A model generated the notes under the pieces. It was given only the letters and a program-made list of their open reading frames with translations. It did not search any database and was not told the origin of the DNA. This document shows, piece after piece, positions 1 through 64,000 of a stretch of 64,000 nt of DNA (its first letter is position 1; each line of letters starts with the position of its first letter). The translations under genes were made by a program, and so were the position numbers. Origin of the DNA: Saturnia japonica (lineage: Eukaryota; Arthropoda; Insecta; Lepidoptera; Saturniidae); the NCBI GenBank assembly GCA_033032175.1, contig CM065323.1, positions 8,742,001 through 8,806,000 on the forward strand, read 5' to 3'.

Positions 1-118
1 TTATAGAAAACTTTTTTATCATTATAGATTTAGCGTTGAACCTAGTGGAAGACTGGCTCTCAAACGCAACTTCCGGAACACAGCTATTGGTGTTTGGTGA
101 CAGATTTTCAACTTGAGT
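1..118 (-). repeat. SINE family B, 3' part, cut by window edge
   Basis: This is the tail half of the tRNA-derived SINE called family B here, in reverse orientation. It matches complete copies at 36176-36509 and 46271-46584 through shared blocks such as AGTGGAAGACTGGCTCTCAA and TTTTCAACTTGAG. The tRNA-like head is missing, because similarity stops at about base 118. Confidence 0.85.
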
Positions 119-2560
119 ACCAAAAAGCTGAGTTAAATTGATTTCGTCACTTTAACTCAGCACCTTTCAAAATATAGAATAAAAGTGCTATAGCACAGTG
201 CTGTAAACGTTAATTAGACTTGTTTATAGCATTATTTAGTGGAAAATGCTAAATAGTCGAGGTAACCACTATTATACGGCTATTTAGAGATTTGGAAACG
301 TTAACTCATCTTTTATTCAACTATAAGCTGAGTAAATTGTTTCTTATTCGACTATTTTGCTGGTTGGGTACTGACTAAGGGTTTGCATATTGGAATCTTT
401 TCTTATACACATAATACTGACACAGTGACTCAAATAAATTCTCTGTCACACTTTAAAAGTCCGTTAATATTCAAAAATAATTCAAAACAACTTTCTCAGT
501 TCGTGATGGTTGTAATAAAAATAAAATTCCGTTGCTACCTCGGCCGGAACGAAACCGTGGACCATGACGCTCCCCGTGGAATCAGACACCGTGGCCTATG
601 GGAGAATGTTGTTGAGTGACATCGTTCCAAGCATTCGGTTACTTTTTACCCTGACGGCACTGCACCCGGATTGTAGATATAGTGCAGTCTAAAAATACAC
701 ACTGTATGCCAAGAGATTAGGATCTGTCCACAATCGAGGACATCATACCGTCGCGTCTTGCTTGAGTTCTCTCTACGGTTCATTTGAACCATCTGTAGGT
801 ATGAGCAGTTGAATCTAAAAACGTTTAAGTTTCAGTTTCTATCATAAATTGATCTCACTTCAAGTATTTCATTTTTTAATTTCATAGCTTTTATTACAAC
901 CCTACACCATAAACCAAGATGATTGAGCAGATACTTAAAATGTGAATGAAAACGGTTTAGTTATGGTTGTAATTAAAAAACGATACTTCAATATATTTAA
1001 TTTGTTCTACTATTTTTAGGATTTCGTGCCTCACTCAACGGGAGAAAGGTTATGCTTATAGGATCACTTTATTGTCCGTCTGTTTTTCTCAGGAGTGCGT
1101 GGAGGTATCAAGTTTAAATTAATATCAAATACTCAGATTTGCAATCCCTTGGAGCTATGAGAAAATCAAATTTCTAAGTCAACGCAATCAAAAGATACAA
1201 CTATTTATGCCATATATTTTAATACTCGCAAAGGGAATAAAAAATTATAAGGTACTTCCAGTTCAGCTAGAATCATGAAATTGGGTAAGAAGCAATGTCT
1301 TATAATTATAACACAAGTATAAGCTAAAAATCCGAAAATGAAATACGTTTGTAATTAGAAACTTATTTGCAGTTGGTAAACTGACCGCGGCATATATCGA
1401 TGTATGGAGGCAACAGTTTTCCAACGGCAAAGTTAAGTTTGTCCCTCAATATAGTTTATATTTTCGTTAGAATTGTTCGGTGCTTTCTTCAGTAATGTTA
1501 CCTAATTATTTTTGTTAATGTGGCTGTACAATTACGGAACCCTCGGTGCGCGAGTTCGGCTTACTTTTAGCCGGTTTTTCTTAAATATAACGCAACGATA
1601 CATTTATCAGCACGAATCTTGACAGAGAGAAAGAAACAGTGCTGCCATAATACTAAATGATTATTTTTAATATTTACATTCATAAACATTTTGTCTATTA
1701 TCTTCAGTATGCAGTATTATAAAAATCCATTATAAGTTAAATAAAGAGTTTTGGCGGGGTCTCAAACTGTGAGTTGTAAATATAGATGTCATTGGAAATA
1801 ATAACATGCACCATGAATTTTGAGATGCTAAAAAAATTTACTATAAATTCTAGCAAGAGAGCCATTATCTTGTTAGAATATTGAAAATCATCACAGGACC
1901 AGGACACTTATATTCACTAGATAATGGTAGTAATGGACTTCATTAAACAAAACGAGCTGTTAAGAAGAAGAACAAGTTAAATAAAGTGTTATGTTTTTTT
2001 TTGTTGTTAGAAAAGCCGTCAAACATCTTAATCTTGTTTATTTTTTAGTCTTTACTAATAAAAATATACAAAATTGTATGCATATCTTATGCAGAACGAG
2101 CAAACCAGCGCAACGTTCAAAAAGTCGTTAACTTCTCTCAAGTGACAGTAAATAAATCTATTGCTCGTTGGCATAACGCATGTCGCGCGTAAATCAATCA
2201 ATGTCAAGTAATGTTAGACGAGCAAGGACGATATTATAGGCAATTAAAATAATGTCAGTAAGGAATTATTGTTTAAAGAATAGATACCAACTAATATTAA
2301 ATAGTTATATATATATCCTAAATATTCCCAGAAATTGTGAAGATACTATTACAACTAACCATGTCATTGTTATTATTATTACATAGTGGGAAATTTAAAT
2401 AATGAATTTTAAACTACATGAAAAATAGTTCTAATAAAATAAAAATAAAATAAATAAATTATTCTAATAAAGAACTAAAGAGTGCCATCCATAGTTTACC
2501 ATGGTTGGTATCCTACCTACGATCCTTATACATATTTTACAAATTTCTCCTTGCTCCCAC
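119..2560. other. AT-rich DNA without a recognised gene
   Basis: No frame here looks coding and no splice pair is convincing. Two patches stand out. Bases 540-690 are GC-rich and open for part of their length, reading like an old retroelement piece. Bases 1021-1200 contain TCCGTCTGTTTTTCTC, a phrase of the kind seen at the 3' ends of insect non-LTR elements. Neither can be assigned to a family from this window. Confidence 0.6.
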
Positions 2561-2630
2561 TTGGCTTAGCGTGTTACCATCTTAGGCCACATCGGCTCTT
2601 AACCTCAAATTGAAGATAAAAAAATAATAG
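2561..2630 (+). repeat. SINE family B tail fragment
   Basis: The segment TTGGCTTAGCGTGTTACCAT followed by CTTAGGCCACATCGGC matches the 3' third of family B (for example 28080-28150). It ends in an A-rich stretch. Only about 70 bases remain. Confidence 0.75.
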
Positions 2631-3522
2631 ATAAATAAAGTAGGCATTTTAGATAATTTTAAATAAACTTATTTATGTAAAATATAAGGAAATATTTTAA
2701 GTTCCTAATATAGAGTTTTTGTGTATCTCATTGTATAATATAACAGGATGCCAAATTTCCTCCATTCAGATGTCCACAACGTGCCCAAGTGTTTTACGGC
2801 ATTTAAGGGCAATGAATTAAAATTTCACCAAAACGGTCGTGCACAGCCTTCCGCCTTGGACTTTGCTGTATGTACGTTGTAGGAGTGTTACCTGTCTTTA
2901 AAATAAAAACTGAACAGAGAGAAACATTAAATAAAATAATTATTATAAATATTAAAATTACCGCAATATTATGCACGACAATTCAATATAACGAATACAC
3001 ACTTCTTTCTAATCTTATCTCTAATAGGGCTTGTGTCAGATTGGATCGCGTCTTCAAATAGTTGACAAAAAATCCGTCATAATGCCTCACTTTGTCAGCT
3101 GACCGCATCCTATTCCAAGATTAGTTACCTACTGTATATCTTTATTATATTGAACCGCTACAATTACCCGATCAGATCAGATCTTGTAGTCACCAAAGGC
3201 GTAGTGAAGTAATTTTCCCTGGTACATTTTCATTTTATTTCAAAAATTTCATCCCTGACGATCTTTATCTCTAAATTTACAAGTATCTACTCTTATTTGT
3301 TTTATGCTTTGAAATCTATCTTATGTGAAATATAAAAACTTGCGTGCGTCTGTTACTGATCATAAAATTTCTGAATGTACTGAACGGCTTGACCGATTGA
3401 TCACATATATTTGTTTTATCGGGACAATGATTCACAGATAAGTTGAGGTCAATTTATTTCTAATGGAAAAGTGAAGGAAACGTCTAAGGGACTAGTTAGT
3501 TACAATATATAAATATATATAT
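2631..3522. other. AT-rich DNA without a recognised gene
   Basis: No coding signal is visible. An open frame at 2870-3061 has no codon structure or family resemblance. A short AT dinucleotide run (about 3510-3530) leads into the next repeat. Confidence 0.6.
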
Positions 3523-3883
3523 ATATATATTAATACGTGAAGCAAAAGCTTTCTACCCCTTTTTAAGCACATTGCGTGCAAGGAAGACTGAGATTTGGCA
3601 TGGTTAAAGTTTATATGGAGAAGGAGTGCAGAAAGCTTAAATTTATTTATAATCTCTGTTACTAATATATTAAATTAAATAAATTAATACTGCCAATGCT
3701 AAACCGACCATTGCCATTGAACTTAAACCCCCAAAACATTGACATTGTCACTCAACGAAAAGTGACAGCAAGTGATGTAGATAATACTCATTGTTTAGGT
3801 TCATGAATACTCCAAATGTCAAACAGAAAATAGTCTATGATCAAAAAGTCGCAGGTCGAATTTCGACCTTAGGGCGATCGCTT
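3523..3883 (+). repeat. Interspersed repeat family E, copy 1
   Basis: This is a full-length match, clearly above 80% by eye, to the copy at 56388-56744. Both begin TATTAATACGTGAAGCAAAA and end in CGACCTTAGGGCGATCGCT. They share the internal block CACTCAACGAAAAGTGACAG. No terminal inverted repeat and no poly-A were found, so the class is open; it may be a non-LTR element end. The matching ends suggest a defined unit of about 360 bp. Confidence 0.8.
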
Positions 3884-4480
3884 TATACTATTAATAAATT
3901 CATTAATATCGTCTTATGTAACAATTTTATTGACATGTAATTAAATGATTCCCCGTTCAAAGCGCTGTAATAGGTCATTATGTGATTTTCTGTTACCTAT
4001 ATGGGTCTTATGTTACAGTAAATACAGTAATCACTAACCATGATGACAAAACAATAAGTTGGCAACCGTAACTGTACGACACTGGAATTTGTACTCATCC
4101 CTGCTACGAATAATAACGTGAACCACATTGCGAACGAGTTTTTTTTTTCGAACACTGAAATGTTGCTGTGCTGACCCAATTTCTCTACAGTTGAAAAAAG
4201 AAATTTAAAATGTCGTGTTTGTTTGAGGAAAATATACATATATTTTTCCTTCCTTATGTAACAAGGTTACGCTTATATCTCTCTCTGTTGACTAAAGAGT
4301 CTGAAAAAACATTAAACTAAAAAATAAACTTATGCATTCGTTACATTGTTTTTATTTGCACATAGGAACACTTTTATTTGGTGATATGAGAGTTAAGACA
4401 TTTTTACTTAAAATAAAACGATTTATGGAAGCGATTTAGTTAAATTCCATATCTGGTAAAATGCTGTACCAATAGTAACT
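3884..4480. other. AT-rich DNA without a recognised gene
   Basis: Nothing recognisable was found. The minus-strand open frame at 3997-4239 shows no domain or codon signal. Confidence 0.6.
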
Positions 4481-4750
4481 GCCTCATTATCCTAGTGGTC
4501 CCAAGCGCGACTGCTATGCTTGAGGTCCTGGGTTCGATTCCCAGGTCGAGCAAAGTGTTATTGGGTTTTTCCTATGTAATTCTCAGTAGCAGCTCGAAGT
4601 TTGGCTTTGTGCCCGATTAATGGCAATAGGCTCGCCCCCTATTAACATGGGACCTAAAAACATACTCGGCGAACTGTGGGTGTACATTAGTAGGTATACC
4701 TCTGCCTAACCCTTCGGGGAATACAGGCGTGATGGTATGTTATGTATGTA
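4481..4750 (+). repeat. SINE family M, near full length
   Basis: This is a tRNA-derived SINE. The head has an A-box-like CCTAGTGGTC and a strong B box, GGTTCGATTCC at 4531-4541, inside a T-arm-like CCTGGGTTCGATTCCCAGG. The body includes GGCAATAGGCTCGCCCCCTA. The tail has CCCTTCGGGGAATACAGGCG followed by GTATGT repeats. RNA polymerase III transcription is known for the class and inferred here. It resembles SINEs common in Lepidoptera, but the family name cannot be confirmed. Other pieces are at 6615, 38334 and 48397. Confidence 0.88.
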
Positions 4751-6614
4751 AAACTTCTTGGCAACTAAAAATAGTTAATCGTATTTTTTAATCTGTCATC
4801 TAGTTGAGGCTGACTGACAATAAATTGATTTTCACTGGTAATTGTCCCGTTAGAAGGTAATTCCATCCACTGAATATTGTTTAGCGACTCACATGAGCGA
4901 ATTGTGAGGCCAAGTTAAAGAGCTTAGCGTTCAAACATTTCTGACCTTAACGGGAACACACGCATGACGGTATTCAAGCATACGCGAGACACATTGTGAA
5001 GTAAATTAATTTAACAAATTTTCTAAAACAATTATGAGCATTAAAATTTTTACTGAACTTTATTTAGCATGATGAAACAAATCTGGATTTTACTGCCCCA
5101 GGACGGGTATCTTTTTCACCTCATAATATATTACATTTCATTGGTTAAGATTTATTTATTTATTTTATTTAGATATACGCGATGAGCTACAGTTAACAAA
5201 ATAACACACATTGCATATAAAGAAATAACATAAAAAGGCCTTTTAAAAATACGCAAATTTAAAGTATGTAACATCATTATATAAATTTGGATGGTAATTA
5301 GCTAAAAAAAAATCTGGCTACAGTTTCCTTAAGTAGGACGTTGTAATGATGGTAATGATAAGTTAATTATAAAGTTAATCCATCTTCCGGGTCCTAAATT
5401 GGATTGATGTGTATTTAAATTTAGTATGTAGTAATATATATTTTATATTTAACAAAAGTCACAAACCAGTCACAGTCTAGCAAAGTCTTTATTAAGTATC
5501 TCTATTTCGTAAATAATTTATTTTTAATACCATGTTTCCAAGACAGGTAGTTTTACTTTAAATCATCAATATTCAATTTACAAATAAAATAAAATTCTAG
5601 GATTATACGTTTGAATTTTTACTTTTTCACCTAAGGAACTTTTCTCTCATCTTAATCCTGAGATATATTTAGTCAGAATTATTAATGATAGTTCAATGAA
5701 TACATAATATTTATCTTTACCATGATGTTCATATTTTGCAAGTCTACAAATTTTTTTTAATATTCGAAGGCCACAACTTCCTCGTTCCTTGTGGCCAGTA
5801 CTTTCATGGTGAAAGCTAGGTAATAACCATAGTTCAATGGACCTTGTTGCCCTAATAACTGTCGGTTTCCTTGTTTGAAAGCTTATCGGATAAAACAATG
5901 TCGAGTCGCATGCTAGAGAAAATACCTGAAGACGTGTGTATCGACACCCAATATGTATAATATCGTAACTCATTTAGCCATGGTTTTATGAAGAGTCCTT
6001 TAGTATTTTTATCAACTTCATATTTTTTTGGAATCAGACTACAAATTAAATTGGATGATACTTTTTAAAGCTCTTTCGACCCATTTTTTAAAATGTCCAA
6101 TTGAATTAACCATCGATGACATTATAATACTATAGATAAAATATGTTTTTATGTACAACGATTATTTTAGTAAATTACAAATCTAGTAATTTTCATCTAT
6201 TTAACTATTTTTCATTTTTTTATCTATTTTCATTTTCCATCATTTTCGTATTATTATCATATCATTTTATTTTTCCATAAAAATTGTCGAAAAACACGCG
6301 AGAAATCTGTTTACAAAATCATATTTTGGCTTGACTTGTATGTTACGAAGTTGCTTTTATCGATTTCGACAATTATTGACAAAAAGTATAAAATATACAG
6401 TTTTGTATTGTCTTTTGAGACAGATCAATATTTTTAGGGAGAATTACAAACATAAAATATTAATGTTTATTATGTTGATCGATTGCTTAATTAATTAATT
6501 ATATTAAATAATTAGATTAATCGGTAGTAACTTGCTCATTCGAACCATTGTTAGACTATGACATGACGATGACTGTCTATCCATTGATAGACTGAATAAA
6601 ATAATCGATACTAG
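4751..6614. other. AT-rich DNA without a recognised gene
   Basis: No supported feature. The 108-codon minus-strand open frame at 5647-5973 has no recognisable domain and is probably chance. Runs of T-rich sequence occupy 6190-6300. Confidence 0.6.
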
Positions 6615-6822
6615 ACCCACAGTTCGCCGGGATTTTTTTATGTCCCATGTAATAGGGGGCGAGCCTATTGCCATTAATCACACACATTATCATAAAGCCA
6701 AACTCCGTGCTGCTACTGAGAATTATGAAATAAATCCCGATAACACTTTTCTCAACCTGGGAATCGAACCTAGGACCTCGAGCATAGCCGTCATGCTTAG
6801 GACCAATAGGTTAATGAGACAC
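6615..6822 (-). repeat. SINE family M, reversed, lacking its tail
   Basis: This is the reverse complement of the 4481 copy. It runs from ACCCACAGTTCGCCG through GGGGGCGAGCCTATTGCCAT to the B box seen as GGAATCGAACC. The tail beyond the ACCCACAGTTCG block is absent. The plus-strand open frame at 6640-6885 is produced by this SINE and is not a gene. Confidence 0.87.
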
Positions 6823-7160
6823 TTAACATACTATAGGACTTTAAAAAATATTTCTTACGTGGTTGAAGACGTGATCAAAAGTTAGCCTTTCGTAATCTAA
6901 TATTTTAACTAGCATGTAAAATCGCTTTAGTTAATGACCGTGACCAAAGCGAATGAGGAATGCTTAGTACCCGGGCCTTAACATGATGTGAAGGTGTAGA
7001 TTATTCTAAAAATAAAGCGCTTTCCTCGATCATTCGTTGTTTGGAGCCTTTATAAAGAAGGGTTATTAGAATAATTTTGCTTATTTATATACTCCACATA
7101 GATAAAACTAATACCTTATTATGTTGTTACTTTTATAAAATAATCTCTTTCTTTTAATTT
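6823..7160. other. AT-rich DNA between SINE and mariner
   Basis: No features were recognised. The expected outer bases of the mariner left terminal repeat are missing immediately before 7161. Confidence 0.5.
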
Positions 7161-8294
7161 AAGTTTCTTCGCATTTTTATATGAAAATTCAAGATATTTT
7201 TTCAAAGTTTATTTACATTTATTTACAGTATACATGTGACGTTTTGTTTGATGACTTTCTGCCATTTTGTAGGTAGAGAGAGTGACATGATCCCGTTGCT
7301 GTAGAAACTTTGGGACTTCTGATAAAAAAAACGCGACAAATAGTTTTGGCAGTCCTCTCTTGATGCTAACCTTACAGAACCTAAAGAATTCTGAAGAGAC
7401 CGAAACAGGTTTAAAATCTGAAGGTGCAAGGTCAGGGCTATATGGTGGATGCACTAACACCTCCCAGCCAAACTCTTTTAAATTTTGCTGAGTGGCTAAA
7501 GATGTGTGTGGTCTAGCGTTATCGTGATGAAAGACTACACTCTTCCTATTGATCAATTCCGGCCGCTTTCTCTCGACTGCTTCCTTTAATCTCATCAGTT
7601 GTTGGAAGCAGAGATCCGAATCGATGGTTTTGCCGGGCGGTAAAAGCTCATAATGAACAATGCCCTTCCAGTCCCACCATACACACAACATCACCTTATT
7701 TCGAGGTAGCCTAGGTTTAGCCACAGCCTGTGAAGCCTGGCCGATCTTAGACCACGGCCTTTTTCGTTCTTGTCGTACGTGATCCACTTTTCATCGCCAG
7801 TTATCAATCCCTTCAAAAACGGCTCGTTTTCATTATGTCTCAATAATTAATCGCAAATGTGTACACGATTCATTAGGTTTCTTGCAGTGAGCTTGTGTGG
7901 CACTCAAATATCGAGGGCGACCAGAGCGAGGTGCATTTTTAACATCAAAATTTTCGGACTGAAAACGTTTGAACCAACTTTGTGCTACTCTTACTGACAC
8001 TGTATTAGGTCCATAAACATCACAAATGTTTTTCGCTGCGTGAGTTGCATTTTTGCCTTTTTTGTAATAATATTTTAGAATGTATCGAATTTCTTAATTA
8101 GATTCATCATTTAAAAAAAAAGAAAAACAAATGAAAAATAGCGGGAAACAACTGTTTTTCTTATTTATTTTTTATTTGTAATGTAACCTTTTTAATGTTA
8201 TCAAAATCAGCCAGATACAAATAGTACAGCCAAAGAAATTTTATAACAAGTTTATACCTACGTTATGCGAAAACACTTTTTCCCCCCGACCTAA
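7161..8294 (-). mobile_element. Mariner transposon, damaged copy
   Basis: A Tc1/mariner-class element read on the minus strand. Its right end, seen from outside, is TTAGGTCGGGGGGAAAAAGT (8275-8294), followed by a TA at 8295-8296 that fits the class target site. The left end keeps only the inner part of the repeat (AAGTTTCTTCGCATTTTTAT on the plus strand at 7161). The outer bases with the GGTCGGG motif are lost or mutated, so the copy is probably not mobilisable in cis. Remnants of an N-terminal helix-turn-helix region are readable on the minus strand between about 8100 and 7900. Confidence 0.92.
7209..8100 (-). pseudogene. Mariner transposase pseudogene
   Basis: This was a DDE/D transposase that cuts and pastes its own element at TA sites. 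The longest open piece starts at 7787. It holds VVFHHDNARPHTS, carrying a catalytic Asp, and HPPYSPDLAPSD, carrying the last Asp, with DD34D-type spacing as in mariners. Right after APSD the frame shifts: the continuation (FRSLQNSLGSVRLASREDCQ and onward) lies in another minus-strand frame, 7223-7429. Upstream of 7787 the N-terminal part is broken by stops but still reads VRVAQSWFKRFQSENFDV. The wording is closest to the irritans/cecropia mariners; the subfamily is a judgement. At least one frameshift and several stops make it non-functional. Confidence 0.93.
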
Positions 8295-8303
8295 TATATA
8301 CAT

Positions 8304-8815
8304 ACTAGCTGTGCCCGTGGCTTCGCTCACGTGCACTACAAAATGCCCGCGCGAATCTTGCTCCCCCGCTGTCGGCTATTTTAAAGACAAAAATGCTTAC
8401 TGTGGGTGTTTCTTAGAAGATAGACATATACTCTCCTGGACTTTTTTGTAGGTCTTTTTAATATCTATACTTATGTAGTGCATTAATTTGCTATATCTCT
8501 TATGGTTTACTCAGCATAAGCCATTTAAGCGCCGGAATAGATTCACCATGGCCAGTTTTTTTATCTGTGCGGAATCCTAATTCTTTTTCTAAAATAAAAG
8601 TAGCCTAAGTTACTCCCTATATCATCAGCTATCTATCAGTGAAAATCCCGTCAAAATCGGTCCAACCGTTTCAGAGATTAACCAGAACAAACAGACAGAC
8701 AAAAATTAAAAAAAATGTGCTTTTTGTTATAGTTATCGTATATACTTTCATATGCATTTAGTAAAAAACCGTTATTTTGACATCACAAACAAATCTTCAA
8801 TTTTGAATTAGTTAT
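8304..8815 (+). repeat. Repeat family A, near full length
   Basis: The unit starts CTAGCTGTGCCCGTGGCTTC and runs through CTATTTTAAAGACAAAAATG and AAAATCCCGTCAAAATCGGT. It then passes AACAAACAGACAGACAAAAA and ends near TCTTCAATTTTGAATTAG. Nine further substantial copies are in the window in both orientations. Such sequences are widespread in insect genomes. Ends of this style suggest a non-LTR retrotransposon tail or a non-autonomous derivative, but the class is not proven here. It begins only about ten bases after the mariner. Confidence 0.85.
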
Positions 8816-9237
8816 CTAGTTATGTAGTTAAAGAATCACAGTTTAGTTTTGTCTCCGCATCTAGTGACTGTAAAGTGCATACGTTCCATTTTTTATGATC
8901 TTTTATTCTATATCTTATTACTTATTGATTTTAGTGAGTCAATACTGCGAAACCGCTTTTAAAAGAGTTTATCAGAGTTGCAGTCTCACATCGACCCTGT
9001 TACCAAGAGATTATTGTGACGTCATATGCTACATTTGCCACGGTTTGCTAACTTGCCATCCCGATGCCATTTTAGTAATGCGTTCATATTATAAATGCGT
9101 AAGTGAGTTTGTTTGTTATTCAATCATGCAAAACAGTTACACGTATTTGGATAAAATTCGGCACATACACAGCTTATATCATGTGACAAGCCGACCTGCT
9201 GATTACGCGTAATATTTCTATGTCTACATATCTATAA
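8816..9237. other. No recognised gene; possible repeat fragment
   Basis: The plus-strand open frame at 8895-9212 (105 codons) has no domain signal. The phrase GAGTTTGTTTGTTATTCAATC near 9105 is the kind of low-information text found inside insect retroelement tails. Confidence 0.5.
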
Positions 9238-9322
9238 AAGTATGGGGCTGGCTAAAAACCAGCGCTGTCCGGTGGTGGGGTTATACCACGCCACAAAGCA
9301 TCAGCTGAGCCTTTCCCATTGG
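9238..9322 (+). repeat. Unclassified repeat fragment J
   Basis: The segment TATGGGGCTGGCTAAAAACC through GGGGTTATACCACGCCAC to GCTGAGCCTTTCCCA resembles a retroelement 3' region I associate with Lepidoptera. There is no second copy in the window to compare, so the call rests on recollection of the motif. A detached family A-like end (ACCGCGGGTACAGCTAGT) follows at 9442-9472. Confidence 0.5.
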
Positions 9323-11013
9323 CAAGTTTTATATGTTTTAATTTTTAAAATGTATATTGTAAATTATTTTGGCAATTAATTATTATTATATCTCGGATTA
9401 AGATATAAGATAGTTTTTATCCCGTAAATATTTTTTTTGTTCAAGCGAGATGAACCGCGGGTACAGCTAGTATACTATAAAATGATGAACATAAAATCAC
9501 GTCTGCATTATCGTTTTTAAGGCTTCCACCGAGAAGCAATCCGAAAGCGAGCCCCAGGAAGTCTATACGGTTTTTCTATATTCACAAAGCGCGATGAATT
9601 CTAAGTTTCGTTGAAATCCAGTCTTAGTTTTTTTTACAAGTGGCTCGAAATTCACTGATACATGGACCTCGGCTATTGACCCGCGCTTAACGGGATCGGC
9701 CGTATGTACACACGACTTTATATAACCACATGTTGGTAAACAAAGAAATTGAGGATACGACTGAAGTGATTCATTCTTGAACAATTTTTTAAGTTTTATT
9801 GTACCCTTGTGAAGTTAAATGGATTGCAACAAAGTTATTTAGAGTTGTGTGTCATTGATTGATTGTCTTTTGTTGATGGTGGGTATATTTATTAACTACT
9901 GTACGAATATTAACCTATAAAATTTTATGAAGAAAAAAAAATTAGAACAGAGCTGTACTGATATTTCCAATATATTTATTCTTATTTATATAAAAAGGGG
10001 ATAGAAGGAAGATATGAATCCTCTGATTTCTTGATGCTAATCACATACTAAGTAACAGTATTCAATTATCTAACACATATTTTTCACGTATAAAATTATT
10101 ATTTTCAACATTCATCGACAATTAGCTGTAATATCTATAGTTATTTTTTATTTCTTAAATTTAGGAGGCTTTTATGCAATTTGCATAAGTCAGGTCCATC
10201 GTAGCATAATCCTAGTATACTCGCATCGTAACATGAATAATATTTATTATCTTTTTTTATTACTTTAATAGAATAATAAAGCAGAAGAGTTTTTTGTATG
10301 TTTGTCTGTTTGTTTATACACGCTAATCTCAGGAACTACCAGTCGAATTCAAAAATTCTTTTTGTATATGATAGCCAGATTCACGAGACTATCTAATATT
10401 AGACCTTAGATATTGTATTTTGTTAGGTAAGTCGTTAGTGGAAGTGTTCCCGAACTGCTTTATCCGTGTGAGCTGGCATAATGGTTAATGATACGTAAAT
10501 ACTATGTTCTAATATAGGTCCTTAGTATGTATATCCAAAAAAAGTCTGCGATAGTATATATCTATTTCTTATACATAAGCCACAATAAGGTATTTTTTGA
10601 CAAAAATTTGTTGAATATTAAAAAGTGATTTGTGAGCGTTTTTTTCAGGCATGGCATATTAAATCGTATGAACAAAAGTTACTTCACCATAAAGACAATT
10701 TTATGAAGTTAAACTTTGCCTTTTATAGCGTGTTATTTGGATACATAGTTTAAGAGATAATGGAAAATTAAAATAATTTGTACTTGCGGCAAGTGAGAAC
10801 AATTATGATAAGCAACGCACTCGACGTTAGCGGTGCGGCGCGGTGTTTGTTGGATAAAATTAACACGGATGAAACCATGAGGCACATCTAGTATACTTAT
10901 AATAATAGAGTACAATATATTTGAATTTTGAACAGCTCATCATCGCCACATCAATAGACGTGTAACGCCTAATATTTTATTATATATGCCAACGTCTAGT
11001 TGTTCAAACCACA
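9323..11013. other. No gene recognised; one repeat fragment
   Basis: Within this stretch, 10270-10425 holds a fragment (family L) with TGTTTGTTTATACACGCTAA and AGGAACTACCAGTCGAAT. It is echoed at 42897-43022 by GAACGCGCTAATTCTCTGGA and CTACCAGTTAAAT. The rest is AT-rich, and the open frames at 9563-9784 and 10733-10915 look non-coding. Confidence 0.55.
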
Positions 11014-11294
11014 AGCGTGTACGAACTCGGCGACCATCGACGTGAGTTGAGTCTGAGCTGAGAAAGCCTGAGATTTCAGAGAAGGAAAACATCGTAATGA
11101 AAACATAGCATGGTTGTGATGCCAAGGTGGAAGATGATTGAAGACTATTTCTAATGCTCACCTGGCTAGCTACCTCCCTCAAGTTGAAAATCTGTCGCCA
11201 AACACCAATAGCATGTTACCATCTTGGGTCACATCGTCACTTACGATCAGGTGACATTGTAAACACTAACGCTTAATCGATAATGATAAAAAAA
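11014..11294 (+). repeat. SINE family B, head damaged
   Basis: It matches family B from ATCGACGTGAGTTGAG through GGAAAACATCGTAATGAAAA and TCAAGTTGAAAATCTGTCGC to ACGATCAGGTGACATTGTAA, and ends in a short A run. The B-box region is scrambled by a small duplication-like insertion, and the block between CACCAATAG and CATGTTACC is deleted. Confidence 0.85.
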
Positions 11295-14040
11295 GTAATA
11301 TTAAAAGAGAAATGAATTATGATTTTACAATTTACCAATAATTAAAATGATACTCCATCAAAGGCAGCTTTCTAAGAAAGCAATGGTATTTATTTATCCA
11401 ATGTCATTTCTTAAAATATTTGCATACCACTGGTGTGTTCTCGGAATTTTTGGCACGGTGTACCGGGTTCGCTCGGTCTCGTGTAGTGAGAGGGATTTTT
11501 GACATCTTGATTTGTATTAGCATGTCGGGAATAAATTGATTGTTTCGTTTCTTGTTTATCTTTTTTGCTCTTGCGAGTTAATGACAAAATTGTATTTTTT
11601 TTTTTTTTTATAAAATTTATACAAAACCTAAAATATTTTTTAGTAACTTTATTTAAAAAATTTAAACTATATGGTTATTGACAGAAAAAAAGAAGTACAA
11701 GATACTTGTGATAAATTACGTAATTACAAATATGTATTTCATACAAAAAAAAATCCAATTTTTTATTCACAGTGATTAGATCCGATTTATTTGCGTAATA
11801 TGACTTCATAACTATTTTTTATAGCAAGTCAAAATTACGTCACTGTATACTGATAATAAGTAAGAACAGTACATCGACCGAATAAATTAATTTTAAATGT
11901 GTAAATGCTGTAAACAATATTGATTATCGAATAAAACATTAAACCCCTTCCACACGCTTTTTTGATAAGCAATTATTAGTTTTGATTGGAAATAAAATTT
12001 ATCGTGTGGATTAGACATTGGATGTGAAGTTAATCGTCTTGATTAAATAGTGACAAATCGAAATGGTTGCGTTGGATGCTAAATCGGCCAACTTTTGCTG
12101 ACGCATAATTTATTAAGCGGGTGTTATGTGAAATTATGGTGTCTTGCTTCATATATTATGGTATCACTTAACTCAACAAAAAAATAGAGACAGTTATATG
12201 CCGAGAGAAGTAAAAATTCAATATTAATTTTTTTAATCAATTATAGTCTGAATTATAGAGCATGTCGGTGACGCAAAATCACAAAAAACTCGCATATGAT
12301 ACAGTCGAGGATATACAATGTATTTGTGTATATATCCGTATACATGTACGCAAGCGCAATACGTCACGAGCATGTCGAGGCAGCGGTAGGTACCCTGTGC
12401 CGCGCCGCGCCGCCTGTATTGCCATGTAAGTTTCCTCATTTAACTAATTTTTTTTACATTTATTAGGGGTATTTTTTTACTTATAATCTCAGATATATAA
12501 CATAAACAAAATATAATCCCGATACCTAATAACACCGCCACGGATCCGACGTGGTTTTTAATACACACTGTATATACATTAACTTACAGGCAGATGGAGT
12601 AAATATGTTTTATTTTATTAATTTGGTTAAGGATACATCACTATTAAAATAAATATTACAGTTAATTGAAACTGCACTATATCTAAGTATTTTAAAAACA
12701 AATAAAAGTAAGAATTCATTGGTAAATTTTAATAACAGGGTTAATGATATTTAATAAAAAATCTAATAGTGATGTACAATGTCACAACCACACTAAACTT
12801 CGTAATCCCTTCATAGAAATTAACAAAAAAGAGAAACTATTGTACAACTATTATTAATCAAAATCGTTTTTTATGCGTTCATGACAAAAATATATATTAT
12901 TAACTTTGCTTAAGTAAAACCCAATTAAGGCGATTATACAATATAACAAAAATTCAAAATTAAATACAGATTCTAAAAAAACCGAAAAGGAAGTGAAAAG
13001 AACTCAGTTGTATCTACTGGTCAACATTATCCTTTTCTACAGTTTGGGAGCAAGTTTGCTTTTCTCACTCATTAAACCAGCAGACGGGAAACAGGAAACT
13101 GTATCAATTAACACGATGATACTTATCTCTGAAATCCATAATTGGGGTTTTTTTAATTTGAAATGATTTTAAACATCATTGGGATGACCGTGGCGATTGA
13201 TTAATAAGACAAAATCTTTAAGATTTTAGGGTCACGGGTAGTTTTTGATTTTTTCTTCATATTTACTAAATAAGGATTAAACAAGAGGGTACCAAGGCTT
13301 GTGAATAAATATAACGATTGGTCAAAGGAGCATGGCCTTTGACAACTACTATTTTAAACACATTCAAAATTCTAAAAATTAAGATATTACTGCTACAAAG
13401 TAAAAGTTTTCTCTCGAAGAAAGACGATTAATCGCTATGTCAGCCATCGCAGTATTGGCAATTTCAAAGGATACAAAACCCGTTTTCCCCTGGATATTGG
13501 CTTTTATGAACCATTTTCTTTTTTCATCCATTTTCTTTCATTACTTTAAAAAAGACTTCTTTTATTCTCCATGTTTGTGATATAGGACCATTCATTTTTA
13601 ATAATAAATTTTTCTTAAAACCATACATAATTTCTATGTCTAAAATCTTAAAAACATTTTATTATTTCTAACGACACGGATGTTTATCGTATCATTTCTA
13701 AAAGGAATTTATAATGTTATTAATAAGATATTTGTAAACGTTTGGGTTGAGAAAGTAAAAATCTCGTTTGCCCAATACTTATTACTAACTACTAAGTAAC
13801 CAGTTATTAGTTATTCTCAATATGATAAAGAAAAATCATACTCAATAATTGGACCCATAACAAAGAGATGGCAAGTCAGTAGTGATAAATACCATTGCAT
13901 TCCTAACAACGTTCACAGAGGTCGGTTAATTTCAAACCTCAATATTTTTATAGTATTATTTATTAGCACGTATTATGTTCTAAGCGACAACTGTATCGAT
14001 TTGAATCTCTGTTTCTCTGTGTATCTCATTTAAAGAGAGT
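11295..14040. other. AT-rich DNA with one GC-rich patch
   Basis: The only compositional outlier is 12340-12435. It contains AATACGTCACGAGC, a CRE/ATF-like core, and then CCGCGCCGCGCCGCC. It ends with GCCATGTAAGTTTCC, which could be a plus-strand 5' splice site. It may be a small regulatory or 5'-exon patch; see the findings. The remaining bases show no repeats shared within the window and no coding signal. Confidence 0.5.
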
Positions 14041-14245
14041 TAGGGCACAGAGAAATATCTTTAGAGATTTATCTCTACCTGGGGCAATATTGTGGTTAAA
14101 TAGCCTTGTGTTATTTTCCTGCGGTGTGTAGGGTTTCCAGAGCTCCTAGGAATAGGGGGGTCCAAGGTCGGCAGCGCGCTGGTGATAGCTATGGTATACG
14201 GTGGCCGCTTACCATCAGGTGGGCCGTAAGCTTTTTTGCAACCTT
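14041..14245 (+). repeat. Retroelement 3' end, family C, copy 1
   Basis: It shares AGAGAAATNTCTTTAGAGAT, GTAGGGTTTCCAGAGCTCCT, AAGGTCGGCAGCGCGCTGGT and CGCTTACCATCAGGTGGGCC with copies at 17159 and 24919. The CTTACCATCAGG block is also the 3' end of the LINE remnant on the minus strand at 37194, so this is probably LINE 3' sequence or a SINE that borrows it. The open frame at 14106-14309 lies in this repeat and is not a gene. Confidence 0.85.
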
Positions 14246-16533
14246 TGTGGTATACGAATTTATTATCGGCATATATACCGAACTTATAACGAGTTATATA
14301 TATATATGATAAACTATATATCGGTAACGTAATACCGAGAATAAAAAAGATTTAGAATATCATTATATAGACTGAAACCTAACCTAAGCTACCTGTTGTT
14401 TTTCCTTCTTACATTTATTTTATTACCGAAGGTGAGTTGATTAAATAAATAAAGAGGTATTGACAATTCAAAAAATATATTAATATCGGTTATAATATCA
14501 TATTGGTTATAATATCATATTGTATCATCATCATTATGTATTTTGCATATTTACGGTAATACATACATTATCGGAAACAATATATTAAATATTTTAAAAT
14601 ATAGAATCCATTACAGTCAATAAACTTTTCTAGTCTAACAATTTTTGTTCGTTCGAAATCTAGACTCAAATAATAACTAATACCAAAAACATTTAGAACC
14701 ATGGTTAAGTAACTATTCTTCACATCTGCTTTTAGGAAAGTGATTTAAAAAAATCTTACATTTGTAACGCGCCTTTTATCGAATAGATCTTTTTCTCATC
14801 GGAACTTTGTATACGTAAATAATCCTCAATTCACAAGTGGATGTATAAAAATCGAATGAAAAAGTATCTTACAATGTTGGGCCATGCGCGTAACCCAGGT
14901 AGCTATGTCGAGGTTCAATAAATAACCAAACTCTTTGATTTTTTATTCTATCCTCAAGTCGGACACACTTGGAAGCTAAGCGGCGACGACCGGTTTTTAT
15001 TTGCGACTATACTCGTCTCTTTTACTCCGAGTTAGCTCATAAGTGTTGGTTTTTTTGTAAGTTCACACTTAAATTAATATCGTTCGAATTTATGTGTAAA
15101 CAAAGGTAAAAATATGGCTTATTATGAGTTGCTAAGTAATTAGAAACGTTATTGCATTTTATTTCGAATGCTAATTGATACAGACCTAATTAATACCGGT
15201 TTTCTATATCTGAAATGCACATGTCGTATTTGTCATATAGAATAAACATAATAGAGTGTAGAAATGTTTTTTCATAATCTAAATTTTGGACTATATTTTA
15301 TTATAGATTTATTATAAATTAGAAATGCTAGCTAATGCTTTTAAGAAGGTAACTCTAATAATCTTCTGAATTATAATTAATGAATTCTTTTGAAGTTTAT
15401 TATATCGTATCGTTTATATAATTATATATTTTTAGAAATAAAATAGTTTCTTTGAGGACTAAATAAAAAAATCCTAAACAAAGAGGACAACATCAACTCA
15501 TAAATAGAAGTACAAATAATTGAAAAGAATACATATTAGTAGCATTCACTTTTTAATTTTTTGCTATCCATATTTGTTTTAATGAAAATAAAAAATCCTC
15601 ATACATTAACACATCGAGGCATCGGTGTATATCTTTACAGGTCAGTGCTCACTACGTGTATAAAATGTCAATAAAAAAATGCCATAAGACAATTCTTAAA
15701 TTACATACAGTGTAAATCACCATCATCCGCAGTCTCAATTTACCCGCTATTGTTACGAATCTCTTGCTCGTCTTTCTCCTCAGTACGGAGCCAAAAATTC
15801 TAACATAGCTTTAACTTGTTATTAGGTATGTCGGACCTTTGTCACTTTTTAATTTACCTGTCTTACCACTCGGTCACAGCTGGTTTTAACTGCACAATGT
15901 TCCGATTCTCTTAAAGATTGATAACCCGATTTAAAATACTATCATCCGAAGTCGAACCAAAATTTAAAATATATCTTTTGTATAAAAATTAATGTTAAGG
16001 TGTTCGTATTCTATTTTGTTCGTATGTTGTTGGCTATTGCGTGAAAGTTACTAACATAATTTCAATAGGTATTATGATAGTATGCACCAAGCCCGGTGAG
16101 TGTCAAACCCTCTAATGGCTCGAGGAACCTTAAGCCTAAGAATATAGTCAGTTCGAAAAAGAAGGTGACGCGATATGCGTTTAAAAAAAATTTGTATATT
16201 TTATATAATTTTAGATGTTTTGAATCTGGTTTTCAGAAATGAATTTTAGAAAAGATGTAGGTAGTAATAAAAAAAACTTGAAGAAAATAAATACCAAATA
16301 AACACTTAGTTATGGGGGAACATCAAAAACATTTTCAAGTGTACGAACTCGAGGATACCAAATACCTACAGTGAATTAGTTAAAATATAAAATAAAGAAA
16401 ACTTGAAAATCTATTTAAGCATAATATGTAGCATTTTAAACTGAAAATTTAATATCTTGAACATGTTTCGTAATACAATAATACATAGGTCTATATTTCG
16501 TTTGTTGTGCCCTTCGCTGCAGACGGTATTTTA
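14246..16533. other. AT-rich DNA without a recognised gene
   Basis: No supported feature. A short TA microsatellite lies near 14296-14308. No long open frames, splice-bounded exons or repeats shared with the rest of the window were found. Confidence 0.55.
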
Positions 16534-17017
16534 TCTATACAATTAATAAAATTGAAGTACTGTTTGTAATGTCAAAATAACAGTTTTTTACTAAATGCAT
16601 ATAAAAATATATATGTACAGCACTTATAACAAAAAATACATTTTTTTTATTTGTATGCGTATGTCAGTTTGTTTCGTGTAAATCTTCAAAGCGGTTGGAC
16701 CTATTTTGACAAGACTTTCACTGGGAGATAGCTGATGTTATAAGGAGTAACTTAGACTCCGGGATTCCGCGTAAATAAACAAAACTGGTCACGGTGAATC
16801 ATTATAGGCGCTGAAATGGCTTACGCCGGGTAAACCGTAATAGATATATAAAATGAATGTACTACAAAATTGTAGATATTAAAAATACCTACAAAAAAGT
16901 TACTGTAAGTATATGTCTTTATTCTAAGGATCACTCACGAGAAGCATTTTTTTATTCAAAATAACCGATCGACAATATTCTGTAGTCCACGCGAGCGAAG
17001 CCGCGGGCACAGCTAGT
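16534..17017 (-). repeat. Repeat family A, reversed
   Basis: It runs from CTATACAATTAATAAAATTG to GCGGGCACAGCTAGT, the mirror of the 8304 copy. The diagnostic core (AAGCGGTTGGACCTATTTTG, TTTCACTGGGAGATAGCTGA) and the internal ATAACCGATCGACA block are present. Both ends are intact in outline. Confidence 0.87.
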
Positions 17018-17158
17018 ATCTAAATATTATATAATCATCGAGAACTTTTCCTAGACAAATCGAGTTTATTTTTGTTTTATCTTGTATGCTATATTCAATT
17101 TATTTATCTAGAAACCTATTAGCATAAATATAAGAGAGGTGTGTATGTTGTGAGAGAT

Positions 17159-17412
17159 TGGGTACAGAGAAATTTCTTTAGAGATTTTTCTCTATTTAGA
17201 GCAGTCCAACTGATGGAATACCTTCACACTACAGAAGACCGCAGTCAAATAACCTAGTGTCATGTTCCTGTTGTGAGTAGGGTTTCCAGAGCTCCTTGGG
17301 ATAGGGGGGTTCAAGGTCGGCAACGCGCTAGTAATACCTGTAGTATTACAAGCGTCCATAGGCTACAATAGCCGCTTACCATCAGGCGGGCCGTATGCTT
17401 GTTTGCCTCCTA
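17159..17412 (+). repeat. Retroelement 3' end, family C, copy 2
   Basis: This is the best-preserved copy of family C. It has GGTTTCCAGAGCTCCTTGGG, GGTTCAAGGTCGGCAACGCG and CGCTTACCATCAGGCGGGCC followed by GTATGCTTGTTTGCC. All three copies in the window are in plus orientation. Confidence 0.88.
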
Positions 17413-17574
17413 AATTTTATTTAAAACAATGTTTCTATAAAATAACACACACTATGTAACAACCTTTTCTTTCTTATGGTTTCTGAACAGTTCATTGCGT
17501 ATATCTCGTTAGGTGCAAGGAAAGAACTGCTTGACTTTTTTATATACTACGCGATTTTAAATAGGTACCGCGCC

Positions 17575-17640
17575 CATACATCGTGTCGAAGGATGCGGTT
17601 CGAATCCTACAATGGGTCTGAGCTTTTGGTGAAAGAAACA
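17575..17640 (+). repeat. SINE head fragment, family B-like
   Basis: The sequence GTGTCGAAGGATGCGGTTCG followed by AATCCTACAATGGGTCTGAG contains a good B box, GGTTCGAATCC. It matches the head-to-body junction of family B, but nothing downstream of GGTGAAAGAAAC is preserved. Confidence 0.65.
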
Positions 17641-17946
17641 ACTAAGTAGATGCAATCTTATACTGGTAAGACAATTATAGTTCTTTCTTGGATAGCTTCC
17701 AAGTAACAACGTTAAGTTATCTTTCACTCAATACTGAAGTTCATTTAGGAAAAATCGCATTTTTAAAGTTTAATTAACTCCTATCTTCGACCACACCATA
17801 CATCATAATTAAGGTTAAACGCCAATCTATAACGCGATAAACAATTTAACTCTCTTGTTCTTTGTTATCGTTTTAATTAAGATTACAAGCCTCAATACCA
17901 TCTAGCATAGGTTAGATATATAAAGATATTAGCCTTTTTATTCAAT

Positions 17947-18289
17947 ACTAGTAGTGCCCGCGGCTGCGCTAGCGCACCATCAAGGAGGTGGCCCGCTGGT
18001 TATTGTAAAGATAAAGATTCTTTTTTTGCGTAGAACCCTAATTTCTTTTCTAAAGTAAAAGCCTGACTTACTCTTTATAATATTAGCTATCTGCCAGTGA
18101 AAATCCCGTAAAAATCGATTAAACCGTTTCGGGGATTACCCAAAAAACCAGACAGACAGACAAACGAAAATTATTATTTTTATATTTGCTTTACGTACCG
18201 TAGGTTATATATACTTTCATATGCATTTAGCAAAAAGCTCTTATTTTGATATTACAATCAGACATTTCAATTTTATTAATTGTATAGAT
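17947..18289 (+). repeat. Repeat family A, internally deleted
   Basis: It starts ACTAGTAGTGCCCGCGGC and ends ATTAATTGTATAGAT. The middle between the head and the GTAGAACCC block is missing, so it is about 180 bases shorter than the 8304 copy. Confidence 0.85.
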
Positions 18290-18309
18290 ATGTGACCTCA
18301 ATACAAACT

Positions 18310-18386
18310 TGTTGTCATACTGAGAAGGTCAATTCGTCCTATGGACCCAATGCATTTTTATGAAAGATCCACACTTTATCTAGACA
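18310..18386 (+). repeat. Short repeat family F, copy 1
   Basis: It shares GAGAAGGTCAATTCGTCCTA and TGGACCCAATGCATT, then a GAAAGATC-ACACTTTA block, with the segment at 21470-21549. The two are about 77-80 bases long and about 85-90% alike by eye. The family and its true ends are unknown. Confidence 0.75.
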
Positions 18387-19202
18387 CTAGGTAAAAATAA
18401 ATAGATGAGGTCAAAAGGCTTTACGTTCCTGACCTAAGCTTAGCCATCGACTTTAAATACCTATGGGTCTTCCACTAGTGACAACTTTACTTTTAGGGTC
18501 CACAAGAAAATATTTTTTTATAAGATGAAATTAATAAGATGAAGTCGTTACTAATGTTTAAAATATCCGTTCTATTATCTCCACTCCGAGATAATCATGA
18601 TACAGATATCACTGACAATAAAACTGACGGTAATATATTTCTATATTCATTATATGAATAAAATCAGTACTATAATTGCAAATTTAATGGCGGCTTGAAA
18701 CAAATCCTTAAGTCATAAAAAAATCATTTGATTAGATTTAAGATTGACTTACATGTTGACAAAAACTTAATTTAAGCTAAAAACTTAATTTAATTTTTTT
18801 TGGTAAAAGTCGCCTTGAAATTATTCGCACAGTTAAGTTAATGCAATTAAATCTGACATATCAAATGCAAACCCTATTCCAGTATGAGTCACGATCATCG
18901 ACCAGAGTTCCCACGCCAAATTATTTTTCGCTATCTACATGAGGGATCACGAATACCGGAGCGAAATCCGTGAATTTTACTAATCTTTCCGGGTCTTTTG
19001 ATTTTATTGGTTTTATTTATATTTTTGTTGTACTGTTTTTTTAATGCATTTGCTTGTATAACTGAAAAACGAACATTGGTACTCGGACAAATCAACCTGG
19101 GTAACAACCTAGGCCGATACTACAAATCACATGCTACTCTGCAAAGGTTTTGATAAAAATAAATTAAAGTAATATCTTCAGTGAGCCTTCATAATATATA
19201 TA
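18387..19202. other. AT-rich DNA without a recognised gene
   Basis: No supported feature was seen in this interval. It ends with the TA dinucleotide (19201-19202) that served as target for the neighbouring MITE. Confidence 0.55.
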
Positions 19203-19606
19203 CAGTGTAAACTCTTTATAACGAAACTCAAGGGACTGAGCATTTTTTGTCGTTATAGAGAGTTATCTTTATATGGAGTGAACAAAAAAACAACCAAATT
19301 AACAAGAATTTTTAATATGTATGTCTTAGATAATAAATGCTTATAAATTATTGTTTACACATATAGTCTGATAACTTTGTCTGACGTTTTTTTGCTATGC
19401 CAGTACTTGTTTTGTATTATTTTATTCATATCTAGATATGTGGTGGAATCGTCTTCCTACACATTTCTTCGTAATAGAGAATGGCGTATCGCTATAAAGA
19501 GTGTTTCAATATATGGGTTTTAACGCAAACCAACCAAGTTGGGCTCACTTCAACGTTATAGGGAGTTTATCGTTATAAAGGATAACGTTATAAAGAGTTT
19601 ACACTG
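19203..19606. mobile_element. Pogo/Tigger-type MITE, 404 bp
   Basis: The first 21 bases, starting CAGTGTAAACTCTTTATAAC, are a perfect inverted repeat of the last 21. A TA follows at 19607-19608 and precedes at 19201-19202, as for Tc1/mariner-class target duplications. CAGT starts with CTCTTTATAACG are typical of pogo/Tigger termini. The motif CGTTATA recurs inside both ends (for example 19250, 19553, 19571), giving multiple subterminal sites. There is no transposase coding sequence, so it would be moved only by a related element's enzyme. Confidence 0.92.
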
Positions 19607-20384
19607 TATAAACTGAGAGGGAAACTGTTTTCTCGTTTTACTGAAAAAACTTTAAGACGGTATTTGCATAGGAAAAAATGGTAATTTTTTGCGCTTTATT
19701 TCACGATTTCACCTCTAGTTACTTAAAATTACTTTATGCTATATAAGTAATTATTATCTTCCAAATTTTATTTTATATTTATTACTGTATTTGCCGATGT
19801 CAATACCTAAGTTACCTAGTTTATAAGAAATTATTTATACTTATAGATATATTTATATACATATTAGAAATACTTATATAACAACGCCTTGAGCCTTTTA
19901 GCGCACACAAGTTATATAATAAGAAACATTTTGTTATAAAATAAGAATAACCACCAATTACTTACTATTTCAATGCAGAAAAATAGTCAATGGACAATGA
20001 ACCTAGCATATTGTTCAAGACTATTAATTTTAGAACGTTGCGAGTGAATTTAATTTTTCTCAAGGTAGCTAGTAGAGGCAAGTGATATTTATCGAAACAG
20101 TTAAAACGTTTAGATATGTATTTACAAGTAACAGTTTGGAACTGTTATATAAAAACCGAAAAAGGTGTTCCTACTTACCTGTTCCACAGACTAGTGTGTG
20201 ACACAAGAATAAACTAATTCAGTTTGGAAAATGCCCTTCTCTTTTCAAGAGTAAGGATGTTTACTTTGTTAAAAAGAGATACAAATAAGACTTAAAACAA
20301 GGTTTTATTACTTTTTTGTCAAAAAAAATAAATAATAAAACCTACTTTGTATTAAAAAGTAACACTTTTTTTCTTCTTTTCCAG
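19607..20384. other. AT-rich DNA without a recognised gene
   Basis: No repeat or coding region was identified. The interval closes with a strong polypyrimidine tract and AG at 20364-20384. Confidence 0.5.
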
Positions 20385-20437
20385 ATTACTGGACTCTAAG
20401 GAAACATGCAGAATCGTCAAGCGACAAAGAAAATTAG
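20385..20437 (+). CDS. Possible terminal coding exon, gene unknown
   Basis: A long pyrimidine tract (TTTTTTTCTTCTTTTCCAG) ends at 20384, a good 3' splice site. The frame after it (two bases, then TAC) reads YWTLRKHAESSSDKEN and stops at TAG, 20435-20437. That is a hydrophilic C-terminal-like peptide. Sixteen open codons are not evidence by themselves, no AATAAA follows closely, and no upstream partner exon was found. Treat it as a candidate last exon of a plus-strand gene. The longer open frame that starts at 20406 overlaps it and looks like a shadow. Confidence 0.28.
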
Positions 20438-21469
20438 CCGTCACCATTTTTCGAACATAATAATATATTCCCTTATAAAATCCTTAAGTTTGAGACTTTT
20501 CATATGGTTGTCAAAAAGAGAATGCACTCCTATAGGCATACTTTTGGGATCTAGCCAGTGTATATTTTGCTGCCAAGCGGCTATTGTATATGCACGCAAC
20601 GCGATGGCGACTCTAGAAGGACCTTCATCCTACGACGGTGACCATTATTCTTCAGTTGGCCAGTGCAGTAAATTTTCGCTAGTTGCAAATTAAGAAAAAT
20701 ATTTTGCTGTATTAAATCTTAAGATTTAAATTATTAACACATTTTTTTATTAAATATTTTAATTTAATATTCGTAGAACATAGTTAACTGTAGAGCCTTA
20801 GGTACCGTGTGTTCCTATACATACTTATGTTTTTAGAACAAGAAATGTTTTTGGCTTATGAAATTTTGGACAAATATATTTAGAGGCTAAAATTTATTGA
20901 AAATCATAATTTAAATTCTATTATAAAAAGTAATATTATTTTTTTGGCAACTAGAATGATGTTATAAATAATAACTCAATGAACTTCAGATAACGAAAAA
21001 TAAGTATTTCTTTCAGCCTTTACGCTCCTAAAAGTTACTAAGCTTAACACATTGTAATAAGATCATTTAGTTGTCAAAAATTTTATGCAATTAGATTCCA
21101 AAGGGATCTTGGTAAAGGTTTAAACCTTCAAAATAAGGTAATTATATACAACTTTTTGGTACATTTTAAAAATAGATTTAAGTAGTTATGGCATATGATT
21201 TTGTTAACTAACCAAAAAAGTAACAATGTGCTTTGTTGTCAGAACATTCATTGATAAAATTACTAGCTTAAGTTACCTTCTATTTAATAAAAAAAATAAC
21301 TTGTTTATCATCATATTCTGATTAGTAAACTTAGATAATATTTTCTTCAAAGATATTGCAAAATAGCCACCGATATAATAGATCTATAAAATAAGCAAGT
21401 GAAGTAAACTATATTAAAATAATTTTTCTCTAACGCATCGACAGCGATTCAATGCGACTTAATTCCAAC
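20438..21469. other. AT-rich DNA without a recognised gene
   Basis: If the candidate exon before it is real this would begin with its 3' UTR; ATTAAA motifs occur near 20711 and 20749. No other feature was seen. Confidence 0.45.
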
Positions 21470-21549
21470 ATTGTCGCCATGCTGAGAAGGTCAATTCGTC
21501 CTATGGACCCATTGCATTATTCTGAAAGATCTACACTTTACCTAGGCAT
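21470..21549 (+). repeat. Short repeat family F, copy 2
   Basis: This is the second copy of the family F block (GAGAAGGTCAATTCGTCCTA, ATGGACCCATTGCATTA) described at 18310, in the same orientation and about 3.2 kb away. Confidence 0.75.
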
Positions 21550-22565
21550 GCAAAAACATTTGTGCAACCTCCAACAAAATCAGATTAACTTTAAATTTAA
21601 TTGGTATTAACAAAAATCTAAACGATATTCTCTATGGGTTTAATTTAATTCGGATCATTTTGGCTGTCAAAATGTATTGATTTTTAGTAAAATGAATAAA
21701 TTAATGTAACGAAGAACATATAATAATATAGAAAGATACATAATTATCATATATTTGTAGCCTAATATCACTTAGAATTTCCCACCGAATAAGCGGACTA
21801 TTCTGATGCTATGAAATAGAATCATTCATTATTGCAATGTAAGATATTTATCTTTTCGAAGTTACTAATATTGAACAAGAAATTCATTTTTAATCAAAAG
21901 CGATTTTCCAACGGTCATTCAGATGAATTAATAAAATAGATCTGAAAACTCTCTGTTAGCGTTCACAAATTGAATTTGATCATTTTACATCATACTACAT
22001 ATCGAATGTTCCAATATGAGCTTTTCATAACTGCACTGTGAAATGAATTAAAAAAACTTATTTTTGCAGTAAATATTTCTGTTAGCACTCCTATCACAAA
22101 CTGAATTTGATCATTCAACTACATTTCTAATATTACAATGCTAGTTTTACACATTTTCACTGTAAAGTGATTAGGTACAAAAACTAATTTTTGTACTAAT
22201 TATTGATTGAGTTGAGCTGAATCAAAGTTATTTATTTATCTACCCATTAATAGAAAACTACAAAAACGTTTTTTTTATATCTTGCCCAGTGTTATTTTTA
22301 CAAAATCCCTTTTATTTTAGAATCTAGTCTATGATCTCTGCAATAAACTCTTAAAACTCCATTCACTGATTGGAGATAGCTTCCTATTATTCTGTCCGTA
22401 GTAATTAAGATAAAAGAAAAATTATGTAATAATATTTTAACTGTAGTAGTAGTACTAAACATTTTTATTGTATTTTAAAATAGATAAATTCATAACTTCT
22501 TTCGTAGTTTCTGTTATTTCTTTGTATAAATTCTCGTATACACATAATATATAAGAATTAATGAA
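21550..22565. other. AT-rich DNA with a weak internal echo
   Basis: Two neighbouring segments share TGAATTTGATCATT (21972 and 22091) after similar TCTCTGTTAGC / TTTCTGTTAGC phrases. This suggests an old tandem duplication of about 120 bases. No gene signal was found. Confidence 0.45.
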
Positions 22566-22883
22566 GCAATGATGGCTCAGTAGGTAGCGTTTACGGACTC
22601 CGCGTCGATCAACGTGAGTTCCATTCCCTACAATGAGCCTGAACTTTCGGTGAAGGAAAACATCGTTATAAAACCATAGCATAGTTGGTGGTAGGCCCAC
22701 CTGGCTAGCTACAACCCTCAAGTTGAAAATCTGTCGCCAAACACCAATAGGTGTTTTCCGACAGCTGCATTTGAGAACCAGTCCGCCCACTATTCTTCGC
22801 ATGTTACCGTCTTGGGCGACGTCGTTACTTAACATCAGGTGAGATTTTGGCCACAACGCTAAACCTATAACGATAAAAAAAAA
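22566..22883 (+). repeat. SINE family B, full length
   Basis: This is the most complete copy of family B. Its head is AGCAATGATGGCTCAGTAGG, A-box-like. The B-box site is degraded (GTTCCATTCCC). The body reads GGTGAAGGAAAACATCGTTA, CAAGTTGAAAATCTGTCGCC and CTTAACATCAGGTGAGATT. The tail is CTATAACGATAAAAAAAAA. The 133-codon minus-strand open frame at 22455-22856 is an accident of the SINE. Confidence 0.9.
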
Positions 22884-22984
22884 TCGACACCATTCATTTG
22901 TAGAACATTAATTTGTAGTTAGAAAATTTAAAGCAAAGACTGTAAAGTAAACAATTAAATACACAATTTCATTGTATAAACAAC

Positions 22985-23165
22985 TAACGAACCCGGCCAC
23001 GCGTTGCTGTGCAGTTTTAGAGTCCATAGGGAACATTGATCCGATCGCTACTAAACCTTACAGGATCATCCGCTGAGCTAAGATAAAGATTTTCAGAAAA
23101 ATTCATCGAAATCTCTGCAGCTGTTATGGAGTACATAGGGAACATACACACAAAGATTGAATTTT
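22985..23165 (+). repeat. Repeat family G, copy 1
   Basis: It shares AGAGTCCATAGGGAACATTG, ATCCGATCGCTAC and a second GAGTACATAGGGAACATACA block with the segment at 46990-47172. In both, the AGTCCATAGGGAA phrase appears twice about 115 bases apart. Class unknown. Confidence 0.75.
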
Positions 23166-24918
23166 ATATAGAAGACGAAGAAGGATATAAAGTTTAAAAA
23201 ACAACAACAGTTCGTTCGTCCGTCGACGTAAATTAAGAAAAAAATAATCAAAACATATTAAAGGTACACTGTCCAACGTTATTATGACAACGAAGTTGAC
23301 ATATCTGAATTATACCTGCATCAATTTTGGTTTTCTCTTTTTTATTTAGTAGAAAATGTTTCGTCTGCGTCCGAAATTCCCGAGAACTAATGACTTCCTA
23401 CTATGCAGGAGCATGGGTCCCGGAATTTCGTTCATCTCCCACGCACAGTGCACGGGGAAACAAATAAAATAAACTCCTTCACCGTAAAATAAATATGGTT
23501 CCGTAGTTTTTATGGTGTTTGACTGTTCAGTTCGGTAAAATTGTTTTCAAGGATATTTTAAAATATTAGTTTTTAAAGAATTCTACTTCAAGAAATGCAT
23601 ATAAAGGGATCAAAGTGTAGTACAACTGTAGAATACCACGGATTGTGCTATTCTTATTACGGCAATGCATATAGAATTCGGGGTAAGCAAAGAGTGTTGA
23701 TAATCGTATTGTACTGTTGGCGAGGTTTTGCATTTCGTTTTGTCTAATTATCCTTTTGATATTTTCCTAAGTAGGTATATTATTAGATGTGCATCATCGA
23801 CAATGATATTTTATTTTATAATATCATCAACGATTGTTTAAAATATTGCTGTGGAAATGGCTAGTGACAACAACATACTAAAACTATCAAAAAGCGTTCT
23901 ATATCTAATAATAATCATTAATAATTATGTCAAGTCGATCAATCTGGGTTCAAATACTACAATGAGCCAAAGCTTTATGTAAAACAAATTTTTCATCTGA
24001 AATATTCGAGGTGGTAATGGACCCAAAAGATAGTAAGTATGTCGAAAATCGTAATGTTCGCGTTTCGTTGGGACACGACGCGACGGTTCGCTATCGAGCA
24101 TGAGTCATCAACTCATCAGTCATCACATCACTCGTGAGATCGCGCGACGGGACGGACGGGAACCTCTCGTCTCGTATTATGATTCACAGCGTAGCTTGTT
24201 GTGACTTGTCAATACTCGACTACATGAGCTGTTGTGAGTTGTGACTCTATCTGCCGCACTCAGAATCGATCATTAAATTAATTCTAATGATCATTTAACT
24301 AAGTACCATTAAATATCCTAATGACAGATGGCTCCCAGAGTCAAAATTTAATCCTTCATTAGTTAATGATGATGACAACGGATCGACGAGTTGAAATTTT
24401 GCCACAGCAATAACTATGACAGTACATAAAGTTTTTGTTAATTTATTGAGTTTTCTTAAATGAAATTCTTATTTCCTATAATAAAAAGGTACAATTGTGT
24501 TTTCCATAATTTATGTTTATTATAAAATAAAGATAAATCATCATTTTAAGTAAAATAATTCGTAAGAGTTATAGACTTTATTTTCTGTTGCAATGGCAAA
24601 CGTCATTAGTGTGTTTAATTTGTATTTTATATGGATTTTTTACTATGTAATGTCATCAAAGCGTAGCTTATCAATAAGACGTTAAAAATCATTCTAAAGG
24701 CCCGCCATAAATGCTGAAAACCTATCGCGACATTTGGTAGGTATAGAAACTAAAAACTAAATTTTAAATAACTTAAACAGGTTATAAATATTAATGGATC
24801 TATAATGAAAAACAGTGAAATCACGTACCGAAGGTATAAATTCTTTTCTTAAAAGAGTATATGTATTTGAATTTATTGAAATAGGAAACAACGCTTCTAA
24901 CGATTGAAAAAATGGAGA
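23166..24918. other. No gene recognised; two notable patches
   Basis: Bases 23400-23560 resemble, in the opposite orientation, a stretch at 27640-27720 (GGTGTTTGACTG and TTCGGTAAAATTGTTTTC against the complement of GACAATTTTACCAAACCG), so they are an old repeat pair. Bases 24050-24260 are GC-rich, with GACACGACGCGACGG and GATCGCGCGACGGGACGG, and hold several GAGTCATCA / ACTCATCAGTCATCA phrases. A small B-box-bearing SINE scrap (GGGTTCAAATACTACAATGA) lies at 23945-23990. Confidence 0.5.
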
Positions 24919-25163
24919 ATGGCACAGAGAAATCTCTTTGAAAATTTATCTCCACTCGGGGCAGTCCGAATGTGAAATACCTCCATCCACAAGAAGATCG
25001 CAGCTAAATCACCTTATCACCTTGTGTTGTATTCGTGTGGTAAGTAGGGTCTCCGGAGCTTCTTGGGGAAGTGGGGTTCAAGGTCAGCAACGCGCTAGTG
25101 GTACCCTATGATGTAACAAGCATCCATAGGTATTCAAGCGGACCGTGTGCCTGTTTGCCACCT
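24919..25163 (+). repeat. Retroelement 3' end, family C, copy 3
   Basis: It matches the copies at 14041 and 17159 from GGCACAGAGAAATCTCTTTG to GTGTGCCTGTTTGCC. The CTTACCATCAGGCGG junction is partly deleted to TATTCAAGCGGACC. It is followed by an A-rich run (25178-25189). Confidence 0.83.
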
Positions 25164-25329
25164 TATATATTTGTATTAAAAAAAAAACGTGCTTTATAAC
25201 GTACCTACTACGTCTAGCTCTTAGCGAAAGTTGTATTTCGAGAGATTTTAAAGGCGACGCCCCAACATGTTATTACATTGTAATATTAGGTACTAGTCTT
25301 TAAGCGTTCGTTCTTCATCATGATCAGCC

Positions 25330-25500
25330 TAAACGAAAAGTAAATAAATGATAATCCACCCTTTAATAACCTTTTGATAATAAAACCTCCTTGATATTAT
25401 CTTATTGTCTCGTAAATCAGTAGGTAATGTGCTTCAGTATCTTAATTAAAGAACCCAACACTAATAACTAAAAAAAAATATTGGTCTACGACAAATTTGT
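25330..25500 (+). repeat. Diverged repeat family I, copy 1
   Basis: It aligns with 59968-60130 over ATGATAATCCACCCTTTAAT, CTTTTGATAATAAAACCTCC and GGTAATGTGCTTCAGTATCT. The copies are quite diverged but colinear over about 160 bases, in the same orientation. Origin unknown. Confidence 0.6.
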
Positions 25501-25937
25501 CTATTTCTAGTATTAAAAGTGTGCTGATCTTTGATAAAATCTAGCTTGTTAAAGTTTTACGAACAAACATTAAATTTTTCAAGAATATATTGGGAAGGCA
25601 AAGTGAAGTTATTAAATTCCTGGAACTTGATCAAATCTTAAGTGATTCGCGAGGTCTCATGTTGTATATTGCTCGAATTACCCGCATTTGTAAAATAAAT
25701 ATGGTATCTACGTCAGCTGCTAAACCCTAAGGCAAAATACCGTAAGATAATTAAGCTATGGAAGTAAGCGAAGTAGACTAACCTAGCGGTGGGGCGAATC
25801 TTACGTAGGTACTGCGATTACATAAGAACTTAATCTGTTGAGAGATCTGTTGGGTGGGCGTGATCTATTGTCGGCAATCGGCATCATCGTCACTTATCGT
25901 CAGGCTAGATAACACTCGAGCGCATGCCATTATTATC
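25501..25937. other. No recognised feature
   Basis: Bases 25780-25915 contain GCATCATCGTCACTTATCGTCAGG, which faintly recalls the family B SINE tail. The match is too weak to call. No coding signal was found. Confidence 0.4.
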
Positions 25938-26289
25938 TATACATATTATAAAATAAAATCCCCTGCCGCACTGTCCTTTTTTTAGTGATCTGTGATCTGT
26001 TAGAACGTGATAAACTCTAAAACTACCCAACGGATCTTCATACGATTTTTATCAATAGACGAGGTGATTCCTGAGGAAGGTTTTATTGTGTATAATATTA
26101 TGTGGGTTTTGTGTAAATCGGCTGTAATCTGGCCGTGATTGTTGAAGATGTCGGAAAAAAATCATGCCCACTGGGAACATTAGTGGCGTGCGCCGCTTAG
26201 ACCAATAGACTAATATATATTACATGACAAAAAAAAATTTGCTATGTATGTTCTGCTACCCCCGTGCGAAGCTGGGGCGGGTTGATAGT
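25938..26289 (+). repeat. Insect-type interspersed repeat K
   Basis: It begins CTATACATATTATAAAATAA and CCCCTGCCGCACTGTC. It continues through AACTACCCAACGGATCTTCA and CTGAGGAAGGTTTTATTGTG, and ends CGTGCGAAGCTGGGGCGGGT. I associate these blocks with a repeat common in insects. It is present once in the window. Its layout, with a GC-rich end like CGAAGC-GGGGCGGGT, parallels family A. Confidence 0.65.
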
Positions 26290-27881
26290 ACAATAAAAAA
26301 ACTTAACGCGTGCTCTAAAAACGCTCATGTTTGTTAGACCTTATAGTTAAGTTAAGGATTTGAACAAAATTGCACCAAAATTGTAATTTTTGTTGATAAA
26401 GGAAGACTGGCTCTCAGATTCATATTGTTTATCTCGAATATCAACCAAAAATTAAATTATCTTTATAACGCCTTACAAGGAAGTCATAGCAATTATACGA
26501 AAAGACGTCTTCACAACTATTTTATGAAAAGGTGATGGTTCTTTCAAGCATTTTTATCTAAATTACGCCGCATTTATTAAATTTATTTGAATTATTATAT
26601 ACAATAATTACATTAATACCTTAATAATTCACATAAGATTTCTAGCTACTATTGAATCACATCTGCGTATTATAATACAAGGTACAAAACCAGTCGCAAA
26701 CAGTACAAATACCTATTTTAAAAAATGAAGTGTAGTTAGAAACTATCTACTTAATAAAATAATTTTTAAAAATAACTTTCTCGAACGATGGCAATTCAAC
26801 GGGAATTAAAGAAACAACGGCTAAACTCATCTGATATTTTTAGAACAAAATTATTTATAAATAATATATTAAGAAACAATATAGGTACCTACACAAATCG
26901 AAATATAGAATAATTATATATTTTTGTTTAGCTATGTACTTCTATAGCCAATTCTGCGAAGTTCTGAATCCTTGTAAGCACCTAGTATAATTTACTGAAA
27001 GCTGATATCGTAACAATATTTTCAACTAGTGATCTATCATTAAATAAGGTTACCATGCATCCGACATGTGCGGAAATTTGTTTCTCTGTTCGAAATGGTG
27101 GAAAATTTACCAATGAATGAATGAATGAAGGCGAGATTGATAATACGAAATACAATTAGTCGACTCGAGGCGACTTTACCCCAACGAGCGGTATAAAGCA
27201 GAGCGTGATGATGGCTCAGTGATAAGTTATTTGGTAGGTACTCACAAAATAAAGTGCTCAGCACACATAAAGAAATTTTCACAAAAAAATAATGTTTATA
27301 ATATCAATATTTTAATTGAAGAATTATAATTGTAGATACTTGATTATATAAAATTATTGTATTAACATATTATATTATTTATTGCTTATATTTATTTAAA
27401 CGTACTTACTTAAGTGTTCCCTCTCTCCTCATGCATCACTTTACGTGTTAAATCGATATTCCGCATATGTGAAATTTTTGAATAAAAATGTCGGGAATTT
27501 TCTTATTGTTATTATTTTTTGATATGGTAACCCTACTTATATAGGATAAGCTACATTATTTTATTGAGACCCCTTTTTTCATGGTTAAAAACCACAGCAG
27601 AAGGTAAAATGAGAATAGTGGGGAGAATAATGTACAGGGGTCCATTGCGCTATGGCGGATGATTTTCTTTGTTCAGGGTATGTGGGAGACAATTTTACCA
27701 AACCGTCGAACACCAGATCCAGTTAAACCTAGCGGGAATTTAACTTATAACCTTCGTAGATCGCTAGGTAATTGAAGTGATAAAATCAATATTTAATAAA
27801 GCAGATAGATACGTAAGATTTTTTGCTCTCTCTATTACGACAATCTACAAAAAAAATATAATTATATCGAATATTTTGAAC
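26290..27881. other. No gene recognised; microsatellite and repeat
   Basis: An (AATG)n microsatellite of about five units lies at 27112-27129. Bases 27640-27720 are the partner of the reversed segment at 23400-23560 described above. The open frame at 27040-27282 spans the microsatellite and is not coding. Confidence 0.5.
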
Positions 27882-28168
27882 CAATGATGGCTAAGTGGTA
27901 GCCTGTGTGAACAACGCGTCGATCTACATGAGTTCGAATCCCTACAATGAGTCTGAGTTTTCGTTGAAAGAAACATCGTGTTGAAACCATAGAAAGGTCA
28001 TTTTCTGATTCCCGTCTGGCTAGTTATCACCCTGAAGGTTAAAATCGGTTGCCAAATTGAAAGCCAGTCCATCCAATAGGCTTAGCGTGTTAAAATCTTG
28101 GGCCACATCGTTACTTATCATCAGGTGAGATTGTGACCAGATGCTAAACTTATAAGGAATAAAAAAAT
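27882..28168 (+). repeat. SINE family B with intact B box
   Basis: The head CAATGATGGCTAAGTGGTAG (A-box-like) is followed by GAGTTCGAATCCCTACAATG. Here the B box GTTCGAATCCC (27932-27942) is perfect. The middle has the GCTAGTTATCACCCTGAAGG block and the tail ends in GGAATAAAAAAA. The part between TTGCCAAAT and GAAAGCCAGTCC is deleted compared with the 22566 copy. Confidence 0.9.
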
Positions 28169-28539
28169 AACAAAAGAAATAATAATACTGTAAGTTATGT
28201 AACCTTAATTAATAAATTAAAAACTATACTTTCGTGATTATGTCAAAATCGCCTACAAATAATGTCTTTAAGATGAACGCCTTAAGTTTTTAAGCGTTTC
28301 CGTTAATTGCAAATATCACACCTTATATTAATGTATGATGCTGCTGAAGATATGAAGACATCCGAGGCCTAGAATCACAACTGGCTTTCATTTCTATCTT
28401 CCAAAACAAATATTTAAATCCTTAACGATACAATACTTTAACATCTTAAAAATAGGTGTAGAACGATCTACAAATATGTTACAATTTCTGTACGATGTTT
28501 TCCTTTGCTAAACTCTTAGTTTACGGTAGAAACCATCTC
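28169..28539. other. No recognised feature
   Basis: AT-rich sequence between a SINE and a LINE fragment. If the LINE fragment extends upstream beyond recognition it would lie here, but no reverse-transcriptase motif can be read. Confidence 0.4.
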
Positions 28540-28750
28540 GGTACGAATAAAAAAGTTCTATGTGTCATATCTTTGCCGTACTGAAGCTGTGGAACTGACG
28601 CGATGTCGGCCAGTGTGTTCGCTCCGTTCTACAACATGAGGTCATTCACATAAAATGATGAAGAGACAGTTGAGCAGGTCGATCCCTCGGTGGTCACCAA
28701 TGTTAATGGAGTGCACATTGGCGTCACATTGCAGTGTTACGTAAAAAAAA
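28540..28750 (+). pseudogene. LINE reverse-transcriptase C-terminal remnant
   Basis: The block ATCTTTGCCGTACTGAAGCT followed by GTGGAACTGACGCG is homologous to 58366-58619, where the frame reads TVKLWNCLPASVFPPSYNIE. That LWN-LP-SVFP pattern is the conserved C-terminal end of many Jockey/CR1-like LINE ORF2 proteins. Here the frame is interrupted. The segment ends in GTAAAAAAAAA, as expected for a 3' end. Confidence 0.75.
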
Positions 28751-29231
28751 ATTATTATACCTACACCTCCTTGTACCGAATACCGTCTCTTCTAATTCAC
28801 AGCAAGTCTAAATATATGTTTCACGATATAGTTGAACCTCATTATCTATTGATTTAATTTCATTGGTAATTTAATAACATAACATTATTTTGCATTATTA
28901 TTACACATCTATCTCTCCTACATTTATTCCTGTAACATTTAACATGGTGATACAATTTATTGTCTATTTTGTCTTCTATACAAATGCTATGTAATACCAC
29001 TTTGTATAGTTTTATATTCACCCTTTTAGTAACAGAACAATATGCACGCGCAGTCTAAAAATAAAATATGGCAAAATAAACAAGTTTATTACAACAATAT
29101 TGACTAATTTCATTCTCTTTTTAATAAAATATTTAAATGCAAAATGGCAAGAAAATTGACCCTTTACCGCCTGAATGAACAAGAATCCATAATTGCTACA
29201 ACAGCGTTTAAAATTTTAAATTTTGAATGAG
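28751..29231. other. AT-rich DNA without a recognised gene
   Basis: No feature was recognised between the LINE 3' end and the GC-rich patch at 29232. Confidence 0.5.
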
Positions 29232-29335
29232 TGGATGAATGATGGCTGATGGCGTGGCGCATGCGCGAGGGAGCGGGTTGTGATTGGCTATTGTGTTGTC
29301 TGAGGCTGCTCTGCTGCAGCTTGCATTGTACATGT
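29232..29335. promoter_or_regulatory. GC-rich patch with NRF-1-like and CCAAT motifs
   Basis: Inside otherwise AT-rich DNA this patch carries the palindrome GCGCATGCGC (29257-29266), identical to the core NRF-1/Ewg binding consensus. About 16 bases on is GATTGGCTA, a reversed CCAAT box. A TTGCATTGTACATG stretch follows. The combination is typical of TATA-less promoters. No first exon or open frame can be tied to it, so this is a prediction only. Confidence 0.3.
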
Positions 29336-30688
29336 GGATGCGTTCATAATAATATTTGATTTACATTTTATGGAATAGTAAAGATGGTTTAATAGATTTG
29401 TTCCTGTTTCATGTATTTGTCGGAGAATCATGTCTATGGGATTATTTAAAAGAAGAAAACATTTGTCATAGCAACTAGATAATAGTTTGCTGAAGTACTC
29501 AGAAATACGTGGAAAATAAAATAACTGAAAAGAATGTAGAGACGCCGCGCGCTAGCAACAGTAATCGTGCTCTGGGGCCCAAGAGCTGTATAAACAGACA
29601 ACGATAGGTTTGAAGGCTGATTCTTGCTGGACCTGCATCGCAACGTGAATATCTTTAATATTGGATCAAGGTTGTTCGAGGCAACCCACTAAGTCGGAAC
29701 CCAATGAGAAGATCATTCTGGATGGAGCTTGTCAAATTATGAGGATGATCAAGAATAGTTACTTACGGACAGCGATATCATTAAACATGCGAGGCTTGGG
29801 GTGACTATTTAGGGGAGATTGAAGGCCACTGGGGGCAACCACAAATAAACAGACATACATCATTCTTACATGGGTTGTCGGACCGGGTACATACAGTGCT
29901 TGCACTTAACCCTTATTACGCCCACAATATTTGTAATTCCGTAATGAAGATATCTTGGAAAATCCTGGAGTCTCCGAAGGTCTATCTGATGTCTCTATCT
30001 TCGGCATATTAATTACTTGCTCTTTTAAAAGAAATTGAATTTTAAGTGTCGCATGTTATAATAATTACAGAATATTTCTTTATAGGTACTGTAATTGTAA
30101 ACTAACTGATTTATAAATAAGCAATGGTAACATCCTACTCAGGGTCATCTTAAGTCATGTATGAGCCATTGGGCACACAACAATTTGGGCCCCTTTAAAA
30201 AGTAAAAACATTGTGAATAAAAAAAACAATTAATTATAAGTACTTTTATTTAATTTTCTATTGGTTAACTCAATAAAAACCAAAAACACGTGATTTAAAA
30301 AATGGAACTTTATGAAGGATAGAGGGGAGGTAGAGTAAGGATATTAATTAAGAGTCAAGGATACTTAAATAATAGTCTTTATAATTTCAATTTACCTTTA
30401 TTACTCGTTTGGATTGGTTACGATAGTTTACAGAATTATACAGAAAAAAAATCGAGTTTCTGTCATATATTTGTAACCGATTATGTCATTTCATGCCCAG
30501 CACACGTCTCCCGTGTGCCAATAAAGTAAAGACCATAGATCTCTAGTAAATACGGAACTAATTCCACTAGTATTTAATTTTATTTTAAAATATATTTGTT
30601 TAGTTTTATTCGGTAGGAGTATTATGGTTAGTCTATTATTTGTATGGCGAACTCCATGAAAAAATATGATTGATGAATGAGAGTATTG
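29336..30688. other. Mostly unexplained DNA
   Basis: Bases 29530-29640 (GACGCCGCGCGCTAGCAACA, TGCTCTGGGGCCCAAGAGCT) and 29690-29900 are less AT-rich than their surroundings and may be a decayed retroelement. No conserved motif could be read. Bases 30130-30200 (GAGCCATTGGGCACACAACA) also look repeat-like. Confidence 0.4.
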
Positions 30689-31137
30689 GAACGAAGTTCC
30701 TTACGGCAGGCTTGGAGGAGATAGGGATTTTGCTGCGCGACCGAACTGAAAAAAATGTAATAGTAAAACCGTAAGAAAAAGTCCGTGGAATAAAACCGTT
30801 AAATGAGACGTGCGCGGGCGCGACTGTCGTATACACAAACGAGTAGTGTATAATACCTTTTTTTGTAATTATTTCTATTTCTACGTAATTTTATGTAGTG
30901 AAACAAAAATAAAGAGACATATTTTGTTATTTTAATTGATAATTTGAATTACGATTTTTTTTTTCGTAATTTATTATTTCCTAAAATACTGAATTTCCTA
31001 AATACTTTTCTGTACTTAAATAAAAACTAATCAGCAAAATTGAAGCGAAAAATCAAGATAACCTACATAAAATTGAGCACGATTTTTTTTTGCAAATTGT
31101 GTCGATTCTACATTAGCCGAAGGAACTTCGTTCCTAC
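30689..31137. repeat. Segment bounded by GGAACGAAGTTCCTT inverted repeats
   Basis: At 30689 the sequence GGAACGAAGTTCCTTACGGC is repeated in inverse near 31117-31137 as GCCGAAGGAACTTCGTTCC, with about 18 of 20 bases matching. Each arm is itself nearly palindromic. The two arms enclose about 430 bases of AT-rich DNA and could be the ends of an eroded non-autonomous element. No target duplication was seen. Confidence 0.45.
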
Positions 31138-32103
31138 CTGGTGTCCCACGACACCACATGTTTTTAATGATCATTAATTAACCTATGTAATCAAAATTCC
31201 ATGCAATGTTTCACATTTACAGTTAAACAAACGAAAACAGATACCTTTTCCGGTATAAACTCAATTGAAACGTAAGCTTTTCTTTATTGTTTTAAACACA
31301 AACTAAATACCCATCTCAAAAATAAAATTATAGTAAAAATACTTCATTTAGGCACATAGTGATATTTTAAAGAGGAAAAAATAAACTTATATTAATATTT
31401 TAAAAATCACATATCATAAGCATAGTATATTCAATATTATTTATTTCATAAGTCAATTTCCTCTATTAAACCCATGTGACGTGCAAGTTTTATACAAATT
31501 TAACGCATCAGTTAAAGGGGCTGTTATACGTGCATTTGTGTTTGTGGTTTAATTATTGCGGTTCGGCCGTTTGTTAAGATATCTCCGCGATTTATAACCC
31601 CCTATGTGGTTGGTGTAAAACTGAATCAATGAAGCTTCAGCAAACTTCAGTCGTAGACTTTGAATTGATTTTCGGATTATCCATAATTTCTTGTATGTAG
31701 GGTAGAGACCAGGAGTACCATCTCTATGTATGAAAAATTGTACGTCAAAAAGCGTCAAATTAGGGTGGTGAGATTCCTTTAAATGTTTGAGGCGCAAAAC
31801 GTCATTTAAATTTAACTGAAGCCTCAAGCTTTTGAAAAATAAGGTATTTTAAAAAAGTTCTAAGTTTAAGTAAATTTCATTTAGTATGTAATTCCTGTGC
31901 CTCTGATCAGTGACCAAAAGGAACCTTTTCCCATAACAATATACATTAAAATGAATTACTTACTTTTTAATTCAATAATTTATAGACAAAAGCTTCATTT
32001 AATTTTTTTTATTTAAGTCTATAAGTTCACTTTAATGTCGAAGTAAGATTGACGTAAATTGGAGAATTGACGTAAATCCGATCCATTCATGTTGGGTTAA
32101 AAT
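31138..32103. other. No recognised gene
   Basis: A 92-codon minus-strand open frame lies at 31549-31827. It is basic and rich in Leu, His and Tyr but matches no family I know. It could be a remnant of a retroelement polyprotein. Nothing else is notable. The interval ends with the 8-bp duplication GTTAAAAT (32096-32103) next to the hAT MITE. Confidence 0.45.
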
Positions 32104-32582
32104 TAGCGATGAGCCGATATGGGCTTTTGCCGATACGATACCGAAAACGATATTTATAAAAAGGTATCGCCATATCGATATCTATTGATACACTTGGTCA
32201 ATTTACAGGGGCAAGTAAATGAAACTATGTACGTTAATTACTTTTTATTCAATCAATTCAACAGAAAACACATCATTAAAATAGACAGGGAAAGGCGATT
32301 TCGGAAATTAATATAATGAAAATAATCTCTCAGATGCGACTGAGTTCATTTGAAAACTAAAGAACTTTTGAGCTAGTAGGTAGGTATTTTTAAATTTAGA
32401 TATTGCACCAAAAAATTGAAGGATCAGCTTCCCTAGTTTAGTTATCTCTCAACTTCGTCTTTGAGCGAATTCATCGTCAAAGAGGACAAAATATATGAAC
32501 GCCTCAGCGTATTAATATCGCCGATTCCAATATATCAGAGAAATTCAAATATCGGTTTCGGTACCTATCGGATGCATCGCTA
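32104..32582. mobile_element. hAT-type MITE, 479 bp
   Basis: The ends are inverted repeats: TAGCGATGAGCCGATATGGG at the left and, complemented from the right, TAGCGATGCATCCGATAGGT. Both are followed by ACCGAAAACGATATT / ACCGAAACCGATATT. The flanks are GTTAAAAT (32096-32103) and GTTAATAT (32583-32590), an 8-bp target duplication matched 7 of 8. The TAG-GATG start and 8-bp duplication define the hAT superfamily. There is no transposase inside; the open frame at 32119-32316 is spurious. Confidence 0.92.
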
Positions 32583-33527
32583 GTTAATATAGAAAAAGTA
32601 TAACAAGCAGCTGGAAGCCATACAAATTACTATACGAATGTTCATTTACACGGTTAGAAAACCCTTAATTGCAGATATCAGTTCCAATCTAAGACAATGG
32701 GTGGAATACACCCTCCACGTAGAGCCAGCGCGGCGGACTGCGGCCAGGTGGGACTTTACCGGTGTCTACACATCTGGTCAGACTTGAAAACTTAAGAAGG
32801 TATAGAACTGACGCTAGGTTCAACTACCAGGAAAATTGTACCAGCTAGTTGTAGATGTGTCATTTATAAAATACAATTTAGTAAACAATACGTAATCTTA
32901 CAATGTTATTTAAAATCTCATCAATTCACAAATAAACTGAAGCAATGATGGCATCGTAGTCATGGCTGAGACCATGACGGAACTTAGAATTCATAATCTA
33001 TAATTAGCACAATACTGAATGTAGACTCACGCTTAAAATGAACCGGATTTTTTTTTAAATTCATTTTATTAATAATTAAGACAACTATAACTTATTTATG
33101 TTTGTTTGCAAAGGAAAATTATTTTTGGGTAATAAAGTCTTTGCGAGTAAACAAAGATTTCTACAGAAGAGTGAATCGGAACCATTTCCTTTTGTAGCTC
33201 TCCTCTGTTTAACTCAATAGTCGTAATTTACGTATTTGATTCCGTTTTGACCGGCTTTATTTTAAAGTAATTAGAAGTACATCATACATGTCTATATTTA
33301 ATTATTAATAGAAGACACTGATCTATTGTTAAATTAAAAATATTTTAGTTACCTACATCAGTATTATTTCCTAATTCTAATAACACCTTTTATGTCCAAT
33401 CACTTAAGTTTATTATAATTAGGGCATAATAGTGTAGTTCTTTATCTATGTGAGAAATGAATCGTCATCGAGACGGAAAACATCCGAAAACATGTCCCTA
33501 CTTAAATATATATAGCTTAGAGATGCG
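32583..33527. other. No gene recognised; one GC-rich exon-like patch
   Basis: Bases 32663-32756 start after AATTGCAG and end before GTGGGA. They carry GAGCCAGCGCGGCGGACTGC and a frame that is open throughout (ISSNLRQWVEYTLHVEPARR). This could be an exon, but I associate GCGGCGGACTGCGGCCAGGT with repeated lepidopteran sequence, so a retroelement origin is more likely. Confidence 0.4.
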
Positions 33528-34965
33528 TCGAGTACTCGTTTATCACTCGGTACTCGGCATACTCGGCCATGTTTGTAGTACTTGTTATCGGCCGAATAAA
33601 TCGGTTTGACTGCCTAGGTACTCGAAAGGAACTCTAAATTTAAACTTTACCTCTTTATAATATTAGTGCAAATTGGGCACTGTCAGATAAATCATATAAA
33701 TAAACCGAGCATATTTAATTAAATAATCAGTATTTTTAGTGTGAATCAGATAGTACAAATAACCATCTTTAAAAAAATCTTTTATATGAATATTGATACT
33801 TTAGCAATGGCAAGTTATGATGCTGGAAAATCAAACACTCTGCCCTACCTGGTAGCAGTTTATTCCTTTTTTATTCATATAAGTTACCCGCTTTTAAAAC
33901 CAAGCGCTCACAGTATACCGTGTTGCAGGTTCACATAAATACATTTGCGAAATATTCCACGCGAGTGAATCGAACGGACTTTTATCGCGAATAAATTTCC
34001 AATTCTACAGCTATAGCACTTTTTCGATCTTCATCCTGTTGCGACTCTGTAGATGCTATTATCCTCGTAGCAATTCCAAAACTTTCATGACATTCTTCCA
34101 TAATATTTGAAGCGTTTTGTAAAATTATTAACCTAGTAGAAGCAGGATCATTTTCATCATATTTACTACTGTTTGATCTCAACACCGTTACTTCTTCGAA
34201 TGGTTTTAAAAAAAATCGGTTTTCTGTAAAGGCGGTTTACTGATGATAGTTGAACGTGACAACGGCATAAGAAAATACTGATGGAATGGTCTCATTTTTC
34301 AAAAGAAAATTTTAATTTTATTTATAGTTTTGTCAATTATAGCATAACCTACAATCGCTGCACTAGCGGACCGATGCTATTTATTTTAATGATGAAAGCA
34401 CGAATATTCGACAATATATCCCTGAACATATATTTAATATCGAAAGAATCATTACCTTTATCGCCGCAATTATCTTTGCTATAAACAATTGACACCACAT
34501 TCACTTTTCACTGCACTTCGTACTTGACGAAAACATGTAAATGTATTATTGTATAGCAGCTGTCCACGCGGACGCATCGCTCACTCAAGTAGGAGAGAGA
34601 CAGATGTCGAATGCTGCCTAACGCAGAGGCTGATTGTGCCTCTTTGTCGCTCGTTCCGCGCTCTCGCTTGCACTTCAAGCCTTAAATGAAACGCCTCAGA
34701 GCGAGGTAACGCCGCATGAGTTATGTTTTTTCGTGCGTGCAGCCGGCTCCATCTAATTATAAGACGTTGTCACGTCAATAAATAGAGAGGCAAGGTACCA
34801 AGGCTCGCTAGCCAGCCGCACATCGCGAGCAAATTTACTACAAGTTTTGAATTAAGTTAAGTTTTAAGCCGAGTTACTCGGCAGAGTATTCGGTTCGGTA
34901 AACATAAAACCGAATAATACTTGTCACTCGGTTAATCAGTAAAACTTGTACTCGGCGCATCTCTA
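33528..34965 (-). mobile_element. hAT transposon remnant, 1.44 kb
   Basis: The left end TAGAGATGCGTCGAGTAC is matched by the complement of the right end, TAGAGATGCGCCGAGTAC (17 of 18). CGGTACTCGG-type repeats occur just inside both ends. The start sequence is typical of hAT elements. The flanking 8-mers, ATATAGCT and GAATACAT, do not match well, so the duplication has decayed or one end moved. A transposase C-terminus is encoded on the minus strand. Most of the transposase is missing, so this is an internally deleted copy. GC-rich sequence at 34560-34760 belongs to the element. Confidence 0.85.
33790..34185 (-). pseudogene. hAT transposase C-terminal (dimerisation) remnant
   Basis: On the minus strand a short frame ends ...DEDRKSAIAVELEIYSR (33982 side). 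Past it, through frameshifts and stops, the sequence still reads YCERLVLKAGNLYE and then KLLPGRAECLIFQHHNLPLL. This corresponds to the hAT C-terminal pattern: an ELE-Y block, ER-FS-AGN, R-RL-P and a closing L-FL--NL. That domain mediates transposase dimerisation and contributes the catalytic Glu region in intact proteins. At least two disruptions are visible, so it is non-functional. Confidence 0.72.
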
Positions 34966-35574
34966 GAATACATACATATTACATCAATACCAAAAAGCGA
35001 GCAATTCTTGTATATATTTTTATAGTGTAATTTGTAGTTATTTTGTTTTTCTTTTCAAGTTAATCTTTATAGATTTTTTTAGACACACAGCTTAGTAAGT
35101 AACTTAGCACAGTACTAAAATCATTATATAAAAATGTTTGCAATTTTTTTTAAAGGAATTAATAAAATATGGTCATGTATCATAGACTAATTAATCTTTA
35201 CATATCTATATTTATAAAAAGGCAAGATTGTGACTTTATCAGTAAGGGGTAACTCAAAAAGAAAGCTACATTATCCCTGAGTGATAAATGTTATTTTTTA
35301 TCACCTGACTGCGAAAAAGAGGATTATGTTTTTCCAACGTATTTATGTAATATGTATGCCTGTTTCTTTAGGACTCTCTGTAGCCTAAACGGCTTGATGG
35401 ATTTTAGATTCGTCTTAATTGTGGGAGTGACATAGTCTATATAATATGTAAGTACGACGTCTGAGATTTAAATAGAAAGCAAAAATAGAAAAAAAGAATT
35501 GTGATTTTGTTGCAGTCGGGTTTTTGTTTCCTTTTTAATAATTTAGCTTTTTTCTATTAACTGTTATAATGTAA
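34966..35574. other. Probable non-LTR element fragment (O)
   Basis: Bases 35205-35520 have the style of an insect retroelement 3' region: a run of TATTTATAAAAAGGCAAGAT, then AAACGGCTTGATGGATTTTA, then TTGTTGCAGTCGGGTTTTTG. There is only one copy in the window, so the boundaries are uncertain. No coding sequence was found. Confidence 0.45.
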
Positions 35575-36175
35575 CTAGCTTTTGCCGGCGACTTCTTCTG
35601 CATGGACTTCAGAAGTAGGTCCAGAGAGAAATGAAAAATAATTTTTTTACCAGTATACCAGTTTACCAATTTTTACTGTATATTAATCCTATTTGTAAAC
35701 TATCTGAGTGCTAAATTTTATCCAAACTCCTTCAGCCGATTTTACGTTATTGAGTAACAAACATCCAAATTATCATATTTATAATATTAAGTAGTATTAG
35801 GATTAACGTGAAGGAAATAACGGGCGGTTCCTAACATTTAAATATTTATTTTTTATCTGTACTAGGAATAATTTATAACTTTAATAACTCTATGGTAATG
35901 GTATCTTTGTTTAACCGCGAGGAAAGGCACCCCGCGTCGGAGGGTGTACAAACTTAAATTGCCTTTTTTCCAATTAAACGAGCACCTGGAGTGCGCCTTA
36001 CCCTTCTTAGATATTAAGGGATATTATTATACAATTAGTTTTGTTTACAATTATTACTAATTAACGTGAAACTATGGAGAATGTGAAATACAAGTAACTA
36101 TAATTAACAAATGAGTAATGTGACTCTTAGCTGATTTGATGGTTATATTAAAAAAAAAAAACGTTTTAAACGAAC
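35575..36175. other. Family A-like head fragment and AT-rich DNA
   Basis: Bases 35575-35800 begin CTAGCTTTTGCCGGCGACTT and include AACTCCTTCAGCCGATTTTA and AGTAACAAACATCC. This is the layout of family A (CTAGCTNTGCC... then a gene-like 'accgattt' block, then 'caaacatcc') in a different family. The remainder shows nothing clear. Confidence 0.45.
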
Positions 36176-36509
36176 TTTTTTCTTTTCGTTTATAGCTTTA
36201 GCGTTAAGGTCACTATTTTACCTGATGTTAAGTGACGATGTGGCCTAAGATGGTGACACGCTAAGCCTAGTTGAAGAGACTGGCTCTCAAATGTAGCTGC
36301 CGGAACACACCTATAGGTGCTCGAAGACAAATTTTCAACTTGTGAGTGGTAATTAGCCAGATGGGCATTAGAAAATATTCTACCATCATTTTATGATTTC
36401 ATCATAATGTTTGTCTTCACCGACAGCTCAGGGTTATTGCAGGGATCTGAATTCACGTCGATCGACGAGTTATCCGTACACGCTACCACTCAGCCACCAT
36501 TGCTTCTGC
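36176..36509 (-). repeat. SINE family B, full length, reversed
   Basis: It runs from the tail (TTATAGCTTTAGCGTTAAGG) through AGACTGGCTCTCAAATGTAG and GACAAATTTTCAACTTG to the head (CGCTACCACTCAGCCACCAT). It is close to complete and serves with 46271 as a reference for the family. A further short body scrap (GGTGAAGGAAAATATCATAA) lies at 36545-36565 in plus orientation. Confidence 0.9.
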
Positions 36510-36651
36510 ATTATATTATAGAAATCATTTGTAGAATGAACCTTAGATTTCGGTGAAGGAAAATATCATAATCTATCCATAATATCCGACTGGTAATCCT
36601 AGAGATTAGCGAAAAAAAAATGTCTAGCGCTTTGTAATCTAACTAGCTGTG

Positions 36652-37176
36652 GCCGCAGCTCCGTTCGCGTGGACTATAGAATGCCGTCGTTTGTCACGCG
36701 CACGAATCATGCTATCCCGCTACCGGTAATTTAAAAGACAAAAATACTTATTGTGGATCATCCTTAGAAGATAGACATATGCACTCGCTGACTTTTTAGT
36801 TGATCATTTTAATATCTACAATTATGTAGTACATTAATTTGATATATCTCTCATGGTTTACTCAATGAAAGCCATTTAAGCCCCCGAGTTTAACCATGAC
36901 CAGTTTTTTTTTTGCGCGGAACCCAAATTATTTTTCTGTAATAAAAGTAGCCTAACTTACTTGTTATAACATCAGCTATCTGCCAGTGAGAGTCTCGTCA
37001 AAATCGGTCAATTCGTTTCGGAGATTACCCGGAATAAACAGACAGACAGACATCAATTTATGAAAATTGGTGTTTTGTTATAAGTACCGTAAGTACCTAT
37101 ACATATATTTTTATATGCATTTAATAAAAAAAATTATATAACAAACAGACACTTCAATTTTATTATTTGTATAAAT
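36652..37176 (+). repeat. Repeat family A, near full length
   Basis: It starts CTAGCTGTGGCCGCAGCTCC and ends TTCAATTTTATTATTTGTAT. It preserves AATAAACAGACAGACAGACA and the CCAGTGAGAGTCTCGTCAAA core. It lies 18 bases before the LINE remnant. Confidence 0.87.
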
Positions 37177-37193
37177 AGTTTTTTTTATAATAA

Positions 37194-37403
37194 CTAGGCA
37201 CATTGACGATACTTCCCTGATGGTAAGCACAGCACAATCCAAACACAACGGTGACCACCGAGAGATCTAAGTGCATCGGCGGCGGCCACTGTCATGCCGG
37301 CCCGCTTAATTATCTCTTCATTACGCTTAAAGGACCAGATGTCGTACGAAGGAAGGAACATACTGGGCGGGAGAAGGTCCCACAGCTTCACGGTACCTAC
37401 GAC
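37194..37403 (-). pseudogene. LINE reverse-transcriptase C-terminus, left half of split copy
   Basis: Read on the minus strand the frame gives GTVKLWDLLPPSMFLPSYDI followed by WSFKRNEEIIKR. This is the conserved C-terminal tail of Jockey/CR1-like ORF2 proteins, homologous to 58366-58619. It then runs to the 3' motif CTTACCATCAGGG near 37223. Its upstream half is at 39160-39212. The P-like element at 37404-39159 is inserted between them with an 8-bp duplication, so the LINE was there first. The 129-codon open frame 37194-37583 joins this LINE with the transposon's end and is not one gene. Confidence 0.88.
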
Positions 37404-37652
37404 CTCAGAATACAGAAAAAACCAGAAGCCGCGTTCAGAATATTTACATACGCTGCACTGTGTCCAAAAACAATACGTACGTCCCGCACCTGCCCCACTT
37501 CCCATACGCATAATGTTGCTAGCTCGGAAGCGGTTTCCCACTTTTCGGGATAGTCTTATAACACAAAAAAAAAAAAAATTCATTAAAAAATATTTATTTA
37601 TTTACATGGAAGACTATAAATAGAATACGGCTTAAATAACGTAAGTTAAGAT

Positions 37653-37658
37653 TTTATT
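37653..37658 (-). terminator. Polyadenylation signal AATAAA of the THAP gene
   Basis: AATAAA on the minus strand begins only five bases after the stop codon of the THAP gene (37663-37665). The very short spacing suggests a compact transposon-style transcription unit. Confidence 0.6.
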
Positions 37659-37662
37659 AAGT

Positions 37663-39002
37663 TTAATTGTTTAATATACTTTTTGAAGATTCGTACTTCT
37701 TGGCAAGTCTGTTGTATTTTTGTTGTAATGTGTTTATTCGTCGAACATGTTGTTCACAAAATATTTGTTTTCGTCGTAATTGAGATTTAAGTTTGACCTT
37801 TCTCGGTGTATCAAACACAGATTCCAAATCAGAAATATTGACATCACCGATCTCTGAGTTCGATCGCGCAGGAGATTGTGGTTGTGTAACCTGAAATGAA
37901 AAACCTTAAGTTGTATCATGTAATAGATTAACAAAAACTTTAATTAAATACAGAATATTTCTGCCGTACAAGGCATGACATTTCAGTCCTCACGGATGGA
38001 AACGCATTAGTAATAGCACTTTGTGCCTGAGCTTGCAAATGTCCATGGGCCTTACTTAGTTTATTTTACATTTATTACTGTTACTACTAGTGTTTATTTA
38101 CTACATTAGTTTACTTGTAACTAAGTATATCAATTAAGTGCTTTGTTTGCCTTTCAATATTATAAAAAAAATTAAACATTATTATCATAGGTGGGTACGC
38201 ACATTGTCCGATGTCGAAGGTTTAGACGTTTCTATGTGTAACTCGGAAAATTCTGGTGTCAAGACCAAACACTGAAATAGAACGTTAGTATTAGATTATT
38301 TATATATTTAATTTACCGAAGTTTCATTAGCCCGGAATCTGAAATTTGCGCCCGGTTTAGGCTCGCCCCTTATCACGATGAGGGACGGATAAGCTCGACG
38401 AAAAGTGGGCATACTTGTTATACCTTTGCATACTCCTTCGGGGATTACAGGCGTGAGCATATATATATATATGGACCAAAATCTTACTTCAAAATACATG
38501 ACAAACATTTTCACCAGGAGGGATACAATATAAATATAGTAATTATTATGACTATATCTTCCTTAGTTGGATTAGCTGCTTTCTTCAGTCTTTTCAAACC
38601 ACCTTTTGTATCATAAAAATATTGCGCTTCAAAGTGAATTGAGCAAAGTACGCTCCGGCTTGATGGTTTCCAAAACTCATCTAGCCGTGCTCTTTGTATG
38701 ACTTTCATCCAGTCCGATTTTCTATTTTCATCAGCAGGGAAACTAAAATTACAAAGGTTCTATATACACAAAAATAATAAGCATTCTACACGAGTATTAA
38801 AAAAATAAATGGGTAAAATTTTCGATGAAAATAAAATGGCAACACTTAAAAAATGGACGCGTAATTTTCTAAATCTAAAATAAATTAAACAATTAAATAA
38901 ATATACTTTAGAATGCGCTACTTACAGATGAAATGTGACCCCATCCTGTTTTTTTATAATCCCTGCAGCATTTTTACATGTAGGAACAACAAAAGACGGC
39001 AT
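37663..39002 (-). CDS. THAP-domain coiled-coil protein, four exons, transposon-borne
   Basis: Exons (minus strand): 38926-39002, 38553-38742, 38203-38271 and 37663-37890, about 187 codons. Residues 1-86 form a THAP zinc-finger DNA-binding domain: MPSFVVPTCKN, TFH-FP at 23-28, DW at 36-37, CSIHF at 59-63 and A-NPT at 82-85. Its intron after TFH has a GTAAGT donor and TTTTAG acceptor. Residues 143-185 are a basic coiled coil (LRRKQIFCEQHVRRINTLQQ), then a stop. Odd points: residue 4 is Phe where the first zinc Cys is expected (TTT for TGT). The donor of exon 2 (ATA|GTCATA) is poor, and without splicing a stop follows at 38511-38513. Exons 3 and 4 keep phase 0. The protein would bind element DNA in the nucleus. 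Its shape matches P-element KP-type repressors more than a transposase. It may be decaying. Confidence 0.82.
38334..38470 (+). repeat. SINE family M tail inside a THAP-gene intron
   Basis: It carries CTGAAATTTGCGCCCGGTTT, TAGGCTCGCCCC, the GCGAAAAGTGGG-like block (CGACGAAAAGTGGGCATAC) and CCTTCGGGGATTACAGGCGT, then an AT run. It lies in the intron between the second and third coding exons (38272-38552), antisense to the gene. It therefore postdates or accompanied this copy of the transposon. Confidence 0.82.
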
Positions 39003-39078
39003 TTTAAAATTAAAATTGGCACTTGTACAATACGTCACGACGTGCTACTTACAAAGGAGTGACTAATCGCAACAACGT

Positions 39079-39105
39079 CAAACCACTCTATTTAAGAGTG
39101 GTTTT
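39079..39105. promoter_or_regulatory. Hairpin palindrome upstream of the THAP gene
   Basis: AAACCACTCT and its complement AGAGTGGTTT are separated by ATTTA at 39080-39104. It is about 55 bases inside the right terminal repeat and about 80 bases upstream of the ATG. Subterminal repeats of this sort often bind transposase or repressor; THAP binding here is an inference. TTAAATA within it is weakly TATA-like. Confidence 0.4.
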
Positions 39106-39159
39106 TGTATCTTCAGTTTTATGTGCGTTCGCGGTTTCTGGTTTTTTCTGTATTCTGAG

Positions 39160-39212
39160 CCTACGACAAAGATAAGTCATAGAGAACTTTTTAGTTCGTT
39201 CCGAGATGGAAA
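39160..39212 (-). pseudogene. LINE remnant, right half of split copy
   Basis: After the duplicate CCTACGAC, the complement reads CTCGGAACGAACTAAAAAGT then TCTCTATGACTTATCTTTG. This matches the 58366 copy (CTCGATACGAACAAAAAAGT, TCTCTTGTCATATCTTTG) and continues directly into 37403 once the transposon is removed. It is short but decisive for the insertion model. Confidence 0.85.
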
Positions 39213-41149
39213 TGAATAGTAAAGATTAGTTATAGTTACTATAAACTATATAACTTAATTAATATTCTTTTAAAGTTACCAACGATTCGAAGTTAGGTGA
39301 AACATCTCATGGCATGACTGCAACTAGAACTAGCACAGGGCGCTTATATTTAGGCAATCGTGGTAAGAATATTGTTGTGCTACCCAATAAATAGGAATCG
39401 TTACTGTTTATTATTTAGCTGAATTATCAGTTAAATATTTATCGCCAAGAACTATTGGTATGTTCCAGAAACCGCCATTAGTTATTCCTTTTTTAGGTTT
39501 ATAAAATGTTAACCATAAAAACACAACAGTTTTGTCGGCTCATTTTATCTATCGCAATAAAATGTGGTGTGTCCAGTAATACCATCAGATATGTAAATTA
39601 GTCCACGAACCGCCCATCTGCCTCGCCACCTGGCTGAGGATCGCTGAATTAATTACGAAATTGTGGCACGCGCCGTGCCATACCAATTTAACATGACATT
39701 TCATCGTGTCATTATGTAACATAAACTGTTGACCATTATATTAAATATGGTATCGTCTGTAAATATTTCAATTTTTTTTTTCACTGAATTGTACTAAAAA
39801 TATAAATAAACTAAGCCAACCAAATATGTATGATATAATTTGGTATTGTCTAGCTTTTGCCTGTCTTATCTTCGATAAAAACATACAACTACTACGAAAC
39901 TTAGGTAGATCGATTATGGACTGTGAACTGTTTTGAATTGTTTATCGATTGATTTATTTTTATAGTCACACATGACATATTTTAACTATATAATAATATA
40001 AATTGAAGATTTTACAATGTTTTTGACTGGCTTACAATCCAAATTTATGTATCCACATAAAGTTCAGTTGTAGTTATTTGACAATACATAAAGTTAGTGT
40101 AATATACTAGAATATAAAATTACAACGTACGTAATATTAAAATAAAGACAAGTAAGTTTTAAACAAATAGAGATAAGAAAAGATTAGAACCATTCGAAAT
40201 ATAGGTAGTACCAAAGGAGGGTGAAGAGGATTGGATGGACGGAAGAGAAAACGAACAAAGAGTTATTAATAAAAACATGGTAAAAGATATTATTAGAGAT
40301 GGATTTTATTAGAGATCATTAAAAATGGGAGGGGAAGTTGGGGGACATTTGATTCGACACGACGACCTATTGTAAACGAGAATACAGAAATTGAAAGAAA
40401 TAGTGGAATACCATAAAGGACATACATTCAGCAAGAGATTGCTCCACCGACAATTACGTGTAATTAGTCTGAAAACCTCAGACTCGGTATTACGAACACT
40501 ACAAAGGACTAAGTAAATATACATACGCATTTAAAAATTCAAGATTTACGAAGTCAGATGTCCGGGTTTTAACGATATACATGTGATAGATAATATACAA
40601 CTAGAGGTCAAATTAGACTGGATATTATAAAACAACGTTGTCTTCTAAGTGCCATGACATTGCATCGTAGTGCCCTCGCCGCTAAAGGTTATCAGCGATG
40701 TAAAGATACGATCTAAAGATATATGTATCATTACTTGTGCGGTACCCTCGAAATTATTTAAATAACTTTATAATTATTATTATAGTATTTTCAAAGTTCA
40801 TAATTAGTTTATACATTTCATTTGTATTAATGTTAATATTGATATCTCCCTTTTCAATTGGCGTAACATCTAAATCAATAATTTTAGAAAAATTTTCAAC
40901 AATGAGTTAAAATATTATTAAAACTTGATAAAATAATTAATATTCATCAAGATCACGATTCACATTATATAGAATAAGGTGCTAAAGTGGAAACTTGAAT
41001 TATCGTTATTAACTGACTTGAAATACGAAGAAAAAACAGCAAAAAATTAATCGACAGTAAGAAGTGAACCTTTGTTCGTTTACTCCTATTGTAAACAAGT
41101 AGCGAGGTCCAACGGTTTGACCTGAGTCAAATTTATTCGACCAAAACTC
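39213..41149. other. No gene recognised
   Basis: A perfect 7-bp-arm hairpin, GGCACGCGCCGTGCC, lies at 39665-39679 in a less AT-rich stretch (39600-39700). Open frame 40309-40530 has no domain. Otherwise the DNA is AT-rich and featureless. Confidence 0.5.
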
Positions 41150-41283
41150 TCCACCGTGCCATCGCGGCACTGTTAACGCAGCCATATGGCCTATAGTTCT
41201 CGAGCTTGCCTACGCTTGCCACGTTGCTTGGCTTTCATGGTTACTGCTCCACTCCTTCAGGTCTTAGTGTGAAGTTACATAGC
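41150..41283 (+). repeat. Unclassified retroelement 3' fragment P
   Basis: The block CTTGCCTACGCTTGCCACGT, CTTTCATGGTTACTGCTCCA, CTCCTTCAGGTCTTAGTGTG and AAGTTACATAGCC matches wording I associate with an insect repeat 3' end. It occurs once here and directly precedes a family A copy. Confidence 0.5.
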
Positions 41284-41857
41284 CTACTAGATGTGCCCGC
41301 GGCCGCGCTCACGTAGACTATAGAACACCGACCGCGCCACGCCGCGCCGCGCCGTCGACTGGAGACACGCGCGAAGCGTGCTACCCCCCGCTCCCGGTTA
41401 TTTTAAAGACAAAAATGTTTATTGAGGGTGTTTCTGAGAAGATAGATATAAAAACTTGCTAACTTTTTTATAGGTCTTTTTAAAATCTACAATTATGTAG
41501 TACATTAATTTAGTATACGTATATCAATTATGGTTTACTCAGAGTAAGCCATTTAAGCCCTCGCATTGATTCACCATGCGCAGTTTTTATATTTGCGTGG
41601 AACCCTCATTCATATTCTAAAATAGCCTAAATTACTCCTTATAACAACAGCTATCTGCCAGTGAAAATCCCGTCAAAATCGATTCAACCGTTTCGGAAAT
41701 TACGCGGAACAAACAGACAAAAGAGTAAAAATTGGGTTTTTTGATATTATAGGTATCGAATATACCTACCTAACCTACTTTCATATACATTTAGTAAAAA
41801 ACCTATTATTTTGACATTACAAACAGACACTTCAATTTTATAAATGGTATATAAAGA
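41284..41857 (+). repeat. Repeat family A, longest copy
   Basis: It starts ACTAGATGTGCCCGCGGC with an expanded GC-rich head (GCCACGCCGCGCCGCGCCGT). It keeps every block of the family and ends CAATTTTATAAATGGTATAT. An extra TTATAGGTATCGAATATACC phrase precedes the usual tail. Confidence 0.88.
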
Positions 41858-41897
41858 TTGTGTTCATCACACTTGCACGTAATATGTTACGTTGCAC

Positions 41898-41980
41898 GTT
41901 ATAGGTATCGTATATACTTTCATATGCATTTAGTAAAAAAGTGTTATTTTAACCTTACAAACAGACACTTCAATTTTCTT
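41898..41980 (+). repeat. Duplicated family A tail
   Basis: The last about 80 bases of family A (GTATCGTATATACTTTCATA, TGCATTTAGTAAAAAA, TTACAAACAGACACTTCAAT) recur about 40 bases after the full copy ends. It is either a tandem tail duplication or a second, strongly 5'-truncated insertion. Confidence 0.75.
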
Positions 41981-42414
41981 TATTCGTAATACATTCATTT
42001 CCTCATAACTTTTACACAATATCATGCATGCAATGCATCAAAAAATAAACATATTTATAAAAGGAAATTATCATTTTCTATGCAAGTAAAGTAGTCAACA
42101 GCTGAATTATACAGCGGACCAGCATTAACATATAATGCATTTTCGGTCGCGTGGCAACAACATGAAGTCAATGCATTACAATAACTTCATTATTTATAGC
42201 ACAGAGCCATGCATCGTTCAGAATAAATTTGTACATTATTGATTATTGGCTATATTTAAATTTTTGAATTTCAAAACCATAATGTTTATTTTATCCAGCG
42301 GTGAACGGGCATCAACATCTCAGTGCAATAAAATTATTCTGATAAATAAATAAGTCACATACATGTTTACAAAGCGCTTTATATTTTGTTGAACAAATTA
42401 TAATCTACATCTAT
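41981..42414. other. No recognised feature
   Basis: AT-rich sequence between two oppositely oriented family A copies. TGCATT phrases (42037, 42136, 42170, 42211) recur but without regular spacing. Confidence 0.45.
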
Positions 42415-42896
42415 CTATACAATTAATAAAATTGAAGTGTCTGTCTGTAATGTTAAAATAACAGCTTTTTAATAAATATATATGAAATTTTTTGTCTGTG
42501 TCTGTGTATTTGTTCTGCACAATCTCCGAAACGGTTGGACCGATTTTGACCGGATTTTCACTGGTAGATAGCATATGTTATATGGAGTAAAAAGAACAGG
42601 TTAAATAATGAAAAAAAAAACAGAGCCTGGCGAATTAATTCGGTCACTTAAATGACACGCTGAGTACCTAAACCATAAGAGATATAGCGAATTAATGTGC
42701 TAGATAATTTTTGACATTAATAAGACCTACAAAAAAATCAGTGAGAATATATGTCTATCTGCTAAGGAACACCCATAATAAGCATTATTGTCTATAAAAT
42801 AGCCGGGAGCGAAGGAGTAAGAACCGCGCGTGTGCCTGATCGATGTTATTCTGTACCATTCTGTGCCACGTGAGCGAAGCCACAGGCACAGCTGGT
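42415..42896 (-). repeat. Repeat family A, reversed
   Basis: It runs from CTATACAATTAATAAAATTG to GAAGCCACAGGCACAGCTGG. It faces the 41284 copy, making an inverted pair separated by about 560 bases. The cores CTCCGAAACGGTTGGACCGA and AAATAGCCGGGAGCGAAGGA are intact. Confidence 0.87.
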
Positions 42897-43022
42897 CTAT
42901 TATAATAATGTTTTATTTAGTTTGAGACTGCTTTTTTTGTTTATTCGTTTGAACGCGCTAATTCTCTGGACCTACCAGTTAAATGTAAAAAAATCTTTTT
43001 GCCTTTTATAACATTATAGGAC
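42897..43022 (+). repeat. Repeat fragment family L, copy 2
   Basis: It shares the layout TTTGTTTATTCGTTTGAACG, CGCTAATTCTCTGGACCTAC and CAGTTAAATG...AAATCTTTTTGCC with 10270-10425. The two are diverged. The class may be a DNA or retroelement tail. Confidence 0.5.
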
Positions 43023-43083
43023 ATATAATTTGACGCTCTGAAGGAATGTAGCAGTAATCATGAACGTCAAGAATTTTAAAACA

Positions 43084-43783
43084 ATAATGACTCAGTGTTA
43101 ACGTGTACGGACATCGCGTCGATCGAGATGCGTGCGAACCCCTTCAAAGAGCCTGAGCTTTCAGTGAAGGAAAACATTGTGCTGAAACCATAACATGGTG
43201 GTAGTGCTTTTTGTAATGCCCTCCCAGCTAGGCTACCACCCTCAAGTTGTAAATCTATCACCAAGCACTAATAGGTGTGTTTCGGCAGCTGCTTGAGAGC
43301 TAGTCTTTCATTATGGTTAGCGTGTTATTTATGAGCCATTTTTGAATTACGTAACAGTCCTAAGGGGGAGGGGGGGGGGGGTTTAACCCATTCTTAATAT
43401 AGTTTCATTTCGTATGCCGATTGGTTTTCTTCATTCTATAACTGTACACTTCAATTTACATCTTATTAAAATTTAATTTCAAAATCGTATGTGTTCATTT
43501 TTATCCATTTTAAATATTAATAATAATTATAGTAACTATATTCTTCCCGCGTATTCAACTTGTTTTAATTATATGTGACTTTAGTATATTTGATCCTTTT
43601 CTAACAACATTTTAAACGAGAAAGAATCTTACGTATGTGAGGGAGGGGGTTCTGAGAAATATTAGGTTGGGGGTTGGGGGTTCCAATAAACGCCAAAACC
43701 ATCCTTACGTAATTAATGAATAGCCCCTTAATGTCTTACACCACATCGTCACTTCAGCTCAGGTGAACCTGGCAAGCTATATT
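43084..43783 (+). repeat. SINE family B interrupted by a MITE
   Basis: The SINE runs 43084-43331, from AATGACTCAGTGTTAACGTG to CAGCTGCTTGAGAGCTAGTC and AGCGTGTTAT. It resumes at 43731-43783 (TGTCTTACACCACATCGTCA). The MITE between, 43332-43727, landed at a TTA in the SINE. The B-box position reads GTGCGAACCCC, degraded. The minus-strand open frame at 43076-43264 is spurious. Confidence 0.88.
43332..43727. mobile_element. PIF/Harbinger-like MITE, 396 bp
   Basis: The left end TGAGCCATTTTTGAATTACG and the complemented right end GGGGCTATTCATTAATTACG share an inverted repeat of about 23 bases with several mismatches, ending in ATTACGTAA in both. TTA flanks both sides (43329-43331, 43728-43730), the 3-bp target duplication of PIF/Harbinger. 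Subterminal G tracts (43352-43380 and 43642-43680, including a run of 12 G) mirror each other in composition only. There is no coding sequence. Confidence 0.85.
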
Positions 43784-44026
43784 ATGCAAGTACGGGCAGT
43801 GAGGGCCTACACTGGTGCGTTAGCGGCGTCGTGGGTGCAGTAAACAGTTGGTGGAATAAATCTAACAACGGTTCAAACCGTGGAGCATTGTATATATAGA
43901 ATAAAAGTTCCTACAGATATTTGCCCCTTGCGCTTCACTGCGTAACAAACAGATGCTGTCCGCCCGATGTTAGCTGATCAATGCAACCGCTGGTCATCAA
44001 TTAGTAAATTCAAAATAAACTGATAC
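43784..44026. other. No recognised feature
   Basis: Moderately GC-rich text (GGGCCTACACTGGTGCGTTA, GCGGCGTCGTGGGTGCAG) without known homology. It lies downstream of the candidate exon on the minus strand, so it may be intron. Confidence 0.4.
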
Positions 44027-44140
44027 CTGAGGAATTGTGGATTATGTTGGAAGGCTTCTATGCCAGTTGTTAACCGCACCATTTCAATTGGAAAGCCATT
44101 CTTAATTACTTGTAACTTGCCATCTCTTTCATAATTTATT
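44027..44140 (-). CDS. Internal coding exon of an unidentified split gene
   Basis: Read on the minus strand, an acceptor ATTTTGTTTACAG precedes 44140 and a donor CTCAG|GTATCA follows 44027. The 114 bases are open in only one frame, starting after one base: INYERDGKLQVIKNGFPIEM then VRLTTGIEAFQHNPQFL, with two bases left over. The mix of charged, hydrophobic and rare residues, and the third-position pattern, look like real protein. The length is typical of insect internal exons. Neighbouring exons were not found, consistent with long introns filled with transposons. I do not recognise the family. It is the best evidence for a host gene crossing the window. Confidence 0.68.
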
Positions 44141-44270
44141 CTGTAAACAAAATCGATTATTAAAGTGTCTCTGTAAAATTATCATCCCATAAGTATCATC
44201 ATTATTACCTGAGTATTATACAAGTTTATTTTTTAACTAAGTTATTTATGATAGGTATATTTTATTTGGT

Positions 44271-44576
44271 ACTAGCTGAGGCCGCAGCTCCGCTCGCGTG
44301 GATTGCAGAATTCCCAGTAATTTAAAAGACAAAAATGCTTATTGTGGGTGATACTTAGAAGAAGGGCATATGTTCGTTCCGTGTAATCTCCAAAACGGTT
44401 GGACTGATTTCCACGGGACTTTCACTGGCAGATAGCTGCTCTTGTAAGGAGTTATTAAGTCAGCAAGAGTATACGTCTATCGTCTAAGGAACGCTCAAAA
44501 TAAGCATTTTTGTTTTTAAATAGCCGGGAGCGGGCGTTCTGTAGTCCACGTGAGCGAAGCCGCGGGCACAACTAGT
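44271..44576. repeat. Fold-back (head-to-head) family A element
   Basis: The left arm is the family A head in plus orientation (ACTAGCTGAGGCCGCAGCTC, TTTAAAAGACAAAAATGCTT, to about 44373). The right part is an internally deleted reversed copy ending GCGGGCACAACTAGT. The outermost approximately 100 bases on each side are inverted repeats, so the transcript or strand would fold into a hairpin. It is flanked by GGT and ACT as part of GGTACTAG/CTAGTACT symmetry. Confidence 0.85.
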
Positions 44577-45195
44577 ACTGAATAGATTGAAAGTGGCATG
44601 TTTGATTAAGTGACGACATTTATGTATGACGTATTTGTAGTGGAGGGATTTTCAAACTTCGTCTCTACAGTTGTCATAAAGGTTATATGTATATGCCATG
44701 CCGCCATATATTGTACTAGTGAACCCACGACGAATGTGATAGGAGTGGTACTGTTACGTGATTCCTCGAACCTGCAAATGAGACAAAAGTAAACCCACTA
44801 CTCGGGTAACTGGCACTGAAAGACTTACGCTACACTTAACGGGAATTTCCTTTAAGTGTTACGAAGGCCTTAATTGAAATTAAACTTCTGGGTTAATAGA
44901 AAAAGCGGAAGTTACTGCATACAAGACATTGGCATAAAGGGGATTTGGACGCAGTATTGATATCAACTTATTATATTATATGGTGGGTGGAATAAGAACC
45001 ATCTTAAATCGAGGAAAAGCTGAAAAGTTACCAGCTGTAACATATTACAATTCAAAAACCTACTAAAATGGCGCTAGCGTAGGTAGAGGGAATTATACTT
45101 TTTCGCTTTTTTTATACTTTAAAAAATAATAACTTTTGGCGCTATCTTTAAAATTTTTCAACGAACACTCTTTCATACACAGGTATGGTACTCTA
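44577..45195. other. No recognised gene
   Basis: The plus-strand open frame 44610-44792 has no domain. Two GGCGCTA phrases (45070 and 45139, inside GCGCTAGCG and GGCGCTATC) are seen. The interval ends at the TA used by the next element. Confidence 0.45.
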
Positions 45196-46268
45196 ATGCC
45201 CGTATTCACCAACGTACCCTTAACATATCCCTAACTAAGGGATCCCTAAGCTAAAGAGTTTCCTAAATCGGCTACCTAACTTATTTTGTTTTCACCAAGC
45301 TAAGGGCTACTTACTAAGGAAACACTTAGCTAAGTGTCAATTTTTATGTCAAGCCAGTAGTATTATTGTCTTTTCTTTTTCCAACCCAACATTGTGATAG
45401 GCAATAATTTACCGATAAAAACTTTTATGAATTATTTAACATTCTTAGGTGATTAAAATATGTTATTAATATTTGATTAAACAAAAATTAAATGCTTTTC
45501 CTTGGTAAGCTGAGCGCTTGGGAACGGCGGGAGCGATATGGCTTTTTTAATGGTAATAATACTCCAAATAAGTTATTTACGAAAAAATAAAATTGAAAAG
45601 TTTACTGGAAAATTCTGGGAAAATGAAAATAAATTTTTTCTATTGGATTTTTGTATGAACTCAATCAAGACCATAACTCATGATGCATGTGCGTAAATCA
45701 TTATTATTTCTGAAAAAAGCGATAGATGGCGTTGTGGGCAAGTTGTTAAGTGCTGAAAAGAGCATCAGAATAAGTTGAAATAATAGTCCAGTAAAAATAT
45801 CTTCTGAAACACTTGCTGCAAGTGGCTACTACACGATACCACTCATATGTACCACTGTGGCAAAATATTTCTATGTACATAAAGCTGATGTATCTATAGG
45901 TAACACGGATTTGCCCCGTCATAATAAAAAAAAACCTTATTACTGCATTTTTATACATAACCTATATCTAGTAAAAAATCTGTGTTGTCGTATGTAAAAA
46001 AATAACCAGCCCTTTGTCAGTAACTGCGTGTCTTCTATTAATTTTACAGTTTACTAAAGTCAAAGTAAGGTCAGTCTCACTAAAATAGGACTTACATTAA
46101 AACATTACACTTAAAACACTTACACTTAAACCAACAACACTTAAAACAAAATAACAAGGATTAAAAAATAAACGTCACTAAGTGCTAAGAAGTGGAATTT
46201 CTGTTCCTTAAAATTTAGGTAACCCTTAAGGTCTTAAGTGTCCCTTAGACGTTGGTGAAAACGGGCAT
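45196..46268. mobile_element. Inverted-repeat DNA transposon remnant, 1.07 kb
   Basis: The left end ATGCCCGTATTCACCAACG is an inverted repeat of the right end, ATGCCCGTTTTCACCAACG, with one mismatch in 19. Both are bounded by TA (45194-45195, 46269-46270); read as TAA/TTA, Harbinger-type 3-bp targets are also possible. Inside both ends are multiple CTTAAG/CCCTTA-type words (CTAAGGGATCCCTAAGC, AACCCTTAAGGTCTTAAGTG). ACACTTAAA is repeated four times at 46107-46144. No transposase is readable, so it is non-autonomous. Confidence 0.8.
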
Positions 46269-46270
46269 TA

Positions 46271-46584
46271 GTCTTTCTTTTAGCTTTGTGACGACAATCT
46301 CACCTGATCTTAAGTGTCGATGTGGTCCAAGATGATAGCACGCTAAGCCTAGTGGAAGACTGGCTCTCAAATGTAGCTACCGGTACACACCTATAGGTAT
46401 TTGGCGACAAATTTTCAACTCGAGGGTTATAGCTAGTCAGGCGGGCATTAGAAAGAGCCTTACCACCATGCTATTGTTTTATCACTATGTTTTTCATCAC
46501 TGGAAACTAAGGCTCGTTGCAGGGATCTGAACTCAAGTCGATCGACGCGATGTCCTTGCACGCTACCACTGAGCCATCATTGCT
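46271..46584 (-). repeat. SINE family B, full length, reversed
   Basis: It starts right at the edge of the preceding element and runs from TTTTAGCTTTGTGACGACAA to CACGCTACCACTGAGCCATC and ATTGCTA. All blocks are present (GTGGAAGACTGGCTCTCAAA, TTTGGCGACAAATTTTCAAC). The B-box complement, GGGATCTGAAC, is degraded. Confidence 0.9.
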
Positions 46585-46989
46585 ACCCTCCAGATTATTA
46601 TAACATAGTAGGTGATATCAATTGTACTCATCAATTGTCTATGATGGTCCTTCCCAGCCAGTATGAAAAAAATTACTCGCACAGAAAACCTTTATTCTAA
46701 AGAAACAATGGAGTATTATCCCCGTAGAAAAATTACATAAGAGAAAAGACGACATTGATTGTTCAGCGTGCCTTATCACGATCATATTGAATTAATATCT
46801 ATTTGTTAATAAATTATGTACATAATTCACACCGCTTATACGACATCTTTTTTCATTATTGTGAAATATGGAATATGTGGACAATAGTTTTGGGCAAGTA
46901 ATATTTCTTAAGGGGATGTTACTTAACTAATTTATTAATACGAAGTCATCAGCGTATATTGCCTATTTAGAACTTTTTTATTATATTAC
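46585..46989. other. No recognised feature
   Basis: AT-rich intergenic or intronic sequence without repeats shared in the window. Confidence 0.45.
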
Positions 46990-47172
46990 TAGGAACGGGC
47001 CAAGCGTTGATGTGCCTTTTTGGAGTCCATAGGGAAAATTAATCCGATCGCTACCAAAGTTTAAAGGACCACCCAGCTGTGTTAATATAAAGATTGTCTG
47101 AAAGTTACATGAAACCCGCTCCAGCCGCTTTACAGTCCATGAGAAATATACATAATATAAACATCGATTTTT
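46990..47172 (+). repeat. Repeat family G, copy 2
   Basis: Partner of 22985-23165: GGAGTCCATAGGGAAAATTA, ATCCGATCGCTACCA, and a second TACAGTCCATGAGAAATATA block. Copies are roughly 75% alike. Orientation is the same as copy 1. Confidence 0.72.
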
Positions 47173-47344
47173 TATATATAAGAAGAATAAGATTTTTTAT
47201 TATATTTAAAAAATACAAAATATTAAAAATTATATACATATATTCTATTACAAAATTACTTACTATTATTAAGAACTATGCTAAATTATAAATGTTTAAA
47301 ACTAGTAGGTATTTAAAAAGGGGGATTAACAACTACTCTCTCGG

Positions 47345-47525
47345 CCACTGCTAGAAGAAGATTATAAATTAGATTGTTTGAAGGGTATATCAGAAATGAT
47401 GTAATCAGACAGAGAACTAGAGTTATCGGCATAGCTCAAAGAATTAGCTCCTTGAAGTGGTAGTGGGCTGGTCATATATGCCTATGTATAGCAGTGAACA
47501 TATACAGGCTGATGATAACGACGAT
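47345..47525 (+). pseudogene. RTE-like LINE C-terminal remnant
   Basis: One frame reads RNDVIRQRTRVIGIAQRISS followed by LKW, a stop, then WAGHI. This is the C-terminal pattern (RN--IR-RT-V-DIA-RI--LKW-WAGHI-R) of insect RTE-type reverse transcriptases. It is followed by GTATAGCAGTGAACATATAC and GGCTGATGATAACGACGA, echoing the usual untranslated end with TGA-type tail repeats. The stop codon and loss of the upstream part make it dead. Confidence 0.85.
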
Positions 47526-48396
47526 TTGCTTTTATTTAAAACTATAAATATGTTTAAATGAAGTAATTTTTATTATTTTCTATTTTAGTTAAAAAGATAG
47601 ATGGTTGATTGAGGTTACCACATTATTTAATTGCTTCGTGATAATAATAAAATTAAGTTGTAGCCAAATACATAATTTATGATTTAAAGTGCTTACTAAG
47701 CAAATTAAAAAGGATATATTTTATATGTTATAATTTAGAAATTGTTAAAAAATCTGCTCACGAAAGTTTTATATGAATAATAATTTTAAATAAATGTACA
47801 TTATATGCGTTCTATATTTAGACTAGGCTTATAAAACATATGATTTGAAATTTGTTAATTTTGTTTTAAAAAATTCTCGAAATATAAATTTCAACCGAAG
47901 CATTTTTGACACTCATAGACAAAATTTCATATAAATAATCAAATTATGGATACAGCTTGATATTAAAACTAACAAGGAGCCTTGCACTTAACGATGTTGA
48001 CGTTCGGCGCGTGCGCATCAACACGCATGTCCACGCAGAGGGCGCCACTGATTGTATCAGCGCGGCGGGTGGGGCACATCTGCCAGAGTCATTACACACC
48101 CCTAGCTGTTGTTTTATTCAAATGACAATATCTCGATAACGGTATTATTGTTAATTGTTAATATTTTGTATTTTTGTATGTTTATTTAACATAGGAAGAC
48201 GCGAAGTTATAAATTTATTATCCGACTTAAACAAAGGAGGTTCTCAATTCGAATGTATAATTTATTCCGCTATCTAAATTGCTTTTGGCGCTAGTATCGC
48301 CGCGAAAGTGTATAAAATCTCTCGGCGTGTAGTGTGAGATAATTACGAGGTTTTGGCTGATTGTTAACTATTTGCAGATGAAGATTAACAGACACC
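47526..48396. other. No gene recognised; GC-rich patch
   Basis: Bases 47995-48085 are GC-rich (GTTCGGCGCGTGCGCATCAA, CAGCGCGGCGGGTGGGGCAC). About 220 bases on, GTGTATAAAATCTCTCGGCG holds a TATA-like word. The patch could be regulatory, but no transcript can be anchored. The 47957-48139 open frame is probably chance. Confidence 0.4.
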
Positions 48397-48545
48397 ATGA
48401 CGCCTGTATTCCCGAAGGGCTAGGCACAGGTGTATTATTGTACACCCACAGTTCGCTGCGGAGTCTGACTTTGCACCCGATAATGGCAATAGGCTCACCC
48501 CCTATTACATGGGACCTAAAAACATACACGGCGAACTGTGGGTAG
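48397..48545. repeat. SINE family M, self-inverted composite
   Basis: Bases 48397-48460 are the tail of the SINE in reverse (ACGCCTGTATTCCCGAAGGG, TACACCCACAGTTCGC). From 48460 onward the body follows in forward orientation (GGAGTCTGACTTTGCACCCG, ATAATGGCAATAGGCTCACC, GGCGAACTGTGGGT). CCCACAGTTCGC and GCGAACTGTGGG thus face each other about 70 bases apart. Confidence 0.8.
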
Positions 48546-48778
48546 GGATAAAGAATATTCACTTATATAACGTAGTAGCTACTACAATGAAAATGGATTT
48601 TCAATAAGATTCCTTACGTTTAGGATTTGTTTTCTGCTTGAAATCGCCAAAACGCCTTAGGCTGATGGGGTTTATAGTTTGTTTTTAAAATACAAAGTTT
48701 ATTTACACGGAGTATTGAAATAATAATAATAATCAAAAACTACAAGTAGTAGATGCTATAATGTATGGGCCATATAAT

Positions 48779-49033
48779 CTATACAATTAATAAAATTGAA
48801 GTGTCTGTTTGTAATGTCAAAATAACAGCTTTTCACTAAATGCTTAAGAGAGTATATCTGTCTATCTGTTTGTTCTGAGTAATCTCCGAAACGGTTGGAC
48901 CGATTTTATAAGGCTATAAGGAGTAAGTAACCATAACTTTAAAATAGCCGGGAGCGGAGGAGCATAATTTGCGCGTGTCCCCGATCGATTGCATTCTGTA
49001 GTCCACATGAGCGAAGCCGCGGGCACAGCTAGT
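48779..49033 (-). repeat. Repeat family A, reversed, internally deleted
   Basis: The tail end (CTATACAATTAATAAAATTG) and head end (GCGGGCACAGCTAGT) are intact. About 230 bases between CGATTTTATAAGGCTATAAG and TTTAAAATAGCCGGGAGCGG are missing relative to the full copies. Confidence 0.87.
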
Positions 49034-52000
49034 ACTATAATATAATATAAATGTAAAATATATATAAATGTAAATATTACTTACCTATATTTTCCGCCGT
49101 ATCACGTTATATATTATTCCTTTAAGCTGTTTTTCCTGGCAACGCCATATCTCTTTCTTTCTTCATTAAAATTACTCTTCCGTTATATTATTCAATTCTT
49201 CATCAAAATTAATGATTTAAATATCATTTTATAGCTTATGTACCCAACTGTTGACGAAACATAGAGAAATAGTGTAAAATATTTTTTTTCATGAAAGCCA
49301 TTAGTTATACAACTTCATTGGTTGTTACTTTAAATAAAATGTGTTGATTTACAATAACTAGGCCGACGTAACCCAAAGGGTTAAAGGCCATAAAACTAGG
49401 AAAAAAAGACAACAGAAAATATTTCGTTTGGAATGTCATCTGTTGATGCTAATGAAGTTATATTCAGGCGCCATCTATTAACAATCTGTTTAATTAACAT
49501 GAAAGTTAGCAGTTAGAAATTTAGATTGATAACATATTATGTGCGAAATATTCGCAAACGTGTGTAAATTAAGCAATAATTTTCATTCTTTATTCTCTAA
49601 GCTTCGTAAAATAATGTTAAACAAATTATAAAGGTATGTTTTTTTATTCATGACAAGCAACTGCAACTGCATAGCCCGTATCGTCGTCTTTCGTCACGTT
49701 TCACAACCACCCAAATAATTTGTAGTTCAATGAATAAAGATCTTTGCTGTTACTAACGTAACAGCGCCCTCTACGTAACCCGTTTATCTTACAATAACAA
49801 AATGGTCGTAAGTGGTTTATAACCTTTTTGTTTAAAATACTTTTTGTCACTTCAGTGGAAAAATACGGGTGCATTTTATCTCGATCATTGTTAAATATAG
49901 GGGTTGTAAACAAGTCGATAGCTTGAATTAATGATTATTCAAACTTTATTGTTGTTGAAGATACTTGTAAATTTTGATGATTGTCTGAAAAAAAAAAATA
50001 TGTAGGAATAGCAGAAATTGTAAACAATTGTTGATTATTTATTTGGTACAGTAAAAAAAATTGATACAATTATACTTTTAATTTTATTACAACTATTGAA
50101 TCTCGTGAAATCCCACTTCCGTATAGAAAGAAATACATCGTACAGTTCGTTTCACATATTGTATTAGTTTTATATTGTCTCTTGGGTGCCCTTTTGCTGT
50201 TTAAAGGTCCTTATTGATTGTCACTATTTGTCATGACAATATAGTAAATAAAATAAAATAAAAAATGACCCAATATGGAATAATCGCACACACCGTTTTA
50301 TATAAGTGTATACCAGAAATATAATTGATAAAACTCATTTAATTACAAACATAAAATATTTATAGAAAAAATACGAATGCAGGTTTAGTTTTCAAAAAAG
50401 ATACCTGCAATTGTGAAGGAAATATTTAAAGTAATAAAATGCGTCAACCCGTAATGACGTGCTTCAAGCCCCAAGCGAATGTATGGTGGTTTGGGCTCGC
50501 AGTTCGCACCCCTCTGTCGCCGCCCAGTACGCCTAGTAAAATTCCTTTTGTAAATTTCTCAAGTAAATTTTGCTGACTATAGTTCTGTTCTTTAGACTCA
50601 ATTGGTACTGGTATCATTTATATTTCAACCTCATTCTAAAAGTTAACTACTACCACTGTAAAATTAGTTCATTCATCTCGCTTTACTTATTTACTTGTTT
50701 TTAGGGTACATTGAATTTGTACTAATTTATTAATGTCATAGCAAAGAAACGAAACTGTAGAAGAGTTTTAGAAAATTGACTATGACAGAGCCCTCTGTCG
50801 GTAATTTCATCTTCGTTTACTGTTACGAACAAACGCGGACAGGTCATTGGATAAGAGTGCACGCTGCACTGATGTAAAGAAAGCTCTTAGATTTAAATCT
50901 ATTCCTTCAATGAAAATTCATTCCAGTCTATCAAGGCACTGCTTCCATCCCTTGTAGGTAGGTGGTATCTATCTATAAGGTTGGTTTTGAGAATGCTGCT
51001 ATCAACTGATAATTTATATTTATCCACGCGCCTTCTCAGCTTGACGGAGAATTGGTAGAAGAGATCACGCGTTTGATGTGTCTCTTTGCAGCATCCACGT
51101 TAAATTGTTCATATCAACAAATTGAATTAATATGACATAAAATCATCTCGCTATTCTGCGATAGATGGCGTCAGTAATATGTATCTCGTTTACCTTATAT
51201 TATGAAAAAATCCGTACAGCATTGAAATTTCATTCAGAGTTAACCCCTGTAAAGATATCTTCCTTATACGTACAAACAATTTTATTGAAAATTATCGTTG
51301 CCGTTATCATCAATTCGGGAATTCTTTCATATGATGAGTATGCTTTAGCGAAATAGAGCAAATCTAAATACAATAGATAAACTTTTTCATGTCAACGCGT
51401 AAAGCAACATTAAACATTTTTGTTACACTTGATCACTATGTTCATGTTTCTTGAACAAACCATTTCTAGTAAAATACCAACGAAATAAATCTAAGAAAAA
51501 AAATGTTGGTAAAAAACAAGTACAACACAATATTATAATACATTTGTAAATTATCGTAATCAAATAATCCAATTCCAGTCACTTTGAGTATACATGAGTG
51601 AAAGTAATATGACCGTTAGAGAAATTGTAATAAAAAAAATAGCTATACGAATTGAAAGTAAAATTTTACACACCTGTTATGATAAACAGTTAATAAATTT
51701 GATGGTTCTGTAATGATATACATTGACTGCTTACTCAGGTAAAGCCTTTTCTCCAATTGACAACAGATAAAATCTCAACACAGTCGCTGATTGATACATT
51801 TACAAAACAAACTCTGTGGTCAAAAAAAAGGGCGGCCCATTTCACTTGTCGCCCGCATAAATCATTTCAAACAAAATGGTTTGCTTATCTTTGACAAAAA
51901 CATGACATAAAAAACCAGAGCCTCATGCCACAGTGTCAAATTTCAAACATCTGGAAAGCATCAAATACGAAAGAAAAATGCAATCTTGAAACGCAGGTAA

Positions 52001-52091
52001 AAATCCTTTTACAATTTTATTATTTATACAGATCTTTTGAAAACTTAAAATTACGTCTTTTTATAGACTTGATTATATTTTTGAAATTCTT
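49034..52091. other. Longest stretch without clear elements
   Basis: Three kilobases with little recognisable content. A GC-rich patch at 50445-50540 reads on the minus strand as an open stretch (VRTASPNHHTFAWGLKHVIT) that I take for transposon-derived. The word ATAGATGGCG occurs at 51162 and inverted at 49469, and also at 45722. The open frames at 49701-49913 and 51165-51356 show no family signal. Confidence 0.5.
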
Positions 52092-52390
52092 TTTAGGTTT
52101 GGCGTTTGGACACAATCTCACCTGATAATAAGTAACGCTGTGGCCCTGGCCAAACACCTAATGGAAGGACTGGCTCTCAAGTGCAGCTTCCGGAACACAC
52201 CTATAGGTGCATAACAACATATTTTTCATATTGAGGGTGGTAATTAGCCAGGAGGGAATTAGAAAATGCCTTACCACTATTCTATGGTTTCATCACGATA
52301 TCTACCTTCACGGAAAGCTCATTGCAGGGATTCCAACTCACGTCGATCGACGCGGTCTCCGTAAAGGTTACTACTTACGCATCAATGAGT
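52092..52390 (-). repeat. SINE family B, reversed
   Basis: It runs from TTGGCGTTTGGACACAATCT to the head region GTCGATCGACGCGGTCTCCG and TTACTACTTACGCATC. The lines GGAAGGACTGGCTCTCAAGT and GAATTAGAAAATGCCTTACC mark the family. The open frame at 52207-52398 is spurious. Confidence 0.88.
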
Positions 52391-52843
52391 TGAAATAATT
52401 ATAAAATTTCATTAAAAATTTAATACAATTAATACATATGTATTATCATATCTTCCTTCAATAATCTCAATTTAAACATTAAACAGATATAACTAATTTA
52501 ACTTAATCGGTAAACGATATAGCGGGAGATAGTGTCAATGAAAAAACTATAAACTTTTATTTTTATGGAGCATTTCACTTTCAATTAGTATTGTTCCGAT
52601 TGACATGATATTATTACTGTGGGACTAACTTATTGTATGGGGGCAATTATCTGTTGTAATTTCCGAAGCGTTTTGTACGCTTAATGTTTATACATCACGC
52701 CTTTCTCTTAACGGGGTAGATAAAGACCCGAGTTCTTCCTCTTGATACGATCGATTGATTGAAAAAAAAAAAATCTGAAAATCATTTATTTCAATTTTTT
52801 TTTTGTTTCAAGAACCGTGTCATGTTTACACATGATACATATC
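52391..52843. other. No recognised feature
   Basis: AT-rich sequence with A and T homopolymer runs around 52760-52805, leading to the tRNA-like piece. Confidence 0.45.
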
Positions 52844-52897
52844 GAGTCGGTAGAGCATGAGACTCTTAATCTCAGGGTCGTGGGTGAAGTACCCTAT
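52844..52897 (+). tRNA. tRNA-Lys(CTT)-like pseudogene fragment
   Basis: GAGTCGGTAGAGCATGAGAC matches a tRNA D arm and the start of the anticodon stem. TGAGACTCTTAATCTCA is a perfect anticodon arm with CTT in a CTCTTAA loop. A variable loop (GGGTCG) and a remnant T arm (GTGGGTGAAGTACCC) follow. The acceptor stem strand on the 5' side is missing, and the T-loop GTTCGA-type box is lost. It is therefore not a functional gene. It directly abuts a retrotransposon gag fragment. Confidence 0.78.
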
Positions 52898-53057
52898 TAC
52901 CAAGGAAATATTAGAGATTATATTAAGAAATATTAGACCATGTTACTCAAAATTTGTTGCAATTAAAGAAATTTATGATATTGATACCTTAATACTAACT
53001 TGCCAAAATTACGAAAATTTTTTGGATAAAGATAAGAATTTTAAAGAACCTAAGTAA
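52892..53057 (+). pseudogene. LTR-retrotransposon gag (capsid) fragment
   Basis: About 54 codons in one open frame resemble the capsid C-terminal region of insect gag proteins. An ILRNIRPCYS-type motif is followed by a hydrophobic helix and a CQNYENFL-type helix. That order is usual just before the nucleocapsid part. The usual zinc knuckles and downstream pol are absent, because a stop (TAA, 53055-53057) ends the frame. The nominal start at 52857 lies in the tRNA-like sequence and is not real. It is a dead fragment, and the exact superfamily is not determinable. Confidence 0.6.
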
Positions 53058-53392
53058 TTTCCTAAAAATTCAAAAACACACTTTATCTAGTGTTGGTATA
53101 TGTTTTACATATATATATATTTTTTGGAATATCATTTGGTTAGCTGCTTACTTTATAAATTTGAAATAAATAAACATCAATATAAAACATTTCCTTTTAA
53201 AAAAAATTTCTTTTTAGGTCTTATATATTAAGTATATGTGTATATGGGGATAGTAGATTTTATTTTATTTATAGTATATTATATAATATTAATTATATGT
53301 ACTATTATCTTTATTATATTTCTTGGCTGTTGTCCAAGATATTTACAGCATTCTAAAGGCTGAGATTATTTTCGGCATTTGTGCCGGTATTA
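53058..53392. other. AT-rich DNA after the gag fragment
   Basis: If part of the same retroelement this could include non-coding or LTR sequence (a possible TGTTGG start at 53090). No matching second LTR was found. It contains a TA run at 53109-53119. Confidence 0.4.
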
Positions 53393-53484
53393 TTATGCAG
53401 CGTCTAAAGCTGTTACTTATGCAGCGGTTTTGCTGTTACTTATGCAGCGTTTATGCTGATTTTATGCAGCAATTATCACTGATA
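53393..53484 (+). repeat. Short degenerate tandem repeat, four units
   Basis: Units of 22-24 bases begin TTATGCAGC: TTATGCAGCGTCTAAAGCTG..., TTATGCAGCGGTTTTGCTG..., TTATGCAGCGTTTATGCTG... and TTATGCAGCAATTATCACTG. The drift between units shows an old array. The function is unknown, and it could be an internal array of a mobile element. Confidence 0.75.
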
Positions 53485-53686
53485 TTGAGTGAGGTGGAAT
53501 TATATTTATATATCCTTATTTATATATTGGGGTTTATTCGACTAAATATTAGTCTTATATATAATGAAGCGGCTGTCTACTCCTTAAATAAGCCATAGGA
53601 CAAAATCAATATTTATTTATTGTTAAAGAGCGGGTGATGACTCTTCATAACAAAAGCCAACATTCGAGTGGTAGGCAAGCTTGTAA

Positions 53687-53785
53687 AATATACCATTCTG
53701 CCTTAATGATGAGCAACTTCTGGAGTGGGAGCCATTGACTGTGAGCCCCAACCCCTACGGTGTGCCTGGTGATGACATGTTTGAG
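53687..53785 (+). CDS. Possible coding exon, gene unknown
   Basis: A frame open from 53687 reads CLNDEQLLEWEPLTVSPNPY then GVPGDDMFE and ends exactly at a good donor, GAG|GTATGT (53786). The peptide looks more like real protein than chance. The acceptor is unclear; the AG at 53712-53713 lacks a pyrimidine tract. It may be a host exon or captured sequence within a transposon, since the flanks are repeat-like. I do not recognise the family. Confidence 0.3.
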
Positions 53786-54504
53786 GTATGTATGGAACTT
53801 TGTTAGGATTTGATAGGGTGAGGTATGTTTGCTAGTATGTTAAAGATGTATGTAAATTTTAAGCTAGCTCTCTATATTATAAAGTATATATTATCAAAAT
53901 TTTTCCTTCAATTGAAAAATAATCTGTCATACTCTCTGTTCTAATTTTCTATTTTGTTTCCGTTTGAATTCAAAATTTCATCTTACTAGACTTTTCTTAT
54001 TTTAAAAATTCAAAATAAATCTAACATAGATTTATTTTGCTAAACTAGAACCTGGATAGAATATTTGTATATACCTGAGGAACTCCTAACTGCGCATGCT
54101 CTATTACTATCAAAGAATTATCAATGACAGAGATTGTCATAATATTGCAATGTAAACAATACGAACCTAAAATATTAACAATGCTGTTATTAAACCAAAA
54201 TTGTCAAGTTATAAATTATCTAAACGCATCAATACATAAACCTATCATTAATTGGTATCCTGGAAATAAAAGAATAGGTACACCAAAACAATAATAAGGT
54301 AAATCAAATGAACTTATGATGAATAATATAAAGTAGATATTAAATAAGATAAATAAGATTATCTTCCAGATAAATAATATAACATGGTTCTATTAATAAA
54401 ATTGCCACAACTGAAATTCATACTTTTTTTTAATCACTTCACTTATTCACAATAACGAAACTATAGCACAAAAAATGCCAACAATAATACATAATATAGG
54501 GCCA
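53786..54504. other. AT-rich DNA without a recognised gene
   Basis: No feature was seen besides AT-rich sequence. A weak inverted pair CTAACATAGATTTATTTTG / TTCAAAATAAATCTAACATAG occurs at about 54008-54044. Confidence 0.45.
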
Positions 54505-54957
54505 TATACAATTAATAAAATTGAAGTGTCTGTTTGTTATGTCAAAATAACAGCTTTTTACTAAATTCATATGAAAATATATACGATACCTATAACAAAA
54601 AACTCATTCCCATCTGACCCATCAGAGATGCTTTACAAACTGGTTATGACAGGCATTAGAAACCGTTGAACTTGAAGAAACTGTTACTTAGTTTAGAGAG
54701 TGTGTTTGTATTGTATTTTTTTTAATGTCATTCACGGGGTGACATGGTCACTGATTGTAGACCTTGCAGACAATAAAAAGACCTCTAAAAAGTCACTAAA
54801 AGTATGTCTATCTTTTGGGGTAAGCACAATATACATTAAGCACAATAAGCATTTTTGTCTTTAAAATAGCCGGGAACGGGGTAGCATAATTTTCGCGTGT
54901 GTGCCCGATCCATGGCATTCTGTAATCCACGTGTACGAAGCCGCGGGCACAGCTAGT
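54505..54957 (-). repeat. Repeat family A, reversed, diverged centre
   Basis: The tail (TATACAATTAATAAAATTGA) and head (GCGGGCACAGCTAGT) are clear. The centre between CATATGAAAATATATACGAT and AAAAAGTCACTAAAAGTATG is replaced by unrelated-looking sequence (54600-54770), possibly another insertion or a gene-conversion patch. Confidence 0.82.
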
Positions 54958-55239
54958 AATATAATAATAACCACAACATGACAGATTAAGATCCCACTAA
55001 GACCTCTTTACCAGAATTTAAAACGGTCATATGATTTTTTTTTTAATTCTAATATACGCTGGCAGTAGATTCCAATCTCACCTTTTTTAAAGTAAGCAAC
55101 TATCCATCGCCAAACACCGCTGTCCAGCCGCCGCGCCGGTCTGCGTAAATAGAAACTGAATAAATTGTACCGGTTGATCTCGAATCGCGATGCGCTTATG
55201 CGAATCACTATCAAGGACTTTTCATGATATTATGCACTA

Positions 55240-55418
55240 GATAATTACCAGTGAAAGTCCCGTCAAAAGTTTAACCGTATCGGAGATTACCCGGAACAAA
55301 CAGACAGACAATTTTTTTAATTTTTTTATAAGTACTGTATGTATTGCATATGCATTAAGTAAAAGCTGTTATTTTGACATTACAAACAGACACTTTGATA
55401 TTATTAATTGTATAGATG
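55240..55418 (+). repeat. Repeat family A, 5'-truncated
   Basis: Only the last third remains: CCAGTGAAAGTCCCGTCAAA, GAGATTACCCGGAACAAACA and ATTATTAATTGTATAGATG. Confidence 0.85.
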
Positions 55419-55591
55419 ATGATGATCGCGATCCAATCAAGCTATCGCTATACATATCCAACACCCTACTATCGCCATTTCCTCGTTCTTTACTCAGCAG
55501 GTTTGGTTTGGCTTGGGTGTTTCAACACTTTGATCTTACACGCTATCTGATGTTATAATTACGACGATACTTATAAAATCTCCTACAATAA

Positions 55592-55686
55592 TGCTATTGG
55601 TTTTTCACGATGTTTACTTCACCAAAAGTCCAGGTTGATTGTAAGATTCGAACCCTACATTCTTCAACGACCGAGAACGCTAACTA
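55592..55686 (-). repeat. SINE family B head fragment, reversed
   Basis: The sequence TTTACTTCACCAAAAGTCCA then GATTCGAACCCTACATTC is the complement of a B-box-bearing family B head (GGGTTCGAATC). The rest of the SINE is absent. It is only 44 bases from a complete copy in the other orientation. Confidence 0.6.
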
Positions 55687-55729
55687 CCGGAGAACCATAA
55701 ACGCTACGCTGGAAGTTGTAGCAACAGGA

Positions 55730-55993
55730 CAATGATGGCACAGTGGTAACGAGTACGGACACTGCGTTGATGGACGTGAGTTCAAATCCCTGCAATGAGC
55801 CTGAGTTTTCGGTGAAGGAAAACATCGTGCTGAAACCGTAGCATGGTGGTAGGGTATTTTCTAATGCCTGTCTTACTAACTACCACCCTCAAGTAGAAAA
55901 TCTGGCGCCAAACACCTAGAGTTGTATTTTGGAGCTGCACTTGAGAGCTAGTTTTCTCAGTAGGTAAAACTCTAAACCTATGAACGATAAAAA
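55730..55993 (+). repeat. SINE family B
   Basis: The head is CAATGATGGCACAGTGGTAA, with B-box region GAGTTCAAATCCCTGCAATG (one change from GTTCGAATCCC). The body is GGTGAAGGAAAACATCGTGC and TGGTGGTAGGGTATTTTCTA. The CCTAGGCTTAGCGTGTCACC part of the tail is deleted, joining TTTTCTCAGTAGG to AAACTCTAAACC. Confidence 0.9.
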
Positions 55994-56387
55994 GGGTTGT
56001 TCACTAGTCTTTATTTCACACCATTTTTAGCGGGTTGTCTATTTTAATCATAATTTATATATAAATCCGTAATAAACTAAGATACTAAAAATTAATACCT
56101 AGATACTAATGATATATAGCAAAATATATCCATGACTCGCTAGTTATAATGAATTCACCATAGGTATCAAATAACAGTTTCCCTTAGGAATAGAACTCGA
56201 TATTTCCTAACTGTATCAGTTGACTGGATAGCTCATATGAAGGTTATTACACCCGGTTGCTAACTACAGTTAGGTACCTAGTATGTAATTAATAAATGAG
56301 ATGAGATAATCGAATTGAAAAAAATATTAAGTATGTTACAAAAATAAATAAATATGGGGACACAATTTCACACACGGCCTTGTAATC
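55994..56387. other. No recognised feature
   Basis: AT-rich sequence between a SINE and family E copy 2. Confidence 0.45.
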
Positions 56388-56744
56388 TATATATTAATAC
56401 GTGAAGCAAAAGCTTTCGGTACATTTTTTAGCGTATTGCGTGCACGGAAGACTGTGAGATTTGGCATGTTTAAAATTTATATGGAGAAGGAGTGCAGAAA
56501 GACATAATTTTTCTACAATATCTGTTACTAATATATTAAATAAAATAAATTAATACTGCAAATCCTACCACCTGACCAGTACCATTGAACTTAGACCCCC
56601 AAAATATTGACATAGTCACTCAACGAAAAGTGACAGTAAGTGATGTAGATAATACTCATTGTTTATGAGTACTGTAAATGTCAAACAGAAAATAATCTAT
56701 GATCAAAAAGTCGCTGGTCGAATTTCGACCTTAGGGCGATCGCT
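56388..56744 (+). repeat. Interspersed repeat family E, copy 2
   Basis: Full-length partner of 3523-3883, with the same ends (TATTAATACGTGAAGCAAAA ... TTAGGGCGATCGCT) and shared internal blocks. The open frame at 56659-56850 runs out of this repeat and is not a gene. Confidence 0.82.
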
Positions 56745-57774
56745 GTTACATCTATTAAATACAACTAACACATCACACAAAAGTAATTTGCGAGAATCGA
56801 ACGAGCGACCTCTCGACTCGATAAGAGTTAAATCCTACAACCAGCCTTAACTTTCATTGAACTAAAAAATTCATAATAGAATCGTAGATTTCTGGTATAC
56901 CATTTCCATTTCTTTATTTTCTCGATGACAGCTCCTGTGAAAACTTGAACTAGCGCCTTTTTTACATTATGTATGCATTATTTTATAAAAATATGACGTT
57001 TACACACGTACAAGGTTATACCAGAGTCGAAGAAACTGATGGGGAGGGTAACACGATAACAGACCCGATATTTTTTTTACAAAATGTAAAAAACTAAACT
57101 ACTGCCGGATACTTTTGTATAAATGTATTAACTAATATTATATTTCATTACAAGATGTTACACGTATTAATTCTTGATTGATAATGCCAATTTTCGAAGA
57201 TGTTGTAAAATAAGTAAATAGGTATAGGTAGGTACTCGACAATGAAACGAAATAATTATAACGACAGGTAATCCTTATTTATTTATTTTAAACAAAATCT
57301 GCTGAATCGTCACTACTTATTACATATCGTCATTACTTATTTGGTCACAACACAAAAATTATCAAATTAGAACTGTCATCGAGAAAATAAACAAATGGAA
57401 ATAATATAGTGAATTTTCTATGCCTCAACTTGCAAACTGCCATCCTTATGGTGAAATTCTGTTGCCATGCGTGTACCAGCAGCTGCACTTTTGAGAACTA
57501 ATTCGCTTTTCGTCCATTCCAGATAACATACATCAGTTGAGCTAATGGTCAATAGATGGCTAAACTAATAAAAATAATATGAGGACTATGAAAGGACACA
57601 TTTAAATACACATCAGGACACGTGTGTTCACATACCGTGACGCATTGATTGCATCCCATCACATGCATTCCTTTCTTCCCACGCTACCGCAGGATACGAT
57701 CCTGTTTACATCCTTGTTTTATATTTAGACAATTTTCTTAAAGTTATAATCACAGAAATGAGGCCTTATTTATA
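56745..57774. other. No gene recognised; faint SINE traces
   Basis: Bases 57425-57545 (CTCAACTTGCAAACTGCCAT, CAGCAGCTGCACTTTTGAGA) vaguely match the family B body in plus orientation, but too loosely to annotate as a copy. The rest is AT-rich. Confidence 0.4.
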
Positions 57775-57814
57775 CTGACTCTCAATTGCAGCTAGCGGAA
57801 CACAGCTATAGGTA
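57775..57814 (-). repeat. SINE family B scrap, reversed
   Basis: Forty bases, CTGACTCTCAATTGCAGCTA then GCGGAACACAGCTATAGGT, match the family B body and lie 43 bases before a larger reversed copy. They may be part of one broken insertion. Confidence 0.65.
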
Positions 57815-57856
57815 AAATTATGTGCTTTAAAGGTTATTAATTAAATACTCAATAGG

Positions 57857-58070
57857 TAAGACGGTGATACGCTTAGCCTAGTCGAAGGAAATGGATCTCA
57901 ATTGCAGCAGCATGAACACATGAGTGCTTGAAGGCAAACATTGAACTTGAAAATGTTAGGTAACCAGGTGAGTGTTAGAAAATGGTTTGTTACCATGATA
58001 TGTTTTCATCGTGGTATTTTCCTTCACCGAAAGCTCAGAGACTTTATAGTCGAACCTACGTCGATTAATT
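57857..58070 (-). repeat. SINE family B, reversed, head truncated
   Basis: It runs from AGACGGTGATACGCTTAGCC to TTTCCTTCACCGAAAGCTCA and GTCGAACCTACGTCGATT. The head is cut close to the MITE that begins at 58098. Confidence 0.85.
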
Positions 58071-58097
58071 ATAATTTACCAATATATATACTACTTA

Positions 58098-58328
58098 CTC
58101 AACTTGAAAAAGGTTGCAGAAGCCCCGAAGTCTACTTGGAGTCTTTTTCATCTGCATTAACGTTTAGAGCATGTCTAAATTATGTACGTAATTTCTTAAT
58201 TTAAATAAACAAAAACATACACATTTTATACACCGAAGTTTCGTAGGCAAATATTTGCCTTCAAATAGTTTTCCTGAAAACTAAAAATTTTGCACTTTTG
58301 GGGCTTCTGCAACTTTTTTCAGGTTGAG
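58098..58328. mobile_element. TA-flanked MITE, 231 bp
   Basis: The left end CTCAACTTGAAAAAGGTTGC and the complemented right end CTCAACCTGAAAAAAGTTGC continue AGAAGCCCC in both. This gives a 29-bp inverted repeat with two mismatches. TA precedes (58096-58097) and follows (58329-58330). Such short elements with TA targets are typical of Tc1/mariner-class MITEs. The plus-strand open frame 57941-58204 crosses it and is spurious. Confidence 0.88.
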
Positions 58329-58365
58329 TAAAGTTCAGTAACATTAGCTTTACGTTAATCTCTAT

Positions 58366-58619
58366 CTCGATACGAACAAAAAAGTTCTCTTGTCATATCT
58401 TTGCCGTACTGTGAAGCTGTGGAACTGTCTTCCAGCCAGTGTGTTCCCTCCTTCTTACAACATTGAGTCCTTCAAACATAACGTGAAGAAACATTTGAGC
58501 AGGCTGTCATAACAGTGAATTGGCAGTGAATTTTAGATTTTTCGGTGGTAGCCGATATTGTTGGATTTCACTATGATTACCATCAGACACAGAGCTGTTA
58601 TTTTTCTACGAATAAAAAA
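58366..58619 (+). pseudogene. LINE reverse-transcriptase C-terminal remnant, clearest copy
   Basis: The frame from about 58410 reads TVKLWNCLPASVFPPSYNIE then SFKHNVKKHLSRL. This is the conserved last segment of Jockey/CR1-like ORF2 proteins. It continues to a 3' region with TTTTCGGTGGTAGCCGATAT, GATTACCATCAGACACAGAG and a terminal A run (58613-58620). It serves here as the template to recognise the copies at 28540 and 37194/39160. Confidence 0.88.
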
Positions 58620-59140
58620 AACGGAACACCTATCATCTAACGTTAAAATAAGAAAATCGAGTCTAATTAATAGTCTAATCGAGTTTTCCTAAAAAGAACC
58701 AACTTTTTGTGGCCATTCTTGCACAGAATTACGTTATCAAAATATGTACTTTCTTTATCCCCCCAGGAGACTGTCATTATTAATAGTTATGAATACATCC
58801 CGAAACACTTGAACGGGATGTGAGAGCAGTTAAACCCGATGAACGATTTCTGACAATACCAAAAAACAAATGAGTCACGCGCATATTGAAATCTGCCGAC
58901 ACCCCTATGACCATTCCTGATAACTGGCCACTTCCTATCGGGGGATCGTTTGAGAATCACATCGTCGAAAACTTGAATCTCATGCATATTAATGAAGGGG
59001 AAATCCTGTAGTCACAGTTCGAGAAGCGCGACAATCTTGTAAAAAAGTGTAATATGTGTATTGTATTAGAACATACAATGAATTATTTATATTACAAATG
59101 AATAAATTCTCTATAACGAGATTTCAACCTTTTGTGAGTT
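58620..59140. other. No recognised feature
   Basis: The open frame at 58787-58987 has no family signal. The text (CGATCCCCCGATAGGAAG on the minus strand) could be a piece of a retroelement, but nothing specific can be shown. Confidence 0.4.
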
Positions 59141-59297
59141 TTTTTTTATCGTTATTGCCACAATCTCACATGATATTATGGCGGGTATTAGAAAAATCCC
59201 TACTACCACACTATGGTTTTATTACGTTGTTTTCCTCCACCAAAAGCTGAGGCTCATTGCAAGGATTCGAAAATACGCTACAACTGATCATTGCTTG
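59141..59297 (-). repeat. SINE family B, reversed, internally deleted
   Basis: The tail (TTTTTTTTATCGTTATTGCC, ACAATCTCACATGATA) jumps straight to GGCGGGTATTAGAAAAATCC. About 150 central bases are missing. The B-box complement is AAGGATTCGAAAA and the head is truncated. Confidence 0.87.
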
Positions 59298-59967
59298 AGC
59301 TTCAGTGGAGATATTATGAGAATCATCAGCAAAAGCTAATTTAGTAAAAGGTAAAAAATGCATGAACGTAACAGTATCGATATTTTTAATTGAGATACAA
59401 AGAATTTAGGTTCTTTTTTCATATCGTGATAAATGTGGTATCATAATAGCTACATATAAAATATTTACAATTTTTCACCTAGCTGGTTTTTATCGCTAAG
59501 TTAGTAAAATATACTTAATAAATAGTAATTTAAAGATGCGAAGTTACCGGCGCGAATAAGTGTTTATATAAAGTTATATTAAATTAAATTCATTTAATTT
59601 AATTAATATATTTTGTACGTTAGTGATTAACCATAAACCAGGATACCACACGTACCAAGGGTGCATTTGTTATGAGCTATATGGTCATCAAACTTGCACG
59701 ACGAATTTCCGGGATATGCCCTAATTAACTGCATACATGCATGTCGGCAAACACCAATATGCTGATGAAGATTGCTTCAAAAAAAAATTATAATTTCAAC
59801 GTAGCCCCTAAAAAGGCAATTATGAATGTCAACACTAGTACTGGTTCGGAAAACATCCCAGTCATCGAGAACAACCAGCAAGAATTCGACCAAATTTATC
59901 GAATTTTTTTATAACTGCTTTTAAAGTAGTTTTTGCTATTTACAATTCAAGAGAGAATCACTTCCAG
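59298..59967. other. AT-rich DNA without a recognised gene
   Basis: No feature was identified. Confidence 0.5.
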
Positions 59968-60130
59968 GCATCACTGTTATTCAGGTAATGATCCACCCTA
60001 TAATATCCTTTGGATAATAAAACGTGTTTAACAACATTCTTAACTTATCGTCAGACAAATCGGTAATGTGCTTAGGAGGTATTATAAAAACCTAATACAA
60101 TTACTTAGAAAACATATTTATTAGTCTTAC
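59968..60130 (+). repeat. Diverged repeat family I, copy 2
   Basis: Partner of 25330-25500: GGTAATGATCCACCCTATAA, CTTTGGATAATAAAACGTG and CGGTAATGTGCTTAGGAGGT, in the same order and orientation. Confidence 0.6.
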
Positions 60131-60960
60131 TAAGTCTAAAAGATGGAATGACAAATTTTTTTTTCTAGTAATAGAATAATTAGTAGTTTTCTAAGTTTTT
60201 TGGAACATACATCAAATAACATTAAAGATGTCGCTTTTCAGAGCTTACTGCCAATCTTTCTACGTAAATTGCGTCTTTTTAAATTGTAGGAAATTTTCTA
60301 TAGTTTAATTTATTACATAGCTATTTTTAAGTAAAATGAGTAGAAAAGGAGATATTGTTAAAAAAAAACTAATCTTCGGTGCCATTTTTCCAATATGTCA
60401 CGTCGAAATCTATAAAATCACCAATTTTCAAAACTCTCGCAAAATTTTCCATGTAACCTATATTATTTGAGTATCAAATAAGAAATGAAAAGAGGCCGTC
60501 ACGGTATAATGCTACTAAAGGCCGTAGTAGGTTACAGAAAATGTCACAACAAAGTCTTCATTAGTTGCCGCAATTGGCTAATAGAACGATTATTTATAGA
60601 AACATTAAAATTAATATTAAAATTTAGTTTCTTTGTTACCACTCAGCGATACTTACCTAAAGAATACGACAAATTGTGTTTGACCGGATGATGACCACCA
60701 TATATATATACCAGGTGTTACTAGCCATTATGACACACTTACGGCCGATTTCAATATCATATCTATCCGTTGTTTCAGTTATTAAAGATAGTCAAATATA
60801 ACCTAATGTCCTTACTTTTCTATCAATAACCTATCAAGGGATAGTGTTTCATATCTACATAATATATATACATCCATATCCTATAGCTTGAATAGATAAG
60901 AAGAAAGCCGATATCTGTCTTAAGTTAAAGATAGTACTTATTACAAATATGTATACAGTA
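60131..60960. other. No recognised gene
   Basis: The open frame at 60485-60691 has no family signal. Bases 60710-60940 (ACACTTACGGCCGATTTCAA and the GATAGAT-type words after it) could be part of a MITE, but no inverted partner end was located. Confidence 0.4.
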
Positions 60961-61160
60961 TATGTAAACATATCTGATGTTAGGCGTGTTGCGTTTCGGG
61001 ATCAGCCGGTGTACATCCAGAGTTTCCGAGAGATTTGCAAACCAGCGAGACGTGACAGCAACGACCGTCAAAGAAGCAATAACCTTCCAGTTGTCGCCGT
61101 TTTTTTAGATTGTATTGTTCTCACCATCAGGCACAGTGCCGAGCTTCTGTAAAAAAGATT
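60961..61160 (+). repeat. Probable LINE 3' remnant
   Basis: The closing block GATTGTATTGTTCTCACCAT followed by CAGGCACAGTGCCGAGCTTC and a short A run resembles the 3' ends of the LINE copies (TTACCATCAGACACAGAGCT at 58577). Upstream is GC-richer text (GGGATCAGCCGGTGTACATC). The protein frame is not recoverable. Confidence 0.5.
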
Positions 61161-61229
61161 ATCATTACTTATCTGTAGTTCTGTCTGTACAGTTAACTTT
61201 TTGTCCAAATTTCCCGATAAGCATACTAT

Positions 61230-61690
61230 ATGAACGATACTGATTACGAATACGCCATTGAAAAATTTTGCCCGTTTGTTTGTATGTCCAGATTTAACTC
61301 AAAAATGGCTTGACCGATTCCTATGAAATTTTGTACATGTCATTGGATAATTGGACATTTATTTGGACATTGAACAAGAAATTTCAATATTACTTTTAGA
61401 AATCGTAAAAAGAAACTATTTTCGTTAACTCTTGACCATTTCATGAATGATAAGTTATGAGAATTTTCAATAACGCTTTTAGCAGTCGTAAAAAAGGAAC
61501 TTCCAAAAATTTTAAATTTTATTAATTTTTAACCGATTTTAATGAAAATTGTACACGGGAATTACATGGTATTCCTCAATTGATATAGCATATTAATTGT
61601 CAATAATATGAGTAAAAATAAAATTACAGGATGTAAATAACTACTGCCTAGTAACATACGCGTGCGGAGCCGCGGGCACACCGCTAGTAA
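61230..61690 (-). repeat. Family A-like repeat N, reversed
   Basis: It has the same plan as family A in reverse (GCCCGTTTGTTTGTATGTCC, AATGGCTTGACCGATTCCTA) and ends GGAGCCGCGGGCACACCGCT followed by AGT. The interior differs. It contains a two-fold repeat of TTTTAG-A--CGTAAAAA--AACT (about 61396 and 61478), suggesting an internal duplication. Confidence 0.65.
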
Positions 61691-61862
61691 TACTAGATAA
61701 ACATAGTATTTATTTTAAAACATGTTATATTTGATGAACAATTTAAATAAATAAAAAAATTGATATAACTGCGTAAACACAAAGTCGGCAACGAGCGAAA
61801 GATAATTGTACAGGTGTATAATTATAGTAATATTAATATAATCTGTTCCTTGTTGTGATACC

Positions 61863-62050
61863 TGGGCCCTCAGTTCTACTTCGGCGACTTCAACGGTCGC
61901 GACATAGACACGAACAAAATTGGATAGTTCATAAATTGTATAATGAAAGTAAACTTTACAATAATTTGTCACTTACGCTCTCTTACGCTGCAATAGCTCT
62001 TGAAGTGTTGCCAGTATGATTCGCCCGGTTTATTATTAGCATATACGTAA
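61863..62050 (-). other. Coding-like sequence, strand and gene uncertain
   Basis: On the minus strand 62050-61980 reads ANNKPGESYWQHFKSYCSVR up to a donor AGAGC|GTAAGT. Further on, ELSNFVRVYVATVEVAEVEL ends at a donor GGCCCAG|GTATCA (61862). But the spacing between them (under 60 bases) and the missing acceptors argue against a normal intron. The plus strand also offers an exon-like piece after CCCTCAG: FYFGDFNGRDIDTNKIG with mostly C-ending codons, then TAG. Either an eroded exon pair or captured coding DNA is possible. No family recognised. Confidence 0.25.
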
Positions 62051-62175
62051 AAAAAAAATATCGTTAAATACTTATAGTATTTAATACGATAAATAAAAAC
62101 GTCAGCTCAAAGGCTTCGTCTACGATCAAAAAATTACTTCTATCAAGTAACTTTATAGTACTCAAAATGTAATAT

Positions 62176-62836
62176 TACTAGCTGTGTCTGCGAATTCGTA
62201 CGCATTCTATATTTCGTGTATGGAAAACAGCAACTAAATAAAAACCTCTCCTCACTTCATCTTCTTCTTTGCCAATGGCACATAGTTGCAAGATTTGATA
62301 TTAATTGATTTATGTTACCAGTTGAGTCAAAGAATTGTTTTGAGTGATATGAGTCAGGTCAAAGTTCACTACAAAAATACCCGAGATTAGTAAATAAATA
62401 TAAGTACATTTATGATATAATATATATAAATATCTGACAAAATAACCACGACATATATTCCTCAATCACCTCAATCTCACCTTACAGTATTTGACCGGTT
62501 TATGCTTTGAGAATACCCAACTAAAATCATTTTAAATGTTAATTGTCCTTTACGAAAAGCTAATTTTATTTAATAACCTTATTTTTATAATCCGTTGATA
62601 TCCAGTAAATAATAATACCTTATAGTATGTATGTTTAGTGTAATTTAATATAAATCTTGATAGCGCATCATTGTAGAAAAGTTAGGTCAAATATATATAG
62701 CGGGGTAGTAGGGATCGCGTCCACCACACACATAGTGACAAACCAATCTATAATTTTCTTTCGGTTTCTTGTGTTCCGAGAGCTGTCTATATATCCAATA
62801 ATATGCAGACAAAGTCGCGGGTACCAGCTAGTAATA
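62176..62836. repeat. Scattered family A-like ends
   Basis: CTAGCTGTGTCTGCGAATTC at 62180 looks like a plus-oriented head. ATGCAGACAAAGTCGCGGGT followed by ACCAGCTAGT (62803-62833) looks like a minus-oriented head. Together they may bound one old element of about 660 bases with inverted ends, or be two separate fragments. Confidence 0.4.
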
Positions 62837-64000
62837 ATAATAAAATCTCAGCCTTTAATTATTAATGTAAGTGCTTACAGAAAATATAATTAAGTCTGAC
62901 AATAAATATCAAATCAATTTCATGATAATTTAAACCAAGCTTTAAAGCGCCTTAAATGAATATGCCTGGACAATAAAAAATACGCTTGATATATTGCTTT
63001 TTTGAAAATTACCTATGTAAAGGTAAAATAATTTAAATTAATTTGGTATCTTTTCACTTTGTTTCACTAAATATCAAAAATATTTAACAAAATTACACAA
63101 ACATACATTCTTTTTCATATGTACATAACCTAAACGTAATTTATAGATCATACCAATGTCCACACGCATAAAAATTCTAAATTGACCTTCAGATTATAAA
63201 CTACATTCACACCAAATTTCATTCAGTTCGGTCCAGTATTTTTTGTGTAATTGGCGTTCAAACATAACGACAGACAGACATAACATTTTTAAAAACTTTC
63301 GATATGTGCTCTGCCCATGATTCTGAACCCCCCGTATTCAATGTACAGATTTCGATTCTTTACTATTTTATTATAAGTATAGATGTTGGTATAACATGTT
63401 CGACTTCTTTCACTTACACTCGACTACCTACTATCGGAGAAATCCACATAAAACTGACCGACACCTGAGGCAAAGAATTTCAAAGAACAGAATATTCTTG
63501 CTTGAGCTGTAGGATAGTGAACACCTCAGTTAAAAATTTAATTAGAAATGATTATTAATATGTGTAAAATTATTTTTAAATTATTAAAAAAGTCTGTAGA
63601 GTACATTATTACCATTTCAGAATAAATACATCACTTCGCACTTCCATCACACGATTGTACGCAAAGCTCTTATTTTCTAAGCGCGCCAAGTTCACTTCAT
63701 TTGTATAACTTTACAAAAGTTAAATAATTTAATTTTAGAATAAGTAAACACAAAAACATATAAGATAATAGAGTAAGGCCGTGTTCCAATCCGACGTTTC
63801 TATTATCCGTTGTAAGCAAGAGGCGTAATGCGGGCGTAAACATTTTCGGCGTGAATTATGTTTAACGGTTAGCTAACACGTTTACTTAACGGTGCATACC
63901 TGCTATTACGTAAATGGTAATACTCTTAATCTCACAATAAAGATTCATTTCGGGCGTAAAACGAATAAACACCTCCCACACGGTTAACTTAATTTGGTTT
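62837..64000. other. AT-rich DNA; one retroelement-tail-like fragment
   Basis: Bases 63175-63385 (CAAATTTCATTCAGTTCGGT, CATAACGACAGACAGACATA) look like a non-LTR 3' region, of the same style as family A but not homologous in detail. No gene signal was found to the window end. Confidence 0.45.

Follow-up and report, generated by a model that had tools for sequence, protein, structure and literature searches.

The P-type element and its short gene

A 1756-bp non-autonomous member of the P superfamily lies on the minus strand of the window, the whole 64-kb stretch of Saturnia japonica DNA analyzed here (Table 1). Its arms are complementary at 29 of 30 positions, and a perfect 8-bp target-site duplication, CCTACGAC, flanks it on both sides. 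The initial annotation had described these ends and this duplication and had stated that the halves of an interrupted LINE rejoin when the element is removed, and all three observations are borne out. In the empty-site comparison, the LINE-like repeat is uninterrupted once the element is taken out, and two other LINE-like copies in the window (58339-58586, and within 28481-28700 on the minus strand, BLAST match 28533-28580) cross the insertion site without an element, the joined flanks carrying four extra bases relative to the former copy and six relative to the latter. We take the interrupted repeat to be a LINE from the look of its 3' end; a Pfam search of one 64-aa piece of it, the single piece tried, found no LINE domain. 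Elsewhere in the window, a fragment of a mariner-type transposase (PF01359, E = 1e-22) is present at 7209-7790 on the minus strand, and Rfam and tRNA scans of the 64 kb were empty.

Table 1. Coordinates of the element, its flanks and its short gene in the window
Feature	Position	Strand	Basis
Non-autonomous P-superfamily element, parent 1-1516 + 3699-3954	37404-39159	-	Alignment to parent
5' terminal inverted repeat (gene orientation)	39130-39159	-	Arm pairing and genome terminus count
3' terminal inverted repeat (gene orientation)	37404-37433	+	Arm pairing and genome terminus count
Target-site duplication, left copy CCTACGAC	37396-37403		Sequence
Target-site duplication, right copy CCTACGAC	39160-39167		Sequence
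Interrupted LINE-like repeat, left part	37217-37403	-	Repeat comparison
Interrupted LINE-like repeat, right part	39160-39232	-	Repeat comparison
Exon 1 (ATG, THAP N terminus)	38926-39002	-	Reading frame and parent comparison
Codon 4, TTT (Phe) versus parent TGT (Cys), first zinc ligand lost	38991-38993	-	Parent comparison; 33 exact genome copies
Exon 2 (remainder of THAP), parental boundaries	38562-38742	-	Parent comparison
Exon-2 donor dinucleotide, GA here, GT in autonomous parent	38560-38561	-	Parent comparison
Repeat in intron 2, also in autonomous parent; 70% copy at 4627-4748	38358-38473		Repeat comparison
Exon 3 (linker)	38203-38271	-	Reading frame and parent comparison
Exon 4, coiled coil to stop at deletion junction	37663-37890	-	Reading frame and parent comparison
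Internal-deletion junction (parent 1516/3699 + 2 extra bases); HTH, RNase H, GTP-binding and C-terminal domains gone	37659-37662	-	Parent alignment; 97 genome places
AATAAA polyadenylation-type signal, from parent 3' end	37597-37602	-	Sequence and parent comparison

The element contains a four-exon minus-strand reading in which a coiled coil comes after a THAP domain, with no stop in any exon. The THAP domain is recognized by Pfam (PF05485, E = 5e-14) and by a match to the THAP2 structure (E = 1.2e-10), and the Pfam search of the reading found no catalytic domain, in agreement with what had first been reported. The initial annotation presented this reading as a gene for about 187 aa. Its four exons and its THAP/coiled-coil order stand, but the end it gave to exon 2, ATA/GTCATA, is wrong; we rejected this site as the donor because the intact parent (described below) splices at AAG/GTAGAT, and parental splicing gives a product of 184 aa, not 187. 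In the window copy this parental GT reads GA, and the first zinc-binding cysteine of the THAP finger is missing (MPSF versus MPSC in the parent). The parent and some members of the family retain Cys4 and the exon-2 donor; the window copy has lost both. GTCATA, a poor donor 9 nt downstream of the lost one, would restore the 187-aa reading, while read-through past the lost donor is predicted to yield a THAP-only product of about 102 aa (hand count). The gene had also been credited with introns, a stop and a polyadenylation site of its own; its introns and polyadenylation region come from the parent, and its stop codon sits at the deletion junction. A self-standing THAP gene that evolved separately is rejected, since the short gene is collinear with the parent transposase gene. 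As read from this comparison, what looked like a stand-alone gene is the surviving 5' portion of the parent transposase gene, damaged in the window copy.

The parent transposon and its family in the genome

The source assembly searched comprises 580 Mb in 402 contigs. Its sister copies, for which a search with the terminal repeat had been proposed, are numerous: the 24-bp terminus has 592 genome matches (291 + 301, with up to 3 mismatches), compared with 1 for the reversed control. A search with the transposase gave at least 56 matches (52 of 1,167 first-look candidates were scored). The two best, at 78% to the query, are located at C2:23324566-23326980 and C27:1267202-1269616 and contain near-complete open frames of 809 aa. 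Both lie within 3,954-bp elements (L049 and L050) that have the same 24-bp ends as the window element and perfect but different 8-bp duplications; these two copies occupy different genome sites and differ by 1 base in 3,954. The parent gene consists of four exons with GT-AG introns and encodes a 913-aa product, so that the full-length THAP9/P-type relative that had been sought is present within the same genome. The domains of the L049 protein (PF05485, PF12017, PF21787, PF21788, PF21789 and PF22824) cover THAP, HTH, RNase H, GTP-binding and THAP9 C-terminal regions; its coiled coil was read from the sequence by eye, without a predictor. The parent transposase matches the Drosophila P transposase structure chain (6p5a) at E = 1e-20, and its aDEM, fDG..N and DhlEllFG motifs align with Drosophila residues in the 6p5a alignment, which we take to be the catalytic ones. 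The two parents are thus apparently intact autonomous P-type transposons. Ends of about 30 bp, 8-bp duplications and a full P/THAP9 transposase in a parent with the same ends together support the P-superfamily membership originally assigned to the element.

Perfect 8-bp duplications flank 51 of the 54 family elements scored. These 54 elements, used for the duplications and the tree, and the 49 non-autonomous elements used for the frame comparison below come from terminus matches on contigs C1-C9 and from transposase-search matches; the terminus-derived sample consists of 40 + 10 regions among the matches listed (the first 100 of 592). Other P-type families are also present (L055, L056, L057, L059 and L061), with long open frames at 38-47% identity to the query; the ends of the window family were not found in the fetched stretches.

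Predicted stand-alone proteins of the same shape occur in Spodoptera exigua (P0001, 189 aa, 72% across its full length), Parnassius apollo (178 aa, 60% over 95%) and O. furnacalis (P0010). In a fragment (P0005), the same coiled coil continues into the HTH domain of P transposases, and longer composite queries reach transposases such as P0009 (HTH, RNase H, GTP-binding) and P0018 (878 aa), with 251 proteins at E <= 0.001 in the composite-query search. The lepidopteran origin suggested by the initial annotation is supported by the best named relatives (Spodoptera exigua, Parnassius, Ostrinia, Loxostege, Colias and Chilo), many matches without a species label being equal or better. No relative emerged from short-pattern scans of viral and prokaryote collections, a method sensitive to close relatives only. 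Our literature search on lepidopteran P elements and deletion breakpoints found no title or abstract on this family among the papers listed, which is weak evidence of absence because most subscription journals lie outside its coverage, and the available part of one noctuid survey (PMC10298559) makes no mention of it.

Internal deletions and the state of the short frame

The window element aligns to parent positions 1-1516 (96%) and 3696-3954 (92%), the second block starting at 3696/3699 with 2 extra bases at the junction. It therefore corresponds to the parent minus about 2.2 kb, collinear over its whole length, with both ends kept and the catalytic core gone. Its junction (1516/3699, class 1) is found at 97 genome places (control, 0), and a second junction (1524/3747, class 2) at 124 (control, 1), 13 of which fall in one local run. 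The 13 matches of this run (C1:8989645-9078129) are on one strand, several of them 3.12-3.13 kb apart, and look like a tandem array of a unit that bears a P derivative. At L047, two adjacent class-2 elements (2185-3901 and 4804-6521) are bounded on every side by an identical 8-bp duplication, which suggests that an element and its flank were duplicated rather than that two insertions occurred. Two further copies differ in structure: L028 (C7:8399347-8402429), of class 1 and 3,083 bp long, contains a nested insertion of foreign DNA (about 1.3 kb) close to parent 741-746, and L068 (223-2528) is a deletion derivative with an intact-looking 370-aa frame fusing THAP, the coil and part of the HTH domain to the transposase C terminus.

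Eight other junctions remove the core (1651/3714, 1486/3562, 1551/3500, 1546/3645, 1719/3348, 1721/3685, 1525/3047 and 1537/2372). Seven of the ten distinct core deletions have their left end at parent 1486-1551 (codons ~175-197, just behind the coiled coil), an interval of 66 bp that widens to 72 bp with the other alignment of the uncertain left end of 1537/2372 (L054), which places it at 1557. Seven of ten in 66 bp was reached in 0 of 200,000 uniform draws over the element, likewise over most of exon 4, and in a fraction of 4.5e-5 of draws over the first 1 kb of exon 4; these figures apply to ten junctions that are distinct but of unproven independence, L013 and L035 being class-1 elements re-deleted on their right side. 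Four of the ten (1719/3348, 1721/3685, 1525/3047 and 1537/2372) come from the transposase search, which favors copies with coding remains; in the terminus-based sample, five of the seven largest deletions (counting 70/1386 of L037) have their left end in the interval. Three large deletions lie elsewhere (65/1935, 70/1386 and 1224/1552) and remove parts of the THAP domain or the coil, and several smaller ones are located in the intron region. By AT content, the breakpoint interval ranks in the top 4.2% of 66-bp windows across exon 4, so that a repair hotspot would account for the clustering.

The short frame is mostly broken in class 1. Among the 30 sampled copies (window copy included), 15 have Phe4, a start found in 33 exact genome copies, and 12 of the 15 combine it with the GA donor; the frame is broken in 23 of the 30, one or more splice dinucleotides are missing in 15, and 28 fail the intactness test. 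The THAP and coil frame is intact through codon 178 in two of the 30 (L009 and L030). Intact frames are found in four of ten class-2 copies (L038, with two THAP substitutions, L040, and L047a/b, which are one duplicated locus), in two of four class-3 copies and in one of five copies of other classes. These counts omit single-ended loci (L001-L008, L039, L080 and L082), elements without the 5' part (L037/L053 and L051), and L050, L052, L054, L064, L069 and L087. Three sets of copies (L012/L022/L029, L011/L032/L034 and L010/L027) each have a common frameshift despite different 8-bp duplications, which indicates that copies moved after the frame was broken and that spread needs no frame.

The ratio of nonsynonymous to synonymous changes, relative to expectation, is 0.56 for unique changes in the Phe4 subfamily (30 nonsynonymous, 17 synonymous), 1.28 in the other class-1 copies and 0.62 in class 2 (0.41, 1.17 and 0.55, respectively, for all changes), in a crude test that takes the majority consensus as the ancestor and uses small numbers from non-independent copies. 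Unique nonsense changes number 3, 11 and 2 in the same three groups. There is no clear purifying selection on the short frame; with ratios below 1 in the Phe4 subfamily and class 2, weak constraint may have acted in part of its history. In the tree, 13 of the 15 Phe4 copies, including the window copy, form one group (local support 0.85), and L013 and L035 fall with Cys4 copies. These two join a 5' half of the Phe4/GA kind to an exon 4 of the other type, have in common a further right-side deletion and look like mosaics. This points to recombination or template switching between copies, and simple tree-like decay is therefore only approximate.

Relation to known P derivatives and interpretation

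Internally deleted, repressor-encoding P elements and 8-bp duplications are described in a review (PMC7776569). KP of Drosophila melanogaster is missing P positions 809-2561, and its product of 207 aa includes 199 transposase residues (PMC4938643). Like KP as presented in these two sources, the window element derives from a P element by internal deletion, retains both ends and the THAP/leucine-zipper coding part, and belongs to a small multi-copy non-autonomous type. It is collinear with an autonomous P element, with the core deleted and both ends present; unlike KP, the window copy and its relatives lack the first zinc ligand and a splice donor (Cys4>Phe, GT>GA), so that the window copy has no open THAP plus dimerization frame with working splice sites. 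The parallel with KP drawn by the initial annotation thus holds for the THAP/coiled-coil architecture with the catalytic part removed but not for a working frame. The Saturnia family also differs in its exon layout, its lepidopteran host and its at least two abundant junction classes. In D. melanogaster experimental population R2 (PMC12393704), non-autonomous internal deletions likewise displace full-length P elements, some of them keeping the DNA-binding part. P-deletion breakpoints in D. melanogaster are described as mostly random (PMC7750958), whereas the left breakpoints of the Saturnia family cluster. Anopheles gambiae (PMC1562414) similarly has full-length P masters (27-31 bp ends, perfect 8-bp duplications, THAP transposases) beside many non-autonomous relatives in one genome, at 5-310 copies per family; the P-MITEs among these have 114-198 bp in common with a master and unrelated centers, whereas the window element aligns to its parent over its whole length, and a P-MITE identity is rejected on this ground. 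Zebrafish likewise combines a full-length THAP9 gene flanked by inverted repeats with copies that bear internal deletions and 8-bp duplications (PMC7776569), but the repeats there are 13 bp with long spacers, compared with 30 bp here.

The window element is very probably a KP-type internal-deletion derivative of the 3,954-bp autonomous P transposon apparently intact in the same genome, with a decayed leftover 5' gene and most likely the role of a passive substrate competing for transposase. About 2.2 kb would have been lost from the parent between the end of the coiled-coil coding region and the 3' untranslated end, most likely via interrupted gap repair following excision. The shortened element, its ends kept, would have been mobilized in trans by the parent transposase, as suggested by the ends common to parent and derivatives and by the 8-bp duplications. 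It would then have multiplied to about 100 copies, one of which inserted into the LINE-like repeat here. Because the window copy has lost both Cys4 and the exon-2 donor, we infer that it would act chiefly by titrating transposase rather than through an encoded repressor.

Target duplications of 8 bp are not unique to P elements, and this would fit a chance assembly or a member of another superfamily with such duplications (hAT, Merlin); these readings can hardly be true, as the same ends flank a full P/THAP9-type transposase in the parent, and hAT or any other superfamily was rejected accordingly. The initial annotation saw in the element a repressor-type P derivative, which as a working locus would produce a 187-aa THAP-coil protein that binds the ends and blocks transposition. 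Its KP-like architecture, open frames in all four exons and a similar number of transposase codons (about 182-185, versus 199 of 207 aa in KP; PMC4938643) agree with this. However, the zinc ligand and the splice donor are lost, copies with the same damage are found at many sites, and nearly all sampled class-1 copies fail the intactness test; a working repressor gene is not supported, and we regard such a locus as highly improbable. Judged from the sequence, a repressor role for the window copy is unlikely, and some copies of other deletion classes, with intact KP-like frames, could encode a repressor.

This raises a broader alternative, that short THAP-coil frames have been collectively favored as repressors, that several deletion classes end behind the coiled coil for this reason, and that the window copy is a decayed member. 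The clustered left ends, the intact frames in classes 2 and 3 and the same-shape proteins predicted in S. exigua, P. apollo and O. furnacalis are consistent with this reading, which we nevertheless consider rather doubtful. Class 1 is mostly broken, the four intact class-2 copies include one duplicated locus (L047a/b) and one copy with two THAP substitutions (L038), and three large deletions take out THAP or coil parts instead; moreover, a repair hotspot in the AT-rich interval would suffice to explain the clustering, and some classes may be re-deletions, as L013 and L035 are of class 1. A stronger version, in which this moth P transposon repeatedly yields KP-like elements via deletions that start behind the coiled coil and the intact class-2 and class-3 frames are active repressors holding the two parents in check, is unlikely; if true, it would represent a convergent KP system outside flies.

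The element is a new lepidopteran member of the KP-type P derivatives, a kind that is itself known. A single genome harbors two near-identical, apparently intact P transposons, and junctions of collinear KP-like derivatives are matched about 220 times in it (97 + 124, counting tandem copies). Such a genome is well suited to the question of what makes deletion derivatives succeed: replication advantage, titration or encoded repressors. That class 1 spread with a mostly broken frame suggests that its success does not depend on an encoded protein. Most deserving of attention in this system are the clustered left breakpoints, as opposed to the mostly random ones described in Drosophila, and the intact class-2 frames.
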